DNA from: Planctomycetota bacterium
GTDB lineage: Bacteria; Planctomycetota; Phycisphaerae; Phycisphaerales; UBA1924
Length of the DNA: 64,000 bases
Direction: 5' to 3'
Assembly (NCBI GenBank): GCA_033763975.1
Contig: JANRJM010000006.1
Location: 124,001-188,000, forward strand
Under the pieces are notes generated by a model. The model searched no databases and had not been told where the DNA came from. It was given only the letters and a program-made list of their open reading frames with translations. A program made the position numbers and the translations under genes. Numbering within the stretch: position 1 is the first letter of the stretch; each line of letters starts with the position of its first letter. Shown one piece after another: positions 1-64,000 of the stretch.

Positions 1-321
1 CGCGTGCGCGCCGGGCTCGTCGGGCAGGCGTGCTTCGTGAGTTCGGGGCTGGGCGACGGGCTCGTCGCCGGGCGGCTCGCGCTGTTCGACCAGCAGGTCG
101 CGGGCGCACCCTCGCCGGAAGCCCAGGAGCGCTTCCATGCGCACCGCTGGACCGGGCGCGAGCACCTGTCGGTGCTCATGTCGCGCGAGGACGCGCGCAC
201 GGTCTCGGTGACCACGGTGGAGGTCGCACCGCGAGCGGCGGCGACCCCCGGCGTGCGCCTGGCCTACCGCCCCGTCTACGCCGCCCAGCGCGACAGCGTC
301 GCCGTCGCCCCGCTGGCCTGA
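1..321 (+). CDS. NRDE/TANGO2-like protein, C-terminal part
   Basis: Only the last ~106 codons lie in the window; the reading frame is open through the left edge and stops at 321. Visible features are an FVSSGLGD segment, a run around residues 40-70 with RFHAHRW and SVLMSREDARTVS, and a short tail. From memory, this pattern (SS-L-D, then FHRHRW, then S-M-R-DARTVS) matches the C-terminus of NRDE-family proteins, relatives of animal TANGO2 and predicted Ntn-fold hydrolases. The catalytic N-terminus is outside the window, so the assignment is tentative. It is followed by a 109-nt gap before the exporter genes. Confidence 0.5.
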   Translation, partial: RVRAGLVGQACFVSSGLGDGLVAGRLALFDQQVAGAPSPEAQERFHAHRWTGREHLSVLMSREDARTVSVTTVEVAPRAAATPGVRLAYRPVYAAQRDSVAVAPLA

Positions 322-386
322 CCCCGGGCGCTCGTACGAGGCACGGGGCCCGGTGCCCCTGGCGCGAGCCCGATCGGGGTGCTTGC

Positions 387-392
387 TACGAT
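387..392 (+). promoter_or_regulatory. Candidate -10 element of the polysaccharide island
   Basis: TACGAT hexamer in the only gap upstream of the exporter permease. A GGAGGG ribosome-binding sequence at 411-416 lies between it and the ATG at 431. No clear -35 box is seen. Confidence 0.35.
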
Positions 393-430
393 CCGCCACA
401 CTCGCACCACGGAGGGCGTTTCCCCGCATC

Positions 431-1291
431 ATGCAGCACGGCGTTGTGTATTCCGCGAAGCCGACGCCCCTGCCGCGGCTCCTGAACCCGGTCGAGCCCT
501 GGCGGACGCTGTGGGTCCACCGTGACCTGCTGCGCCAGTTCGCGGTGCGGTACGTCCAGCAGCGCTACCGGGGCACGCACCTGGGCATGCTCTGGGCGAT
601 CATGCTCCCGCTGCTGATGCTGACCGTGTACGCGTTTGTCTTCAACTTCGTGCTCTCCGCCCGGTTCGGCACGGGCGGCGACGAACCCCGCTCGCACTAC
701 GTCGTCATGCTCTTCTGCGGGCTCACGGTCTACACCGTCTTTTCCGAGACCCTCGTCCGCTCGTGCTCCATCGTGCTCGAGAACCCCGCGTACGTGAAGA
801 AGGTCGTCTTCCCGGTGGAGATCCTCCCGCCCGCGCAGTTGGCGGCGTCGGCGATGGCGTCGCTCGTGGGCATCGTGCTCACCGTGATCGGCGTGTGGAT
901 GTTCGTGCGGACGCCCTCGTGGACGGTCGTGCTCTTCCCGATCGTCGTCGCGCCGCTGCTGCTGCTCACGCTCGGGATCGCGTGGTTCCTGGCGTCGCTG
1001 GGCGTGTTCGTGCGCGACGTCGCGAACATCGTCGGGCTGATCGTGGGGCAGATGCTCATCTTCCTGTCGCCGGTGTTCTTCAGCCTGTCGCAACTGCCCG
1101 AGCCCTGGCGCGGGGTGGCGTCGTGGAATCCGCTGTCGCCGATTCTGGACGGGGCGCGCAAGGTGCTGACCCGGGGGGAGATGCCCGACTGGGGCGCGCT
1201 GGGCGCGGTGGCGCTGCTGGGCCTGGTCGTGATGCAACTCGGGTACGCGTGGTTCATGAAGAGCAAGCGGGGCTTCGCCGATGTGCTCTGA
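431..1291 (+). CDS. wzm: ABC-2 type polysaccharide export permease (Wzm-like)
   Basis: A 286-aa integral membrane protein. An amphipathic N-terminus (residues 23-50, with QFAVRYVQQRYRGTHLG) precedes about six hydrophobic segments near 52-77, 90-108, 138-158, 168-190, 200-220 and 256-275. This is the usual architecture of Wzm/TagG permeases, which move lipid-linked O-antigen or other glycans across the inner membrane. The ATG at 431 is chosen over in-frame upstream codons because it begins the conserved N-terminal block and follows a GGAGGG sequence. The next gene, the matching ATPase, overlaps it by 11 nt, so the pair is translationally coupled. Confidence 0.88.
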   Translation: MQHGVVYSAKPTPLPRLLNPVEPWRTLWVHRDLLRQFAVRYVQQRYRGTHLGMLWAIMLPLLMLTVYAFVFNFVLSARFGTGGDEPRSHYVVMLFCGLTVYTVFSETLVRSCSIVLENPAYVKKVVFPVEILPPAQLAASAMASLVGIVLTVIGVWMFVRTPSWTVVLFPIVVAPLLLLTLGIAWFLASLGVFVRDVANIVGLIVGQMLIFLSPVFFSLSQLPEPWRGVASWNPLSPILDGARKVLTRGEMPDWGALGAVALLGLVVMQLGYAWFMKSKRGFADVL

Positions 1292-2618
1292 CGCCGCGCT
1301 GTGCGAGCCCGAAACGGCGCGCGTTCCCCCGGCCGGAGCGCGGGAAGTCGCGCTGGCCTGCCGCAACGTGGGGAAGGTGTACCAGATCTACGAGCGCCCT
1401 CAGGACCGGCTGAAGCAGGCGCTGCTGCGTTGGACGGGGCGCCGGTACTACCACGACTTCTGGGCGGTGCGCAACGTCTCGTTCGAGGTCGAGCGGGGCG
1501 AGTCGGTCGCGATCGTGGGTCGCAACGGCGCGGGCAAGAGCACGCTGCTGCAGATCATCGCGGGGACGATGGCGCCGACGCACGGCGAGGTCGAGGTGCG
1601 CGGGCGCGTGGCGGCGATGCTGCAGCTGGGCAGCGGGTTCAACCCGGAGTTCACGGGGCGCGAGAACGTGTACCTGAGCGGGGCGGTGCTGGGCATCTCG
1701 CGCGCCGAGATGCAGGCCCGCTTCGACGACGTGGCGGCGTTCGCGGACATCGGCGAGTTCCTCGACCAGCCGCTGAAGACCTACAGCAGCGGGATGCAGG
1801 CGCGCCTCGCGTTCGCGGTGTCGTTCAGCGTGGACCCGGACATCCTGATCGCCGACGAGGTGCTGGCGGTGGGCGACATCGGCTTCCAGCAGCGGTGCGT
1901 CGCGCGCCTGCGCCAGATGCGCGACCGCGGGCTCACGCTGCTGCTCGTCACGCACTCGCCCGACGCGGTGCGGAGCATCTGCCGGCGCGCGCTGCTGATG
2001 GACCACGGGCAGGCGGTCTTCTTCGGCGGGGCCGACGCCGCCGTCAACCAGTACCTCGCGTTTGTCCGCGAGGAGACCAACCGCGAGGCGCTCGAGGCCG
2101 ACGCGGGCGAATCGCTCCGCCCCGTCCCGTTCGCCGCGGATGTTCCCGGCAAGCTGCGCTACGGCACGGGGCAGGTGCAGTTCGAGCGGGTGCGCGTGCT
2201 CGACGCCTCGGGCGAGCCCCGGCGCGCCTTCGCGTTCGGCGACGAGATCGTCGTCGAGGCGCTCGTGCGGGCCCACGCCCCCGCGCGCCACCTCAACATG
2301 TCTTTCCTGCTGCGGGACATCACCGGAGTGGACCTCATGGGCACCACCACGTTTGACGAGCACGCGGAGCTGCCGGCGCTCGCGCCGGGCGACACGCTCA
2401 CCGTGCGGTTCCGGTTCGAGAATCGGCTGCGCGCGGGGAACTACGGCGTGTGCATGGCCGTCAACCGCGTCTCGCGGCGCGACTACGCCGACGTCGTCCT
2501 CTTCGACCAGGTCGACGGGTGCGCCGCGTTCGCGGTGATGCCCGACCCGTCGCGGCCGGTGCACTACAAGTTCCACCAGCCCGTCACCGTCGAGCACGCG
2601 CGGGAGGGCGGCGCATGA
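1281..2618 (+). CDS. wzt: ABC polysaccharide export ATPase (Wzt-like) with C-terminal glycan-binding domain
   Basis: A 445-aa ATPase. Walker A GRNGAGKST is at residues 80-88, a variant signature YSSGMQARL at 168-176, Walker B with the DE pair at 192-193, and the H-loop TH at 224-225. The SSGMQ signature is typical of the polysaccharide exporter subfamily. Residues ~290-435 form a beta-rich extension matching the Wzt C-terminal domain, which in O9a-type systems binds the capped end of the finished glycan. It overlaps the permease by 11 nt, and its stop codon overlaps the next start (ATGA), giving an operon. The extended C-terminus suggests that export requires a terminal modification, plausibly made by the adjacent methyltransferase. 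Confidence 0.88.
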   Translation: MCSDAALCEPETARVPPAGAREVALACRNVGKVYQIYERPQDRLKQALLRWTGRRYYHDFWAVRNVSFEVERGESVAIVGRNGAGKSTLLQIIAGTMAPTHGEVEVRGRVAAMLQLGSGFNPEFTGRENVYLSGAVLGISRAEMQARFDDVAAFADIGEFLDQPLKTYSSGMQARLAFAVSFSVDPDILIADEVLAVGDIGFQQRCVARLRQMRDRGLTLLLVTHSPDAVRSICRRALLMDHGQAVFFGGADAAVNQYLAFVREETNREALEADAGESLRPVPFAADVPGKLRYGTGQVQFERVRVLDASGEPRRAFAFGDEIVVEALVRAHAPARHLNMSFLLRDITGVDLMGTTTFDEHAELPALAPGDTLTVRFRFENRLRAGNYGVCMAVNRVSRRDYADVVLFDQVDGCAAFAVMPDPSRPVHYKFHQPVTVEHAREGGA

Positions 2619-3928
2619 GCGAGTCCGCGTCGCACACCCCCACACACGCCCCCGCCGGCGAGATCGCCCCCAACTACGCCTACTGGCGCGAGCACGGCGC
2701 CTCGTGGGAGGGCGAGTACCGCGCCCGCAAGACCTCGCAGGTGCTGTACCACATCCAGGAGATGATGCTCGCCTCGTACATGCTCCGCACCGCCGAGCGC
2801 AACGCGGGCGCGCTCCGCGTGCTCGAGTTCGGCTGCGGGCCGGGGCGACACCTCCGCAACCTCCGCGCGCTGCCCGGCGTCGAGCCCCACGGCTACGACC
2901 AGTCCGAGAGCATGACCCGCGGCGCGCTCGCCTGGTGCACGCCCGACTGGCTGGAGGCGCACGTCCGCGTGGGCGATCCCACCGGACGCCTGCCCTACGA
3001 CGACGACTCGTTCGACGTCGTCTACAGCACCGAGGTGCTCGTGCACGTCCGCCCGGATGACCTCGCGGGGATCCTGCGCGAACTGCTCCGCGTCGCGCGC
3101 CACCAGGTGCTGCACCTGGAGCCCACGCCGGGGATCGTCGTCGGCTCCGACATCCACGACGGCTGCTGGAACCACGACCTCGTGCGCGCGTACCGCGCGC
3201 TCGGGCACGAGTGCGAGGTGCTGCCCCGCGGGTACGAGGTGCACACGCCCTTCCGCGTGATGCTCGGCGGGGCCGCGCCCTACACCTGGCCCCGAGAGAT
3301 CCTCGACATGTGCCTGCGCATGGAGCGCGACATGAACGCCGGGCTGCGCGCCGCGGCCCAGCAGGCGACGGAAGCCGCCGTGGCGGGCGAGGCGCGGGTG
3401 CGCGACGTCGAACAGCGCCTGGGCGCCGCCGCGGACGAAGCCCGGGCGCGCGCGGGGATTCTGTCGGGCGAGCTCGAGGCCGCCCGCAACGCCCTCGCCG
3501 CCGAGAGCGCCGCGCGCGCGCAGGCCGCGGGCGACCTGGCCCGGGCGCTCGAGAAGAGCCTGGCGCTCGAACTGCTGCTCGACGAGCGGCAGACGCTGCT
3601 CGACAACGAACGGGCGGCGTTGGCGGAGGCGCGGGCGTCGCTCGACGAGGTCCGCGCCGCGCACGCCGCCGCGCTCGCCGCCGCCGAACGCCTCGACGCC
3701 GAGCGGCTGGCGGCGATCGACGGCCTGTCGCGTGCGCGAGAGCAGGCGGCCCGGGACGCGGGCCTCCACGCTACCATCGTCGCGTCGCTCCGCCACGACC
3801 TGCGCTCGGCGGGCGAGCGACTCGCGGCGTTGCGCGACGAACGCGCCAAGGCCGCGGACGCGACCAGAGCGCTGCACATGATCGTCAGCACAGCCACGGC
3901 GCGTCTGCGCCGCAGCGTCGAGGGATGA
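2615..3928 (+). CDS. SAM-dependent methyltransferase with long C-terminal coiled coil
   Basis: A 437-aa protein. Residues ~60-180 are a class I methyltransferase core, with motif I VLEFGCGPG at 69-77 and an acidic SFDVVYSTEVLVH block near 132-144. From ~232 to 430 the sequence is a nearly uninterrupted Ala/Glu/Arg/Leu-rich heptad region with no proline, a long coiled coil. The ATG at 2615 overlaps the stop of the ATPase gene. A methyltransferase joined to a coiled coil beside an exporter with a Wzt C-terminal domain recalls WbdD, where methylation ends O-antigen growth and the coiled coil measures chain length. No kinase domain is seen here. The terminator/ruler role is inference. Confidence 0.75.
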   Translation: MSESASHTPTHAPAGEIAPNYAYWREHGASWEGEYRARKTSQVLYHIQEMMLASYMLRTAERNAGALRVLEFGCGPGRHLRNLRALPGVEPHGYDQSESMTRGALAWCTPDWLEAHVRVGDPTGRLPYDDDSFDVVYSTEVLVHVRPDDLAGILRELLRVARHQVLHLEPTPGIVVGSDIHDGCWNHDLVRAYRALGHECEVLPRGYEVHTPFRVMLGGAAPYTWPREILDMCLRMERDMNAGLRAAAQQATEAAVAGEARVRDVEQRLGAAADEARARAGILSGELEAARNALAAESAARAQAAGDLARALEKSLALELLLDERQTLLDNERAALAEARASLDEVRAAHAAALAAAERLDAERLAAIDGLSRAREQAARDAGLHATIVASLRHDLRSAGERLAALRDERAKAADATRALHMIVSTATARLRRSVEG

Positions 3929-3967
3929 GCGTCGCCCGGTTGAGGGCGCGCGGCAAGGAGGGGTAGC

Positions 3968-6226
3968 GTGGGCACGAGCAACTGGCAGCAGATCCCCTTC
4001 TGCATCGAGGCGCTCATGAAGATGGCGCCCGAGCGCGTGCTCGATGTCGGCGTGGGCTTCGGGCGCTGGGGCATCATCACGCGCGAGTTCTGCGACGTCT
4101 GGTACTCGCGCATCTTCAAGGAAGACTGGAAGATCCACATCGAGGGGATCGAGGCCTTCCCCAAGTCGCTCAGCGCCTACCACCGCGAGTTCTACAACGT
4201 CATCCACACGGGCGACGCCGCCAAAGTCATCCCCACGCTCGCCGGGCCCTGGAGCGTCGTGATCTTCGGCGATGTGCTCGAGCACTTCGACAAGCCGACG
4301 GCCAACCGCCTGCTCGAGCACTGCCTCGCGCACAGCGAGTACGTGCTCGTGAACATACCCCTGGGCGAGGAGCACGAGCAGGGCGCCGCCTACGGCAACG
4401 AGTACGAGCGCCACCTGTCGTCGTGGGACATCCCCGATTTCGCCGGGCCCACGCTCGTGCGCCACGTCGAACTGCGCGACTACATCGGGCGCCCGTACGG
4501 CAGCTTCATCCTCTCGCGCGCCGACCCTAAGAACCTCCGCGCGGGGCTCTTCGCCCCCGTCAGCATCTACAACGACGACGAAGGCCTCGGCGCCGAACGC
4601 GACGAGCTCGAGCGGCTGCTCGACCGCGCGGGCGACCAGGCGTTTGAACTCTCGTTCATCAAGAACACCCGCCTCTACAAGGCCGGAACCCGGCTGCGGC
4701 GTTCCCCAGTCGGGCGCGTGCTCGCCAGGTCGTCGGAACGCACAGTGACGATCCGCGCCACGGGCACTCGCAACGCATCGTCGGGCGGGAGCGAGGTGTG
4801 GATTCTGCACGCCTCGGGCGCCGAGGGCGAGCGCAGCGTGCCGTGGGACTACGTCACGCGCGACCACGCCTGGTCGCTCCGCGACGACCCCGCGCGCCCG
4901 CACGGGAAGCACCTCGTGACGCAGGGCCCCGGCGAGGCGTTCATCAAGCTCGGCGACGATCCCGAGCTGCGCCTGCTCCGCCACCCCTGGAGCGGGAACG
5001 TCGAGATCGAGTTCCGCGGGCGGCGCGAGACGATCGACCTGTATCACCCCGTGGGCGATGTCATCCGCGTCTTCCCGGCGCGCACGCCGATGGCCCCCGC
5101 GCTCGACACGCCCCTGCCGGCCCCCACGCCGCGGCCTGCCGCCAGCACGGCGCACGCCAACGGGCACGCGCCGGCGGCTCCCGCGCCGTCGCCCGCGCGC
5201 GCGTTCTCCGACGTCGAGCGCGCGTTCATCGAGCGCGTCCGCGCCGCCTCGCCCGCGGCGATCGCCGTCACCTGCCCGCGCTACATGGGTGTCACGAGTT
5301 CCACCGTGAACCTCTTCGAGCACACCTACCTCGTGCCGGGCTCACGCGCCGACGACCCCGAAGCGCTCACCGAAGACGACCTGCGCCATCACGCGCGGGT
5401 GATCGTCGAGACGCGTGCGCCGCGCGTCGTGATCAGCGGCGGGGACCACCGCCAGCACCGCCTGATGCAGCTCGTACGCGAGGCCGCCCCGCGCGTGCGC
5501 TGCGATCTCTTCTTCCACGGCTCGTACCCGCAGTTCTCCGAAGACTACGTGTGGCAGATCTTCAAGATGTGGGTCGAGTCGGCGCGCCGCGGCGACGTCT
5601 ACTCCATCGCGAGCGACAAGTTCGGGTACGACCGCTTCGTGCGCTCCCTGGGCCTGCGGGGGCACGTGCTCCTCAACCGCATCGAGGGCCCCTTGCTGGA
5701 TGATCCGAACCTGCCCGATTCACCCCGGCACGTCGGGCTCTGGCTCAGCGGCACGACGTACCGCAAGCTCCCCCACGCGATGCTCGCGGCGCTCAAGATG
5801 ATGCCCGACACGCTCCTGCACGGCGCCGGGCTCGACGCCCGCTCGCGCGAGGTCATCGAGTTCCTCGACATCCCCACCGCGTTCGCGCAGGAGCGCCACC
5901 TGCCGCACGAGGAACTCTTCACGGCCATGCGGCGCACGCACCTCACGATGTACGTCACGTTCATCGAGTGCTGCCCGATGCTCCCGCTCGAGAGCCTGCA
6001 CCAGGGCGTGCCGGCCCTGACCGGGCCCAACAGCCACCTCTTCGACGACAACCCGTTCCTGTTCGAGCGCCTCGTCGTGCCCTTCCCCGACCGGGCCGAG
6101 GTGATCGCCGACTACGCCGAACGCGCGATCCGCGAACGCCGCGAGATCATCGCCGAGTATCAGCGGTACTGGCCGACGTACGACGCGCGGGCGAAGAACT
6201 CGGTCCGCGAGTTCCTGAACGGCTAA
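3968..6226 (+). CDS. Methyltransferase-glycosyltransferase fusion
   Basis: A 752-aa multidomain protein starting at GTG 3968, with AAGGAGG at 3955-3961 placed 6 nt upstream. Residues ~20-175 are a class I methyltransferase (VLDVGVGFGRWG at 24-35, FGDVLEHFDKP near 100-110, LVNIPLGEEHEQG near 127-139). Residues ~265-355 look like a small beta domain of unknown role. An Ala/Pro-rich linker follows (~368-410). Residues ~415-752 resemble a GT-B-like glycosyltransferase half, with HLTMYVTFIECCPMLPLESL near its end. It lies 39 nt after the coiled-coil methyltransferase and probably belongs to the same operon. The acceptor cannot be told from sequence, and the glycosyltransferase call rests on fold-like pattern only. 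Confidence 0.65.
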   Translation: MGTSNWQQIPFCIEALMKMAPERVLDVGVGFGRWGIITREFCDVWYSRIFKEDWKIHIEGIEAFPKSLSAYHREFYNVIHTGDAAKVIPTLAGPWSVVIFGDVLEHFDKPTANRLLEHCLAHSEYVLVNIPLGEEHEQGAAYGNEYERHLSSWDIPDFAGPTLVRHVELRDYIGRPYGSFILSRADPKNLRAGLFAPVSIYNDDEGLGAERDELERLLDRAGDQAFELSFIKNTRLYKAGTRLRRSPVGRVLARSSERTVTIRATGTRNASSGGSEVWILHASGAEGERSVPWDYVTRDHAWSLRDDPARPHGKHLVTQGPGEAFIKLGDDPELRLLRHPWSGNVEIEFRGRRETIDLYHPVGDVIRVFPARTPMAPALDTPLPAPTPRPAASTAHANGHAPAAPAPSPARAFSDVERAFIERVRAASPAAIAVTCPRYMGVTSSTVNLFEHTYLVPGSRADDPEALTEDDLRHHARVIVETRAPRVVISGGDHRQHRLMQLVREAAPRVRCDLFFHGSYPQFSEDYVWQIFKMWVESARRGDVYSIASDKFGYDRFVRSLGLRGHVLLNRIEGPLLDDPNLPDSPRHVGLWLSGTTYRKLPHAMLAALKMMPDTLLHGAGLDARSREVIEFLDIPTAFAQERHLPHEELFTAMRRTHLTMYVTFIECCPMLPLESLHQGVPALTGPNSHLFDDNPFLFERLVVPFPDRAEVIADYAERAIRERREIIAEYQRYWPTYDARAKNSVREFLNG

Positions 6227-6236
6227 GCCCCTCGCC

Positions 6237-8552
6237 TCACCCGCGTCTGAACAGCTTTTCGACGCCCATCGCCGCGTCTTTCGCGAGGCGTTTGACGCCG
6301 AGGGCGCCGATGGTGTCGTTCACCTTGTCGGCGAGGCGGTAGCGGAGGTTCTCGGCGAGTCGCTTCTTGACCTCGATCTCGACGTGGTCGTGCGGGGGCG
6401 CGCTCATCGGCGCCGGGCCGCCCTGCTCGAGCGCGGCGAGCCGGGCGCGGAGCGATTCGACCTCGGCCGCGAGGGCGTGGGCGCGTTCCTTTTCCTGGTA
6501 CGTCTCGGCGAGCTGCATGCGGAGGGTGACGTCGGGGCGCGCCATGAGCCCGGGGTGCTTGGCGATGATGTACGCCTTGAGGGCGTGCCAGCGGTGCAGG
6601 GCCTCGCTGCGGATGAGCGAGCCGGGGCGGAGGCGGTAGTAGAGCAGGAACTCGGGGATGGCCACGCCCCGGTAGCCGCGGGTGGCGAGCGTGCACCAGA
6701 GGTCCCAGTCTTCGAAGCTCGTGAGCCATTCGTCGTACCCGCCGACGCCGAGCACGACCTCGCGCGACAGAATGCTCGCGGCCCCGGGCCCGCCGATGTT
6801 GTGGTACGCGAGCAGGTTGCGGTCGATCGCGAGCGGGACGTACCCGCTCACCGCCTCGCCGGGCGTCTCGTAGAAACTCTCGAACATGCAACTGGCGCAC
6901 GCGAGCGAGCTGTCGCGGCGCACGGCCCGGTACAGCAGTTCGACGAACCGCGGGTGCGCGACGTCGTCGCCGTCGATCGGCACGACCCAGGGCGTGCGCG
7001 CGTGGCGGAAGCCGTGGTTGCGGGCCGAGCCCAGGCCGCCGTTCTTCTTGTGCAGCACGGTGTAGCCGGCGCGAGAGAGATCGTCGAGCAGGGCGAGCGA
7101 GTCGGGCTCGGTGGAGCCGTCGTTGATGATGAGCAGGTCGAAGTCGGCGTGCGTCTGGCGCTTCAGCGAGTCGAGCGTGTCGGGCAGGAACCTGCCGACG
7201 TTGTAGAACGGGATGATGACGGTGATGTCGGGCGTGCGGACGCCGCCGGCACGGCCCGCGGCCCGGGGTTCGGCCCCTTCGGGCCCGGTTTCTTGAGGCC
7301 CGGTTTCTTGAGGCCGGGCGGCACGGGCGTCCCGCCTGTGCGCCTCGACGATCGCTTCCAGCCCCTGCGCGATCGCACCCGCGTCGCTCAACTCGCGCGC
7401 CCGCACCGACGCCGCGGCCCCGAGGCGCGCCCGCAACCCCTCATCTCCCAGCGCCCGCGCCAACACGTCCGCGAGTGCGCCCGGGTCGTCGGCGCGGCAC
7501 ACCAGCCCGCTCACCTCGTGCTGCACGAGTTCCGGCAGGCTCCCGCCGTCGCCCGCGACCACGCACGCCCCCAGCGCCATCGCCTCGATGCACGCGTACG
7601 AGTACGAATCCCACAGCGACGGGCACGCCACCACCGCCGCCCCGCGGATGGCGCGGCGGAGGTCTTCTCGCGCCACCGGCCCCTCGTACCGCAGGTGCTC
7701 GCGGTGCGCTTCGGGCGTGCGCCGGTCCATGTGCTCGCGCATCGAGCGGCCGAACGGCCCGGTCGTCGTGTCGCCACCGATGAACCGCACGCGCAGGCGG
7801 TGCCCGCGGTCGAGCAGCATCGACGCCGCCTCCGCCAGCACGTGCGCACCCTTGCACAACTGCGTCCGCCCGACGAACACGATCTCCGGCACGTCCGTCC
7901 GCGCCGGCTCGGGCACGTCGCGCGTCCACGCCGAGAGATCCAGCGGCAGGCGCAGCAGGCGGAACGGCGGCACGCCCGCGCGGGGCGAGGCCTGCGCCAC
8001 GTCCCGGCGCATCCGCTCGAGCATCGCCGCGCTCGCGCCCAGCACCACGTCCGCCTCGCCCGCCGACCACCGCTCCAGATGGTCCAGGTGCGCGATCTCC
8101 ACGTCCATCGTCGGCGTGCGGTCCACCTCGCGGCAGAGGTACAGCGGGGTGTGCAGGCGCACGCCCAGCACCGCGGACGCAAAGTCGCCCAGCGTGCGCT
8201 TCGCGCGGCACGACCAGTACCCCTGCCCCTGGTACTCCGGGAACTCGATGTAGTCGAACGGCGTCGCCTCGTGCAGCGGGCGGAGCGCGTCGAGGATCGC
8301 CATGCTCATCCGCGACGCGAACGAGTAGTGCGCACCCGGCAACGCCGCCCGACCGGCGTTCACGTCAAAGGCGTGAAACCGCGCGCCCGGCGCCGCCGCG
8401 GCGCCGCGTTCGGGCAGCCCCTCGAACGCCTGCGTGAGGACGTGCACCTCGTGCCCGCGGGCGAGGAGCGCCCGGGCCATCTCGAGGATGTACGTCGCCA
8501 GGCCGCCCCCGACGAACGGGGCGACCTCGCTGGAAACGAGGCAGATCCGCAT
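6237..8552 (-). CDS. Two-domain glycosyltransferase (GT4-like + GT2-like)
   Basis: A 771-aa protein. Residues 1-410 are a GT4-type GT-B enzyme, with the N-terminal MRICLVSSEVAPF strand, a glycine loop GGGLATY at 15-21, and an EAMALGACVVAGDGGSLPE nucleotide-sugar block near 330. A linker near 412-440 carries a repeated ETGP motif. Residues ~443-690 are a GT2 (GT-A) domain, beginning VIIPFYNVGRFLPDTL, with LIINDGST and a metal-binding DGDD near 526. The last ~80 residues are helical and charged. GGAGGG precedes the ATG. It is convergent with the methyltransferase-glycosyltransferase gene, 10 bp apart. It would add two kinds of sugar linkage to the surface glycan; the donor sugars are unknown. 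Confidence 0.85.
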   Translation of the reverse strand: MRICLVSSEVAPFVGGGLATYILEMARALLARGHEVHVLTQAFEGLPERGAAAAPGARFHAFDVNAGRAALPGAHYSFASRMSMAILDALRPLHEATPFDYIEFPEYQGQGYWSCRAKRTLGDFASAVLGVRLHTPLYLCREVDRTPTMDVEIAHLDHLERWSAGEADVVLGASAAMLERMRRDVAQASPRAGVPPFRLLRLPLDLSAWTRDVPEPARTDVPEIVFVGRTQLCKGAHVLAEAASMLLDRGHRLRVRFIGGDTTTGPFGRSMREHMDRRTPEAHREHLRYEGPVAREDLRRAIRGAAVVACPSLWDSYSYACIEAMALGACVVAGDGGSLPELVQHEVSGLVCRADDPGALADVLARALGDEGLRARLGAAASVRARELSDAGAIAQGLEAIVEAHRRDARAARPQETGPQETGPEGAEPRAAGRAGGVRTPDITVIIPFYNVGRFLPDTLDSLKRQTHADFDLLIINDGSTEPDSLALLDDLSRAGYTVLHKKNGGLGSARNHGFRHARTPWVVPIDGDDVAHPRFVELLYRAVRRDSSLACASCMFESFYETPGEAVSGYVPLAIDRNLLAYHNIGGPGAASILSREVVLGVGGYDEWLTSFEDWDLWCTLATRGYRGVAIPEFLLYYRLRPGSLIRSEALHRWHALKAYIIAKHPGLMARPDVTLRMQLAETYQEKERAHALAAEVESLRARLAALEQGGPAPMSAPPHDHVEIEVKKRLAENLRYRLADKVNDTIGALGVKRLAKDAAMGVEKLFRRG

Positions 8553-8657
8553 GATCCCTCCGCGGACGGTGGGGTGCGGCGTCCGCCCCTCGCGTCGCGG
8601 TCGATCGTAGGCGACGGGCTCCGCGACCCGTCCTTGGACGCTGCGTCCGGACGGGGC

Positions 8658-9368
8658 CTACAGGCGATCGAACAGGCGCGCCACCGACGCCAGGTCCGGC
8701 ACTTCCAGGTCCGGCTCGCTCGCGGGCGGGTGTGCCGGCGCGACCCCCACGCCTCCCCGGCGCGACGGGCGATTCACGCGAATGGTCGGCATGCCCAGCG
8801 CCCGGGCGGGCGCGATGTCGTGGTAGCGGCTCTGGGCCACGTGCAGCACCGACGCCGGCGGCAGGCCGAGCAGCGCGAGCGCCACGCGGAAGTGGCGCGG
8901 GTCGGGCTTGTAACTGCGGCAGTACGACGCCGTCACCACGTACGCGAACTCCACGCCCAGCGCCTCGCGCGTGGCGTCGAAGAGGTCGTCGTCGACGTTC
9001 GAGCAGACGACCAGCGGGACGCGCGCCGCCAGCGACGCGAGGGCCGCACGGGTATCCGTGAACAGAGGCCATCGGGCTAGCGACGCGGGGAGGTGCTCGA
9101 GTTCCTTTTCTTCGAGCGCGAACCCGCAGCGTTCGGCGAAGCGCGCCGTGACGCCCCGCAGGACCTCGCGGTAGGGCGTGTACTCGCCGCTTTCTTCCGC
9201 CGCCTCGTACGCCGCGTACGACGCGAGCACGTCCTCGTCGGGCAGGGGCGCGCCCCGCACCGCGAGGAGCGGCTTGAGGGCGCGCAGGATGCCGGCCTCC
9301 CAGTCCACGAGCGTGCCGTAGCAGTCGAAGGTGATCGCGCGGATGGCGCCGAGGTCCGGGCGGGTCAC
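8658..9368 (-). CDS. HAD-superfamily hydrolase (haloacid dehalogenase type II-like)
   Basis: A 236-aa protein from GTG 9368. Motif I is ITFDCYGTLVDWE (nucleophile Asp), motif II PLVVCSNVDDD, motif III Lys in SYKPDPRHF, and motif IV HVAQSRYHDIAPARALG. The FDCYGTLVDWE form is typical of type II haloacid dehalogenase-like enzymes, though many such proteins are phosphatases. The start is set by a 4-nt GTGA overlap with the stop of the upstream membrane-protein gene; an earlier in-frame ATG at 9452 would overlap that gene by 88 nt. Substrate unknown. Confidence 0.82.
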   Translation of the reverse strand: MTRPDLGAIRAITFDCYGTLVDWEAGILRALKPLLAVRGAPLPDEDVLASYAAYEAAEESGEYTPYREVLRGVTARFAERCGFALEEKELEHLPASLARWPLFTDTRAALASLAARVPLVVCSNVDDDLFDATREALGVEFAYVVTASYCRSYKPDPRHFRVALALLGLPPASVLHVAQSRYHDIAPARALGMPTIRVNRPSRRGGVGVAPAHPPASEPDLEVPDLASVARLFDRL

Positions 9369-9634
9369 GAGCGGCCTCCCAGGCGGCGGAGCCGGCGGAC
9401 GAACGCCGCCTTCATCATGACCGTGCCCACCAGGAACACCGGCACGCCGCACGCCCCGACGACAACGCCGGTCAGCATGTCGGACTTGAGGTCCGGGCCC
9501 GAGGCGCTTTCATCCAGCGGGCGTTCCAGGGCCTGCTGGTAGGTGCGGATGAGCGGCAGCACGCCCCGCACGATGCCGAAGAGCATCACGGCGCCGCCGA
9601 CGAGCGTCAGCACGAGTCCCAGTGTTCCTCGCAA
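9365..9634 (-). CDS. Small two-helix membrane protein
   Basis: An 89-aa protein if translation starts at TTG 9634, just after a GAGGAAAA ribosome-binding sequence. An ATG at 9820 would add 62 low-complexity residues and run into the upstream region of the divergent surface-protein gene. Two hydrophobic segments are visible, starting LRGTLGLVLTLVGGAVMLFG and, later, DMLTGVVVGACGVPVFLVGT, with a basic C-terminus (RRLRRLGGRS). It overlaps the HAD gene by 4 nt, so the two are co-transcribed. I do not recognise the family. Confidence 0.6.
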   Translation of the reverse strand: MRGTLGLVLTLVGGAVMLFGIVRGVLPLIRTYQQALERPLDESASGPDLKSDMLTGVVVGACGVPVFLVGTVMMKAAFVRRLRRLGGRS

Positions 9635-9783
9635 CCGATTTTCCTCTTCAGGTCCGCCCCTCGGGGCGATAAACTCACCGGACTCGGGTGCGGGTGCCCG
9701 GCGGGCCCCCGCCCGTGTTCGCGCCCGTCCTCCTGAGGCTAGGCGACGAGTTTTCGGACCAGGGCACATCGAGGAGTCCCCCC

Positions 9784-11523
9784 ATGACCACCCCGCGGCA
9801 TGACCGGCGCCGGCAGGCATCCCCCCCGTTCGAGGCGCTCGAAAGCCGCCTCGCCCTCGCCGCCGACTTCACCGTGAGCGTGGACGCGCTGTTCAACGAT
9901 TACGACCAGCGGCGCCAGGTGGACGTCATCCGCCTGAACGCCACGGTGCAGAACGTGGGAGACCGCAACTTCTTCGGGCGGGGCGAGGTCGAGTTCTACC
10001 TGTCGCTCGACCAAACCTTCGACGATAGCGACCGCCTCTTCGCCACCGAGACCATCCAGCGCATGCCGCGCCTGGGGCTGTCGACGCGGGTCCGCCTCGA
10101 TGTGCCCGAGCCCGCGCTGCTCGACCCCGCCGAGGGCGACCCCGTCTCGCCCAACGAGTACTTCATCATCGCGCGCGTCGTCGCGGGCAACGGCACGCTG
10201 GACGAGAACCCGGGCAACGACACCGCCTCGACCTTCGCGAGCGCCTCGATCCTCTACGAGTTCGGCACCATCAACAACCGCAACGTCCCCTTCTCGTACA
10301 CCCAGTCCGACGGCACGCGGATCACCCTCCGCCTCGACGGGCCCGGCGCCGGCAACCTCGCGCCCCAGGACGGCCGCATTCTCCTCGTGGTCACCGGCAC
10401 CACCGAACGCTCCACCCTGCGCATCTCCACCGACCGCGCGGGGCGCACCGCCGAGTTCGGCCAGATCAACATTCCCGGCAGCCTGAAGGAGATCCTCGCC
10501 GAGCGCGTCGTCATGACCGGCACGCTCACCGTCGGCGGGAGCGTCGGCTACGTCCGCCTGGGCGGGCTCCAGAACGGACAGCTCCAGATCAGCGGGTTCT
10601 CGTTCTCGCAGTCGCTCGACCTCGGCGACGTCCGCGACGCCGTCGTCTCGTCGGGCTCGTTCATCGATTCCCTGAGCGTCTCGCGCTGGATCAACACCGA
10701 CCAGTCGCCCGACGTGCTCGAGGCCGCCTTCATCAGCGGCATCTCCTCCAACGGCGACTTCCACCCCAACGTCACCCTCGCCACCAGCAACTCCAACTCG
10801 CAGAGCATCGACTCGGCGCGCATCCGGGGCTCGGTCGGCGGGCTGTGGAACATCGCCTCGAGCATCGGCTTCGCCGAGTTCGGCTCGACGCTCCCCTCGT
10901 TCCGCGCCACGGTGAACGGCATCGTGGAGACCTTCCGCACCCGGCGCGATTTCCAGGGCATCCTCGCCGCCCCGCTCATCATCACCCTTGACGTCGGGCG
11001 CGACATGCTCGGCGCCCGCGTCCTCGCCGGCGCCACGCTGGGCTCGGACGTCGACCTCGGCGGGGCGGGCACGAACGCCGACAGCTTCCGCAACGGCTCG
11101 TTCCAGACGATCCTCGTCCGCGGGCGCATGGTCAACTCGCTCGTCGCGGCCGGGCTCTTCACCGACGACGCCATCCTCCTCGACGACGACGACCGCCTCA
11201 TCATCAGCGGCGACGCCGGCAGCGTCATCCAGAACGTCGAGGTGCGTCGCGACGTCACGAACAGCGTCTTCGTCGCCCCCACCGTCCCCTCGGTCGTGCG
11301 CATCAACAACCGCGACGTCAACACCGAGGGCGACCAGCGGTTCATCATCCAGGTGCCCGTGCCCGAGGGCACCGTGCTGCCGAACTTTGATCCCATCGCC
11401 CCGCCCCCGCCCGTGTCCGACCCCGGCTCGGGCGGCTCGGGAGGCTCCGGCGGCTCGAGCGGGGGCGACTCCAGCACCGGCGGCGCGGTGTCCATCCTCC
11501 GCCGCCTGCGGGGCGGGCGCTAG
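9784..11523 (+). CDS. LEPR-XLL-type surface protein with CARDB-like domain
   Basis: A 579-aa protein. FEALESRLALAAD at residues 16-28 is a clear version of the planctomycete LEPR-XLL motif, found at the start of exported surface proteins. Next comes a beta-rich segment (~28-150) with NATVQNVGDRNF and a proline/aspartate turn pattern like CARDB adhesion domains. A long beta-rich region without recognisable catalytic residues follows. A Gly/Ser tract near 550-568 leads to a basic end, SILRRLRGGR. ATG 9784 is preceded by GAGGAG. Probably an envelope or secreted structural protein; it lacks the hydrophobic PEP-CTERM-type helix, so its anchoring is unclear. Confidence 0.7.
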   Translation: MTTPRHDRRRQASPPFEALESRLALAADFTVSVDALFNDYDQRRQVDVIRLNATVQNVGDRNFFGRGEVEFYLSLDQTFDDSDRLFATETIQRMPRLGLSTRVRLDVPEPALLDPAEGDPVSPNEYFIIARVVAGNGTLDENPGNDTASTFASASILYEFGTINNRNVPFSYTQSDGTRITLRLDGPGAGNLAPQDGRILLVVTGTTERSTLRISTDRAGRTAEFGQINIPGSLKEILAERVVMTGTLTVGGSVGYVRLGGLQNGQLQISGFSFSQSLDLGDVRDAVVSSGSFIDSLSVSRWINTDQSPDVLEAAFISGISSNGDFHPNVTLATSNSNSQSIDSARIRGSVGGLWNIASSIGFAEFGSTLPSFRATVNGIVETFRTRRDFQGILAAPLIITLDVGRDMLGARVLAGATLGSDVDLGGAGTNADSFRNGSFQTILVRGRMVNSLVAAGLFTDDAILLDDDDRLIISGDAGSVIQNVEVRRDVTNSVFVAPTVPSVVRINNRDVNTEGDQRFIIQVPVPEGTVLPNFDPIAPPPPVSDPGSGGSGGSGGSSGGDSSTGGAVSILRRLRGGR

Positions 11524-11531
11524 CCCCGCCT

Positions 11532-12344
11532 TCAGTCCGGCCGCACCGTCCGCTGCTCGACCCGCTTCTGGCTGGTCGTGCGCACCACCCGGTTCACGAA
11601 ACTCCCGGGCGTGTGCACGTGGTCGGGGTCGATCCCGCCGAGCGCGTCGAGCTCGTCGACCTCGGCGATCACGAACGCCGCGGCCGTCGCCATCATCGGG
11701 TTGAAGTTGCGCGCCGTCTTGCGGTACACGAGGTTCCCGAACGGATCGGCCCGGTGCGCCTTCACCAGCGCCAGGTCCGCGTACAGCCCCGTCTCGAGCA
11801 CGTAGTCGCGCGCGTCGCCCCGCTGGAACGCGGCGGCGTCGTTGTTCACGCCGGGCCGCCCCGCGAACGACCTGCCGGGGATGGTCGCGCCGCACAGCCC
11901 TTCCGACGGGCGATAGAACGAGCGCGTGTCCTTCCCCTCCGCCACGATCGTCCCCGCGCCGGTCGCGGTGTAGAACGCCGGGATGCCCGCCCCGCCCGCC
12001 CGGATCCGCTCGGCCAGCGTCCCCTGCGGGTTGAACTCCACCTCCAGTTCGCCCGACAGGAACTGCTTCTCGAACGTCGCGTTCTCGCCGACGTAGCTCG
12101 AGATCATCTTGCGGATCTGGCGCGTCTGGAGCAGCAGCCCCAGGCCCCAGTCGTCCACGCCCGCGTTGTTCGAGATGCACGTCAGCCCCGTCACCCCGCT
12201 GTCGCGCAGCGCGATGATCAACTGCTCCGGGATGCCGCACAGCCCGAACCCACCCACCATCACCGTCATGCCGTCGCGCAGCACGCCCGAGGCACGCAGG
12301 TCTGCGAACGCGGCGGCGGGCGTCTCGAACACTTTCGTCGTCAT
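11532..12344 (-). CDS. 3-oxoacid CoA-transferase, subunit A
   Basis: A 270-aa class I CoA-transferase alpha subunit. The N-terminal MTTKVFETPAAAFADL is followed by the glycine-rich GGFGLCGIPE loop near 31-40, CISNNAG, SSYVGEN, ELEVEFNPQGTLAERIRAGGAGIPAFYT, and a domain end around LYADLALVKAHRADPFGNLVYRKTARNFN. The family swaps CoA between succinyl-CoA and acetoacetate or similar acids. The catalytic glutamate is on subunit B, which is not adjacent: downstream is a convergent surface-protein gene and upstream is a PEP-CTERM-like gene. A TATTCT hexamer ends 8 nt before the ATG and no Shine-Dalgarno sequence is seen. Confidence 0.88.
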   Translation of the reverse strand: MTTKVFETPAAAFADLRASGVLRDGMTVMVGGFGLCGIPEQLIIALRDSGVTGLTCISNNAGVDDWGLGLLLQTRQIRKMISSYVGENATFEKQFLSGELEVEFNPQGTLAERIRAGGAGIPAFYTATGAGTIVAEGKDTRSFYRPSEGLCGATIPGRSFAGRPGVNNDAAAFQRGDARDYVLETGLYADLALVKAHRADPFGNLVYRKTARNFNPMMATAAAFVIAEVDELDALGGIDPDHVHTPGSFVNRVVRTTSQKRVEQRTVRPD

Positions 12345-12352
12345 AGACGCGC

Positions 12353-12358
12353 AGAATA
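12353..12358 (-). promoter_or_regulatory. -10-like hexamer 8 nt before CoA-transferase ATG
   Basis: TATTCT on the minus strand, ending 8 nt before the start codon at 12344. There is no Shine-Dalgarno sequence between them. This is consistent with a leaderless transcript. Confidence 0.5.
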
Positions 12359-12359
12359 T

Positions 12360-12401
12360 CACGCGGGGCGGACGCCCGTCTCCGAGCACCCGCCCCGCGT
12401 G
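12360..12401. other. 12-bp inverted repeat between two minus-strand genes
   Basis: A perfect 12-bp stem CACGCGGGGCGG / CCGCCCCGCGTG with an 18-nt loop sits between the PEP-CTERM-like gene's stop (12437) and the CoA-transferase start. No T-run follows, so it may be a weak terminator for the PEP-CTERM-like gene or a protein-binding site. Confidence 0.4.
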
Positions 12402-12436
12402 TACGCGTGCATCAGCAGCCCCGGCGCGACCGGCCC

Positions 12437-14308
12437 TTACGCCCGCCGACGCCGTCCCCACGCCAACGCCGCCAGGCCCAGCAGCCCGGCCGCACCCGGC
12501 GCGGGGATCTGGAACATGGGCAGGTCGAACCCCGAGAGCCCGCCGTAACTCTGCACCCCGAACGACGCGTACTCCGCAACGTCGGCGTCGTTGTACATGA
12601 AGTCCCAGGCGCCCAGCTCGCCGCCGGTCGCCGTCTGGTAGTCGAACTCCATGAGGTCGAGCCCGGCGAGGTTCTCGATGCCGTCGCCCGCCCAGATCTT
12701 GACGCCGCCCTCGGGCAGCTCGTTCCCGAACGGGTCGAGCGCGCCCGGCGCGAAGAAGTAGATGTTCCACGCGTTCGGCACGCTCATGTTGAGGTCGGTC
12801 ACGACCACCGACGACTCCGCCGTGCCGTTGACGCGGATGTTCGAGACCTCGAGCAACCGGTCGGTCTCGAACGCCGGGAACAGGTACACCTCGTTGATCT
12901 CGCCCATGGCAATGGGCGTGCCGTCCTGCGTCGGGGCCGCGTCGGCGTCGATCGCCGGCGACACTTGGAACGTCGTCGGCTCCGGCCCCGCGCCGGGCGT
13001 GCGGGGCTTCTTCCCGCCCTTGACCGCCTCGATCGTCTCGATGTACCGGATCTTCACGGTGTCGTACCGCTTGAAATCGGCCCCGGCGATCGCCAGCTCG
13101 GTCTTGTTCGCGTTCAGCGTGCCCTCGAAGTACAGCTTCGTGCGCTCCGCCGCCGCCGGCACGGCCCCGGCCGGCACGGGCACGTTCGCCCCCGCCGCGA
13201 ACCGGCGCTGCTTGACCTTGTTGTTCGCGTTGCCCGCGGCCGGCGCCGCCGCCAGCCAGTTGTCGCTCGACGTCACCAGGTCGTTGTTCGCGTTCCCGCT
13301 CTGCGGGAAGGCTTCCTTCCAGCCCGCGTCGGCCCCGCGGTTGCCGTCGTTGCTGTTGCCCGTGGGGTTGCTGTCCGGGTCGGCGAAGTGGATTGTGCCG
13401 TTGCCCGCGACGCTGAAGCCCGCGACGGCGACGGAGTGGAACGCGCCGGTCTCGACCATCCGCGTGCGGGTCGGATTGTCCGGGGTCGGGTCGGGCACCT
13501 CGCGCGTCGACGGGCCGCGCCACCAGAGGTCACGCTGCGGCGCATCGGCCGCCAGATCCGCCGGGGGCTCGTAGCCGAGGCGCAGGTTTACCGTGTCGCC
13601 GAACTTCATGGACGTCTGGAGGTGCTGGAAGAGCGTGGTCTTGGGCAGCAGCTTCTCATCGCCGGTCGCGGACTGGAAGCACACGTTCGGGCCCGACTGC
13701 TTGTAGTTCTGCGCCGTCAGCCCGTCGCGCACCCTGGGCCCGTCGGCCGGGTTGACGCCCCGGGCCACCAGGATGTTGTTCACGCTCTTGGTGAACTGGT
13801 TCAGCGGTTCGATGTTGTTCGCCGCCGCGTCGACGTAGGCATCCCGCACGAGGGTGCGCATCTCGGTGTGCAGGTCCGCCGCGTCGTTCACCGCGCCCAT
13901 CGTGTTGTATCCGCGCTCCTTCCAGTGGTAGAGCTGGTTGGTGTAGGTCGCGAAGTTGCACCAGCCGCTGAACGTCGCCAGCGCCGACACGCGTCCCGCA
14001 TTCGGCGCGGGGAAGCCGCCCGGGCCCGGCGGGTTCTCCAGGTACGACACCTGCCAACTGAAGATGAACTGACGCGGCGCCGCGCCCACGAGTTCGACCT
14101 GATCGCCTCCCGCGTCCGCCGCTCCCGCGATCGCCGGCAGCCCGCCCGGATTCGGGCCCGGCTTCGCTCCCCAGCGCTGATGCTGGAAGGCATCCGGGAT
14201 GTTCTTCTTCCACGTGGTCTGCGCCAAGCCCGCCGACGCCGCCAGCGACAGCGCGCCGATCGCGCACGCCGTGCGCGCGCGGCTTTCCCACCCGATGAAC
14301 GTCGTCAT
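12437..14308 (-). CDS. Large secreted protein with PEP-CTERM-like sorting tail
   Basis: A 623-aa protein with a signal peptide (residues ~1-30, ending SAGLAQ). The body is long, beta-rich and Asn/Gly/Asp-rich, without recognisable catalytic motifs. The end is a sorting tail: IPAPGAAGLLGLAALAW, then GRRRRA. This three-part tail (short PxPG motif, hydrophobic helix, arginine cluster) is the Phycisphaerae form of PEP-CTERM, which exosortase family enzymes recognise. The ATG at 14308 follows GAGGAG; an earlier in-frame ATG would put 37 residues ahead of the signal peptide. The protein is probably moved to the envelope or exopolysaccharide layer. Function unknown. Confidence 0.75.
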   Translation of the reverse strand: MTTFIGWESRARTACAIGALSLAASAGLAQTTWKKNIPDAFQHQRWGAKPGPNPGGLPAIAGAADAGGDQVELVGAAPRQFIFSWQVSYLENPPGPGGFPAPNAGRVSALATFSGWCNFATYTNQLYHWKERGYNTMGAVNDAADLHTEMRTLVRDAYVDAAANNIEPLNQFTKSVNNILVARGVNPADGPRVRDGLTAQNYKQSGPNVCFQSATGDEKLLPKTTLFQHLQTSMKFGDTVNLRLGYEPPADLAADAPQRDLWWRGPSTREVPDPTPDNPTRTRMVETGAFHSVAVAGFSVAGNGTIHFADPDSNPTGNSNDGNRGADAGWKEAFPQSGNANNDLVTSSDNWLAAAPAAGNANNKVKQRRFAAGANVPVPAGAVPAAAERTKLYFEGTLNANKTELAIAGADFKRYDTVKIRYIETIEAVKGGKKPRTPGAGPEPTTFQVSPAIDADAAPTQDGTPIAMGEINEVYLFPAFETDRLLEVSNIRVNGTAESSVVVTDLNMSVPNAWNIYFFAPGALDPFGNELPEGGVKIWAGDGIENLAGLDLMEFDYQTATGGELGAWDFMYNDADVAEYASFGVQSYGGLSGFDLPMFQIPAPGAAGLLGLAALAWGRRRRA

Positions 14309-14431
14309 GCTCAATCTCCTCGCAGGCCGCGCGGAGCCCCGCGCAGGCGGTGCGCATGCTACACGAAGCCGTCCCGCACGCACCCCGGTGCCAGCACAAT
14401 TGAACAAACGCAAACACACTTCCGCGCCGCC

Positions 14432-15817
14432 TTAGCCGCCCAGACGCTTCCAGAGCCTGGAGAGGAATCCGCCCTCCGCGCTGTTCGCATCGCGTTCAGG
14501 CGCAGGCGGTCGCTCCGCCTCAGGATTCCGCGGGGTCGCCGCCCGCGAGGACGGGGTCGTGTCCGCCCGTGGCGCGGCCCGGACAAGTTCTTCATACAGC
14601 GCCGGGTCGGTGGAGTACTTCACGAGCAGCAGGCACGACGGGCACCGGGCCGTCATGCTCAGCCCGCCCACCGCCGTCCCGCAGCGCACGCACACAGTGC
14701 CCTCCGGCACGCTGTCGGCCAGTCCGTCCCCCGCCGCCGCCTCGGGCTGGGGCACGTCGCTCTTTCGCTTCTGCGCGATCGTGCTCAGGCGGTCGTAGTA
14801 CGTCGCGCCCGCCTGGGGCGTCGGGGTCGCGATTCCCGCGGCCTTGTTCGCGTGACGCTTCGCCACCATCGCCGCAAGGTCCGCTTCGCCCCGCGCACGG
14901 TTGGCCAGCATCGCGTCGACCTGCGCGAACGCGCCGTCGAGGGCCATGCGCAGGTGGCGCGCCGACTTCGTGCGGAACATCGTGTTTTTCGCGCACGCCC
15001 GCTCGATCACGTCCGCCAGCGCCGGGTGGATGGCCCGCACGGGGTCCAGGGGCATCTCCGCCCGCGCGTGCGCCTCGCGCAGCGCGCCCAGGTCGCCCTC
15101 GAAGGGCAGGTGCCCCGTGAGCAGTTCGTACATCATCACGCCCATCGCGTAGACGTCGGACCGGGGCGACACCGCCCGCTCGAACATCTCGGGGGCCATG
15201 TACTCGGGCGTGCCCGCGACGCCCTCGACGCGCGCCCCCTTCAGCGACGACACGGGCCGCGCGCACGCCAGGCCGAAGTCGGTCAGCACGGGCGCGCCGT
15301 TCTGGGCCAGGAGGATGTTCGCCGGCTTGATGTCCCGGTGCACGACCCCGTGCTCGTGCAGCACCGCGACGGCCTCGCACGCCGCCTCCAGCACCACGCG
15401 CGCCGCCGCCAACGGAAAGGGGGTCTGGGGCTCCATGACGTGGGCCAGCGTGGGCCCGTCGACGTACTCCATCACGATGAACGGGACGCCGGCGACGACG
15501 TCGGCGTTGAGCACCGGGTTGAGCCCCTCGTGCCGGAGCGCCGCCGCGGCCCGCGCCCCTTCCAGGAACATCGCGAAGTGCGGGTCATCGTCGCTGCAGA
15601 CGGCGTTGAGCAGGAACTTGACGGCGACGTCCTGGTGCAGCATCTCGTGCCGCCCCAGCCACACGACGCCCATGCCGCCCTTGCCGATCTCGCGGACGAG
15701 GCTGACGCTGCCGAGGCGGGCGGGGATCTCGACCGGGGTCGGGGGTCCCTCCTCGGTGCCCGCCGCCGTCGCCCGCGTGGGCGTGCGGGTCATGGTGATC
15801 GTCTCGGCTGCACTCAT
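14432..15817 (-). CDS. Serine/threonine protein kinase with C-terminal zinc-ribbon-like motif
   Basis: A 461-aa Hanks-type kinase. The P-loop GKGGMGVV is at 45-52, the ATP-binding Lys at 67 (VAVK), catalytic HRDIKPANILL at 160-170, DFG at 180-182, and the activation segment AGTPEYMAPEMF at 201-212. The core ends near 300. A basic linker leads to CVRCG...CPSC near 375-395, a likely zinc ribbon, and a short hydrophilic tail. No transmembrane helix is visible, so it is probably cytoplasmic, unlike the PASTA-type membrane kinases. All catalytic residues are present. A TACGAT hexamer ends 8 nt before the ATG, with no Shine-Dalgarno sequence. Confidence 0.9.
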   Translation of the reverse strand: MSAAETITMTRTPTRATAAGTEEGPPTPVEIPARLGSVSLVREIGKGGMGVVWLGRHEMLHQDVAVKFLLNAVCSDDDPHFAMFLEGARAAAALRHEGLNPVLNADVVAGVPFIVMEYVDGPTLAHVMEPQTPFPLAAARVVLEAACEAVAVLHEHGVVHRDIKPANILLAQNGAPVLTDFGLACARPVSSLKGARVEGVAGTPEYMAPEMFERAVSPRSDVYAMGVMMYELLTGHLPFEGDLGALREAHARAEMPLDPVRAIHPALADVIERACAKNTMFRTKSARHLRMALDGAFAQVDAMLANRARGEADLAAMVAKRHANKAAGIATPTPQAGATYYDRLSTIAQKRKSDVPQPEAAAGDGLADSVPEGTVCVRCGTAVGGLSMTARCPSCLLLVKYSTDPALYEELVRAAPRADTTPSSRAATPRNPEAERPPAPERDANSAEGGFLSRLWKRLGG

Positions 15818-15825
15818 GAACGCGG

Positions 15826-15831
15826 ATCGTA
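15826..15831 (-). promoter_or_regulatory. -10-like hexamer 8 nt before kinase ATG
   Basis: TACGAT on the minus strand, 8 nt from the kinase start codon. No -35 box or ribosome-binding site was found. Candidate leaderless promoter. Confidence 0.5.
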
Positions 15832-15893
15832 TCAGCCGCCGGCCCGCCCCGGGCCGAAGGCCCAGAACCCCCCTGCGCGGCGTGAAACTCTCT

Positions 15894-18800
15894 TCAGACC
15901 TCGTCGTCGACCGCTTCGTTGCGCAGGGTCAGGATGTCCCGCAACTGGTCGGTGCTGAGGTCGCTCAGCCACCCCTCGCCCGCGCCGATGATGTTCTCGG
16001 CCAGTTCGGTCTTGCTCTCGATCATCTGGTCGATGCGCTCTTCCAGCGTCCCGCGCACGACGAACTTGTGCACCTGCACCGTCCGCGTCTGCCCGATGCG
16101 GTACGCCCGGTCGGTCGCCTGGTTCTCCACCGCCGGGTTCCACCACCGGTCGAAGTGGAACACGTGCGTCGCCGCCGTCAGGTTCAGCCCCACCCCGCCC
16201 GCCCGCAGGCTGAGGATGAGCACCGGGGCCGTCCCGTCGGCCTTCTGGAAGCGGTCGATGATCGCCTGCCGCTGCGGCTGGCTCGTCCCGCCGTGGATGA
16301 ACAGCACGTCCTTGCCGAACTGGTGGCGCAGCATCGCTTCGAGCAGCGCGCCCATCTCGCGGAACTGCGTGAACACGAGCGCCTGGTCCCCCTCCGCGAG
16401 CACCTCGTCCAGCATCTCCAGCAGGCGGATGCACTTGCCCGAGCGCGACGGGTCCGGCGGGCGGTGCCCGAGTTCTTCCCCGTCCTGCAGCACCAGCGTC
16501 GGGTGATCGCACAACTGCTTGAGGCGCACCAGCGCCGCGAGCACCAGGCCCCGGCGCTGCATGCCCTCGGCCTGCTCCACCTCGCCCAGCATCCGCTTCA
16601 CGCAGTTCTGGTACAGCGACGCCTGCTCGGCCGTCAGGTGCGTGTACTCGCGCGATTCCACCTTTTCGGGCAGGTCCGCCACCACGGTGGGGTCGCTCTT
16701 GAGCCTGCGCAGCACGAAGGGCCTGATGAGCCCGCGCAACTGCTCGCTGCGCTGGCGATCCCGGTACCGCTCGATCGGCAGCGCGAACTTCGTGCGGAAC
16801 GACCCCGACGAGCCCAGGTACCCGGGGTTCAGAAAATCCATGATCGACCACAGCTCGGTCAGGCGGTTTTCCACGGGCGTGCCGGTGAGCGCCACGCGCC
16901 GCTGGGCCCGCAGCGCCCGCACCGCCTGGCTCTGCTTGGCCGTCGGGTTCTTGATGTACTGCGCTTCGTCCAGCACCACCCGCCCCCACTCCACGCGTCC
17001 CAGCGACTCGCGGTCGCGGTGCGCCAGGGCGTACGTCGTGACGATGAGGTCGCTCTTCTCCACGCGCTCCACGAACGCGTCGCCGATGGAGCGGTCCTGC
17101 CCGTGGTGCACGAGCAGCGTGAGATCCGGGCAGAACCGCGCCGTCTCGTGCATCCAGTTGCCCACCACCGACATCGGCACGAGCAGCAGCGTCGGGCGCA
17201 CCGCCTGCCCGGTCTGCTTTGCAATCTCGCGCTCGTGCGCCAGCAGCGCCAGGAGCTGCACCGTCTTGCCCAGCCCCATGTCGTCCGCCAGGCAGATCCC
17301 AAAGCCCAGGTGCTCCTGGAACACCATCCACGACACGCCCCGCTGCTGGTAGGGGCGCAGCGCGCCGTGGAACGTCGCGGGCGTCTCCACGGGCGCGAGC
17401 TGGCGCGACGCCGCCTCGCTGTTGAAGAACGCCTGCAGCCAGCCCGTCGCCTCGAGCCCCACCACCGGGATACCCGTCTTCACCAGGTCGCTCGCGTACG
17501 CCAGGCGGAGGGCCTCGCCCAGGCGGATCTCGCCGCCCGGGTTGTCGCGGATGAACTTGATCGCCGCCTGCACGTCCTCGGGCCGCACCTCGACCCAGCG
17601 TCCGTTGATCCGCACCAGGGGCGTGCGCTTGGCCGCGAGTTGCTCGAACTCGCGCAGCGACAGCGCGAGGTCGCCCACGGCGATCTCCCACGTGTACCCC
17701 ACCAGCGCCGAGAGCCCGAGCTGCGCCCGCGCCGCGTTCGACAGCCCGCCCCCCGCGTCGCCGAACGGGTCGATCCCCTTGCTCTCCAGGCGAAGTCGGG
17801 CGCCCAGGCGCGCGGACGGCGCGTCCCACCACGCGGGCGCGTCGACCCCGAACCCCTGCTCCACCAGAATCGGGCGGACCTCGCGCAGGAACTCGTACGC
17901 CTGCTTGGTCGTGAGGCGCAGGCGCGACGGCTGCGAATCCTCGAGCGCGCCCTCCAGCGTGCGGTACACGCGCGACGCGCGCCCCAGTTCCCCCAGCAGC
18001 AGGTCCTGCGGGCGGTCGATCCGCCGCCCCATGATCGTCGCCGACTCGCCGGGGATCAGCCAGATGTCCGGCGCGTCGAGCACCACCCCGGGCGCGTCCA
18101 CCGCCTGCAGATGGAACGACACCGTCCAGCACGCCTCGTCCGCCGCCGGATCGGGCGCCTTGGGATCGAGCGCGAGCGGCTCGGCCAGTCGCAGCAGCAG
18201 CCGCCACGCGGCGCTGGGCCCGCGCTCTTCCAGCGAGCCGATCCACGCGCGCACGCGCCGGGCCATGTCGCCCCGCAGCGCCGGCGGGCCCGCGAGCTCG
18301 TCGCCCGGGCCCAGCAGCCCGGCCAGCCACGCCACACACTGGTCGTTCGAGGCGTCGCGCCCCTCGATCGCCTCGTCGAACCGCTCGCGCGCCAGCGCCG
18401 CGCGGCACTCCGCGTCCACCACCGCGCCCAGGAACGCGCCCGTCACCGCGCCGGCGTCATGGCGCAGCGCGTCCGCGACGGCCCGGGCCGACGCCGGCAT
18501 CGCCGCGACCAGCATCTGCACCCGCGCCGCGGTCTCGGCGTCGCTCAGCCAGGGCTCCCACGCGCCCCGCAGCGTGCCACCCGCCTGCACGAGCATGGGC
18601 ACCACCCGCTGGCGCGCCATGAGCCCCAGCGCGAGGCGTGCCGCCTGCGCGAAGTACTCCAGCGAGCTCCCCGCCCGCCATTCCCCCGCCTCGCCCAGTT
18701 CCTCCCGCTCGGCGATCGCGTCCGACAGCGCGGTCAGCACGTCGCACGCCGCTCCCGCGGGGATGGCCAGCGTCGGCACGCGCACGGCCTCGATCGAGAC

Positions 18801-19061
18801 GCCCGCCGCCGCGTCCGGGCTCGAACCGCCCGGCGATCCCACCGTGCGCGCCAGCGTGCCGCTGGGCGTCGGCACGCCCGCCTTCGCGGGCAGCCGCAGC
18901 GTCAGTTCTCCCGCCGACGCCCGCAGCGCGCCCATCGCGGGCGCCACGCGGCGCAGGTCGTCCTCGCTCGGAGGACCCATCGGCGCGGGCGCGCCGTCGC
19001 CACGCTCGCACCACAGGTGCAACGCATCCCCGGACCAGTTCGCGTGGAAGACTCCCGGCAA
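15894..19061 (-). CDS. SNF2/Rad54-family DNA helicase-like ATPase
   Basis: A 1055-aa protein. The N-terminal half (~1-480) is poorly conserved. The C-terminal half is a full SNF2 motor: motif I [15 protein letters not shown] near 585-600, motif II [9 protein letters not shown] near 695, motif III [10 protein letters not shown], then the second RecA lobe with [46 protein letters not shown] and [15 protein letters not shown]. This is the bacterial RapA/HepA-like or SWI2-type ATP-driven DNA translocase architecture. The start is probably TTG 19061, as upstream lies the tRNA-Lys gene on the same strand. The partner or substrate is unknown. Confidence 0.9.
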   Translation of the reverse strand: [1055 protein letters not shown]

Positions 19062-19085
19062 CGCGCGTCTCCGTGTTCGAAGGAA

Positions 19086-19158
19086 TGAGGGCGCAGGGAC
19101 TCGAACCCTGGACCTACGGCTTAAAAGGCCGCTGCTCTACCAACTGAGCTACGCCCTC
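19086..19158 (-). tRNA. tRNA-Lys (anticodon TTT)
   Basis: A 73-nt cloverleaf. The acceptor stem GAGGGCG pairs with CGCCCTC, with discriminator A. The D-arm is GCTC/GAGC, the anticodon stem GCGGC/GCCGT with loop CTTTTAA, and the T-arm CAGGG/CCCTG around TTCGAGT. CCA is not encoded. It lies 24 nt upstream of the SNF2 gene on the same strand and could be co-transcribed with it. Confidence 0.97.
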
Positions 19159-19207
19159 CCGCTGGTGGACCCGCATTGTAGGAACGCACCCCCGCCGAGC
19201 GACCCCC

Positions 19208-19241
19208 AAAACGACGCACGCCCCGGAGACCGCTCCGGGGC
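19208..19241 (-). terminator. Rho-independent terminator of the subtilase gene
   Basis: A 9-bp GC stem (GCCCCGGAG / CTCCGGGGC) with a 4-nt loop is followed on the minus strand by GTGCGTCGTTTTGG. It lies 27 nt after the stop codon at 19268 and before tRNA-Lys. Confidence 0.6.
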
Positions 19242-19267
19242 GCGCGGAAAGGGCGACGTCGGACCGA

Positions 19268-22200
19268 TCACACGACGGGCGCCGAGCGGCCCAAGGGCGT
19301 GCCGAGCGTGCCGAACCCGCCCGGGAAGGCCCGGTCGTAGTGCGTCATGTACGCCACGATGGGCTGGGGCGCCTTGATCGACAGCGAGAAGAACTGGTCG
19401 GTGGCGCGCCGCGCGCCCGTCACGAACTGATCGATGTCGAGCTCGACCACCCGACGCGCGGGCACCGTGCGCCGGAAGGTCTCGCTCCCCGGCGCGCCGT
19501 CGTACGCGATCGTGATCTCGAGCGTGACGTCCGCGGTCGTCGGGTTGAACAGGCGCAGGTGTTCGTCCACGCCCGGGTGCAGCGTGCTCTGGTCGCCGGG
19601 GCGGAAGCCCTCGCCGAAGCTCCACCACGAGTACGCCTCGGTCGCGGTCGTGCTCGCGAGCTGCTGCCCGAAGGCGTTGGACCGCGCCGTGACGGTGACC
19701 GGGCTCGCCGCCTCGTACACGACGGCGTAGGGCCGCCCGGTGAGGAACCCGGGCAGGTCCTCGACCTGCAGCGAGGCGCTCCCGCGCGCCGGCACGTTGA
19801 GCGTCGCGCGGTACGAACTGCCGTTGTCGTACAGGAACGAGAACGTGACCGTCACCGGCGCGCTGCCCGCGTTGAGGGCGGCGAGCTGCTCGGAGGTGGC
19901 GTTGAGCCCGAACTGCCCCTCGGCGATGACCCCGCTCGTGGAGCCGGTCGCGAGTGCGCCAACCGCGCCCTCCGCGACCACCGCGTCGCGGTCGTAGTGC
20001 GACAGGGCGGCGACGATCGGCACGTCGGCCGAGAGCGTGACGCCGTACACGCCCTCGGGGAGGACGAAGGGCGTCTCGGCGGGCGAGCCCCCGAGCGTCT
20101 GGACGAGGTTCGAGGGCCCGCCGACATCGATGCCGCCGCGGCGGAGCGCCTCCGTGTCGATCGACCGCACGTACGCCGTGCCCCCGCCCTCGGGGAAGAA
20201 CGTCGCCGTGACCTTGCCGTTGACGCCCGCGGTGTTGAACCACACGACGAAGTCGCTGGTCGTGGCGCCCTTGACGACGCGGGCGAACGACCAGGTCGCG
20301 CTCGTGACGCTCGTGAAGCTCTCGCCGACCGCGCTGGGGGTGGGCAGCAGGTTGAGGTCGTAGTGCGCGCTGGTCGCCGCGAAGGGCTTGTCGGCCCGCA
20401 CCTCGAGCGCGTAGGGGATCTCCGGGCTGCGGATGAGCTGCGCACCCTGGGCCACGAGCTCGGGCGTGGTGAGCGTGATGCCCGAGCGGGCGTTCGCGCC
20501 GATCACGGAGTCGAACAGCACCTGGTCGCGCTCGCCCCACTCGTACCGCGCGATGACGACGACGCGCGTCGCCTGGCTGTTGGGGTTGCTCAGGGGCAGG
20601 AACTCGTACGTGCCGTTGTTGGCGTTGCCCTCGGGGTAGTACACGCGGTACGGGAACTGCGGCGCCGTCGAGCCGTCCGACAGCACCTCCGTCGCGGGCG
20701 CCTGCGAGTTGGCCGTCAGGTGCCCGGCGCCCGTCCCGTTGTTCACCGCCGCGTACATCGTGTCGACCGCGCCCGGCGTCGCGCCCATGAACACGAAGTA
20801 CCGGAAGCTCGCCGTCGTGCCCGCGTCCAGGTTGCCCAGGCTGTAGAGCATGACGAGCTGCGAGTCGGACGTCGAACCCTCGGGGTCCACCGCGGGCGAG
20901 GCGAGGATGAGCGCCGGATCACGCAGGTTCTGCCCGCTGCCCAGCACGTACGCCGTCGCGCGGGTGTCCGCGGCCGGGGCGGCGAGCGCGATCGTCAGCC
21001 CCTGCGCAAACTCGTTGTTCACGTACCGGGCCGAGGCGAACCGCCCCGTCGCGTCGATGTCGTTCACCGTCGCCGTGCTGTTCTCCGCCAGCGAGATGCC
21101 CGGATCGGGGTTGAACCCCTCCATCCACGCCACGTCGTCCAGGCGCGCGGTCGTCGTGTTCGTCAGGAAGACGTCGATCGCGATGAACGAGTCGTTCACC
21201 CCGTACGAGAGCGTCCGCTCGATCCGCAGCCCGCGATACTCGCCCTTCGTGTTCAGCCGCCGGTTCAGCGGGTCGCTCTCGTTCGCGACCGCGAACGGCA
21301 CCGTGTTCGGCCTGTTCGGCGCGCCGTTCGAGAACTCGTTGCCCGACGCCACCGCCCCGAAGAACGTCTGCGGCCTGACGAGCGACGTGTTCCCCTGCGT
21401 CTGCGTGAACTCCGGCAGGAACTCGATCCCGTTGTACCGCAGCCCGCGATACTCGCCCGTCTCGCCCGTCGTGCCGATGTACCCGCTCGTGCCCACGCCC
21501 GTCGCGACCACGTTCCCCGACACCGTCTGCCCGGGGTCGCTCACGCCCGGCGTCAGCGACACCTCCAGCGTGTACTCGCCCGTCGTCAGCGACGGACGCA
21601 CCGTCGAATCGCCCACCGCGTTGGGGTTGTACCCGACGTTGTTCGACTCCGACACGCCCAGGTAGTACGTTCCGCCCGTCGCGAACACGAACGAGTCCAC
21701 GCGGCTCGACGTCGTCGAGTCCAGGTTGCTCACCAGGATCTGGTTCCCCAGCGCGTCGAACAGGCGCAGCGCCGAGTTCAGCAGGCTCGAGGGCGTCACC
21801 ACCGCCGTCAGGCTCGACCCCGCCGTCGCCTCGAACGAGAACAGGTCGCGGTCGAACACCCCGAACCCGCCGTCGCCGATGAACGCCGTCACGTCCGCCG
21901 TGCCCGTGCCGTTCGTGATCGCCAGCGCCCGCGCGGTGGCGATCGTGTCGTTGGACTCGAAGGGCCCGAAGATGTCGTTCTGGTACGTGATGTCCAGCGC
22001 CCAGTTCAGGATCTGCCCGCTGTTGAGGGGCGTCGTGTCGTTCACGCGCAGCGTCCACCGCCCCGCGGCGGTCTGCCCGTCGAAGAACCCCAGCGCCCCG
22101 TCGGGGCGGTACGCCCCGGCGAACGGCGCCGCGCCCGCCGCGATGTCCTGCGTCGCCTCGTCGTCGAACAGCGTGTTCGTGAAGTTGTCGCCCGACGCCC

Positions 22201-24757
22201 CGCGCCGGTTGCTCAGGATCACCTCGGTCCCCTGGGGCGAGATGAGGCTCACCACCAGGTCGCCCGTGAACGTGTGCGACATGCGCAGGCGCACGTTGAG
22301 GTCCAGGATCTGGCGCGAGTCCGACAGGTCGATGAACGCCGTCGTGGTCCCCTGCGTCTGCGTCGGCGCGTTCGGCGGGACGCGCGTGGTCTGGCTCGCC
22401 GGCGCGTCGAAGTTCGCGAAGACGTCCGTCCCGGGCGTCGGCGCGGGCGTGGGCGTGTAGAACACGCTCGTCACGACGTCGTCGGAGGCCAGGCGCACGT
22501 CGACGCGGAGGTTGTACACGCCCGTCGACTGCGAGTTCCCGCTCCCGCCCACCTCGACGTTGTACCGCTCGTTGCCGAACCCGCTCACGCCGACGTAGTA
22601 CGTGCCCGCCGTGCGCACGAAGAAGTCGATGAACGAGTCCTGCTGGAAGAACTGGTCGTTGCTCGCCAGTTCCACGCCGTTGGCGTCGAAGAGGCGCAGG
22701 TAGCTGTCGAGCGTCGAGCCCGAGGGCAGCCGCTTCGCGGTGATCTCCGCGGTGATCTGCCCGCCCCGCGACATGTCGATGCGGTAGAGGTCGACGTCGA
22801 GGTTGCCGAACACGCCGTTGCCGAGCGTGACGCCCGAGAGGTTCGCCGTGCCGTTCGAGTCGAAGGTCAGGCGCGTCGCGTCGAGCAGCACGTCGTTGGG
22901 CTCGTTGTCGCCCGTCGTCGCGATGATCCGGAAGTCGTAGACCTCGGGCGTCCCGCCCGCGTTGTTCCCGTTCAGGAAGTTGCCGGTCGTGTCGCGGAAG
23001 CCCGAGGGAGACAGCGTCAGGCGGTAGAAGTCCACCGGCAGACGACCCTGCGGGAAGCCCAGGAGGTTGAGCGTCACCCGCACCAGGCGCGGGTCCGTCG
23101 CGTCGCGCACCACCGACGTGAGCGCGACGGAGACGTCATCGCCCGTGCCGAACACATCATCCGTGCCCGCGCCCACCAGCGAGACCGACGCGCCCGACAG
23201 GAAGCTCGCGTCGATGTCCTTGCTGAAGTTCAGCGTCACCACGTTGCGGGGCGTCGTCCCGCCCGGCGCCACCTGCGTCGCCACCGGGCCCGGGTCCACC
23301 GAGCGCACCACCGGCCCGTCGATCTGGATGATCTCGATCGCCCGCGCGATGTTCAGGCGCCCGCCCGAACGCACGCGCCCCTGCAGGCTCGGCAGCGGGT
23401 CCACGCTGTTGATGAGCGCCTCGCGGATCTCCACCGCGCTCGCGTTGGGCTTCACCGTCTTGAGCAGCCCCACCGCCCCCGCGACCATCGGCGCCGAGAA
23501 GCTCGTCCCGTCGATGTACTGGTAGCCACCGCCGTACTGCGTGGTGTACACCCGCACGCCCGCGGCCCCCAGGTCCACCGTCTCCTCGCCGTAGTTCGAG
23601 AAGCCCGCGAGCTGGTCGTTGTTGTCGGTCGCCGCCGCCGTGATCACCCCGGGGACGTTGTACGACGAGGGGAAGAACGTGAAGTCGGGGTTGTCGTTGT
23701 CGAACCCGTTGTTGCCCGCCGCCGTCACGAACGTCGAGCCCGCGGCGATGAACCGCACGATGGCGTCGCGCTCGGCGACGAACCCCGCCGGCGCGTCGGC
23801 GTAGAAGGCCTGGTTGAACCCGCCGTAGCTGTTGCAGCTCGCGACGATGTTCGTCCCGCGCCCGATCATGAGAGTCGCGTAGTCGTGGGCCGCCACGATC
23901 GCCGCCGTCGAGAGCGCCCCGAACTGGTCGGCGATCTTGAGGGCCATCATCGAGACGTTCCAGTTGACGCCCGTCACGCCCAGGTTGTTGTTGCCCGTGG
24001 CGCCGATGACGCCCGCCACCGCCGTGCCGTGGGCGAAGCCCGCGGAATCATCGTCCGGGCTCGAATCGTTGTCGCCGAAGTCCCAGCCGAACACGTCGTC
24101 GACGAACCCGTTCCCGTCGTCGTCGACGCCGTTGTTGGGCGTCTCGCCCGGGTTGCGCCAGAGGTTCTGCACGAGGTCCGGGTGCGCGAGATCGATGCCC
24201 GTGTCGATCACCGCGATCACGTTCTGCCGCGTGCCGATCGTGATGTCCCACGCGTCCGTCAGGCTCGAGTCCGCCCCGTTGGTGCCGAACCCGCTGCCCT
24301 GGATGAACTGCCCCGTGTTGTTCAGCGCGTACTGCTCGCCGAACTGCGGGTCGTTGGGCGTCCGCAACGCCTGCTGCACCCGGTTCAGCTCGAAGCTCCG
24401 CAGGAACCCCAGCTCGTCCACCAGACGCTGCGCGTTCTCCGCCCGGATCTGGTCGTTCGTCGTGAACGTCGCGTACCGCCCGCGCGCGATGACCTCGAAG
24501 TCGCTCGCCCGCACCCCCAGGCGCGTCGCGACCTCCCGGGCCATCAGTTCCGCCTGCGCCGTGCTCTGCGCTTCCTCGAACTGCAGGATGTACGAGCCGC
24601 GGATCGCCGCGACCTCGCCCTCGCCCCACGGCACCCACGCCGCGTTCCGCGGCAGGTCGGCGCTCAGCAGTTGCCGGGCCTCCAGCGCTTCGAGTGCGCC
24701 GATCCCCGGCTGGAATGAACGCGATGCCCCGCCCCGGTTCTGCTGTCCGCTTCGCAT
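19268..24757 (-). CDS. Giant subtilisin-like (S8) surface protease with LEPR-XLL N-terminus
   Basis: A 1829-aa exported protein. LEALEARQLLSAD (residues ~22-34) is a LEPR-XLL motif. A propeptide-like region (~45-130) precedes the S8 catalytic domain: Asp in VIAVIDTGIDLAHPDL (~186), His in AHGTAVAGVIGATGNN (~242), oxyanion Asn in AAGNNGFDNDN (~346), Ser in DGTSFSAPMVAGAVG (~418). Beyond it are pre-peptidase C-terminal-like beta domains (~625-760 and ~935-1060) flanking a proprotein-convertase P-type domain (~790-920, with SHTFTGDLVVSLISPQGTEV). A beta-rich tail of ~700 residues is unrecognised. ATG 24757 follows GGAGT. The catalytic triad is intact; probably an anchored or secreted protease that self-processes. 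No PEP-CTERM tail is seen. Confidence 0.9.
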   Translation of the reverse strand: MRSGQQNRGGASRSFQPGIGALEALEARQLLSADLPRNAAWVPWGEGEVAAIRGSYILQFEEAQSTAQAELMAREVATRLGVRASDFEVIARGRYATFTTNDQIRAENAQRLVDELGFLRSFELNRVQQALRTPNDPQFGEQYALNNTGQFIQGSGFGTNGADSSLTDAWDITIGTRQNVIAVIDTGIDLAHPDLVQNLWRNPGETPNNGVDDDGNGFVDDVFGWDFGDNDSSPDDDSAGFAHGTAVAGVIGATGNNNLGVTGVNWNVSMMALKIADQFGALSTAAIVAAHDYATLMIGRGTNIVASCNSYGGFNQAFYADAPAGFVAERDAIVRFIAAGSTFVTAAGNNGFDNDNPDFTFFPSSYNVPGVITAAATDNNDQLAGFSNYGEETVDLGAAGVRVYTTQYGGGYQYIDGTSFSAPMVAGAVGLLKTVKPNASAVEIREALINSVDPLPSLQGRVRSGGRLNIARAIEIIQIDGPVVRSVDPGPVATQVAPGGTTPRNVVTLNFSKDIDASFLSGASVSLVGAGTDDVFGTGDDVSVALTSVVRDATDPRLVRVTLNLLGFPQGRLPVDFYRLTLSPSGFRDTTGNFLNGNNAGGTPEVYDFRIIATTGDNEPNDVLLDATRLTFDSNGTANLSGVTLGNGVFGNLDVDLYRIDMSRGGQITAEITAKRLPSGSTLDSYLRLFDANGVELASNDQFFQQDSFIDFFVRTAGTYYVGVSGFGNERYNVEVGGSGNSQSTGVYNLRVDVRLASDDVVTSVFYTPTPAPTPGTDVFANFDAPASQTTRVPPNAPTQTQGTTTAFIDLSDSRQILDLNVRLRMSHTFTGDLVVSLISPQGTEVILSNRRGASGDNFTNTLFDDEATQDIAAGAAPFAGAYRPDGALGFFDGQTAAGRWTLRVNDTTPLNSGQILNWALDITYQNDIFGPFESNDTIATARALAITNGTGTADVTAFIGDGGFGVFDRDLFSFEATAGSSLTAVVTPSSLLNSALRLFDALGNQILVSNLDSTTSSRVDSFVFATGGTYYLGVSESNNVGYNPNAVGDSTVRPSLTTGEYTLEVSLTPGVSDPGQTVSGNVVATGVGTSGYIGTTGETGEYRGLRYNGIEFLPEFTQTQGNTSLVRPQTFFGAVASGNEFSNGAPNRPNTVPFAVANESDPLNRRLNTKGEYRGLRIERTLSYGVNDSFIAIDVFLTNTTTARLDDVAWMEGFNPDPGISLAENSTATVNDIDATGRFASARYVNNEFAQGLTIALAAPAADTRATAYVLGSGQNLRDPALILASPAVDPEGSTSDSQLVMLYSLGNLDAGTTASFRYFVFMGATPGAVDTMYAAVNNGTGAGHLTANSQAPATEVLSDGSTAPQFPYRVYYPEGNANNGTYEFLPLSNPNSQATRVVVIARYEWGERDQVLFDSVIGANARSGITLTTPELVAQGAQLIRSPEIPYALEVRADKPFAATSAHYDLNLLPTPSAVGESFTSVTSATWSFARVVKGATTSDFVVWFNTAGVNGKVTATFFPEGGGTAYVRSIDTEALRRGGIDVGGPSNLVQTLGGSPAETPFVLPEGVYGVTLSADVPIVAALSHYDRDAVVAEGAVGALATGSTSGVIAEGQFGLNATSEQLAALNAGSAPVTVTFSFLYDNGSSYRATLNVPARGSASLQVEDLPGFLTGRPYAVVYEAASPVTVTARSNAFGQQLASTTATEAYSWWSFGEGFRPGDQSTLHPGVDEHLRLFNPTTADVTLEITIAYDGAPGSETFRRTVPARRVVELDIDQFVTGARRATDQFFSLSIKAPQPIVAYMTHYDRAFPGGFGTLGTPLGRSAPVV

Positions 24758-24987
24758 ACACGACTCCAGACCGCCGCGCGTTGTTGCCACGCGGAAGTAC
24801 CTCGTCCGGTTGGGTGGTTGCCCTGCGCGGCTCGGCGTGGCGAGATCACTCCCGCCGCCAAACCTCCACGCCCTCGGGTCCCGTAGGCCCTACGAGGCAC
24901 CCGCCGTCCAGTTCCTATCTTCCCACAAAACCGGTGGGAACTCAAGTCCCCCTCCCACCCCGCGGCCGGCTCTCGCCCCGCAACCAT

Positions 24988-26262
24988 TCAAACACCGTAC
25001 GCCGCCGCCGGCGCGCCGCGTTCCCCTTCCGCCTCCGCCGCACGTCCCCGCACCAGCCCCAGCAGCATTTCCGCGTGCACGCGGCTCGCGCCCTGGTTCG
25101 CCTCGATCGCCTCTCGTCCGCGCCGCGCCACCTCGCGCCGTCGCTCCGGATTCGCCAGCAGCCGCCCCATCACCGACCGCAGCGTCCCCCGGTCGGCCCG
25201 CTCGATCCCCCCGCGACGGTCGAGTTCCGACACCGTCTGCTCAAAGTCCGAGACGTACGGCCCCATCACCGTGGCCTTCCCCAGCGACACCGGCTCCACC
25301 GGATCCGACCCGAACAGGTCGCCCATGAAACTCCGCCCGACCACCGCGATGTCCGCCAGGCTGTACGCCTGACGCAGTTCTCCGATGCTGTCGAGCAGAA
25401 ACCGGTCCGCGCCCAGCGTGGGCGTGCCGCGCCGCGACCGGCGCACGCACCCGGGCATCGCCGCCGCCGCCTCGTTGAATCGCTCGGGCTTGCGCGGCGC
25501 GCACAGCAACTGCACGCCCGCCGGGCAGCACTCGTGCAGCAGCGACTCTTCCCCCGGGCCCGTGCTCCCGGCGACGATCAGCAGCCGCTCCGGGTCGATC
25601 CCCATCTCCCGCGCTAGCGCGCCCGCGCCCGCCACCGGCCCGTCTTCGATCTTCGCCGCGTCCCACTTCATGCTGCCCGTCACGCGGCATCGCTCGGGCA
25701 GCACGCCCAGCGCCTGGAACCGCCCGGCGTAGTCCACGTCCTGCACCGCCGCGAACTCCAGCCGCCCCAGCCGGCGCGCCATGAACCCCCGGATCTTCGC
25801 GTAGCCCTTGTACGAGCGCGCCGACAGCCGCCCGTTGATGACGCCCACCGGGATCCCCCGCGCCGCGCACGCGTCCATGAAGTTGGGCCAGACCTCGAGT
25901 TCGACGAGCCCGACCGCGTCGGGCCGCACCGCGTCGAGAAACCGCCGCACGCTCCACGAGAAGTCCAGCGGGTACCGCACGACATGCGCCGCTCCCGCGA
26001 ACAGCTCCCGCGCCCGGCGCAGCCCGGTGTCGGTCGTCGCGCTCACCACCACCTCGCACCGCGCCGTCAGCAGCGGCACCAGCTCGCGCAGGGCGCTCAC
26101 CTCGCCCACCGACACCGCGTGCAGTAGCAGCCGCGGGCGCCCCGTCGGCGCGATCGCCGGCACCTTCCCGAACCGCTCCGCCCACCCCGAGCGCTTCTTG
26201 CCCGCCCACACCGGGGCGGTCGCGATCGCCAGCGGGATGTACACGAAGTCGAGCGCGTTCAA
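24988..26262 (-). CDS. waaA: 3-deoxy-D-manno-octulosonic acid (Kdo) transferase
   Basis: A ~424-aa GT30-type enzyme that adds Kdo to lipid A precursors at the inner membrane. Visible are an N-terminal hydrophobic anchor (NALDFVYIPLAIATAPVWA), then HAVSVGEVSALREL with the catalytic-type Glu near 54, VSATTDTGLRRA, PLDFSWSVRRFLDAVRPDAVGLVELEVWPNF, GVINGRLSARSYKGY, and C-terminal VVGRSFMGDLFGSDPVEPVSLGKATVMGP. The start is uncertain: TTG 26262 gives the usual short anchor; TTG 26298 adds 12 residues. It lies just after tRNA-Val on the same strand. Its presence implies a Kdo-containing lipid A-like outer membrane. Confidence 0.88.
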   Translation of the reverse strand: MNALDFVYIPLAIATAPVWAGKKRSGWAERFGKVPAIAPTGRPRLLLHAVSVGEVSALRELVPLLTARCEVVVSATTDTGLRRARELFAGAAHVVRYPLDFSWSVRRFLDAVRPDAVGLVELEVWPNFMDACAARGIPVGVINGRLSARSYKGYAKIRGFMARRLGRLEFAAVQDVDYAGRFQALGVLPERCRVTGSMKWDAAKIEDGPVAGAGALAREMGIDPERLLIVAGSTGPGEESLLHECCPAGVQLLCAPRKPERFNEAAAAMPGCVRRSRRGTPTLGADRFLLDSIGELRQAYSLADIAVVGRSFMGDLFGSDPVEPVSLGKATVMGPYVSDFEQTVSELDRRGGIERADRGTLRSVMGRLLANPERRREVARRGREAIEANQGASRVHAEMLLGLVRGRAAEAEGERGAPAAAYGV

Positions 26263-26317
26263 TGCGGGCCGCCCCCACCACAGACACCGTGCCGGCAACG
26301 GCGCCGGCGCCTCCCAA

Positions 26318-26390
26318 TGGGCGGGCGGGGATTCGAACCCCGAACCCCTCGCGTGTAAGGCGAGTGCTCTGGCCGTTGAGCTACCCGCCC
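26318..26390 (-). tRNA. tRNA-Val (anticodon TAC)
   Basis: A 73-nt cloverleaf. The acceptor GGGCGGG pairs with CCCGCCC, with discriminator A. The D-arm is GCTC/GAGC, the anticodon stem CTCGC/GCGAG with loop CTTACAC, and the T-arm CGGGG/CCCCG around TTCGAAT. CCA is not encoded. It is followed at once by the Kdo transferase gene on the same strand. Confidence 0.97.
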
Positions 26391-26409
26391 GAGCCGCTGA
26401 TCGTAGGAA

Positions 26410-27729
26410 CTACTCGCTCCACCGCATCGTCCGCACCCCCACCACAAACCCAATCAACGCCAGCCCCAGCAGCACGCCCACCGGCAACGCCATCCGCTCA
26501 GGCGGCATGTCGCGCCACAACGCGCCCTCCACCCCCAGCAGCGCCCACCGGAACGGGCTCACCGAACTCGCCGTCTGCGCCCAATCCGGCAGCAGGAACA
26601 GCGGCACCGTCCCCCCACCGATCATCGCCAGGATCAGCACCACCGCCTGGCCCGTGCCCCGCGCCGCCGCCTCGGTGCGGCACAGCCCCGCCATCATCAT
26701 CATCAGCCCGCTGAACCCGATCGCGCTCGCCAGCATCGCCGCCGCCAGGTTCCCCCACGACTCCACCCGCACCCCCAGCGCCAGGCCCAACGCCATCAGC
26801 AGCGCCTGCACCATCAGGCACGCGATGAAACACCCCAGCGCCTTGCCCCCAAGAATCGCCCCGCGCGAAATCGGCGCCGTGGTCAGCCGCACCAGCGTCC
26901 CGCGCGACCGTTCCGTCGCCAGCCCCGCCCCGAACGCCAGCGTGCACCCCATCAGCCCCCACACCACGCCCTGCGGAAAACTCACCTCGTACGTGCTCCG
27001 CGGCCCGCGCCGCTCCTTCGCCCCCAACTCCTCCACCGTGATCGCCACCGGCCGGAACCCGCCGAACCCGCCGTCGTCCTCCGCATCGCCGCCCGCCTCG
27101 CCCGTTTTCTCCGCGTCGTCCGCCTTCGCCTCCGCCTCCAGGCGCGTCCGCACGTCCTCGATCGAGTCGAGCATCCCGCCGATGGCCTCCTTGCTCTCGG
27201 GCTTCAGGTCCGTCGCCTGCGCCAGCGAGTCGCGCGCCCGCCCCATCACGCCGGTGAACCGCGACCCGTCGGTGAACCCGCCGAACACACGCTGGAACGC
27301 CTTCTCCTGCAGTTTGCCCTGCAGCAGCCCCGCCTCCGCGGCTCTCCCGGGCTCGACGATCGCCTCGATCTCCGCCGTCCCTTGCGTAAAGAGCGCGTCG
27401 ACGCGGTCGCCGAACCCCTCGGGAAAGATCACGCACGCCGAGACATCGCCCCCGCGCACCAGGTCGCGCCCCGCCGCGCGGTCGGGCGCGCGCGTGACGC
27501 GGAGCGACGAGTCTTTCTCGAGGTCCGCCACGATCTCGCCCGACGCGGTGGTCCCGTCCTCGTCGACCACGGCGATCTTCATCCCGCCGCTCTTCCCGCC
27601 CCCGCCGGGAAAGATCGCCCCGAAGAAGACCGACAGCAGCAGCGGGAACACGAAGGCGAAGAACGCCGCCCCGCGATCGCGCAGCAGCAGACGCAGGTCC
27701 TTGAACGCGATGGCTACGACAGCGCGCAT
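26410..27729 (-). CDS. ABC-2 type transporter permease
   Basis: A 439-aa permease. An N-terminal anchor helix (~20-42, FFAFVFPLLLSVFFGAIFP) is followed by a large soluble domain (~45-245) and then about five hydrophobic segments (WGLMGCTLAFGAG, ALGCFIACLMVQALLMALGLALG, LAAAMLASAIGFSGLMMMMAGL, GQAVVLILAMIGGGTVPLFLL and the C-terminal LALIGFVVGV). This is the NatB/YhaP-like one-anchor-plus-five pattern of exporters for drugs, ions or lipids. The extracytoplasmic domain carries an Asp/Glu-rich stretch near 205-220. It starts directly after the ATPase gene's stop codon, so the two form one exporter. Substrate unknown. Confidence 0.85.
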   Translation of the reverse strand: MRAVVAIAFKDLRLLLRDRGAAFFAFVFPLLLSVFFGAIFPGGGGKSGGMKIAVVDEDGTTASGEIVADLEKDSSLRVTRAPDRAAGRDLVRGGDVSACVIFPEGFGDRVDALFTQGTAEIEAIVEPGRAAEAGLLQGKLQEKAFQRVFGGFTDGSRFTGVMGRARDSLAQATDLKPESKEAIGGMLDSIEDVRTRLEAEAKADDAEKTGEAGGDAEDDGGFGGFRPVAITVEELGAKERRGPRSTYEVSFPQGVVWGLMGCTLAFGAGLATERSRGTLVRLTTAPISRGAILGGKALGCFIACLMVQALLMALGLALGVRVESWGNLAAAMLASAIGFSGLMMMMAGLCRTEAAARGTGQAVVLILAMIGGGTVPLFLLPDWAQTASSVSPFRWALLGVEGALWRDMPPERMALPVGVLLGLALIGFVVGVRTMRWSE

Positions 27730-28587
27730 CTAGTCTCGCAATCTCCTCCCCGTCAGCGCCAGGAACACCCGCTCCAGATCGGGCTTCTCCACGTGCACCG
27801 CCGTCACGCTCGCGTCCCGCGCCAGCGCCTCGCGCAGCACCGCCGCCGGGTCGCGGCTCTGCACCACGTCCCGCGGCGCATCATCTCCCACGCCCCGCAC
27901 GATCGTCACGACGCTCTCCCCCCCGTGCCGCGCGATGAGCCCGTCCACCGTCCCCACGTCCAGCAGCCGCCCCTTGTCGATGATCCCCACGCGCGAGCAC
28001 ACCTTCTGCGCCTCTTCCATGTAGTGTGTCGTGTAGACGATCGTCTTGCCCGACCCCGCCAGTTCGCGCACGAGGTCGATGATGCTCGCCCGCGACTGCG
28101 GATCCACCCCCGCCGTCGGCTCGTCCAGCAGCAGCAGGGGCGGGTCATGGATCATCGCCACGCCCAGGTTCAGCCGGCGCTTCATCCCGCCGCTGAACCC
28201 CTCCACCCGGTCGCCCCGTCGCTCCGACAGCCCCACGCGCGCCAGCACCGCGTCTACCCGCTCGCGCAGCCTCGTCCCCACGACCCCGAACAGCGTGCCG
28301 TAGAACCGCAGGTTCTCCTCCGCGCTCAGCGTGTCGTACAGCGCCAGCGACTGCGTCGCCACCCCCAACCTGGCCCGCGCCCGCGCGTCTCCCGGCGGCG
28401 ACCCGCCGATCTCCACACGCCCCGCGTCCGGCTTCAGCAGCCCGATCGCCATCGAGATCGTCGTGCTCTTTCCCGCGCCGTTCGGCCCCAGGAGCCCGAA
28501 CACCTCGCCCGCGCGCACCTCCAGCGACAGCCCATCGACCGCCACCAACGCGCCGAACGACTTGCGGAGATTCTCGATCACCAGCAT
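27730..28587 (-). CDS. ABC-2 transporter ATP-binding protein
   Basis: A 285-aa ATPase. Walker A GPNGAGKST is at 34-42, the Q-loop near VATQSLALYD (76-85), signature FSGGMKRR at 131-138, Walker B LLLLDEP at 152-158, and the H-loop TTH at 186-188. This matches the CcmA/NatA-type subfamily. The C-terminal ~70 residues form the usual regulatory extension. Its stop abuts the permease start with no gap. The chosen ATG gives the canonical MLVIENLRKSFG start. A TATCGT hexamer ends 9 nt upstream and there is no Shine-Dalgarno sequence. Confidence 0.92.
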   Translation of the reverse strand: MLVIENLRKSFGALVAVDGLSLEVRAGEVFGLLGPNGAGKSTTISMAIGLLKPDAGRVEIGGSPPGDARARARLGVATQSLALYDTLSAEENLRFYGTLFGVVGTRLRERVDAVLARVGLSERRGDRVEGFSGGMKRRLNLGVAMIHDPPLLLLDEPTAGVDPQSRASIIDLVRELAGSGKTIVYTTHYMEEAQKVCSRVGIIDKGRLLDVGTVDGLIARHGGESVVTIVRGVGDDAPRDVVQSRDPAAVLREALARDASVTAVHVEKPDLERVFLALTGRRLRD

Positions 28588-28596
28588 GGGGCGCCC

Positions 28597-28602
28597 ACGA
28601 TA
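28597..28602 (-). promoter_or_regulatory. -10-like hexamer 9 nt before ABC ATPase ATG
   Basis: TATCGT on the minus strand, 9 nt from the start codon at 28587. No ribosome-binding sequence lies between them. Confidence 0.4.
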
Positions 28603-28694
28603 CCAGATCGCACACGCAAGGCGTGACACACGCCGCCCGTGCTCATTCGGCATGGTCCCGCCGCGATTCCGCGGCCCCGCGACCCCCGCAGGGA

Positions 28695-28794
28695 CACATG
28701 GCCACAGCGCCACAGGGCCGCGACTCCGCATCGCCACATGGCCCCAGCGCCAAAGGGCCGTGCCTCCGCATCGCCACATGGCCCCAGCGCCACA
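28695..28794. repeat. 40-bp tandem repeat, about 2.5 copies
   Basis: Copies begin at 28695, 28735 and 28775, each opening with CACATGGCC and sharing CAGCGCCA and CTCCGCATCGC blocks. The copies differ by a few substitutions. There are no unique spacers between them. Confidence 0.8.
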
Positions 28795-28825
28795 TCCAAA
28801 GCCCCGCGGTGCGGCGTTCCACTCC

Positions 28826-28927
28826 GGAACTCCGTTACTTCGGAACTCAGGAACTCCGGAACTTCGGAACTTCCTCACTCCGGAACTTCGTTACTTCGGA
28901 ACTTCGGAACTTCCTGACGGAACTTCC
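28826..28927. repeat. GGAAC-rich short tandem repeat array
   Basis: Nine copies of GGAACT(T/C) within ~100 bp, with spacings near 8-10 or 15-16 bp and a higher-order duplication of about 45 bp. The last codons and the TAA of the nitroreductase gene (from 28891) lie inside the array. Confidence 0.75.
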
Positions 28928-29595
28928 TTTTCCCACACCGCGATCTGCTCCAGGCTCTTCCTCGTCAGCGCCGGCACGCGGCAATCTTCCGCCGCGTACC
29001 CCACGGGGATCAGCACGAACGCCCGCTCCCGCGAAGGCCTGCCGAGCACCTCAGACAGGAACCCCATCGGGCTGGGCGTGTGCGTCAGCGTCGCCAGCCC
29101 CGCGTGGTGCAACGCCGCCAGCAGCAGCCCCACCGCGATGCCCACCGACTCGTTCACGTAGTACACCCGCCCGCCGTCGTCGGCCTCCATCGTCTTGAAC
29201 ACCACGATGAGGCACGGCGCGACCTCCAGAAGCTCCTTGTTCGCGTCCGTCCCCAGCGGCGCCAAGTCCGCCAGCCACTCGGGCGTCGCCCGGCGCGTGT
29301 AGAACTCGCGTTCCTCGGCCTCCGCCGCGTCCCGGATGCGCTTCTTCACCGCGGGGTCCGTCACCACCACGAACTTCCAGGGCTGCTTGTGCGCTCCCGA
29401 AGGCGCCGTGCCCGCAGCCAAGATCGCCCAGCGGATCGCTTCTTCCGGCACCGGGCGATCCGAGAACTTCCGCACCGTCCGCCGCCGGTTCATCGTCTCG
29501 TAAAACCGCCGGGCTGCGCTCTCGGGCGGCTCGCCAGGGTCGAACCGCACGTACGGCACCGTCGGGAACGACTGGTCGGACGAGGATGCGTTCAT
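28891..29595 (-). CDS. Nitroreductase-family flavoprotein (iodotyrosine deiodinase/BluB-like)
   Basis: A 234-aa FMN-binding fold. RRRTVRKFSDRPVPEE (FMN phosphate-binding arginines) is at ~37-52, APSGAHKQPWKFVVV at ~64-78, then NESVGIAVGLLLAALHHAGLATLTHTPSPMGF and a C-terminal ERAFVLIPVGYAAEDC. The SGAHKQPW block is closest to the iodotyrosine deiodinase/BluB side of the family. Such enzymes reduce or oxidise small aromatic or halogenated substrates; the exact substrate is not determinable. AGGAAAGGA precedes the ATG. The last residues (EVPK) are encoded inside a short-repeat array, suggesting that the repeats have replaced the original C-terminus. Confidence 0.87.
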   Translation of the reverse strand: MNASSSDQSFPTVPYVRFDPGEPPESAARRFYETMNRRRTVRKFSDRPVPEEAIRWAILAAGTAPSGAHKQPWKFVVVTDPAVKKRIRDAAEAEEREFYTRRATPEWLADLAPLGTDANKELLEVAPCLIVVFKTMEADDGGRVYYVNESVGIAVGLLLAALHHAGLATLTHTPSPMGFLSEVLGRPSRERAFVLIPVGYAAEDCRVPALTRKSLEQIAVWEKEVPSGSSEVPK

Positions 29596-29658
29596 TCGGT
29601 GGTCCTTTCCTCAAATCCACTTGCCCGCCTCACGAAACAGACGACATTCGCGAGTGCC

Positions 29659-30048
29659 ATGCCCACACGATCTCACATCCCCGCGTCCGGCACCAGCGCA
29701 GGCAAGCCCAGCGACCTGCGCAAGTTCGGCCGCCTCCGCTGCCAGGACGTGCAGTGCAGCCTCGGCACCGTCACCGACCTCTCGCGCGGCGGGATGCGCG
29801 TCCGCATGGCCCGCAAGCCCCCTCCCGTCGGCGCACCCTTCACCGTCCGCCTCTTCGCCATGGGACACGAAATCTACCTGAACTGCTCCGTCTGCTGGAG
29901 CCGCTCCTCCGGCCTCTGGCGATACGAACTCGGCGTCGCCTTCGACCAGGTCGCCGACAACGCCAAGAGCGTCCTGGCCGAGCTCGCCCGGAGCTGCGCG
30001 TACAACGAGACCGTCCGGTACGTCGCGCCCGAGACCGAACCCCGATAG
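29659..30048 (+). CDS. PilZ-domain protein (c-di-GMP receptor candidate)
   Basis: A 129-aa single-domain protein. RKFGR near residue 21 fits the RxxxR motif and DLSRGG near 44 fits (D/N)xSxxG, the two c-di-GMP-binding motifs of PilZ. Beta strands follow (VGAPFTVRLF, LNCSVCWSR, YELGVAF). ATG 29659 gives a short N-terminus; upstream in-frame sequence is antisense to the nitroreductase. It is transcribed away from the nitroreductase, with 63 bp between starts. No output domain is fused, so it presumably acts by protein-protein contact. Confidence 0.85.
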   Translation: MPTRSHIPASGTSAGKPSDLRKFGRLRCQDVQCSLGTVTDLSRGGMRVRMARKPPPVGAPFTVRLFAMGHEIYLNCSVCWSRSSGLWRYELGVAFDQVADNAKSVLAELARSCAYNETVRYVAPETEPR

Positions 30049-30139
30049 ACTGCGCCGCTTTCGCGGGGTCCGAACGCACCGGGCGACGCATCACCCCGGT
30101 ACCACCTCGGCCCGCATCGCCGCCGGCACGGAGGTTCGC

Positions 30140-31051
30140 ATGCACGTCCCCTTCGCCACCGCATTCCTCGCGGGCTCGCTGCTCGCCGGGGCCGCCCTCG
30201 CGCAGCCCCGCCCCGCCCCCGACCGGGCCGGCCAGCCCGAACGAACCGGCCAGCCCGAGCGCGACCCCGCCGCGCGCACCGTCGACCTGCGCCCTCGCTT
30301 CACCAAGGGCCAGGAAGTCCGCTACGTCATGGTCCTCGAGTCCAAGAAGTCCGACGCCGGCGACGACGACTCCTCCAGCCGCCAGGAGATCGGCCTGCTC
30401 CTCCGCTGCACCGCCACCGACCCGGAGAAGGGCGCCACGCTCGAACTCGTGTACGAGTCCCTCAAGGCCTCGCTCCACACGGGCCTGGTCGACACCGAGT
30501 TTGACAGCTCCAAGCCCCCCAACCCCGACGACATCTACGACGCCGCCCTCCGCTCCATGGTCGGCCTCAAAGTCCCCGTCACCATCGCGCCCGACGGCAA
30601 CGTCACCTCCGCCGGCGGGGGCACGCAAAACGCCCTCACCGCCCAGTTCACCGGCGCCGACATCATCCGCTCCGTCATGGGCCCGATCTTCTCTCCCAAG
30701 AAGGGCCAGCCCACCGTCCGCGTGGGCGAGACCTGGAAAACCGAGTCCGAGATGCACGGGCTCATGGGGCGCATGCGCCTCGAAATGACCCACTCCCTCG
30801 CCAGCTACGCCGGGGGCAAGGCGGTCATCGAGACCAGCGGCAAGGCCCTCCTCGACCCCTCCGAAGGCGCCGGCGCCCCGCTCGTGCGCATCACCGACTC
30901 CACCATCCAGGGGCGCACCGTCTGGAACGCCGACGCCGGGCTGCTCGACGAACACTCCTCCCGCCAGCGCTTCGTCATCGACGCACTCGTCAACGAACAG
31001 AAGATCTCCACCACGCAGGACATGACCGTCAACGTCACCCGCCGGAAGTGA
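30140..31051 (+). CDS. Secreted protein of unknown function (DUF6263-like)
   Basis: A 303-aa protein with a clear signal peptide (residues 1-22, ending AGAALAQ) and a Pro/Arg/Gln-rich spacer (~22-45, twice carrying GQPER). A beta-rich domain follows: FTKGQEVRYVMVLESKK, LLLRCTATDPEKGATLELVYESLKASL, VPVTIAPDGNVTS, RVGETWKTE, and a final ISTTQDMTVNVTRRK. Repeated beta-strand pairs with a conserved VGETW block recall periplasmic proteins annotated as DUF6263, from memory. It follows the PilZ gene by 91 nt, with a GGAGG sequence before the ATG, and may be co-transcribed. Confidence 0.7.
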   Translation: MHVPFATAFLAGSLLAGAALAQPRPAPDRAGQPERTGQPERDPAARTVDLRPRFTKGQEVRYVMVLESKKSDAGDDDSSSRQEIGLLLRCTATDPEKGATLELVYESLKASLHTGLVDTEFDSSKPPNPDDIYDAALRSMVGLKVPVTIAPDGNVTSAGGGTQNALTAQFTGADIIRSVMGPIFSPKKGQPTVRVGETWKTESEMHGLMGRMRLEMTHSLASYAGGKAVIETSGKALLDPSEGAGAPLVRITDSTIQGRTVWNADAGLLDEHSSRQRFVIDALVNEQKISTTQDMTVNVTRRK

Positions 31052-31072
31052 CCGGGGCCCCGCCCGCGCCGC

Positions 31073-32122
31073 TCATCCCAGCACGCTCCGCACCGCGTCG
31101 ATCGCCGCGTCGATCCCCCGATCGTCCACGTCGAGGTGCGTCACCGCCCGCACCCGTCGCGCCCCGGTGGGCAGCATCAGCACCCCCCGCACCGCCAGGC
31201 GCTCGCACAGCGCGGGCGCGTCGACGCCCAGACCGGGCGCGAGGTCGATGTACACGATGTTCGTCTCCACGCCCCGGGCGGCCTGCGCCGGGTCGAGCGA
31301 TACCCCGCCGACCCGCGACAACTCCGCCCCCAGCCGCGCCGCACGCGCGTGATCGTCGGCCAGGCGCGCCACGTGGTGCTCCATCGCGAACAGCGCCGCC
31401 GCCGCCAGCAGCCCGCTCTGACGCATCCCCCCGCCGAACTGCTTGCGGAACCGCCTCACCCGCGCGATGAACGCCTCGCTCCCCGCCACCGCCGATCCCA
31501 CCGGCGCGCCCAGCCCCTTCGAGAAGCAGCACGACACGCTGTCGAACGGCCCCGCCAGCGTGCGCATCGGCGCGCCCGTCGCCACGCTCGCGTTCCACAG
31601 GCGCGCCCCGTCCAGATGGCATTTCATCCCGCGCGCCTTCGCCGTGGCGCACACCGCCTCGACGCGTCCCTGCGCCCACACCGCGCCGCCGCCCCGGTTC
31701 TGCGTGTTCTCGACCACCACCAGCTTGCTCACCGGAAAATGGTCGTTCACCGCACGCACCGCCCGCTCGACGTCTCCCTCGTCGAACTGCCCGCGCTCGC
31801 CCCGCAGCACCCGCACCAGGCACCCCGAGAGCGCCGCCGGCCCGCCACCCTCGTACTGCACGATGTGGCTGTCCTCGTGCGCGATGATCTCATCGCCCGG
31901 CTCCGTGTGCGCCCGGATCGCGGCCTGGTTCGCCATCGTCCCCGAGGGCACGAAGCACGCCGCCGCCTTCCCCACCTCGCGCGCGAACCGCGCCTCCAAC
32001 GCCCGCACCGTGGGATCATCCCCCAGCACGTCGTCGCCCAGTTCCGCCGCCATCATCGCCTCGCGCATCGCGGGCGTCGGGCGTGTCACCGTGTCGCTCC
32101 GCAGGTCCGCCGTGATCACCAT
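31073..32122 (-). CDS. ltaE: Low-specificity L-threonine aldolase
   Basis: A 349-aa PLP enzyme cleaving L-threonine or allo-threonine to glycine and acetaldehyde. DLRSDTVTRPTPAMREAM is at residues 6-23, GDDVLGDDPTVRALE near 30, FVPSGTMANQAAI near 58, EDSHIVQYEGGG near 82, the dimer-face HLDGARLWNASVA near 167, and the PLP lysine in SCCFSKGLGAPVGS near 199. All hallmark residues are present and the length is normal. TACAGT ends 5 nt before the ATG with no Shine-Dalgarno sequence. It is convergent with the secreted-protein gene (21-bp gap). Confidence 0.93.
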   Translation of the reverse strand: MVITADLRSDTVTRPTPAMREAMMAAELGDDVLGDDPTVRALEARFAREVGKAAACFVPSGTMANQAAIRAHTEPGDEIIAHEDSHIVQYEGGGPAALSGCLVRVLRGERGQFDEGDVERAVRAVNDHFPVSKLVVVENTQNRGGGAVWAQGRVEAVCATAKARGMKCHLDGARLWNASVATGAPMRTLAGPFDSVSCCFSKGLGAPVGSAVAGSEAFIARVRRFRKQFGGGMRQSGLLAAAALFAMEHHVARLADDHARAARLGAELSRVGGVSLDPAQAARGVETNIVYIDLAPGLGVDAPALCERLAVRGVLMLPTGARRVRAVTHLDVDDRGIDAAIDAVRSVLG

Positions 32123-32127
32123 GGCCC

Positions 32128-32133
32128 ACTGTA
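32128..32133 (-). promoter_or_regulatory. -10-like hexamer 5 nt before threonine aldolase ATG
   Basis: TACAGT on the minus strand, 5 nt before the start at 32122. It would place transcription initiation at or next to the start codon. Confidence 0.5.
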
Positions 32134-32360
32134 CCCCCCGCCCGCCGAACGCCTGTTCGTGCCGAACTCCCGTTCCCCGACCCTTTGTTCGCATGTCAAC
32201 TCGGCACCCGCGCCGCCCGCCGTGTCAGCCCGGGTTGCATTACCGCCGCACGCCGTCCCCGCCCACGCTGGCACGCCGCTTGCCCTTTCGAAGATGTCGG
32301 CGCACGACAGGCCGAGCGGCGGCCCGCGTGCCCGCACCTGCCACCCAGGAGGTCCAGATC

Positions 32361-32795
32361 ATGGCATTCCTCATCCGACGCGACCACCGTGACCCGTCCC
32401 CGCTCGGTGCCTTTGAGCGGCTCTTCAACGACCCGTTCTTCAGCGAACTCCCCGCCCTCGCCCGCATGGACGAAGGCACCCTCCCGCTCGACGTCTCCGA
32501 GAACGACACCCACGTCATCGTCCGCGCCAGCCTCCCGGGCTTCGCCAAGGACAAGATCGACATCGAGGTCCACGACGGCGTGCTCGCCATCAACGCCCAT
32601 CACGAGGAAGAGCGCGAGGAAAAGGGCGAACGCTTCTACCGCAAGGAACGCCGCAGCGGCTCGCTCAGCCGGCGCGTCGCCCTCCCCAGCACCGTCCTCG
32701 AGAAAGACGCCCAGGCCGAGTTCAACGACGGCGTCCTCACGCTCCGCCTGCCCAAAGTCCAGAAGGAGCAGCCCAAGAAGATCCGCATCGGCTGA
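32361..32795 (+). CDS. Hsp20/alpha-crystallin small heat-shock protein
   Basis: A 144-aa ATP-independent holdase. A short N-terminal arm (PLGAFERLFNDPFF) precedes the alpha-crystallin domain from ~38 (PLDVSENDTHVIVRASLPGFAKDKIDIEVHDG, split by strands). The conserved FNDGVLTLRLPKV lies near 122-134, and a short C-terminal extension ends with an IRI motif (KKIRIG) that docks between dimers. ATG 32361 is preceded by AGGAGG with 8-nt spacing, one of the strongest ribosome-binding sites in the window. A strong terminator follows. Confidence 0.95.
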   Translation: MAFLIRRDHRDPSPLGAFERLFNDPFFSELPALARMDEGTLPLDVSENDTHVIVRASLPGFAKDKIDIEVHDGVLAINAHHEEEREEKGERFYRKERRSGSLSRRVALPSTVLEKDAQAEFNDGVLTLRLPKVQKEQPKKIRIG

Positions 32796-32833
32796 GCGAT
32801 CGCTCGCGCGCGAACGCGCTCCCCCACACGAAC

Positions 32834-32870
32834 GCGGCCCGGGGATGTCCTCCCCGGGCCGCTTCTCTTG
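32834..32870 (+). terminator. Rho-independent terminator after hsp20
   Basis: A 12-bp stem GCGGCCCGGGGA / TCCCCGGGCCGC with a 5-nt loop is followed by TTCTCTTGCTTCG. It sits in the convergent gap between hsp20 and the 5'-nucleotidase gene. Confidence 0.8.
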
Positions 32871-32921
32871 CTTCGTTGATGTCGGTCAGCGAGCGTGCGA
32901 CTTCATCCCATCCCGCGCCGC

Positions 32922-34796
32922 TCAGTTTCGGCGGATGATCCGCCCCTCGCCGCCCTCCGGGTAGTCCTGGGCCGTGATGAACCCGCCGAGGTAGTCGCGC
33001 ACGTACTCCAGCAGCGACTGCTGGTAGCTCACACCCACGACGCCGAACGCCTGCCCGCCGAAGGGGTACTGGTCCCCGCCGCGCGCCAGGAAGTCGATCG
33101 TCGCGATGTTGATCGGGGCGGCCCCGGGCGCGATCGCCCCGTCCCGCACCATCACGCGACCGTCGTTCAGCACGACCTCCTTGATCCGCGTGCCGGGCGT
33201 CGTGATCTGGCCCGCCGCGCTGGTCTGCTGCGCCACGCCGGTGGCGTCCCACACGAACGAGAACCCGGCGATCTGCGCGAACCGCCCGTTGCCGCTCCCG
33301 CCGACGCGCGACACCGCGTTCTCCAGGATCTCCTTGAACCGCGCCGGCGAGACGTTCGGCACGATCGCCACGAAGTTCGAGAAGGGCAGCACCTCGAACG
33401 TGTTCAACTCCGTGAAGTTCCCCGCGGGCAGGATGTTGTTGTTCCGGATGCCCCCGCCGTTCTGCAGCGCCACGTCGGGCGTCGGCAGCCCGAAGTCACC
33501 CGCCAGCCGGTTGGCCGTGTAGAGCAGCGCGTCGGTCGAAAGGTTGCCCAGGTTCGTCTCGAACGCCCGGACCGAGTTCGACCGCCCGTCGAGCCCGACC
33601 GCCGAGGTCGCGATGACGTTCGCTCCCAGCGCCGCGACCGCCGCCGCCACCGGGTCCACGACCTGCGCCTGCACCACGGGGTCCGGCGTCACCGCGTCGG
33701 GCGCGACGCCCGACACCCGCACCGGCCCGCTGATCGAGTCCGTGCCCACCACGTTCCCCGCCGCGTCAAAGCCCACGACCAGGCGCCCGATGTAGCGGTA
33801 GTCGCCGCGCGTCGTCACGACCGGCACGTCGCGCCCGTCGGCGTCCACCGCGATCCGCGGGTACCCCGATCCGCCCGAGTTCGCCGGAGCGGGCGAGTCC
33901 CCGGGCACGAGCAGGTCCGTCGGGTTCGCCAGCAGTTCGCCGCCGCCGCCCCCGATGATGATGTCGACCCCGCGCAGCGACGGCGCGAGCGCGAACTCGC
34001 TGTTCAGGCCCTGCAGGTGGCTCGTCAGGATGATCTTGTTCACCCCCGCCGCCTGCAGCGCCGTCACTTCCGCCTGCACCGCCGCCAGCACCGGGTTCAC
34101 CACCACGTTGCGGGGCGAAGAGATGAACGGCAGGTCCGGCGTCGTCGCGCCGATGATCCCCACCTGCTGCGTCCCCACCGTCACCACCGTGCTCCTCGCC
34201 AGGCGCCCGTTCGTCACGAACGCCTGCAGGCCCGGCTCCCCGGTGAAGTCCAGGTTCGACGACAGGAACTTCGCCGGCCCCACCGTCCCCGCGATGAAGT
34301 CGCGCAGCACGTCGGGCCCGAAATCAAACTCGTGGTTCCCCAGCGCCAGCGCCGAGTACCCGATCAGGTTGATCGCCAGCGAGTCGTAGTACGGCACGCC
34401 GTTCACCAGGCTCGCGTTGAACTCCGGACCCGCCAGATAGTTGTCCCCCGACGAGATCAGCACCCAGCCCTTCTCCGTCGCGTCCGCCGGGTAGCCGGCG
34501 CTGAACGCCTTCAGGTTGTCCGCCAGCGTCTTGAACCGCGCCACGCCCCCGTAGTTCGCCAGGTTGCCCGGCCCCGCGTTGATCAGCTGCGACTCGCCGT
34601 CGTTGTTGTGCAGCACGTGCAGCCAGAACACCACCTGCTGCGGGTCCTGCGGCTTCACGTCCCCGGCGTCCACCGGCGCCAGCGCCTTCACCTTGCTCGG
34701 GCCCGTCTTCGGGTTCACCCGAACCTGCGCCCACGCCCCCTGCGTCGTCACGGCCCCGGCGATCATCGCCAGCGCCAGGTGCTTCATCGTCGTCAT
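32922..34796 (-). CDS. Secreted bifunctional metallophosphatase/5'-nucleotidase
   Basis: A 624-aa exported enzyme with a signal peptide (~1-24, ending QGAWAQ). Metallophosphatase motifs follow: HNNDGESQL (a variant of the usual DxHG block), SSGDNYLAGPEF, ALGNHEFDFGPD, LTSHLQG, and IIGGGGGELL where the family has a GGH-type metal site. The 5'-nucleotidase C-terminal domain has LQNGGGIRNNNILPAGNFTELN split across its first strands, LPFSNFVAIV, and DFLARGGDQYPF near the end. It probably hydrolyses nucleotides or UDP-sugars in the periplasm for phosphate salvage. AGGAG lies 7 nt before ATG 34796; another ATG at 34787 is in frame. The altered first and last metal motifs are worth noting. Confidence 0.87.
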   Translation of the reverse strand: MTTMKHLALAMIAGAVTTQGAWAQVRVNPKTGPSKVKALAPVDAGDVKPQDPQQVVFWLHVLHNNDGESQLINAGPGNLANYGGVARFKTLADNLKAFSAGYPADATEKGWVLISSGDNYLAGPEFNASLVNGVPYYDSLAINLIGYSALALGNHEFDFGPDVLRDFIAGTVGPAKFLSSNLDFTGEPGLQAFVTNGRLARSTVVTVGTQQVGIIGATTPDLPFISSPRNVVVNPVLAAVQAEVTALQAAGVNKIILTSHLQGLNSEFALAPSLRGVDIIIGGGGGELLANPTDLLVPGDSPAPANSGGSGYPRIAVDADGRDVPVVTTRGDYRYIGRLVVGFDAAGNVVGTDSISGPVRVSGVAPDAVTPDPVVQAQVVDPVAAAVAALGANVIATSAVGLDGRSNSVRAFETNLGNLSTDALLYTANRLAGDFGLPTPDVALQNGGGIRNNNILPAGNFTELNTFEVLPFSNFVAIVPNVSPARFKEILENAVSRVGGSGNGRFAQIAGFSFVWDATGVAQQTSAAGQITTPGTRIKEVVLNDGRVMVRDGAIAPGAAPINIATIDFLARGGDQYPFGGQAFGVVGVSYQQSLLEYVRDYLGGFITAQDYPEGGEGRIIRRN

Positions 34797-34885
34797 CGTC
34801 GATCTCCTTCCCCTCGGTCGTTCGTCAGACCGCCATCCGCTACCTTCCATCTGCCGCTCCGCTCTCCCGCGCCGCCGCCTCGTGC

Positions 34886-35674
34886 TCACGCACGGCGCCG
34901 ACGCGACACGACCACGCCCGCCAGCGCCAGCAGCGCGCCCGCGCCCGGCGCCGGGATGAACGCGATGCCCGACACGTCGGTCACCGCGACGACGCCGTGC
35001 GCGCCGATGTACGTCGCCGCGCCCGTCGCCGCGTCCAGGCTCCACAGGGCGCCGCCGTCGCTCATGAAGAGCGTCCCGTCGTAGAACGCCAGCCCGCCCA
35101 CGCTCGCCGCGCTCGACACGCCCGTGTCGCCCACGAGCGTCGCCTGCCCCGTCGACAGGTCGATCGACAGCAGCGTGTCGCTCAGCGTCCCGTTCTTCGC
35201 AAGGCCCAGCAGGCGCCCGCTCGCGTCGAACGCCAGCCCCGACACGTCGGTGTCCGTCGTGTTGAACGCCCCGATCGTCGTGCGCGCCGCCGTCGCGGTG
35301 TGCACGCCCAGCAGGTCCGTCGACGAGTTCGCGAGCAGCCGCCCCATCGAAGCGTCGAACGTCAGCCCGCCCTCGGGAAGCACGCCCGTGTTCGACGCCA
35401 CCAGCGTCGACGCGCCCGTCGCCAGGTCCAGCGTGTACAGGTCCGCGCCGGTCGTGAGGGCGTACATCACGCCCATGCCGCGGTCGTACGCGATGTCCGC
35501 GATGCGCTCCAGCCCGGTGTCGCCCACCGGTGTCGCCGCGCCCGTGGTGGTGTCGATCTGCACCAGCACCTGCGTCCGGAAGTTCCCGAAGTTGCTCACG
35601 CCGTACAGCGTCTGGCCCGAGGCGGTCCCCGCCCCGAGCGCAACCACCGCCGCCGCCACTCTCATCCCTCGCAT
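34886..35674 (-). CDS. Secreted beta-propeller-like protein with PEP-CTERM-like tail
   Basis: A 262-aa protein with a signal peptide (~1-21, TASGQ), then about six repeats with the pattern LYxLDxxTGxxTxVG (for example LYTLDLATGAST and LWSLDAATGAATYIG), which suggests a beta-propeller. The C-terminus is a sorting tail: IPAPGAGALLALAGVVV, then SRRRRA. The ATG at 35674 sits next to GGAGGAG. It lies upstream of the 5'-nucleotidase on the same strand (89-nt gap). Likely exosortase-processed; function unknown. Confidence 0.75.
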   Translation of the reverse strand: MRGMRVAAAVVALGAGTASGQTLYGVSNFGNFRTQVLVQIDTTTGAATPVGDTGLERIADIAYDRGMGVMYALTTGADLYTLDLATGASTLVASNTGVLPEGGLTFDASMGRLLANSSTDLLGVHTATAARTTIGAFNTTDTDVSGLAFDASGRLLGLAKNGTLSDTLLSIDLSTGQATLVGDTGVSSAASVGGLAFYDGTLFMSDGGALWSLDAATGAATYIGAHGVVAVTDVSGIAFIPAPGAGALLALAGVVVSRRRRA

Positions 35675-35689
35675 GACTCCTCCTTTTCG

Positions 35690-35732
35690 CGCCGCAGCGC
35701 GTCTCGTGCGCCGCAGCGCGTCTCTCGGAGGA
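35690..35732. repeat. Short direct repeat upstream of the propeller gene
   Basis: Two tandem copies of a ~19-bp unit, GCGCCGCAGCGCGTCTC plus GT or TC, just upstream of the ribosome-binding site of the gene starting at 35674. It may be a regulatory protein site or a slippage product. Confidence 0.5.
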
Positions 35733-35821
35733 GACAGTACTGGCACCCACCCGCGCGAACATCAAGACGGCGCGAATGCCCCGCCAAGGTCGCGCACATC
35801 TCGGACGCGCCCGCCGACACC

Positions 35822-37240
35822 CTACACCGTGCGCACGAACCCCTTCATCTCCCGTTCCATCGCCACCCGCAGCGCCACGAACCCCACGCACCCCGCGATG
35901 GACACCACCAGCGACACGCCCAGCACCCACGGCGCCGCATCGGCTCCCGACGCCTTCAGCGACTCGTAGATCGTCACGGCCGTGATCGGCGCGATCAGCC
36001 CGCGCACGCCGTTCAGCGTCACATGCGTCGCCATGTACCGGCTCGTCTCGCTCGGGGGCGAAAAATCCACGTGCCCCAGGCTCCACGCCAGCGTCCCGCC
36101 GGCGTACGCGATCCCCAGCACCACCGACGCCGCCACGAAGCACCCCAGCGTGTGCGTCGCCGCCCCCGTCACGAGCAGCACCCCAGCGCCCACGAACGTC
36201 CACCCGTGCCACGCCCGGAACCGCACGATGTGCGCGCGGTCCAGCAGGCGCGCCCACACCGGGATCGCCACCACCTGCGTCGCCATCTGCACCGTGCTCG
36301 TCAGCAAAATGCTCCGGAAGTACGTGAGCCCGAACTGCTCGCGCAGCACGATCGCCAGGATCGGCGAGATCATCAGGTTCCCGAACCCCAGCACGAACAT
36401 GCACAGCATGAACTGCGCGTACCGCCGGTCGGCCCGCAGCACCTTCCACACCACCGCCACCCCGTGCCACGGCGCCATCGGCCGCGCACCCTCCCGCTCT
36501 CGCGCCAGCAACTGGCGCTCACGCCGCACGCGCTGGCGGCTCGTCGCCACCACCGCCGCCGCCGCCACCGCGCACGCCCCCAGCACCGCCGGCCGATGCC
36601 ACGTCCGATCCACGTCCAGCGCGTACCCCAGCGCCGCGCCCCCCGCCGCGATCACCACCGCCTGGATGATCGACAGCCGCCCCACCATCTGCGCACGCAT
36701 CTCGCGCGGGTAGTTGCTCCGCCACACCGTCGGGCGCAGCGTGATGATCCCCGACCAGCACACCCGCGCCGTCAGCGCCAACGCCACCAGCCCCATCAAC
36801 CCCGCCCCGCTCCGCGGCATGAACGCCAACGCCGCGATCGCCGCGATCACCCCCACCTGCAGCAGATTGATCAGCCGGATCTTCGCCCGCCCCTGCCCCA
36901 CCGTGCTCCAGATGAAGCTCAGGATGTTCGCCAGCGCGTCCATCGTTCCGAGCAGCGCGACGGCGAAGTTCAGGCGCGTCTCGCCCACCGCCCCGTCGAA
37001 CGTCTGCCGCGCGTACACCGACAGCACCCCGCTGTCGATCGCCGCCAGCGCCACCGCAAAGAACAGCGTCGATGTCGTCTCGAGCGCGTAGGCCCGGCGC
37101 GCCAGGTACGGCGTCGGCGGCGATCGCCCCGCCACCGCCCGCCCGGCCGCGACAAACGCCCGCCGCACGCCCCCGCTCGCTCCCACCCGCACGCCCCTTC
37201 GCCCGGGCAGACACCCTCGCACGACGCACGGCGCCGGCAC
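35822..37240 (-). CDS. Major facilitator superfamily transporter
   Basis: A 472-aa protein with about 12 hydrophobic segments in two halves separated by a basic loop near 215-245 (RQRVRRERQLLAREREGARP). Segments include STLFFAVALAAIDSGVLSVY, VGVIAAIAALAFM, GLMGLVALALTARVCW, FMLCMFVLGFGNLMISPILAI and GWTFVGAGVLLVTGA. The first ~50 residues are Gly/Arg/Ala-rich and may not be translated; GTG 37240 is the longest option and later starts are possible. Substrate not determinable. It lies downstream of the 16S terminator on the same strand. Confidence 0.8.
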   Translation of the reverse strand: MPAPCVVRGCLPGRRGVRVGASGGVRRAFVAAGRAVAGRSPPTPYLARRAYALETTSTLFFAVALAAIDSGVLSVYARQTFDGAVGETRLNFAVALLGTMDALANILSFIWSTVGQGRAKIRLINLLQVGVIAAIAALAFMPRSGAGLMGLVALALTARVCWSGIITLRPTVWRSNYPREMRAQMVGRLSIIQAVVIAAGGAALGYALDVDRTWHRPAVLGACAVAAAAVVATSRQRVRRERQLLAREREGARPMAPWHGVAVVWKVLRADRRYAQFMLCMFVLGFGNLMISPILAIVLREQFGLTYFRSILLTSTVQMATQVVAIPVWARLLDRAHIVRFRAWHGWTFVGAGVLLVTGAATHTLGCFVAASVVLGIAYAGGTLAWSLGHVDFSPPSETSRYMATHVTLNGVRGLIAPITAVTIYESLKASGADAAPWVLGVSLVVSIAGCVGFVALRVAMEREMKGFVRTV

Positions 37241-39041
<1,801 letters not shown>

Positions 39042-39693
39042 GATTTCCGGTGACCCCGCCTCACCTCGCGGTGCGACGGGTTTAGTCATCAGAGAAAAGC
39101 GACCATGTTATTCCCAACCGACTCCCCTTTCAGGTCATCGATCGGGCGGTCTCCGCCGGACACCTCCCCGCTCCAGGCCTCGCGGCCTCGCGCTGGACAT
39201 GCCCGACGCCACCGGACGGCTATCCGGTGGATTTGGCTCACTTCCCAACCGACGGTCCACGCTGAGTAGACCATCGGTGTGCACGAGAAGTGTCCAGTTC
39301 CGGGCTGTGAACCCCGAAACCGACCACCCGCGACTCGCCTTGTACGGGACAAGTCCGGGCTTGTGTGGATCCGCCCGCGTCCCCCGGGTCGACGGGGTGG
39401 CCGTGCAGGCCATGACGCGAACGCACACTCTCGTGCGGCTCCCAACTGTTCACTTTTCAAGGATCCCCCGTCGCTTCGACGGGTACTTCGGTCATTCCAC
39501 CACTCGGATGGACAACCCGCGGGAGTTGCCCCCGGGTTGCCGTACTCGAACGGCAGGGGGGCAGCATAGACCTCTCCCCTCCCTCAGGTCAAGCAATCTC
39601 CCTCCACTTCCGCTCCACCTTCCTTTAAGTTTCTGATTTGCACATGGTTACGGAATCGTTCATCTTCACCATCCGCCCCGTCCCCGCCTCCCC
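39042..39693. other. Gene-free interval: long 16S leader and promoter region
   Basis: Runs from the comF stop to the 16S 5' end. It contains the rrs promoter (39563-39592) and a ~510-nt transcribed leader. The leader includes an AAAAGTGAACAGTTGGGAG stretch (near 39455) of the sort found in rRNA leaders. No convincing protein gene on either strand. Confidence 0.75.
39563..39592 (-). promoter_or_regulatory. Sigma-70-type promoter of the 16S gene
   Basis: -35 TTGACC (39587-39592) and -10 TATGCT (39563-39568), separated by 18 bp. This is the best -35/-10 pair seen in the window. Transcription would start near 39556, giving a leader of about 510 nt. Confidence 0.75.
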
Positions 39694-40701
39694 CTACCGC
39701 CCCTTCCGCCGCCACTGCTCCCCTTCCGCCACCGCCGCCGTTGCCACCCATATCCCCTCGGGCCTCGATTCCCGCGGCATGTCCCACACCGCGCGGCATG
39801 CTTCCCGCAATGTCGCCCCCGTCGTTCGCACATCATCTACCAGAACAACCAGCGATCCCCCCAGGTCCGCCCGCCGCACCCGCATGGTTCCCCGCACATT
39901 CGCCTCCCGGCGGCTCGCCGGCACCCGCGTCTGCGCCGGCCGGTGTCGTCGATCCAGCACCCGCACCACCGGTGCCCCCACCACGCCGGCCACCCCGCGC
40001 GCCAGCGCCCCCGTGTGGTCGACGCCCCGCGACAGCCGCCGCCACAGCGTCGTCGGCACCGGGGTCACCACGAACCGCCCGCGCTCGACGCCCGCCCGAT
40101 CGGCCGCGGCGCACACCGCGCTCCCCATCAGCGCGCCCAACTCCTCTCCAAGCGCTCGCCACGCCGAGAACTTCACGTCGTGGATGATGTCGCGCAGCAC
40201 ACCCTCGTACACGCCCAGCCGCACCGCACGCTCCCACGGCACCTTCACGCCGCGGCACGCCGGGCACCCCGTCTCATCGCCCTCGAACGCGCCCACGCTC
40301 GCCGCGCACCGCGGGCAGAACGCCCCCGCCTCGTCGGGCATCCAGCCCGCCTCGCGCGCCCGCACCACCAGCGGCGGCCTGGTCAGGCCCAGCAACGCGC
40401 CCTCGATCTGCTGCCACGCCGTCCGCCCCGCGCCGGTGTCGACATCCAGCGATGACCCCGACCCGCGCCCCGCGCGACGCCCCGGCTGATCGCGCACCGC
40501 GTCGGCGCCGCGCGCCGCGTGCGTCGCGGCGGAGAGATCCCGCCCGTCATCACCTGAGCCGCGAGCCGCATCGCCCCCGCCCCGCGCCTCACCGTCCACG
40601 TCGTGTGGTTCAACGCCCCGGGCGTGATTGGCCTGCGCCGGGCGGGGCGGCCACTGGAACGGGCCGGGATCGCTGCTCGGGTTGTCGCCGGCGCGCGTCA
40701 C
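39694..40701 (-). CDS. comF: ComF-family phosphoribosyltransferase-like protein
   Basis: Up to 335 aa. A double CxxC zinc site (CPRC...CPAC, near residues 128-148) is followed by ERAVRLGVYEGVLRDIIHDVKFSAWRALGEELG, FVVTPVPTTLWRRLSRGVDHTGALA, RRPAQT-type RPAQTRVPASRR, and the PRPP loop VVLVDDVRTTGATL. ComF proteins support DNA uptake or recombination in competent bacteria. The first ~100 residues are low-complexity and the true start (GTG 40701 as given) is uncertain. It starts 40 nt after mcsB ends, and is the last gene of the rpmA-rpmB-mcsA-mcsB-comF series. Confidence 0.85.
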   Translation of the reverse strand: MTRAGDNPSSDPGPFQWPPRPAQANHARGVEPHDVDGEARGGGDAARGSGDDGRDLSAATHAARGADAVRDQPGRRAGRGSGSSLDVDTGAGRTAWQQIEGALLGLTRPPLVVRAREAGWMPDEAGAFCPRCAASVGAFEGDETGCPACRGVKVPWERAVRLGVYEGVLRDIIHDVKFSAWRALGEELGALMGSAVCAAADRAGVERGRFVVTPVPTTLWRRLSRGVDHTGALARGVAGVVGAPVVRVLDRRHRPAQTRVPASRREANVRGTMRVRRADLGGSLVVLVDDVRTTGATLREACRAVWDMPRESRPEGIWVATAAVAEGEQWRRKGR

Positions 40702-40741
40702 CAGCGCAGCCTACCGCGCCCGCCGGCTCGCCAGTCCCTAC

Positions 40742-41938
40742 TCAAACTCTCCCCAGCCGCTGGCGAAGCAGCGCCGCCCGCGCCGCGCGACGCTGTTCCT
40801 GGTCGAGTTCACGTCCGAACACCTTTTGCAGGTGCGCCGGCTGCACCAGGAGCATCAGCAGGTTCACCGCGCGCACGCCCGCCGACTGTCCGGCGGCCCC
40901 GCCCCCGGCGCCTTGCGCCGTCGCACCGGCGCCGCCCGCATCACCGGTCGCCCGCGCGGGCGTGCCGGCGCTCCCGGGCAGCACGCCCAGCAGCGCGCCC
41001 AGGCGCACCATGCTCAGCGCCTGCATCGCTTCTTCGGTGGTCAGCAGTCTCGCGCTCGTCACCAGCCCCCAGGCCCGCCACGCCTGGTCCTCGAGCGCGA
41101 GGCGGCGTTTCTGCTGCAGTTCCCGCCGCGCAAGCCGCTCGTACTCGATCACCTTGGGCAGGATCTCCGACTCGAGCATCGTCAGGATCGCGCGCTCGGT
41201 CTTGCCCAGCGTCGTCTGGTTGGAGATCTGGAACAAGTCCCCGATCGCCTCGCTCCCCTCGCCGTAGAACCCCCGCACCGCGAGGTTCATGTCGCCCGCG
41301 GCGCGCTTCACCTTCTCGATGTCCCCGGTCAGCCGCAGCCCGGGCAGGTGCAGCATGCAGCTCATCCGCACGCCGGTGCCGACGTTCGTCGGGCACGCCG
41401 TCAGATACCCGAAGCGCGTCGAGAACGCGAAGTCCAGGCCCGCCTCGAGCAGGTCGTCGATGCGGTCGACCTCGGCCCACGCCTCCGAGAGCGCCAGCCC
41501 GGACCGCATCCCCTGCACGCGCAGGTGGTCCTCCTCGTTCACCATGATCGCCACGCGCTCGTCGGGGAGCGTGTACGCCACGGCACGCGGGTCCTCCGCC
41601 GCGCCCCCCGCCCCCACCTTCCCGCGGCTGAGCTGCTTCGAGATGATGTGCCGCTCGACGAGCAGCGCACGCTGCAGCGACGTGCTCTCGTGCAGCTCCT
41701 CCCACGCGATCCGCGCGCCGATCCCGCACGTCAAGATCCGGTCGCGGCATACCTCCAGCACCCGCTGGCGATCCCGCTTCGTGCTCCGCAGCGCGAACGG
41801 CCCCGTCGCCAGGTTCCGCGCCACCCGCACCCGCGACGACAGCACCACGTCCGCCGCGTCTCCCTCGCCCTTCAGCCACTCCGGGCACGACTCGGGCGAC
41901 GAGGGCTTCGGGGGTTCGTAGTACGGCCCGCCCGTCAT
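40742..41938 (-). CDS. mcsB: Protein arginine kinase McsB
   Basis: A 398-aa phosphagen-kinase-fold enzyme that phosphorylates protein arginines, marking them for ClpC-type proteolysis. VVLSSRVRVARNL is at ~31-43 (phosphate-binding arginines), MVNEEDHLRVQ near 130 (catalytic Glu), and CPTNVGTGVRMSCMLHLPGL near 180. The middle of the C-terminal domain carries a Gly/Ala-rich insertion (~325-350). The C-terminal allosteric pArg motif, RDxxRA in Bacillus, reads RRAARA here. ATG overlaps the mcsA stop (ATGA), so McsA and McsB are coupled. No ctsR or clpC lies in the window. Confidence 0.93.
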   Translation of the reverse strand: MTGGPYYEPPKPSSPESCPEWLKGEGDAADVVLSSRVRVARNLATGPFALRSTKRDRQRVLEVCRDRILTCGIGARIAWEELHESTSLQRALLVERHIISKQLSRGKVGAGGAAEDPRAVAYTLPDERVAIMVNEEDHLRVQGMRSGLALSEAWAEVDRIDDLLEAGLDFAFSTRFGYLTACPTNVGTGVRMSCMLHLPGLRLTGDIEKVKRAAGDMNLAVRGFYGEGSEAIGDLFQISNQTTLGKTERAILTMLESEILPKVIEYERLARRELQQKRRLALEDQAWRAWGLVTSARLLTTEEAMQALSMVRLGALLGVLPGSAGTPARATGDAGGAGATAQGAGGGAAGQSAGVRAVNLLMLLVQPAHLQKVFGRELDQEQRRAARAALLRQRLGRV

Positions 41939-42468
41939 GACGCGCCCCGCGCGGGCGGCTCGCCCAGCCGGCGCAGTTCGTCACGCAGACGCGCCGCACG
42001 CTCGTACTGCTCCTCCTTCACCGCGTCCTCGAGCTCCGCACGGATCCGCGCCAGCCGACGCGCCCGCTCCGCGAGTTCCGCCTGCGCCCGGTCCGCGTCC
42101 TCCGACCCGTCGCTCGCCCGCCGGGGCTTCTTCCCCACGTGGCGCGCCGCGCCCTCGTGCGCCCGCTCGATCAGCGGGCCCAACTGCGCCTCGAACGCCG
42201 CGTAGCACGCCGCACACCCCAGCATCCCGTGCTGCTTGAACTCCCCGAACGTCGTCCGACAGCTCGGGCACGCGCTCCCCCGCGTCGTCGCCGCCTGCGA
42301 CATCGCCGTCACGTGCTGCTTGATGATCTCGCCGATCTGCGGCACGCCCTTCACGGGGATCCCCTGCTCCGCCGCGTGCGCCTCGCAGAGATGGCGCTCG
42401 ACCTTCACCCCGTTGCGCACGGTCACCTCGTGCACCGTCGCCTCGTTGTCGCAGTGATCGCACTTCAT
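41935..42468 (-). CDS. mcsA: McsA-type zinc protein with UVR motif (McsB activator)
   Basis: A 177-aa protein. An N-terminal zinc site CDHC...C lies in the first 30 residues and a second site CPSC...CAAC near 90-115. The C-terminal UVR motif is ELEDAVKEEQYERAARLRDELRRL (positions ~145-168, quoted in part). In Firmicutes McsA binds and activates McsB. The 4-nt overlap with mcsB and the family match make this the cognate activator. TATCAT ends 10 nt upstream of the ATG and no good Shine-Dalgarno sequence is seen, so this pair may have its own promoter separate from rpmA-rpmB. Confidence 0.9.
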   Translation of the reverse strand: MKCDHCDNEATVHEVTVRNGVKVERHLCEAHAAEQGIPVKGVPQIGEIIKQHVTAMSQAATTRGSACPSCRTTFGEFKQHGMLGCAACYAAFEAQLGPLIERAHEGAARHVGKKPRRASDGSEDADRAQAELAERARRLARIRAELEDAVKEEQYERAARLRDELRRLGEPPARGAS

Positions 42469-42478
42469 GGCCAACGCG

Positions 42479-42484
42479 ATGATA
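42479..42484 (-). promoter_or_regulatory. -10-like hexamer before mcsA
   Basis: TATCAT on the minus strand, 10 nt before the mcsA ATG. It lies in the 228-nt gap after rpmB and may give the mcsAB genes their own start. Confidence 0.35.
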
Positions 42485-42696
42485 GAGGGCGGGCTCCGGG
42501 TGCCGCCGGGGTGCCGGTTCCGGCATCGGGCATCACGCAAACATCGTGCGGGCGCTCTTGTCTGCCGGCCGAACCGCGCGCCGGGCAGTTCACACTCCGC
42601 GCGACACCCTGAATCTCACCCGATTCCTCGCCCGGCCGCCCAGTTCTGATTCTGCGCGGCCCATGACGGGCAAGCGCGCGTGCCGCACGCCGTCCG

Positions 42697-42981
42697 TCAG
42701 TTCGCCGCCGCGGCGGCCGCCTTCTGCTGGCGGGTGTACCCGTACTTGCGCTTGAGGGGCTTGACGACCAGGCCCTGCTTGATGGCCTTGGTGGACGCGA
42801 GCACGCGGGTCGGGGCGCCGTCGATCATGGCCGTCACCTGCTGGAGGTTCGGCTTGAACGTGCGCCGGGTGATGCCGGTGGGCTTCAGGCCGAAGCCGCC
42901 CTTGCTGATCGCCTGACCACGCCACACGCGCTGCATGCCGCGGGAAGTCTTCTTGCCGGTGAAAAAGCACTCTGCGCCCAT
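42697..42981 (-). CDS. rpmB: 50S ribosomal protein L28
   Basis: A 94-aa basic protein. The CFFTGKKTSRGMQR start, RTFKPNLQQVTAMIDG in the middle, and VLASTKAIKQGLV match bacterial L28. The first residues keep one Cys of the zinc site found in some L28 proteins, but the CxxC pairs are absent, so this is a zinc-free (C-minus) type. It follows L27 by 65 nt on the same strand. The tail is Ala-rich (AAAAAAN). Confidence 0.93.
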   Translation of the reverse strand: MGAECFFTGKKTSRGMQRVWRGQAISKGGFGLKPTGITRRTFKPNLQQVTAMIDGAPTRVLASTKAIKQGLVVKPLKRKYGYTRQQKAAAAAAN

Positions 42982-43046
42982 CGGATCACCTCATGGGGGC
43001 CCGTACGCCCCGCGAGCGGCCTGCGCCGCCGTCACTCTGCCCGCGC

Positions 43047-43343
43047 TCAGTTCGCCGCCGTCGCGACCTTGCCCTTCAGCCACACCGGGCACGGCGCCGC
43101 CGCGTCCGTCGGCAGCACGTGCACCACGCGCCCCTGGAAGGTCACGATGCCTTCCGCCACGCTGAACAGGGTGTCGTCCTTCGCGCGACGCACGTTGAAC
43201 CCCGCCTCGAAGGGCGTTCCCACCTGGCGCACGATGATCGAGCCCGACTTCGCCGGCTCGCCGCCGAACAGCTTGATCCCGCGGAACTGCGGGTTGGAGT
43301 CACGACCGTTCTTGGTCGAACCCTGACCTTTCTTATGCGCCAT
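43047..43343 (-). CDS. rpmA: 50S ribosomal protein L27
   Basis: A 98-aa protein. [20 protein letters not shown] is followed by [22 protein letters not shown], the canonical L27 start that reaches the peptidyl-transferase centre. The mature N-terminus starts directly, without the cleavable leader of Firmicutes. GGGAGG precedes the ATG. The gene that usually precedes rpmA (rplU, L21) is absent; upstream is a TrmH-type methyltransferase and a promoter at 43391-43420. Confidence 0.97.
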
Positions 43344-43390
43344 GGCCGCCTCCCAAACGCGAAAGCCCAACCTCACCCGGTCGGGCCTCC

Positions 43391-43420
43391 ACTGTAGGCG
43401 CCCGCCCCGCTCGTTGTCCA
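43391..43420 (-). promoter_or_regulatory. Promoter of rpmA-rpmB
   Basis: -35 TGGACA (43415-43420), 18-bp spacer, -10 TACAGT (43391-43396). It gives a leader of about 40 nt containing the GGGAGG ribosome-binding sequence. Confidence 0.65.
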
Positions 43421-43460
43421 AGCCTTCCACGCATCAACCCACCCCCGACCTTCCACCCTT

Positions 43461-43500
43461 CCACTCTGCCACTCTGCCACTTTGCCACTTTGCCACTTCC
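43461..43500. repeat. 8-bp tandem repeat abutting a stop codon
   Basis: Five copies of CCACT(C/T)TG, the last degenerate (CCACTTCC). The array ends at the TAG of the methyltransferase gene (43500-43502). Confidence 0.85.
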
Positions 43501-44378
43501 TACTCCACCTCGACCAGCCGGTGCAGCGCCACCGCGCACGCCACGCCCACGTTCAGCGAGTCGACGCCCGGCGCCTGCGGAATCCGCGCCCGCACATCGG
43601 CCCGCGCCATCGCGGCTTCCGATAACCCGAACCCCTCCGACCCCAGCAGCAGGGCGTACCGAAGCACCCCGCCGCTCGCGCCCCCGCTTCCGCCCTCCGC
43701 GGCCCGCCCCGCCGCCGGCAACTCCCGGATGTCCGTCGCCCCGGCGTCGGGCGTCAGCGCAACCACCCGAAACCCCGCGTCGCGGAGCGCGTCGAGCGCC
43801 CCTGGCCACGCCTCCGTCCGCTCGAACGGCACGCGCAGCACGTTGCCCATCGACACCCGCACCACCCGCCGGTACAGGGGATCGCAGGTGCGCGGGCACA
43901 GCACAACCCCGACCCGCTCGCCCCCCAGTGCCGCGGTGCTCCGAAAGATCGACCCGAGGTTTTCCGGGCTGGTCAGCCCTTCGACCACCACGACGCCGCG
44001 GCTTGTCCGCGCCAACGCCGCCATCCCGGCGCTCGGCACGCGCACACCGCTCGCCAGGACGCCCCGGTGAAAGTCAAAGCCCACGAGTCGGCGGATGAGC
44101 GCTTCGTCGGCGCACAGCACGGCGACTTGCGGCGCGAGGCCGGCGATGACGTCCGCCACCGCCGCCAGTCGCTGCGCCGTGCCCAGCACCGTCTTGATGG
44201 GGTACGCCGTGCGTGCGAGCACCCGCAGCACGAACTCACCCTCCGCGATGAACACGCCCCGGCGCCCGGCGAACTCGTCCGCGCGCAGGGCGGCGTCCTT
44301 CAAGTCCGCGAAGTCCGCCAGGCGCGGATCGTCCGCGTCGGTCACGCTGATCGCTCTCGGAGGCGTCTCGGGCTGCAC
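43500..44378 (-). CDS. TrmH/SpoU-family RNA 2'-O-ribose methyltransferase
   Basis: A 292-aa SPOUT enzyme. An N-terminal substrate-binding region (~1-120, with RGVFIAEGEFVLRVLAR) precedes the knotted domain: VVVVEGLTSPENLGSIFRSTAALG (motif 1 Asn/Arg), YALLLGSEGFGLSE (motif 2), and PQAPGVDSLNVGVACAVALHRL (motif 3). It contains a Gly/Ala insertion near 235-245. The exact rRNA or tRNA target cannot be told. It starts at GTG 44378, only 24 bp from the divergent uppP start, with a TAGCAT hexamer 6 nt upstream and no Shine-Dalgarno sequence. Confidence 0.88.
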   Translation of the reverse strand: MQPETPPRAISVTDADDPRLADFADLKDAALRADEFAGRRGVFIAEGEFVLRVLARTAYPIKTVLGTAQRLAAVADVIAGLAPQVAVLCADEALIRRLVGFDFHRGVLASGVRVPSAGMAALARTSRGVVVVEGLTSPENLGSIFRSTAALGGERVGVVLCPRTCDPLYRRVVRVSMGNVLRVPFERTEAWPGALDALRDAGFRVVALTPDAGATDIRELPAAGRAAEGGSGGASGGVLRYALLLGSEGFGLSEAAMARADVRARIPQAPGVDSLNVGVACAVALHRLVEVE

Positions 44379-44384
44379 GCCCGG

Positions 44385-44394
44385 ATGCTACCGT
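44385..44394. promoter_or_regulatory. Overlapping divergent -10 elements between trmH-like and uppP
   Basis: On the minus strand TAGCAT (44385-44390) ends 6 nt before GTG 44378. On the plus strand TACCGT (44389-44394) ends 8 nt before ATG 44403. The two hexamers share the self-complementary TA at 44389-44390. The whole intergenic space is 24 bp. Confidence 0.55.
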
Positions 44395-44402
44395 GCCGAC
44401 TC

Positions 44403-45386
44403 ATGGCGGGAACCAGCATCTCCATCGTCGACGCGATCGTCCTCGGCCTGGTCGAGGGCATCACCGAGTACCTCCCGGTCTCGTCCACCGGGCACCTCAT
44501 CCTCGCGTCGTCGCTGCTGGGGCTCAACACCCCGGAGCGCGAGTCCGCGGTGAACGCGTTCACGATCGTCGTGCAGGGCGGCGCGATCCTGGCGGTGCTG
44601 GGCCTCTACTGGGACAACGTCTGGAAGATGGCCAAGGGCGCCATCGGTCGCGACAACTCCGGGTTCCGGTTGCTGGTGAACCTCGTGGTCGCGTTCATCC
44701 CCGCGGCGGTCCTGGGAAAACTGCTCGACGATCACATCGAGCGCGTGCTCTTCCACCCGGTGCCGGTGCTGCTCGCGCTGGGCGTCGGGGGCGTGTTCAT
44801 GATCGTGCTGCACCTGCGCCTCGCCGGACGCTGGGGGCCGCCCGTCCCCTCGCTCGCGCGCAAGGAACTCGCCGACCTGACGCTCACCGAGGCGCTGATC
44901 ATCGGCCTGCTGCAGTGCGTCGCGATGTGGCCCGGCACAAGCCGCTCGATGATGACCATCTCGGGCGGGCTGCTGGTGGGCCTCAAGCCCAAGGCCGCCG
45001 CCGAGTTCAGCTTCCTGCTGGGCCTGCCCACCCTCACCGCCGCGACGCTGTACGTGCTGGGCAAGGACCTGTACACCGCGAACTCGACCGGCGCGCCCTC
45101 GATGTTCGACACGCTGGGCTGGCTGCCCATCGCGGTGGGCATCGGCGTAGCAACCGTCTCGGCGGCCCTGGCCGTCCGCTGGCTCGTGGGGTTCCTGGCC
45201 CGTCGCGGGCTGGCGGCGTTCGGCTGGTACCGCCTGGCGCTGTGCGCCGTCCTGGCGGGGCTCTGGGCCGCCGGGATCGTCACGATCGGCGCCCACGGGC
45301 GCGAAGTGAACGAAACCCAGCGCGAGGTCCCGCCGATAGAGTGGTCGCCCGCGAGCGGCACTCCCGCCGGCTCCCCGCGCCCATGA
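44403..45386 (+). CDS. uppP: Undecaprenyl-diphosphatase
   Basis: A 327-aa membrane protein that dephosphorylates undecaprenyl pyrophosphate to recycle the lipid carrier for peptidoglycan and surface glycans. Motif 1 GLVEGITEYLPVSSTGHLIL is at ~14-33 and motif 2 WPGTSRSMMTISGG near 178-191. There are about eight hydrophobic segments. The C-terminus adds a ~35-residue hydrophilic tail (from GAHGREVNE). TACCGT ends 8 nt before the ATG and there is no Shine-Dalgarno sequence. Its stop overlaps the serA start (ATGA), coupling two unrelated functions. Confidence 0.95.
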   Translation: MAGTSISIVDAIVLGLVEGITEYLPVSSTGHLILASSLLGLNTPERESAVNAFTIVVQGGAILAVLGLYWDNVWKMAKGAIGRDNSGFRLLVNLVVAFIPAAVLGKLLDDHIERVLFHPVPVLLALGVGGVFMIVLHLRLAGRWGPPVPSLARKELADLTLTEALIIGLLQCVAMWPGTSRSMMTISGGLLVGLKPKAAAEFSFLLGLPTLTAATLYVLGKDLYTANSTGAPSMFDTLGWLPIAVGIGVATVSAALAVRWLVGFLARRGLAAFGWYRLALCAVLAGLWAAGIVTIGAHGREVNETQREVPPIEWSPASGTPAGSPRP

Positions 45387-46834
45387 AGACCTCCTTTCCC
45401 AAGAGCAAGATCTCCGTGCTCCTGCTCGAGAGCGTCCACCCCGCCGGCGTCGCCGCGCTCGAGGCCGAGGGATTCCAGGTCCAGGCCCTGCCGGGCGCGC
45501 CGGACGAAGCCAAGCTCTGCCGCCTGGTGGAGAACGTCCATCTGCTGGGCCTGCGGAGCAAGACCGAGGTCACCCCGCGGGTGCTCGACGCCGCCCCCAA
45601 GCTCCTGGCCGTCGGCTGCTTTTGCATCGGCACGAACCAGGTCGCGCTCCGCGACGCGTGCCGCCGGGGCGTGCCGGTGTTCAACTCGCCCTTCAGCAAC
45701 ACCCGCTCGGTCGCCGAGCTCACCATCGCCGAGATCATCGCGCTGTACCGGCGTCTCACCGAGAAGTCCGACCTCATGCACCGGGGCGTGTGGGACAAAT
45801 CCGCCGCCGGCGCCCACGAGGTTCGCGGGCGCACCCTCGGCATCGTCGGCTACGGGCACATCGGCTCGCAGGTGTCCGTCCTCGCCGAGGCACTGGGCAT
45901 GCGCGTGCTGTACCACGACATCATCGCCAAGATGCCCCTGGGCAACGCCCGCCAGGTGAAGTCACTCGCCGACCTGCTCAAAGAGTCCGACGTCGTCACG
46001 CTGCACGTGCCCGCGACGCGCCAGACCGAGGGGCTGATCGCCGCACCACAACTCAAGCGCATGAAGCCCGGCGCGTACCTCATCAACAACGCCCGGGGCG
46101 GCGTCGTCGACATCACCGCCCTCGCCGCCGCGCTCACTTCCGGGCACCTCGCCGGAGCGGCGCTGGATGTCTTCCCGGTCGAGCCGAGCGCCAAGGGCGA
46201 ATCGTTCGAGAGCCCGCTGCGGGGGCTGGCGAACGTCATCCTCACGCCGCACGTCGGCGGCAGCACCGAAGAGGCGCAGGCGTCGATCGCCGAAGACGTC
46301 GCGTCGAAGTTCATCAAGTTCATCAACGTCGGCACGACCACCGGGGCCGTCAATGTGCCCGAGGTCGAACTGCCCGAGCAGACGTCCGCGAGTACGGGTT
46401 TCCCGGCCTCGGGTACCTCCGCACTCCGTGCGGGGTCTGGTTCGGGTCCGGATGCCTCCGCACTCCGTGCGGGGTCTGGTTCGGGTCCGGATATCTCCGC
46501 ACGCCGTGCGGGGTCTGGTTCGGGTCCGGATGCCTCCGCACTCCGTGCGGGGTCTGGTTCGGGTCCGGCTACCCACGCACGCCGTGCCGGGTCTGAATCC
46601 CCTGCGTTCACCCGCCCCCACCGCATCCTGCACTTCCACCGCAACGTTCCTGGCGTGCTCTCCAAGATGCACGCCATGATCGCCGACCTCGGCGCGAACA
46701 TCTCGGCCGAGTACCTCCGCACCACCGACGACATCGGCTACGTCGTCCTCGACGTCGACCCCACCGACGGCAAGCAGGTCCTCGCGCGCCTCCGCGACAT
46801 CCCCGAAACCATCCGCGTCCGCATGCTGTGGTGA
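45383..46834 (+). CDS. serA: D-3-phosphoglycerate dehydrogenase with in-frame repeat insertion
   Basis: A 483-aa enzyme for the first step of serine synthesis. The NAD-binding GYGHIGS is at 156-162, catalytic Arg in NARGG near 238, Glu near 267 and His290 in TPHVGGS. The ACT domain (residues ~412-483, RILHFHRNVPGVLSKM to RMLW) is like that of the 410-aa E. coli enzyme. Between VNVPEVELPEQ (~334) and the ACT domain lies a ~75-residue insertion made of 13-residue units (SALRAGSGSGPDA), encoded by a 39-bp tandem repeat. All catalytic residues and the ACT domain are intact, so the enzyme is probably active with an unusual flexible hinge. Confidence 0.95.
   Translation: MKTSFPKSKISVLLLESVHPAGVAALEAEGFQVQALPGAPDEAKLCRLVENVHLLGLRSKTEVTPRVLDAAPKLLAVGCFCIGTNQVALRDACRRGVPVFNSPFSNTRSVAELTIAEIIALYRRLTEKSDLMHRGVWDKSAAGAHEVRGRTLGIVGYGHIGSQVSVLAEALGMRVLYHDIIAKMPLGNARQVKSLADLLKESDVVTLHVPATRQTEGLIAAPQLKRMKPGAYLINNARGGVVDITALAAALTSGHLAGAALDVFPVEPSAKGESFESPLRGLANVILTPHVGGSTEEAQASIAEDVASKFIKFINVGTTTGAVNVPEVELPEQTSASTGFPASGTSALRAGSGSGPDASALRAGSGSGPDISARRAGSGSGPDASALRAGSGSGPATHARRAGSESPAFTRPHRILHFHRNVPGVLSKMHAMIADLGANISAEYLRTTDDIGYVVLDVDPTDGKQVLARLRDIPETIRVRMLW
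46417..46597 (+). repeat. 39-bp tandem repeat inside serA
   Basis: Unit starts at 46417, 46456, 46495 and 46534, exactly 39 bp apart; a degenerate fifth copy starts at 46573. Each unit contains an inverted repeat CCGCAC-TCC-GTGCGG (or CCGCAC-GCC-GTGCGG) followed by GGTCTGGTTCGGGTCCGG. The period is a multiple of three, so the frame is kept. Confidence 0.95.
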
Positions 46835-46960
46835 AGCGCGACGAGCGTTCTGTACCACCCTCCCGTACGAGCCCGACGCGCCAGCGAGGGTCGGTGTCAT
46901 ACAGACGCTCGGTCGTCTCTCCGCAAGTCTCGCTGCGCGGACCATCACGCGAGCGCCCAA

Positions 46961-46992
46961 GAAAACAGCCGCCCCCAAGGAGGGGGCGGCTG
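46961..46992 (-). terminator. Rho-independent terminator of the PEP-CTERM-like gene
   Basis: An 11-bp stem CAGCCGCCCCC / GGGGGCGGCTG with a 5-nt loop. The minus-strand tail is TTTTCTTGG. It lies 43 nt after the stop codon at 47036. Confidence 0.8.
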
Positions 46993-47035
46993 CGATACGA
47001 CTGCACTCCGATCACTCCGACCCGCTCGTCCCGGC

Positions 47036-47938
47036 TTACGCCCGGCGACGCCGGATCGTGCCGAGCCCGAACAGGCATGCACCGGCCATCGCCACACCCG
47101 AGGGCAGCGGGATCACCGTCATCGCCTGGTTGAACCCGCTCATGGCGGCGGCCTCGGTGTCGCCGAACGCGTGGTACAGCGTCCAGTTCACGACTTGTCC
47201 GGGCGTGAGCGATGTCCGGAACGCCAGTGCGTACCCAACGTCGGAGTACGCGTCGTTCGGATCCGTCGCCGTGCCGTTGAACAGGTTGTTCACTTCCGAG
47301 CCGGTGTTGATGGACAGTCCGAAGCCGCCAACACCGAAACCCCCGACCGGAGAGACGCCAGAGACAACGGTCCGCCCGGCAAGGTCCCGCGCCCTCATCG
47401 CCTCGCCGCCGTACGCGGTGAAACGGTCGTTGTAGGTGCTGGAAGAGAAGTTGCCCTGGTCAGGGTCGTACGTCTCGCCAAAGCGGAAGTCGGACATGGT
47501 GGCGGTAATGCTCCGGATGGTCGTCTGCGTCATCACGACATTGAGCCCGGGCAGAATCGAGATGTTCCGCTCGACCTCCACGACGCCCGCGATGCTCACG
47601 TAGCGCAGCAAAGTCGACGCAACGGACCCGCTCACGAAGCTGCCTGTCGTGACGGTCAGGTTGCCCACCACGGTTCCAGGATTGACCGTCGGGGTATTCG
47701 TCAGGGGTGCCGTCGCGAACGTTCCGGAGCCCGTTCCGTTCTGCATGAAGAACTGCCCGACGGGCGTGCCGGGCGAGAAGTAGTCTCTCCCGCCGAACAC
47801 CACGTTGTGCGCGCCGTTGTTCTGAACCTGCACGACCAGCCCACTGCCGTTGCTCAACTGGACATTCCCGCCGAACGCGGCACACGCCGCGCCGGCGATG
47901 GTCGCGACGACCACCGCTTTCTTCATTCCATTCCGCAT
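47036..47938 (-). CDS. Secreted protein with PEP-CTERM-like tail
   Basis: A 300-aa protein with a signal peptide (~1-24, ending ACAAFGG) and a Gly/Thr/Asn/Val-rich beta body with no recognised domain (NVQLSNGSGLVVQVQNNGAHNVVFGG near its start). The C-terminal sorting tail is IPLPSGVAMAGACLFGLGT, then IRRRRA. The start is ATG 47938 or 47926. It has its own terminator and a long AT-rich upstream region holding a palindrome that overlaps a possible -35 box, suggesting independent control. Function unknown; probably envelope-bound after exosortase-type processing. Confidence 0.75.
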   Translation of the reverse strand: MRNGMKKAVVVATIAGAACAAFGGNVQLSNGSGLVVQVQNNGAHNVVFGGRDYFSPGTPVGQFFMQNGTGSGTFATAPLTNTPTVNPGTVVGNLTVTTGSFVSGSVASTLLRYVSIAGVVEVERNISILPGLNVVMTQTTIRSITATMSDFRFGETYDPDQGNFSSSTYNDRFTAYGGEAMRARDLAGRTVVSGVSPVGGFGVGGFGLSINTGSEVNNLFNGTATDPNDAYSDVGYALAFRTSLTPGQVVNWTLYHAFGDTEAAAMSGFNQAMTVIPLPSGVAMAGACLFGLGTIRRRRA

Positions 47939-48031
47939 CGTTGATCTCCCCTGCGAGTTCGCCCCGAGTGCGTCCGCGTCTCCGGACGACCATCAACTCA
48001 GAGCAGACAGGAGAATGTACTAGGTATCGGA

Positions 48032-48057
48032 CCAGAAAAACAAGTGTTTTTTACTGG
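48032..48057. promoter_or_regulatory. AT-rich palindrome upstream of the PEP-CTERM-like gene
   Basis: AAAAACA-AG-TGTTTTT flanked by CCAG and CTGG, an imperfect 26-bp palindrome. On the minus strand it includes TTGTTT, a possible -35, with TACATT 18 bp downstream. It could be a repressor or activator site for the gene starting at 47938. Confidence 0.45.
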
Positions 48058-48168
48058 TTAACCAAGGCTTATCACGGTGTTTTGGCGGGAGGAGCCCCTA
48101 CAGAAAGTAGTAAGCACCGTAGAAACCGCCATGAATTGAACCAAACAGAGTTCAAACTGCGAGGACAC

Positions 48169-48363
48169 CTACCTCATCCGCACCGCCTGGATGATCCGGT
48201 CGGCGTTCTGGTCCTCGTAGTGCTGGTTCACCACCAGCACCGCGTGAATCGCCCCGGGCACCCAGAAGCACAGCGTCAGCACCAGGTTCAGCAGCGCCTG
48301 GATCGGTTTCCCGCAGAGCAGCACCGCCAGCGGCGGCAGCAGAATGGCAATCAGGTATCGCAT
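48169..48363 (-). CDS. YqaE/Pmp3-family small membrane protein
   Basis: A 64-aa proteolipid with two transmembrane helices: MRYLIAILLPPLAVLLCGK and the second from LLNLVLTLCFWVPGAIHAVLVV. The PPLAVLL and W(V/L)PGxIHAxxVV motifs are diagnostic of the Pmp3/UPF0057 family, which is linked in other organisms to membrane potential and salt or cold tolerance. GGGAGG precedes the ATG. It lies 50 nt after the dehydrogenase gene on the same strand. Confidence 0.93.
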   Translation of the reverse strand: MRYLIAILLPPLAVLLCGKPIQALLNLVLTLCFWVPGAIHAVLVVNQHYEDQNADRIIQAVRMR

Positions 48364-48413
48364 CGGGCACCTCCCACGAGTTATTCCGCAGGTGGCCCCC
48401 CTGATTTCGCGCT

Positions 48414-49469
48414 CTAGAACCCCACCACCACCCGCAGCGCGCCCTCGCCCGCGAGCGCGTCGGGCGCGTGCGCCAGTCGCACCCGTCGGGAGATGAGGGG
48501 AGAGGTATCCACGTCCCCCTTCGCCAACACGTCGAGCGCTTCGCGCAGCAGCCCCGCCGACGCCGCGGCCCCCACGCCCACGATCGAGATCTCGTGCCCC
48601 ACCGCCGGCGTCAGGTCCGCGCCGCCACCATTGCCCGCACCGCCCCCACCGTCCGCTCCGCCCTTCGCCGCCGAGTGCCCCGCACGCGCGTTGATCGCTC
48701 CCGGCGGCACGAAGGGCGGGGCCGATCGCGCCACGATCGTTCCCCGCGGCCTCACCAAGCCTAGCGCCAGCGTCAGCGCCTCGGGCGCGCCTGTGCAATC
48801 CACCACGATGTCCTGATCGCGCCGCCGCCCGACCTCGCACACGTGCCGGTGCTTCACGCCCCACTTCTCGCACAGCGCGAACTTCTCCGGGTGCGTGCCC
48901 AGCAGGCGCACCGAGGCGTTGAGGCGCGCCAGCACCTGGGCCGTCACCAGCCCGACCACCCCGTCGCCCAGCACCGTGACGTACGTCTTGCCCTCGATCC
49001 GCACCGACTGCGCCACGCGCAGCGCGCTCGCCACCACGCCCGCGAACAGCGCGCTCTCGTCGGGCAGCGCCTTGGGCACCTCGACCAGGTTCGCCCCGGG
49101 CAGCGTGAACCGCTCGGCCAGGCAGCCGTCGAGGCGCCACAGCCCCAGCACCCGCCGGTCCGCGCAGTGTGCCGACAGCCCGCGCGTGCACAGCGTGCAC
49201 GCGGCGCACGGCACGATCGGCGAGCCCACCACCCGCGCGCCCGCCCGCACCACCGGGCCCGCGCCCGGCCCTTTTTCCACCCGTTCGACCACCGCGACGA
49301 ACTCGTGCCCCAACACGCCCGTGTGCGCGAGCACGCCCCGCACGACGTCGCGTTCGGCCCGCGTGATCGACGCGAGCACCGGGCGCAGCAGGCAATCATC
49401 CGGCGCGGGCACGGGCTCCGCGCGCTCGACGATCGTCGCCTCGCGTCCGTCGCACTGCAGCGCCTTCAC
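48414..49469 (-). CDS. Zinc-type medium-chain alcohol/polyol dehydrogenase
   Basis: A 351-aa MDR enzyme. GVLGHEFVAVVERV near 50-63 holds the catalytic His-Glu, and CAACTLCTRGLSAHC near 88-102 is the structural-zinc cysteine cluster. The nucleotide-binding LGDGVVGLVTAQ near 165 replaces the usual GxGxxG. A low-complexity Gly/Ala insertion lies near 262-280 (KGGADGGGGAGNGGG). The usual first zinc-ligand Cys around residue 35 reads SITRAERD, so the catalytic site may be altered. Substrate unknown. It is 85 nt after the HEAT lipoprotein gene on the same strand. Confidence 0.82.
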   Translation of the reverse strand: MKALQCDGREATIVERAEPVPAPDDCLLRPVLASITRAERDVVRGVLAHTGVLGHEFVAVVERVEKGPGAGPVVRAGARVVGSPIVPCAACTLCTRGLSAHCADRRVLGLWRLDGCLAERFTLPGANLVEVPKALPDESALFAGVVASALRVAQSVRIEGKTYVTVLGDGVVGLVTAQVLARLNASVRLLGTHPEKFALCEKWGVKHRHVCEVGRRRDQDIVVDCTGAPEALTLALGLVRPRGTIVARSAPPFVPPGAINARAGHSAAKGGADGGGGAGNGGGADLTPAVGHEISIVGVGAAASAGLLREALDVLAKGDVDTSPLISRRVRLAHAPDALAGEGALRVVVGF

Positions 49470-49554
49470 CGGTTCCCCCTCGGCCCCGCGCGCGGGCTCG
49501 CCGGAGATATCGGCGGTTTCGGGCGGACGGTCGAGCGCGACCCGCCAACGTCCG

Positions 49555-50424
49555 CTAGTTCGACGCCGTCATGTCCGGGCTCATGCCCACCGGCAGGCCC
49601 TTGGGCTCGTTCGGGGGCGAGGGGACGAACGGCAGGTACTCGTACCACTTGCGCCCGCGCTGAAACCCCGGGTAGAGGTACGCCGAGCGAGCGGCGAAAT
49701 AGTCCGACGTGCCCCGGTACCACACCTGCCACGCCGCCCGGTCGTAGTGAAAGTCCTGCCCCGTCAGCGTGCGCAGCGAGAAGAGCGTCGCCGCGTTCAC
49801 CGCCAGGCTGTCGTCCGCCAGCGACGCGATGAGCGCCTCGACCACGCGCGGCTCGGCGTACTGCCCGATCGCCCGGGCCGCCTCCACCCGCACGAACGAC
49901 TCGGGCTCCTTCGCCCGGTCCATCGCCACCAGCAGCGCGTCGACCGCGACGGGGTCGTGGATGCGCTGCAGCGCCCGGGCCGCCTCTTGGCGCACGCTCG
50001 GGTCGGCGTCGGCGACGCCCTTCACGATCAGCGGCACGTGCTCCTGCCGCCCGTGCAGGCCCAGCGCGCGGATCGCCGCGGCACGCACGCCCGGGTCCTC
50101 GTCGGTCGCCCGCTCGGCGAACAGGTTCAGGTAGATGTCCTCGGCCGCGAACCGCTCCTTCGACAGCAGCAGCACGCCCTTGTACCGCCGGTCGGGGTCG
50201 TAGGGGTCCAGCGCCATGTCCACCGCCTCAGACGGCGTGGGGGCGCGCACCGCGTCGAACACGCTCGTCGCGCCCGGACGCATGTTCAGCGGGTTGCTCG
50301 CGCACCCGCCCAACACTCCCGTGAGCCCACCCGCCAGCCCGCCCAGAACGCAGCCCCGCACGCAGACCCCGAGAACCCAGGGAACGCGGCGAGCACGCTG
50401 CGACGACATCCCACGGTGCATCAT
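49555..50424 (-). CDS. HEAT-repeat lipoprotein
   Basis: A 289-aa protein. A hydrophobic signal (GVCVRGCVLGGLAGGLTGV) ends in the lipobox LGGC, so it is probably lipid-anchored in the envelope. Residues ~75-215 hold about four HEAT/PBS-lyase-like repeats (DEDPGVRAAAIRALG, DADPSVRQEAARALQ, SFVRVEAARAIGQ, DDSLAVNAATLFSL). The C-terminus has DRAAWQVWYRGTSDYF, also seen in other planctomycete HEAT proteins. ATG 50424 overlaps the RlmKL stop (ATGA), which supports this start over in-frame ATGs at 50421 and 50409. Likely a scaffold for protein contacts. Confidence 0.8.
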   Translation of the reverse strand: MMHRGMSSQRARRVPWVLGVCVRGCVLGGLAGGLTGVLGGCASNPLNMRPGATSVFDAVRAPTPSEAVDMALDPYDPDRRYKGVLLLSKERFAAEDIYLNLFAERATDEDPGVRAAAIRALGLHGRQEHVPLIVKGVADADPSVRQEAARALQRIHDPVAVDALLVAMDRAKEPESFVRVEAARAIGQYAEPRVVEALIASLADDSLAVNAATLFSLRTLTGQDFHYDRAAWQVWYRGTSDYFAARSAYLYPGFQRGRKWYEYLPFVPSPPNEPKGLPVGMSPDMTASN

Positions 50425-52841
50425 GAGCCCGCAGTGTACGACGCGGGCCCGCCCGGCGCGCCCGACGCACCGCCGCCCCCCGCCACGATCCGCCAGCATC
50501 GGTGGATGCGCCGGTTGCGGTATTCCGGGGGGACCGTGCGGGCGCTGATCTCGCGCGACGACGCGCCCACGCCCGCCAGGGCCGCCTCGTCGAGCTTGAA
50601 TCGCCGGAAGTTCGTCGAGAAGTACACCACCCCGCCGGGGGGCATGAGCGCCAGCGTCCGCGTGAGCACCTCCGTGTGCCCGTGCAGCACCTCCCAGTCC
50701 TCCTCGGTGGACGTGCTGTTGCTGAACGTCGGCGGGTCGATGACGGCCAGGTCGTAGTGCTCGCCCGCAGGGTGCGTACGCAGGAACGAAAGCGTGTCGG
50801 AACGCACCAGCCGGTGCGAGGCGTTCCACAGCCCGTTCAGCCGCAGGTTGCGCTGCGTCCAGTCGAGGTACGTGTTCGACAGGTCGACGCTCGTGGTGCT
50901 CGCCGCGCCGCCCGCCGCGGCGTACACCGTGAACGCGCCCGTGTAGCAGAACAGGTTCAGGAAGCGCACGCCGCGCGATTGCTCGCGCACCATCTGGCGC
51001 GTGAGGCGGTGGTCGAGGAAGAGCCCGGTGTCGATGTAGTCGCGGAGGTTCACCTCGAAGGCCAGGCCCCCTTCACGCACGGTGATCGTCTCGCCCGTCG
51101 CGCTCTGCTTCTCGTGCTGCGTCAGCCCACGCTGGCGGTGCTTCTGCTTCGTGTACACCTGCGCGGGGTCGATGCCGAGCGCCCCCGCCACGATGGCGCG
51201 CACGCGGTCCCACCAGTCCGCCTGCTGCGCGAGCGTGCGGCTGTGCTCGCGCTCGTACTCCGCCACGTGGGCCCGCCCCTCGTACACGTCGATGATGAGC
51301 GGCACGTCGACCTGATCGCGCTCGTAGACGCGATAGCACGTGACCCCGCGCGAGGGGTAACGCCGCAAGTGCCGCACGTTCTTCGCCAGGCACGCGCCGA
51401 AATCCGCGAGTTCGCGCTCGTCTCGCTCGCGCAGGCCCCCGAACGCCGGGGACGCCGCACGCGAAGTGCGAGAAGCGGATTCAGAATGCACAGGAAGTCC
51501 GAGAGGAGCATCGGGAGGAGAGGTCGGAGATGAAGCTACTGGGCTGGAATGCGGAACAGAAGGGGACTGGAGCACATCATCGTCCGGAGCAGGCGTCTCC
51601 GCCGCGGCATCGCCCGCGTCGCGCTCTTCCCCCGCCGTTCCATTCTCCGCGCGTTCTCCTCCGTCTTCCTCGGCGTTCGTCTCGGGCGTATCCGCAAAGG
51701 CCCGAAGACCCGGCGGCTTGGGGCCCAGGAACGTGAAGTACCACGTCTCGATCGTGCTGTTGTAGAACTTGCGCCGGCGCGACGCACGCTGCCCGAAGAT
51801 GTCCTCCAGGTCCAATCGCCCCGTCAGCATGTGGATCGACCACGTGGGCAACCGCCGGAAGACCAGCGGCATCGAGCGATACAGATGGTCGATCTCGTCG
51901 GCGTCGCCCAGTCGCACGCCGTACGGCGGGTTCGTGATGATCGACCCGTACTCCGCCTTGCTCGCGAGCGCGTCGAAGGGCTGCTGCTTGAAGTGCACGT
52001 CGCGCGACACGCCCGCGGCCTCCGCGGCACGCCGCGCCAACGCCAGCGCGTCCGCGTCGATGTCGTACGCGTGGATCGCGTGCGCGAGTTCGCCCCGCGG
52101 GGCGGCCCGCGCCTCCTCGCGCGCCTCGGCCCACACCCGCTCGCCGAACGACGGCCACCGCTCCGCGTCGAACGAGCGCAGCAGGCCCGGGGCGATGTTC
52201 CGCGCCCACAGGGCGGCCTCGATCGCGATGGTCCCCGAGCCGCAGAACGGGTCGATGAGCGGACGCTGGGGCTTCCAGACGCTCAGCAGCACCAGCCCGG
52301 CGGCGAGGGTCTCCTTTAGCGCCGCGGCGCCCGGTGCGGTGCGATACCCCCGCTTGTGCAGCCCCGGGCCGGTGGTGTCGATGGTGAGCGTCGCCTGGTC
52401 GTGCCAGAGCGCGATCTCCACCCGCACCGTGGGGCCCGTCTCGGGCAGCGAGGGCGTGGCGTGGGCGCGCAGCAGGCGCTCGACGATCGCCTTCTTGACG
52501 GTGCGCTGGCACGCGGGCACGCTCGAAAGCTGGCTCTTGACGCTGCGCCCGTCGACGGGGAACGCGAAGTCGCGCGGGATCCACTGCTCCCAGGGGAGCG
52601 CCTTCACGCCCTCGAAGAGCGCGTCGAAGTCGCGCGCGGGGAACGTCGCGACGCGGATGAGCACGCGATCCACCGTGCGCAGGTGCAGGTTCGCGCGGGC
52701 GATGGCGCGCGCGTCGCCCTTGAAGAGCACGCGCCCCGTGGCGTGCCCCTTGCCGTGGTAGCCCAGCGCCGCCAGTTCGCCCGTGGCGACGCTCTCGAGC
52801 CCGAAGTTGGTCACGAGCAGGATGTCGAGTTCGCCGGGCAC
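50421..52841 (-). CDS. rlmL: Bifunctional 23S rRNA methyltransferase RlmKL
   Basis: An 806-aa fusion. An N-terminal THUMP-containing RlmL half makes m2G2445 (DILLVTNFGLESVATGEL start, DPFCGSGTIAIEAALWARN, ITNPPYGVRLGD). A low-complexity acidic/Ser/Pro linker (~430-500) leads to the RlmK half for m7G2069 (FLNLFCYTGAFTVYAAAGGA, VDLSNTYLDWTQRN, LAVIDPPTFSNS, STNFRRFKLDE). The start is GTG 52841; extension to 53402 would run antisense through the divergent gene. TACCCT ends 5 nt before the GTG. The linker is longer than in the ~700-aa E. coli protein. The downstream lipoprotein overlaps by 4 nt. Confidence 0.92.
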   Translation of the reverse strand: MPGELDILLVTNFGLESVATGELAALGYHGKGHATGRVLFKGDARAIARANLHLRTVDRVLIRVATFPARDFDALFEGVKALPWEQWIPRDFAFPVDGRSVKSQLSSVPACQRTVKKAIVERLLRAHATPSLPETGPTVRVEIALWHDQATLTIDTTGPGLHKRGYRTAPGAAALKETLAAGLVLLSVWKPQRPLIDPFCGSGTIAIEAALWARNIAPGLLRSFDAERWPSFGERVWAEAREEARAAPRGELAHAIHAYDIDADALALARRAAEAAGVSRDVHFKQQPFDALASKAEYGSIITNPPYGVRLGDADEIDHLYRSMPLVFRRLPTWSIHMLTGRLDLEDIFGQRASRRRKFYNSTIETWYFTFLGPKPPGLRAFADTPETNAEEDGGERAENGTAGEERDAGDAAAETPAPDDDVLQSPSVPHSSPVASSPTSPPDAPLGLPVHSESASRTSRAASPAFGGLRERDERELADFGACLAKNVRHLRRYPSRGVTCYRVYERDQVDVPLIIDVYEGRAHVAEYEREHSRTLAQQADWWDRVRAIVAGALGIDPAQVYTKQKHRQRGLTQHEKQSATGETITVREGGLAFEVNLRDYIDTGLFLDHRLTRQMVREQSRGVRFLNLFCYTGAFTVYAAAGGAASTTSVDLSNTYLDWTQRNLRLNGLWNASHRLVRSDTLSFLRTHPAGEHYDLAVIDPPTFSNSTSTEEDWEVLHGHTEVLTRTLALMPPGGVVYFSTNFRRFKLDEAALAGVGASSREISARTVPPEYRNRRIHRCWRIVAGGGGASGAPGGPASYTAGS

Positions 52842-52846
52842 GGGGG

Positions 52847-52856
52847 AGGGTACACT
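52847..52856. promoter_or_regulatory. Overlapping divergent -10 elements between rlmL and the carbonic-anhydrase-like gene
   Basis: Minus-strand TACCCT (52847-52852) ends 5 nt before GTG 52841. Plus-strand TACACT (52851-52856) ends 6 nt before ATG 52863. They share TA at 52851-52852. The two start codons are separated by 21 bp. Confidence 0.55.
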
Positions 52857-52862
52857 GGCCGG

Positions 52863-53309
52863 ATGTTTCGCTCGCAGATCGCGTACAACGCGACACGCAT
52901 CCACGCCGCGGCGATCTACTGCTCCGACGGGCGCGTGGGCGAGCAGTTCGACGACTTCCTGCAGGTCGGGCTGGGCCTCCCGCGCTATGACCGGGTGGCG
53001 CTCCCGGGCGGGCCCGCGTGCCTCGCCGGGCACCAGCAGGCGCACCTCGAAGAAAAGGGCGTGATCGACGAGCTGCAGTTCCTCGTCGAGGTGCACAAAC
53101 TCTCGCGCGTCGTGCTCATCGCGCACGAAGGCTGCGCGTTCTACACCAAGCGCCTCGAACTCGTGCCGCCACGCCTGGAACTGCTCCAGCGGGCCGACCT
53201 CGTGCGGGCGGCGGCGCTCGTGCACCGGGTGACGGGCCTCAGCCGGATCGACGCGTACTTCGCACGCCTGGCCGACGGGCACGTGTCGTTCGAAAAGGTC
53301 GAGGCCTAG
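52863..53309 (+). CDS. Miniature beta-carbonic-anhydrase-like protein
   Basis: A 148-aa cytoplasmic protein. IYCSDGRVG gives C20, D22 and R24; IAHEGCAFY gives H88 and C91. These match the CxDxR and HxxC zinc and Asp-Arg dyad motifs of beta-class carbonic anhydrases. The family is normally ~200-220 aa; here the N-terminal arm and much of the C-terminal region are missing. The zinc ligands are all present, so metal binding is likely. Hydration of CO2 is possible but unproven. It has no Shine-Dalgarno sequence and sits 21 bp from the divergent RlmKL start. Confidence 0.7.
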   Translation: MFRSQIAYNATRIHAAAIYCSDGRVGEQFDDFLQVGLGLPRYDRVALPGGPACLAGHQQAHLEEKGVIDELQFLVEVHKLSRVVLIAHEGCAFYTKRLELVPPRLELLQRADLVRAAALVHRVTGLSRIDAYFARLADGHVSFEKVEA

Positions 53310-53480
53310 GAGCGGGCCCGTCGCGCGCACCAGCCCCCGTCCCAGGCCGCGGGCCGCTCGCGCTGCGATCGCGTTCCGAACACGGCGCAAAGCCCGGGCC
53401 AAGATCGCGCTACAAGTGATTCACGCGGGCCTGGACGGCGGTTTCCCGCGGTAGGGTGAACGCCCCACCGGAGAAGCGCC

Positions 53481-54236
53481 ATGACGATGCAGGGCCCGGG
53501 ACTCACGTTCGCCTCCCCCGCCGCACCGACCACCGGGTTCTACGGCGGGGCGCCGGGCGAGTTTGAACTCACGCCCCGGACGTACTGGCCCACGACGATC
53601 TTCTCGCGCAAGTACCGCGACCACGCGCGCGACGCCGCGGGCATCATCGAACACCTGTACGAGATCAAGGCGGGCGAAACCAAGAACATCGCCAGCGACA
53701 TCGCCGTCAGCATGAAGAGCAAGGACGGGCTCTTCGAGAGCAAGTTCGACCTGTTCGAGAAGTCCACCCACGAAGGGTTGCGGCGTCTGGTCGCGTTCAT
53801 CGAGTCCAGCGTCCGCCGGGCCGTCTGGCACGTCAACGGACGAACCGAAGACCCCGCCCGCATCAAGGTCACGTTCCTCGACAGTTGGTTCCACATCACC
53901 AACGGCGGCGGGTTCCACGACGCGCACTACCACGGCGGGTGCTCGTGGTGCGGCGTGTACTACCTCCAGATCAGCGACGTGCCGTCGGACCTGCCCGATC
54001 ACGCGCCCAACGGCGTGAACCGGTTCTACGCCCCGCGCGGGTGCGGGGCGCTGCTCAGCGACTACGGCAACCACTACCTGGCCGCCGGGCACCTCGACGT
54101 CCCCCCCACGCCCGGCACGCTCGTGCTCTTCCCCGCGTTTCTGCTGCACAGCGGCCTGCCGTACCGCGGCGAGAAGGACCGCGTGATCCTGTCGTTCAAC
54201 TCCACCAGCACGCTGGTGAACCCGCCCAAGGCGTAA
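53481..54236 (+). CDS. Putative 2-oxoglutarate/Fe(II)-dependent oxygenase
   Basis: A 251-aa protein with a double-stranded beta-helix pattern: FLDSWFHITNGGGFHDAHYHGGCSWCGVYYL (residues ~133-163, quoted in part), PRGCGALLSDYGNHYL, PPTPGTLVLFPAFLLHSGLPY and a final Arg-bearing KDRVILSFNS. The HDAHYH and later LLHS histidines plus the Arg six residues on fit the Fe and 2OG ligands of the PF13759-type family (named from memory). Such enzymes hydroxylate proteins or small molecules; substrate unknown. GGAG lies before the ATG. Confidence 0.72.
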   Translation: MTMQGPGLTFASPAAPTTGFYGGAPGEFELTPRTYWPTTIFSRKYRDHARDAAGIIEHLYEIKAGETKNIASDIAVSMKSKDGLFESKFDLFEKSTHEGLRRLVAFIESSVRRAVWHVNGRTEDPARIKVTFLDSWFHITNGGGFHDAHYHGGCSWCGVYYLQISDVPSDLPDHAPNGVNRFYAPRGCGALLSDYGNHYLAAGHLDVPPTPGTLVLFPAFLLHSGLPYRGEKDRVILSFNSTSTLVNPPKA

Positions 54237-54276
54237 GCGCGCGTCGTGGTATGAGCGCGAGCCACGCGACGCGCGC

Positions 54277-54307
54277 AAGAAACCGCCCGATGAGAACCAT
54301 CGGGCGG
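54277..54307 (-). terminator. Terminator of the DEAD-box helicase gene
   Basis: A perfect 10-bp stem CCGCCCGATG / CATCGGGCGG with a 5-nt loop, followed on the minus strand by TTTCTTGC. It lies in the convergent gap between the oxygenase and helicase genes. Confidence 0.7.
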
Positions 54308-54371
54308 CGTCGTCGCATATTCAGTTCCGCCCTGCGATCAGGCCCGCCCTGCTATCAGGGCCGTCGGGTGA

Positions 54372-55937
54372 TCAGGCCCGCCCCGCGGGGCGACGGGTGG
54401 TGTTGCGTGCCATGAACCCGGGGCGGCGGGGCGTGTGCCCGTTCGAGGCCGGGGCGTGGCCGCCGGGCGCGGACGGATGGCGCGGCGTGCCGGCGGGTCG
54501 GTCGGACGGCGGGGCCGAGGGACGCTGTGTGGGCGCCCCGGCGGGCCTGGGTGCGCCGGCCTTGTGGGGCACGCCCGCGCCGGGCATCGCGGCCCGGGCG
54601 GTGCGCTTGGGCGCGGGGCGGTCAGACGCAGGCCGCCCGTCCGCCGAGCGCGTCGCGCGGGCGGGCTGCGAGCGCCCATCCGCGGCGCGGACGTGGTGCG
54701 AGCGTCCCTGCTGGGGGCGTCCCTGCTGGGGGCGCGAGTACGACTCGCGCGGGTCGTCGCGCTTCACGTCCGGCGCGATCTCGGGCAGTGCCGGCAGCGC
54801 CAGCGTGGGGATGCGGGCGCCCGTGGTGCGTTCGACGGCGCGGAGCAGGTCGCGCTCCTCGCTGTCGCAGAACGTGACCGCGATGCCGCTGGCGCCCGCG
54901 CGCCCCGTGCGGCCGATGCGGTGCACGTAGGCCTCGGGCTCCATCGGCAGGTCGAAGTTGAAGACGTGCGTGATGCCGTCGACATCCAGCCCGCGGGCCG
55001 CGACGTCGGTCGCGACGAGCACCTTCGCGTGCCCGGCACGGAAGCTGTCGAGCGCGCGCGTGCGCTGGTTCTGGGCCTTGTTGCCGTGGATCGCGACCGC
55101 GTGGATGCCCCCGGCGTGCAGACGGCGCGCGACGCGGTCCGCGCCGTGCTTGGTCTTCGTGAAGACCACCGCCCGCTCGATCGCGCCCTCGCGCAGCAGG
55201 TGCGTCAGCAACGCCTGCTTGCGCTCGCGCGGGACCATGTACATCGCCTGCTCGATCTTGGGCTCGGCCGCCGCGGCCCGCGAGACCGACACCCGCACCG
55301 GGTCGCGCATCAGCGACTCGGCCAGGCTCACGATCTCGCGCGGGAGCGTCGCCGAGAACAGCATCGTCTGGCGGGCGGCGGGCAGCGCCGCCGCGATCCG
55401 CCGGATCGGCTTGATGAAGCCCATGTCGAGCATCCGGTCGGCCTCGTCGAGCACGAAGATGCTGATCTCCGTCAGGTTCACGAGGCGCTGCTCCATCAGA
55501 TCAATGAGCCGCCCGGGCGTCGCGACGAGGATGTCCACGCCCCGGTGCAGGTCGCGCACCTGGTGAAACTGCGACACGCCCCCGAAGATGACGGTGCCGG
55601 CCAGACCCGTGTGCCGCCCGTACACCGCGAAGCTCTCGCCGATCTGCGACGCGAGCTCACGCGTGGGCGACAAGATGAGCGCCCGCGGCAGGACCGGCCC
55701 GCGCCGGCTCGCGTCGCGCGGGGCCGTGCTCAGGCGGTGCAGGATCGGCAGCCCGAACGCGGCGGTCTTGCCCGTGCCGGTCTGGGCGACGCCGAGCAGG
55801 TCGCGCCCGGCGATGCCCGCCGGAATCGCCTGCGCCTGGATGGGCGTGGGCGTGGTGTAGCCCTCGTCGGTCAGGGCGGTGAGGAGCGGGCGCGACAGCC
55901 CGAGTGAGGTGAACGTGATGGACGAAGTCTGAGTCAA
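54372..55937 (-). CDS. DEAD-box RNA helicase (RhlE-like)
   Basis: A ~521-aa ATP-dependent RNA helicase. [14 protein letters not shown] and the Q motif (TPIQAQAIP) lead to motif I AQTGTGKT at 51-58, DEAD ([13 protein letters not shown]) near 160, SAT near 190, then [38 protein letters not shown] and [10 protein letters not shown] near 342. The last ~120 residues are Arg/Pro/Ala/Gly-rich and disordered, a typical RNA-binding tail. TTG 55937 follows GGAGA with ~10-nt spacing and gives the usual short start; an ATG at 56021 is an alternative. Probably in ribosome assembly or RNA turnover. Confidence 0.92.
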
Positions 55938-56243
55938 GAGCGCGAATCTCCGTCGGCCGCGCGGCCCCGAAAAAGGGAATCCGCGTCGGGCGAACTCTGG
56001 TTCGGGCGTTCCTCGCGCCAATCTGATTGGAACAAGTCAGGCCGTACTGGGGTGGAGCGAAGGCCGTTCAAGGCCGACGCCGCCAGCAGATTCCCAGGGC
56101 GATCCGTCCGCAGGACGCGGCACGGAAAGAAAACTGAGGCCACCGGCAAGACCACATGATAGGCAGCAGAATGGCCGGTTTCTCGCCGTGCCGTGAAGGT
56201 CGTGATAACCTCCGGCGCCCCGATCGGGCCCGGAGCACGCACC
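55938..56243. other. Divergent intergenic region with 13-bp palindrome
   Basis: No gene is seen between the helicase start and the ATG at 56244. A perfect palindrome CCAATC-T-GATTGG lies at 56018-56030 and could be an operator for the helicase. If GTG 56193 is used for the small basic protein, the gap is smaller. Confidence 0.5.
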
Positions 56244-56507
56244 ATGACCGACGCTGCAGGTGGCAACCCCGCACCGATCCCCGAGGACACGCTCGTGCGG
56301 GCGATGGCGGCGTTCAAGAAACGCCACAAGCTCACCAAGCTCGACCAGGAGTCCAAGCTCGGCGCGTCGCGGCCCATGACCTCCGGCAAGAAGGTCGAGA
56401 ACCTCGGCATCATCCCGCCCAACGACTACCCGCGCGAGGTCTACCGCGAACTGGCGCGCCAGGGCAAGATCAAGGACATGGGCGGCGGGTTCTACTCGAT
56501 GCCCTGA
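56244..56507 (+). CDS. Small basic protein of unknown function
   Basis: An 87-aa soluble protein: IPEDTLVRAMAAFKKRHKL near residue 11, KLDQESKLGASRPMTSGKK near 30, and a conserved-looking IIPPNDYPREVYRELARQGKIKD before a GGGFYSMP end. It looks like a compact helical domain, possibly nucleic-acid binding from its Lys/Arg content. The ATG at 56244 is preferred; GTG 56193 would add 17 residues. Its 3' end overlaps the convergent phosphatase gene by 16 nt. I do not recognise the family. Confidence 0.65.
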   Translation: MTDAAGGNPAPIPEDTLVRAMAAFKKRHKLTKLDQESKLGASRPMTSGKKVENLGIIPPNDYPREVYRELARQGKIKDMGGGFYSMP

Positions 56508-58270
56508 GCGGGCGCCCACCGCAGCGTCGCCGTCACCGGCCAGTGGTCGCTCGGCGTGCGCCCCGTGTCCATCCGGCGTTCGATCGAGGCGTTGACGACG
56601 CCCAACCCCGGCGCCGCGAGGATCCAGTCGATGCGCTCGCCCGCAATGCGCCCGTCCCAGCCGCTGAACGTCGCTTCGTCGGCGTCGCGCGCGGGGTACA
56701 CCGCGCGGAAGGTGTCGGCGAGAGCGGCATCGCGCAGCACGGCGGCGGCGTCCGGGCCGTCGGCGCTCGTGTTGAAGTCGCCCGTGACGATCACCGGCGC
56801 GCCCTCCGCGAGCGCGCCGAGGCGCGCGCGGATGAGGGCGAGCCCTTCACGCCGCGCCCGCACGCCCACATGGTCGAGGTGCGTGTTCAGCACGAGCACG
56901 GGGCGCCCGGTGCACCGATCGAGCAGGCGAACCCACGAGGCCATGCGCTCGCACGCGCCGTCCCAGCCCTTGGAGCCCGGCACGTCGGGCGTCTCGCTCA
57001 GCCAGAAGTGCCCGGAGGCCAGCGCCGTGAACCGTTCGGCGCGGAACATGATCGGCGCAAACTCGCCGGACCGCGCGGCGTCGATGCGCCCCACGCCGTG
57101 GAACGCGTGCGACGGGAACGTCGCGCGCAGCCAGTCGGCCTGCGCCGCCTCCACCTCCTGCAGACCCAGGACGTCCGGATCCTGATCGCGGATCGCGCGC
57201 TCGACCAGCGCCACGCGCCGGGGCCAGGCGTTCGGGCCGTCGTTCGCGCCCTCGTAGCGGATGTTGAACGACATCACGCGGAGGTCGTGCGCGGGATCGC
57301 CCGGCGGCACGGGGTGCGCGGGGCGGACCTCGGGAATGTCGGCGATCGCCACGCGGAAGAGCTCGCCCCGCGCCTCGTCGGCGATCAGCAGGTGCTCGTC
57401 GTCCTCGAAGCAGATCGACTCGCTGTCGCTGTCGCCCCCGGGCACGGTGTATGCCCGCGCCCGCACGCGCGAGGCGAAGAACGGCACGTCGAGCGACGCA
57501 CGCTCGAACAGAAACACGTGCGTGTAGGTCAGCACCGCCAGACGCAGCCCGTCGGGCGAGCAGTCGGCGCCAGTCGCCTGCCCGCCGAGATCGAAGCGGT
57601 CCACGTACGTCAGCGTCGTGACGCGCCCGGGCAGGGGCAGGCCGGCGTCTTCGGTCCGCTCGACGCGGTACAGCTTCGTGAACGTGTCCGACCGGTTCTT
57701 GCTCAGGATGTACAGGTCGTCGCCGACGGTGAACAGCGCCTCGGCGTCGAAGTTGCGATTGTCGCTGGGCGCGGGGAACGAGGGCTGATCCGGATACCGG
57801 AACACGATCTTGCACGTCCAGTTCGTGCGCTCCGCCGTCGCCTCGGGCTCCTCGAGGATGTACAGCGTGAGATCACGCCGCGCGTTGGAGTTGTTGCCGA
57901 AATCAGGCACGATGAGGCGCGCCGACCCGTCCACCGCGATGTCCTCCCAGTCGGAGTTGATCGCCCCGCCGATGAGCACGCCGGGCGTCTGGGCGTCGCG
58001 CTCGGAACCCACCACCGTGCCATCGGCCCGGACGGGATACACCCGCGGCTCGTCGCCCGAATCGTTGATCGTCCAGAACACGTCCGGCTGCGTGCGGCTG
58101 CGGACGATGCCCGAGATCTCCTTCTTCGCCCCCGGGCCAAGCGCCGCGATCGGACGCAACTGCAGCGCCGGCTGCGCGAGCGCGGCATTGCTGATAGCCA
58201 CGCACGCGCCCAGCAGAGCGGCTCGCGCAGCGAAGAACGGGACGGGTCGGCTCGTGGGGCGCGGCATCAT
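56492..58270 (-). CDS. Secreted fusion: beta-propeller-like domain + endonuclease/exonuclease/phosphatase domain
   Basis: A 592-aa protein with a signal peptide (~1-32, SNAALAQ). Residues ~38-320 resemble a lipid/phytase-like propeller (EISGIVRSRTQPDVFWTINDSGDEPRVYPV, DWEDIAVDG, NFDAEALF, ESICFEDDEHLLIADE). Residues ~330-590 are an EEP-family hydrolase: RVMSFNIRYEG, VLGLQEVEAAQ (catalytic Glu), VLVLNTHLDHVG, VIVTGDFNTS and the final SDHWPVTATL. All metal and catalytic residues of the EEP fold are present. Such proteins cleave phosphodiesters or phosphomonoesters outside the cell. The ATG pair at 58270/58267 is equally possible. Confidence 0.82.
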   Translation of the reverse strand: MMPRPTSRPVPFFAARAALLGACVAISNAALAQPALQLRPIAALGPGAKKEISGIVRSRTQPDVFWTINDSGDEPRVYPVRADGTVVGSERDAQTPGVLIGGAINSDWEDIAVDGSARLIVPDFGNNSNARRDLTLYILEEPEATAERTNWTCKIVFRYPDQPSFPAPSDNRNFDAEALFTVGDDLYILSKNRSDTFTKLYRVERTEDAGLPLPGRVTTLTYVDRFDLGGQATGADCSPDGLRLAVLTYTHVFLFERASLDVPFFASRVRARAYTVPGGDSDSESICFEDDEHLLIADEARGELFRVAIADIPEVRPAHPVPPGDPAHDLRVMSFNIRYEGANDGPNAWPRRVALVERAIRDQDPDVLGLQEVEAAQADWLRATFPSHAFHGVGRIDAARSGEFAPIMFRAERFTALASGHFWLSETPDVPGSKGWDGACERMASWVRLLDRCTGRPVLVLNTHLDHVGVRARREGLALIRARLGALAEGAPVIVTGDFNTSADGPDAAAVLRDAALADTFRAVYPARDADEATFSGWDGRIAGERIDWILAAPGLGVVNASIERRMDTGRTPSDHWPVTATLRWAPAQGIE

Positions 58271-58288
58271 GCCCCGGAGACTACACGG

Positions 58289-58373
<85 letters not shown>

Positions 58374-58393
58374 CTGTCGGCCGAGCGTGGCGC

Positions 58394-58795
58394 TTAGCGC
58401 TGCCCGCCGCCCTTGTTCCCGCTGCCCGAAGAGCCGCCGCCTTGCTGCTGACCCTGCTGATGCTGCTGCCCGCGGCCGTGGCCGGGGGCACCCCGCGTCA
58501 GGTCGTCTTGCGTGCCCATCTGGTCCTCATCGGTGCCCGCACGACGTGCCTCGGTCTCGGCATCACGCCCCGGCATGCCCGACGGCGACTGGCCCGGCTG
58601 ACGCGTGCCGGACGTGCTGTGCTCGCCTTCCTGGCCCTGCTGATGCTGGCCCTGACCCTGCGTCTGGCCCTTGTTCTGACCCTGGCCCTGTTGACCCTGA
58701 CCCTTGTTCTGGCCTTCGTTCTGATCCTGACCACGGCCGGTGCCGCCACCGCTGGTGCCGCTGGTGCGATCGTTCTTGTTCTGGTTGTCCGCCAT
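58394..58795 (-). CDS. Small disordered Gln/Gly-rich protein
   Basis: A 133-aa protein, low-complexity throughout: short units of Gly-Gln-Gly-Gln-Asn-Lys near 20-55, then Glu/Thr/Arg-rich residues (~55-105), then HQQGQQQGGGSSGSGNKGGG at the end. No hydrophobic core is predicted. GGAG precedes the ATG and a terminator follows, which support it as a real gene. It may be a stress-related hydrophilic protein, similar in style to LEA or KGG proteins. No family recognised. Confidence 0.6.
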   Translation of the reverse strand: MADNQNKNDRTSGTSGGGTGRGQDQNEGQNKGQGQQGQGQNKGQTQGQGQHQQGQEGEHSTSGTRQPGQSPSGMPGRDAETEARRAGTDEDQMGTQDDLTRGAPGHGRGQQHQQGQQQGGGSSGSGNKGGGQR

Positions 58796-58937
58796 GAATG
58801 GGACTCCTGTGAGGTGGTGTGGTGCCGGGGAAGACAGCCCGTGCACGGATGAGTGTGGGTGCCCCGCGTGAATTTCCGGCGAAAGTTGCGTGTGCGGCGG
58901 CTCGCTCGGCGGTCGCCGGCGCACGCCGACACCTCGC

Positions 58938-59234
58938 TCACGACTTGTCGCGCGTCTTTCCTCGGGGCGTGTCGCGTGCCGCGTCGCGGGCGGCCTTCGC
59001 CGCCGAAGCGGACGATGTGCCCGAGCGGTTCCCCGACCCGCCCCGCCCGGAACTCGCCGAGGCATTGCGCTCGGCGCCCGACGCCGTGCCGCGGCTGCGC
59101 GACGACGACGTCCCGGCGCTGTCGCTCGCGTGGTTGCGCTGGGCCTTGTTGCCCACGGGGTTGCGGTTGGTTTCGTTGCGCCGCATCTCGGCATCGCGGG
59201 ACTTGCCGTCGGCACGGGGATTCTTGTTGCCCAT
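58938..59234 (-). CDS. Small disordered Asn/Arg/Ser-rich protein
   Basis: A 98-aa hydrophilic protein. The start MGNKNPRADGKSRDAEMRR is followed by NETNRNPVGNKAQRNHASDS and an Arg/Ser/Ala tail with KAARDAARDTPRGKTRDKS. It lies upstream of the Gln/Gly-rich gene on the same strand (142-bp gap). The two share a disordered, highly charged character but no clear homology. Evidence for coding is compositional only, and the ribosome-binding site is weak. Confidence 0.45.
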   Translation of the reverse strand: MGNKNPRADGKSRDAEMRRNETNRNPVGNKAQRNHASDSAGTSSSRSRGTASGAERNASASSGRGGSGNRSGTSSASAAKAARDAARDTPRGKTRDKS

Positions 59235-59398
59235 GCTCCAGCCGTGCGGCCGGCGCCTGAGCCGCAGATGAGCGCGCGACCGCCGAACACGCGCGGCACG
59301 CTCGCGTATAGTGAACGTCACGCCGCCACCCCCGGCGTGATCGCACGCACGAGCCGGCCACAGGGGGGCCATGGCCGCTTCTCCAGGAGGAGGTTCCC

Positions 59399-60535
59399 AT
59401 GACCCAGTGGACCAAGGCCGACCTGCTGTCGCGCCCCGTGCAGCACATCGACGTGACGAAGTTCGACGCGCGCCCGGTCATCAAGTCGTACCGCGAGATG
59501 GCGTACTCGTCGCGCACGCTCGCGCAGGCGAGCGACATCTACTCCATGATGCTCAAGGACCGCGAGTGCGCCGTCATCCTGACGCTCGCCGGCTCGCTCA
59601 TCTCCGCGGGCCTCAAGAAGGCCGTCATCACGCTCATCGAGCACAACATGGTCGACGCCATCGTCTCGACGGGCGCGAACATCGTCGACCAGGACTTCTT
59701 CGAGGGCCTGGGCTTCAAGCACTACATCGCGCCGGGAAGCCCCGAGGCCCCGCCGGTCGACGACCTCACGCTCCGCAACCTGATGATCGACCGCATCTAC
59801 GACACCTACATCAACGAGGACGACCTCCGCGCCTGCGACGCGCGCACCCACGAGATCTTCAACGCCTTCGCGCCGGGCGCGTACTCCAGCCGCGAGTTCA
59901 TCGAGGCGATGGGCGCCTACCTCGCCAACACGCCCAAGCTCGCGCGCTACGAGAGCATCGTGAAGACCTGCTACCAGAAGCGCGTGCCCATCTTCGTGCC
60001 CGCCTTCTCCGACTGCTCCGCCGGGTTCGGCATCGTCCTGCACCAGACCGAGGCCTTGGAGCAGGGCCGCCCCATGGTCGCCTTCGACAGCGGCAAGGAC
60101 TTCCGCGAACTCACCGACATCAAGCTCGCTTGCAAGGACACGGGCCTGCTCATGCTCGGCGGGGGCGTGCCCAAGAACTTCGCCCAGGACATCGTCGTCG
60201 CCGCCGAACTGCTGAACGAACGCAAGGGCGGCAAGGCCCGCGGCGACATCGGCATGCACAAGTACGCCGTCCAGATGACCGTCGCCGACGCGCGCGACGG
60301 CGCCCTCAGCGGCTCCACCCTCCGCGAGGCCTGCTCCTGGGGCAAGGTCGACGTCGTCCACGAGCAGATGGTCTTCGGCGAACTCTCCGCCCTCTTCCCC
60401 ATCCTCGCCAGCGACGCCTTCCACCGCGGCGCCTGGAAGGGCCGCAAGGGATTCAAGTTCGCCGACCTCTTCGAAAAGGGCGACGGCGTGCCCACCTTCG
60501 CCCCCGCCCCGGTGCGCAAGCGCGTCGCGCGGTAA
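59399..60535 (+). CDS. Deoxyhypusine synthase-like protein
   Basis: A 378-aa protein of the deoxyhypusine/homospermidine synthase fold. AVILTLAGSLISAGLKKAVITLIEHNMVDAIVSTGANIVDQDFFEGLG covers ~58-103 (NAD and substrate site, quoted in part), HKYAVQMTVADARDGALSGSTLREACSWGKVD carries the SWGK lysine at ~316 that forms the enzyme-imine in the eukaryotic and archaeal enzyme. The active-site lysine is present. Bacteria lack eIF5A, so the product is probably a polyamine such as homospermidine, or a modified target protein. GGAGG precedes the ATG; a TATAGT at 59307-59312 may be its -10. Confidence 0.85.
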   Translation: MTQWTKADLLSRPVQHIDVTKFDARPVIKSYREMAYSSRTLAQASDIYSMMLKDRECAVILTLAGSLISAGLKKAVITLIEHNMVDAIVSTGANIVDQDFFEGLGFKHYIAPGSPEAPPVDDLTLRNLMIDRIYDTYINEDDLRACDARTHEIFNAFAPGAYSSREFIEAMGAYLANTPKLARYESIVKTCYQKRVPIFVPAFSDCSAGFGIVLHQTEALEQGRPMVAFDSGKDFRELTDIKLACKDTGLLMLGGGVPKNFAQDIVVAAELLNERKGGKARGDIGMHKYAVQMTVADARDGALSGSTLREACSWGKVDVVHEQMVFGELSALFPILASDAFHRGAWKGRKGFKFADLFEKGDGVPTFAPAPVRKRVAR

Positions 60536-60566
60536 CCCGCCACTCCATCAGCATGACGCCCCCGCA

Positions 60567-60592
60567 CGCCCCGCCCGCGCGGGGCGTTTTCT
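60567..60592 (+). terminator. Rho-independent terminator after the DHS-like gene
   Basis: An 8-bp stem CGCCCCGC / GCGGGGCG with a 4-nt loop, followed by TTTTCT. It separates the DHS-like gene from gamma-glutamyltransferase. Confidence 0.75.
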
Positions 60593-60639
60593 CGCGCCCG
60601 CCCGGCGTTCTCCCCGCCCGGCCCCTCGCCCCTCGCCGG

Positions 60640-60645
60640 TACACT
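60640..60645 (+). promoter_or_regulatory. -10-like hexamer 6 nt before gamma-glutamyltransferase ATG
   Basis: TACACT, followed by GCGCGC and the ATG at 60652. It comes after the terminator of the preceding gene, so it is the likely start of a new, leaderless transcript. No -35 box is seen. Confidence 0.5.
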
Positions 60646-60651
60646 GCGCGC

Positions 60652-62490
<1,839 letters not shown>

Positions 62491-62638
62491 AAGGAAACGC
62501 AGAGGAACACGGAGAGTCGACACGCTCGACGAGCTCCGGCGATGGGGAGCACCGTGCGGCTCGACCGCCCGGGCCGAGACTGCGCGCAAAGTCGTGGTCA
62601 CGGCTCACCGCTCGGGCCGCCGGGCTGGTCCCGCCCCG

Positions 62639-62644
62639 TACCAT
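62639..62644 (+). promoter_or_regulatory. -10-like hexamer 6 nt before the esterase ATG
   Basis: TACCAT ending 6 nt before ATG 62651. No Shine-Dalgarno sequence lies between them. Candidate leaderless promoter. Confidence 0.45.
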
Positions 62645-62650
62645 TGCTCC

Positions 62651-64000
62651 ATGCGAGAGAGAATGAACCAACCGTCCGGCCTGTCGCTGCTCACGATGCT
62701 GATCGCGTGCCTCTTGGGCCCGCTGGCGGCGTGTGCGCAGACGCCTGCGCCTCCGGGCCAGCCCCCATCGCAGCCCACCACGCAACCACCCGCACAGCCC
62801 GGCACGCCGCCGGGCGCGCGCGTGCCACCCGCCGACGCCGAGCCGGGCGACGCGCCGACGGTCGGCGGCTTTCGGGTCACGCTCGATGCCGCGCTGGGCG
62901 CCGAGGGGATCAAGCTCTACCAGGGGCGGGTGTACGTGGTGCTGTCGAAGTGGAACAGCCCCGAGCCGCGGACGCGGATGTGGGACTGGTTCCGCCCGTC
63001 GCAGGTGTTCGCGAAGGACATCTTCGGCGACGGGCTGCGTGCCGGGCAGAGCGAGCTGGTGCTGGGACCGGGGAGCCTGGGGTTCCCCAAGTCGTTCGAA
63101 GAGGCCGAGAAGGGCATGTACTACGCGCAGGCCGTCGCGCGCCTGTCGCCGGATTCGAACGAGCCCGGCAAGGGCGTGGGCGACCTGTACAGCGAGGTCA
63201 CGCGGGTGAACTTCGCCGAGGGGGGCCCGGGCGCGGGCACGATCGAACTGAAACTGTCGAAGCGGGTGCAGGCGCGGGACTTTCCCAAGGCCGACCGCGT
63301 GCGCGAGTACTTTCACGCCAGCCCGAAGCTCTCGGCGTTCTTCCATCGCGACGTGGTCGTGAACTGCGGCGTCATCCTGCCCAAGGACTGGTCGCAGACC
63401 GACACGAAGACCTATCCGGTGCTGTACTTCATCGGCGGGTTCGGGGGCGACCACACGTTCGCACGCCAGGTGCACGCGCTGACGAAGGGCATGGAGGGCG
63501 CCGACGACGTGATCATCGTGGTGCCCGACGCGACGAACTACCGCGGGCACAGCGTCTTCGCCGACTCGGCGAACACCGGGCCGTGGGGCGCGATGCTGGT
63601 CCAGGAACTCCTTCCGGCGATCGACCGCGACTTCGGCGGCAACGGCCGGCGGTACGTGACGGGCATCTCGTCGGGCGGGTGGTCGAGCCTGTGGCTGCAG
63701 GTGACGTACCCGGACGCGTTCGCGGGGTGCTGGTCGCACTGCCCGGACCCGGTCGACTTCCGCGACTTCCAGCGGATCAACCTCTACGCGCCGAACGCCA
63801 ACATGTACCGCGACGACGCGGGCGAACGCCGCCCGCTGGCGCGCGGGCCCGGCGGGCGCACGGCGTTGTACTACGACGACTTCGTGGCGATGGAGACGGT
63901 GATGGGCCCGGGCGGGCAGATCCACTCGTTCGAAGCCGTGTTCAGCCCGAAGGGGCGCGACGGACAGCCCCGCCCGCTGTTCGATCGCACAACCGGCGCG
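62651..64000 (+). CDS. Secreted esterase-like lipoprotein, 3' end outside the window
   Basis: The frame is open from ATG 62651 to the window end (450 codons and continuing). A signal (LSLLTMLIACLLGPLAAC) ends with a lipobox LAAC at Cys28, followed by a Pro/Gln/Thr-rich spacer (~31-60). A beta domain (~72-205) precedes an alpha/beta-hydrolase domain of the esterase D/enterochelin esterase type: YPVLYFIGGFGGDH, IIVVPDATNYRGHSVFADS and the nucleophile elbow GISSGGWSS near residue 340. The His and Asp of the triad should lie further on. ATG 62663 is an alternative start. No stop codon is present in the window, so the end is not a natural terminus. Confidence 0.82.
   Translation, partial: MRERMNQPSGLSLLTMLIACLLGPLAACAQTPAPPGQPPSQPTTQPPAQPGTPPGARVPPADAEPGDAPTVGGFRVTLDAALGAEGIKLYQGRVYVVLSKWNSPEPRTRMWDWFRPSQVFAKDIFGDGLRAGQSELVLGPGSLGFPKSFEEAEKGMYYAQAVARLSPDSNEPGKGVGDLYSEVTRVNFAEGGPGAGTIELKLSKRVQARDFPKADRVREYFHASPKLSAFFHRDVVVNCGVILPKDWSQTDTKTYPVLYFIGGFGGDHTFARQVHALTKGMEGADDVIIVVPDATNYRGHSVFADSANTGPWGAMLVQELLPAIDRDFGGNGRRYVTGISSGGWSSLWLQVTYPDAFAGCWSHCPDPVDFRDFQRINLYAPNANMYRDDAGERRPLARGPGGRTALYYDDFVAMETVMGPGGQIHSFEAVFSPKGRDGQPRPLFDRTTGA

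Follow-up and report, generated by a model that had tools for sequence, protein, structure and literature searches.

An in-frame REP-type array in a planctomycetal serA gene and putative transposases embedded in essential enzymes

The serA gene and its tandem array

The window (the whole 64,000-nucleotide stretch analysed, whose positions equal those on contig C6 minus 124000) belongs to a draft genome of 3.27 Mb in 19 contigs, the one genome that represents its species. The gene serA lies on its forward strand (45383..46834, with an ATG at 45383 and a stop codon ending at 46834; 483 aa plus stop) and was assigned to phosphoglycerate dehydrogenase from its ORF, Pfam and NCBIfam, with 581.7 bits against the NCBIfam phosphoglycerate dehydrogenase model PRK11790 (cut-off 404). 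Pfam ordered the protein as 2-Hacid_dh and 2-Hacid_dh_C, followed by a repeat array and then an ACT-type domain (ACT_AHAS_ss). Against PDB 27ws, the catalytic part (45398..46378, forward strand; query residues 6-332) aligned with chain residues 1-328 and the ACT domain (46613..46828, forward strand; query residues 411-482), which Pfam also found, with chain residues 331-402. Matches stopped at chain residue 328 (query 332) and resumed at 331 (query 411), and since the two matched parts adjoin at 328/331, SerA carries ~78 extra residues where 27ws has 2.

Tandem Repeats Finder placed a 39-bp tandem array of 4.8 copies at 46410..46595 on the forward strand, with 90% matches and a score of 302, the highest of its 20 rows in the window. 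The array stays in frame, and Tandem Repeats Finder, the ORF and Pfam agree with the original prediction that about five 39-bp units stand between the catalytic and ACT domains. The same program also reported a 40-bp repeat of 2.5 copies and an 8-bp repeat of 11.6 copies (28695-28794 and 28821-28913), and a run of ~28 GA dinucleotides at 58318-58373.

The tandem arrangement itself stood, while the details of the copies needed correction: the first copy starts with GGGTACC at 46411, and the degenerate copy is the fifth. This first copy is a complete palindromic unit (46411..46437, forward strand) made up of GGGTACC, a 7-bp stem, a TCC loop and the returning stem. The palindrome search located the cores of the second (46453..46474, which is 170453-170474 on contig C6), third (46492..46513) and fourth (46531..46552) copies, and the degenerate core of the fifth (46570..46591) was recovered by both the pattern and the palindrome searches, all on the forward strand. 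Folded as single-stranded DNA, the first 27-nt unit gave -8.3 kcal/mol with a z of -3.39, and the second unit, taken as the whole 39 nt, did no better than z -1.36. The value for the first unit, together with the dispersed palindrome family described below, bears out the claim that the unit is hairpin-forming and of REP type.

Orthologues of serA had their catalytic and ACT matches 0-39 bases apart in every genome where both were located. The array was absent, among the matches listed, from the orthologues of the 15 other genomes with both domains located (G001-G006, G015, G017, G034, G581, G606, G640, G715, G750 and G434); G435 and G030 fell outside this comparison, their SerA having no close match.

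A dispersed family of palindromes in core genes

The unit of serA turned out to be one member of a family. Allowing up to 2 mismatches, the pattern TACCCCCRCACNCCGTGYGGGG matched 23 times in the window's genome, with 0 for the reversed control, and one match each in 2 of 60 relatives. A wider palindrome pattern gave 42 matches in the window's genome (control 11), 87 in Phycisphaeraceae bacterium 42896_E15 (G434; control 2) and 24 in Phycisphaerales bacterium SJ233 (G435; control 9); for the window's genome, chance-like 2-mismatch rows were left out as copies, and the sites described here are those among the matches listed. The original prediction had suggested looking for the 39-bp unit elsewhere in the genome, where it is indeed present and dispersed, including a second 39-bp array in ligA. 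That the serA array is a chance repeat or an assembly artefact is barely credible, even though the genome is a draft in 19 contigs: TCCGCACNCCGTGCGGGGTCTG had 5 matches at up to 3 mismatches in the window, every one within the serA array, against 0.01 expected from shuffles, and the family lies on several contigs and recurs in two other, independently assembled genomes.

The exact form is narrowly distributed. At up to 1 mismatch the palindrome was found, among the matches listed, in the window's genome alone of the 392 in the phylum sample, and a wide spread of the exact palindrome was rejected. An exact scan of genome contigs returned 14 stretches. Two Phycisphaerales genomes accounted for 9 of these; the remaining 5 (three Streptomyces, one Pseudonocardia and one uncultured) had no GGGTA tag and were taken as chance, and 3 of the 6 stretches in SJ233 likewise had none. 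The exact scan of viral contigs for the palindrome core gave 0 hits. The tags themselves varied between genomes, being GGGTACC in the window's genome, GGGTAGC in G004 and GGGTGGC in G034 and G581. Across species, 99.2% of stem cells paired and both sides had changed in 32 cells, compared with 7.5 in shuffles; the rows had been preselected for pairing at 6 or more of 7 positions, and this covariation is therefore better evidence of varied stems than of pairing itself.

Eight palindrome sites in the window's genome, among the matches listed, lie in frame in seven core genes identified by Pfam: serA, ligA (twice, one of the two being the further 39-bp array), leuS, kynU (kynureninase), uvrA, valS and a carboxyltransferase. 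Five clusters fall outside these in-frame sites, one of them near a possible gene start, so that 8 of 13 clusters are in frame and the family is not mostly intergenic. The spacing between neighbouring copies was a multiple of 3 in 11 of 11 cases inside genes but in 0 of 3 within the single intergenic cluster; it should be kept in mind that tandem-duplicated copies are not independent. The openness of six reading frames was also considered as a sign of selection and rejected, since 30-mers that are shuffled or taken from the window are equally open in about half of cases.

These positions bear on what the repeat does in serA. A linker specific to serA, in which slippage alters the copy number and thereby sets serine feedback through the ACT domain, was the function originally proposed, and a near-perfect tandem repeat with a period that is a multiple of 3, adjoining an ACT domain, is what it would look like. 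The same element, however, lies in frame in six further, unrelated core genes, forms another 39-bp array in ligA and does not occur in serA of the 15 other genomes (among the matches listed), and such tuning is accordingly unsupported and highly improbable. It is slightly less improbable, though still unlikely, that the palindromes are chiefly RNA or DNA signals, such as mRNA hairpins, pausing or supercoiling sites, and that their coding is incidental. They do fold as hairpins, and roles of this sort are described for REPs in passages of PMC3733652, but across the eight in-frame sites the element may run with the host gene or against it, which does not suggest a single signal.

By kind, the serA array is an in-frame REP array. 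It shares with REPs a hairpin-capable palindrome (in rows preselected for pairing), dispersed copies, modest in number here, and an associated RAYT lying between copies of the same palindromes in an insert of leuS. Very probably, judging from sequence, serA received in frame a REP-type palindrome belonging to a RAYT/REP system whose transposase sits inside leuS, and this palindrome was multiplied into tandem 39-bp (13-codon) units at a tolerant interdomain linker. Here the RAYT would cut and spread the palindromes on single-stranded DNA, selection would remove insertions that break the frame of core genes, the serA array would have grown in tandem by slippage or recombination, and the longer SerA linker would be tolerated as near neutral.

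RAYT domains inside leuS and other essential genes

The leuS ORF (446-4180 of locus L009, contig C5 of the window's genome) encodes 1244 aa and matched both leuS_bact (935.8 bits, cut-off 548.4) and REP_Tyr_transpos (86.0, cut-off 80). Its in-frame insert, a RAYT with HUH and catalytic Tyr, was the only RAYT match found in the window's genome; it scored 25.6 against Pfam Y1_Tnp (cut-off 23), matched the solved TnpArep 4er8 (E 2.2e-5) and stands where the editing domain begins, between positions equivalent to residues 236 and 242 of 1h3n. Palindromes of the serA type flank it in inverted orientation on both sides, and SJ233 has a LeuRS-embedded RAYT with flanking palindromes arranged in the same way. 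Contamination was rejected as the origin of this contig: the LeuRS part ahead of the insert is 78.7% identical to a LeuRS of the same genus, and the contig was therefore treated as the genome's own. Among 61 genomes sampled, LeuRS carried a RAYT-size insert (~590-700 bases) in 6 and at most ~100 extra bases in 54, with 1 that could not be judged. Of the 6 carriers, 5 yielded no second LeuRS; the window's genome has the N-terminal half of a divergent second one, cut by a contig end (L212, contig C13; at most ~56% identity to any), so the LeuRS with the RAYT may be one of two in this genome.

A set of 400 Phycisphaerales genomes (in which G474, with one of the loci counted below, is SJ233 again and G491 is 42896_E15) was screened with an alignment built from 19 embedded RAYTs. 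There were 92 matches at 1e-15, and a strong set was defined as the 81 at E 5e-42 or better, the next match having 8e-33; ORFs with the weaker matches were of ~120-415 residues. In 75 of the 81 the RAYT lies in frame in a recognisable core gene, the host being identified by Pfam in some cases and otherwise by BLAST against the Pfam-assigned ones: ValRS in 37, RdgB in 19, LeuRS in 16, and MiaA, Hsp70 and a class I/II aminotransferase (by eye, 2-amino-3-ketobutyrate CoA ligase) in 1 each. Host sequence was present on both sides in 72 of these and 3 were cut by a contig end, while the remaining strong loci comprised 2 unclassed ones (one partly N) and 4 with no recognised host, one of which starts at a contig end. 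Most of the genomes are draft assemblies, but embedded RAYTs also occur in the single-contig genomes G456, G462 and G691, which again argues against an assembly artefact.

The insert positions were defined for the other main hosts as well. In ValRS the insert corresponds to residues 363-377 of 1gax, and in RdgB it falls between residues 133 and 146 of 6wwd. This RdgB protein scores below the NCBI cut-offs for its own family, and the MiaA and ValRS hosts are not below theirs. Against REP_Tyr_transpos (cut-off 80) the RdgB insert of G017 reached 87.3, with the ValRS insert of G462 (78.2) and the MiaA insert of G004 (76.1) just under. In the LeuRS clade (18 loci), GGGT[AG][CG]C palindromes accompany the RAYT in 11, forming an inverted pair in 10 of these; 6 loci are without this palindrome, and in 1 a lone copy lies apart from the insert. 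Another palindrome was seen by eye beside the LeuRS-clade RAYT of G001, G017 and G013. At the RAYT position of ValRS, the valS genes of G004, G043, G044 and G047 (L194, L201, L202 and L203; three families) hold a different Y1 transposase, which the RAYT profile misses and for which Pfam confirmed Y1_Tnp in two of the four; it resembles class 3 as outlined in passages of PMC6006769.

Across the phylum sample, RAYT matches at 1e-20 were present in 69 of the 392 genomes. All 19 long-ORF cases outside Phycisphaerales contained the RAYT domain, and the seven that were scanned with Pfam gave AlaRS in three genomes, PurH, a FabA-like dehydratase (matched on one side of the RAYT only) and two Eco57I-type methylases; some of the other 12 look stand-alone. 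The methylase cases are L343 and L348 (G129 and G225), in which a Y1 transposase domain lies inside an Eco57I-type restriction-modification methylase, and L344, L346 and L347 appeared similar by eye. The scanned proteins showed no splicing domain in their Pfam matches (E 0.001), and the insert presumably remains in the mature host enzyme.

Selection, movement and comparison with known elements

The RAYT is under purifying selection in the six pairs tested (four independent sets), with a dN/dS of 0.08-0.20. In the alignment, HUH was kept in 19 of 19 embedded RAYTs and the catalytic Tyr in 18 of 19. Ser replaces the Tyr in the valS RAYT of G008 (L195), and the valS RAYT of G746 (L264) has lost one HUH histidine. 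A rapidly built tree of 81 RAYTs, many of whose forks are weak, required 12 changes of host label compared with 39.1 in shuffles, and RAYTs therefore mostly stay in their host gene.

One valS pair was informative about movement. In G462 and G642 (one genus; L304 and L305) the RAYT had a pS of 0.009 within ValRS ORFs of pS 0.393, and almost all 60-base windows between the left palindrome and a point ~130 bases past the right one showed 100% identity. Outside that span the valS windows ranged from ~25% to 100%, with some stretches above 88%, which makes this locus a mosaic. The pattern suggests recent lateral movement of the RAYT, which may have been through transposition or recombination. L291/L294 agreed with this direction more weakly, and L287/L290 showed the opposite.

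It is possible, though I consider it rather doubtful, that the embedded RAYTs are domesticated or dying relics of an ancient spread whose movement is over. The grouping by host gene suggests long residence, and the lost catalytic residues in G008 and G746 point the same way, but the low dN/dS argues against decay, as does the G462/G642 pair, with the reservation that at a mosaic locus recombination could have carried the RAYT. About as likely as not is a broader proposal, namely that Planctomycetota hold a class of RAYTs at home in essential proteins (ValRS, LeuRS, RdgB, AlaRS and others), where the RAYT would be a translated domain, selected to stay intact, that moves laterally to the same conserved sites, as an intein does but without splicing, and seeds palindromes in frame into core genes such as serA. 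Residence inside essential genes would give such RAYTs expression and protection from loss.

Palindromes placed in frame in unrelated genes, where they form linkers in essential proteins, are familiar from the Rickettsia palindromic elements. In-frame placement in unrelated genes is common to both, and the two are likened by placement and not by sequence; here, in contrast, a transposase accompanies the palindromes. Inteins with homing endonucleases likewise insert an enzyme that cuts DNA into conserved positions of essential genes, keeping the reading frame, and are patchy in relatives. The embedded RAYT would resemble them as a putative DNA-cutting enzyme in frame at a conserved essential-gene site with a patchy distribution, whereas its scanned hosts showed no splicing domain among their Pfam matches.

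In-frame REPs in core genes are already known: passages of PMC3733652 describe tagged REPs (GTAG, CGTC) in frame in genes such as those for DNA ligase, uvrA and tRNA synthetases, with grouped intragenic repeats that code for 43-82 residues. Being short tagged palindromes in frame, the arrays of serA and ligA belong to that kind. Differences were also apparent, in that the tag is GTAG in the passages concerned of PMC3733652 and PMC8266576 and mostly GGGTAC here, and REPs are said in PMC3733652 to be mostly intergenic while 8 of 13 clusters are in frame here. With RAYT/TnpAREP and the REPtron, as treated in parts of PMC8266576 and PMC6006769, the present system shares HUH and Tyr, inverted flanking REPs, REP_Tyr_transpos and the match to 4er8. 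The RAYT there has its own gene, however, and here it lies in frame inside LeuRS, ValRS, RdgB and others; the transposase section of PMC3733652 mentions no RAYT inside a host gene.

What appears new is thus a putative transposase family residing inside essential enzymes, which was reached from the serA array. Searches of open PubMed Central texts turned up no description of RAYTs within essential genes, and with coverage limited to those texts, priority is not established. Annotation tends to hide embedded RAYTs, as the proteins take the name of the host enzyme, and according to a passage of PMC6006769, unexpectedly long family members were discarded as gene fusions or annotation errors. RAYTs are puzzling as transposases: they resemble housekeeping genes more than transposase genes in their behaviour, as part of PMC8266576 has it. 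If the proposal is true, residence in an essential enzyme would explain both the expression and the persistence of RAYTs, the latter because loss or a frameshift is not tolerated inside such an enzyme. The embedded RAYTs would then also provide a natural series of enzymes in which defined sites are occupied by a folded guest domain of ~150-250 residues, and the RAYT palindromes would be one source of low-complexity linkers in bacterial proteins.
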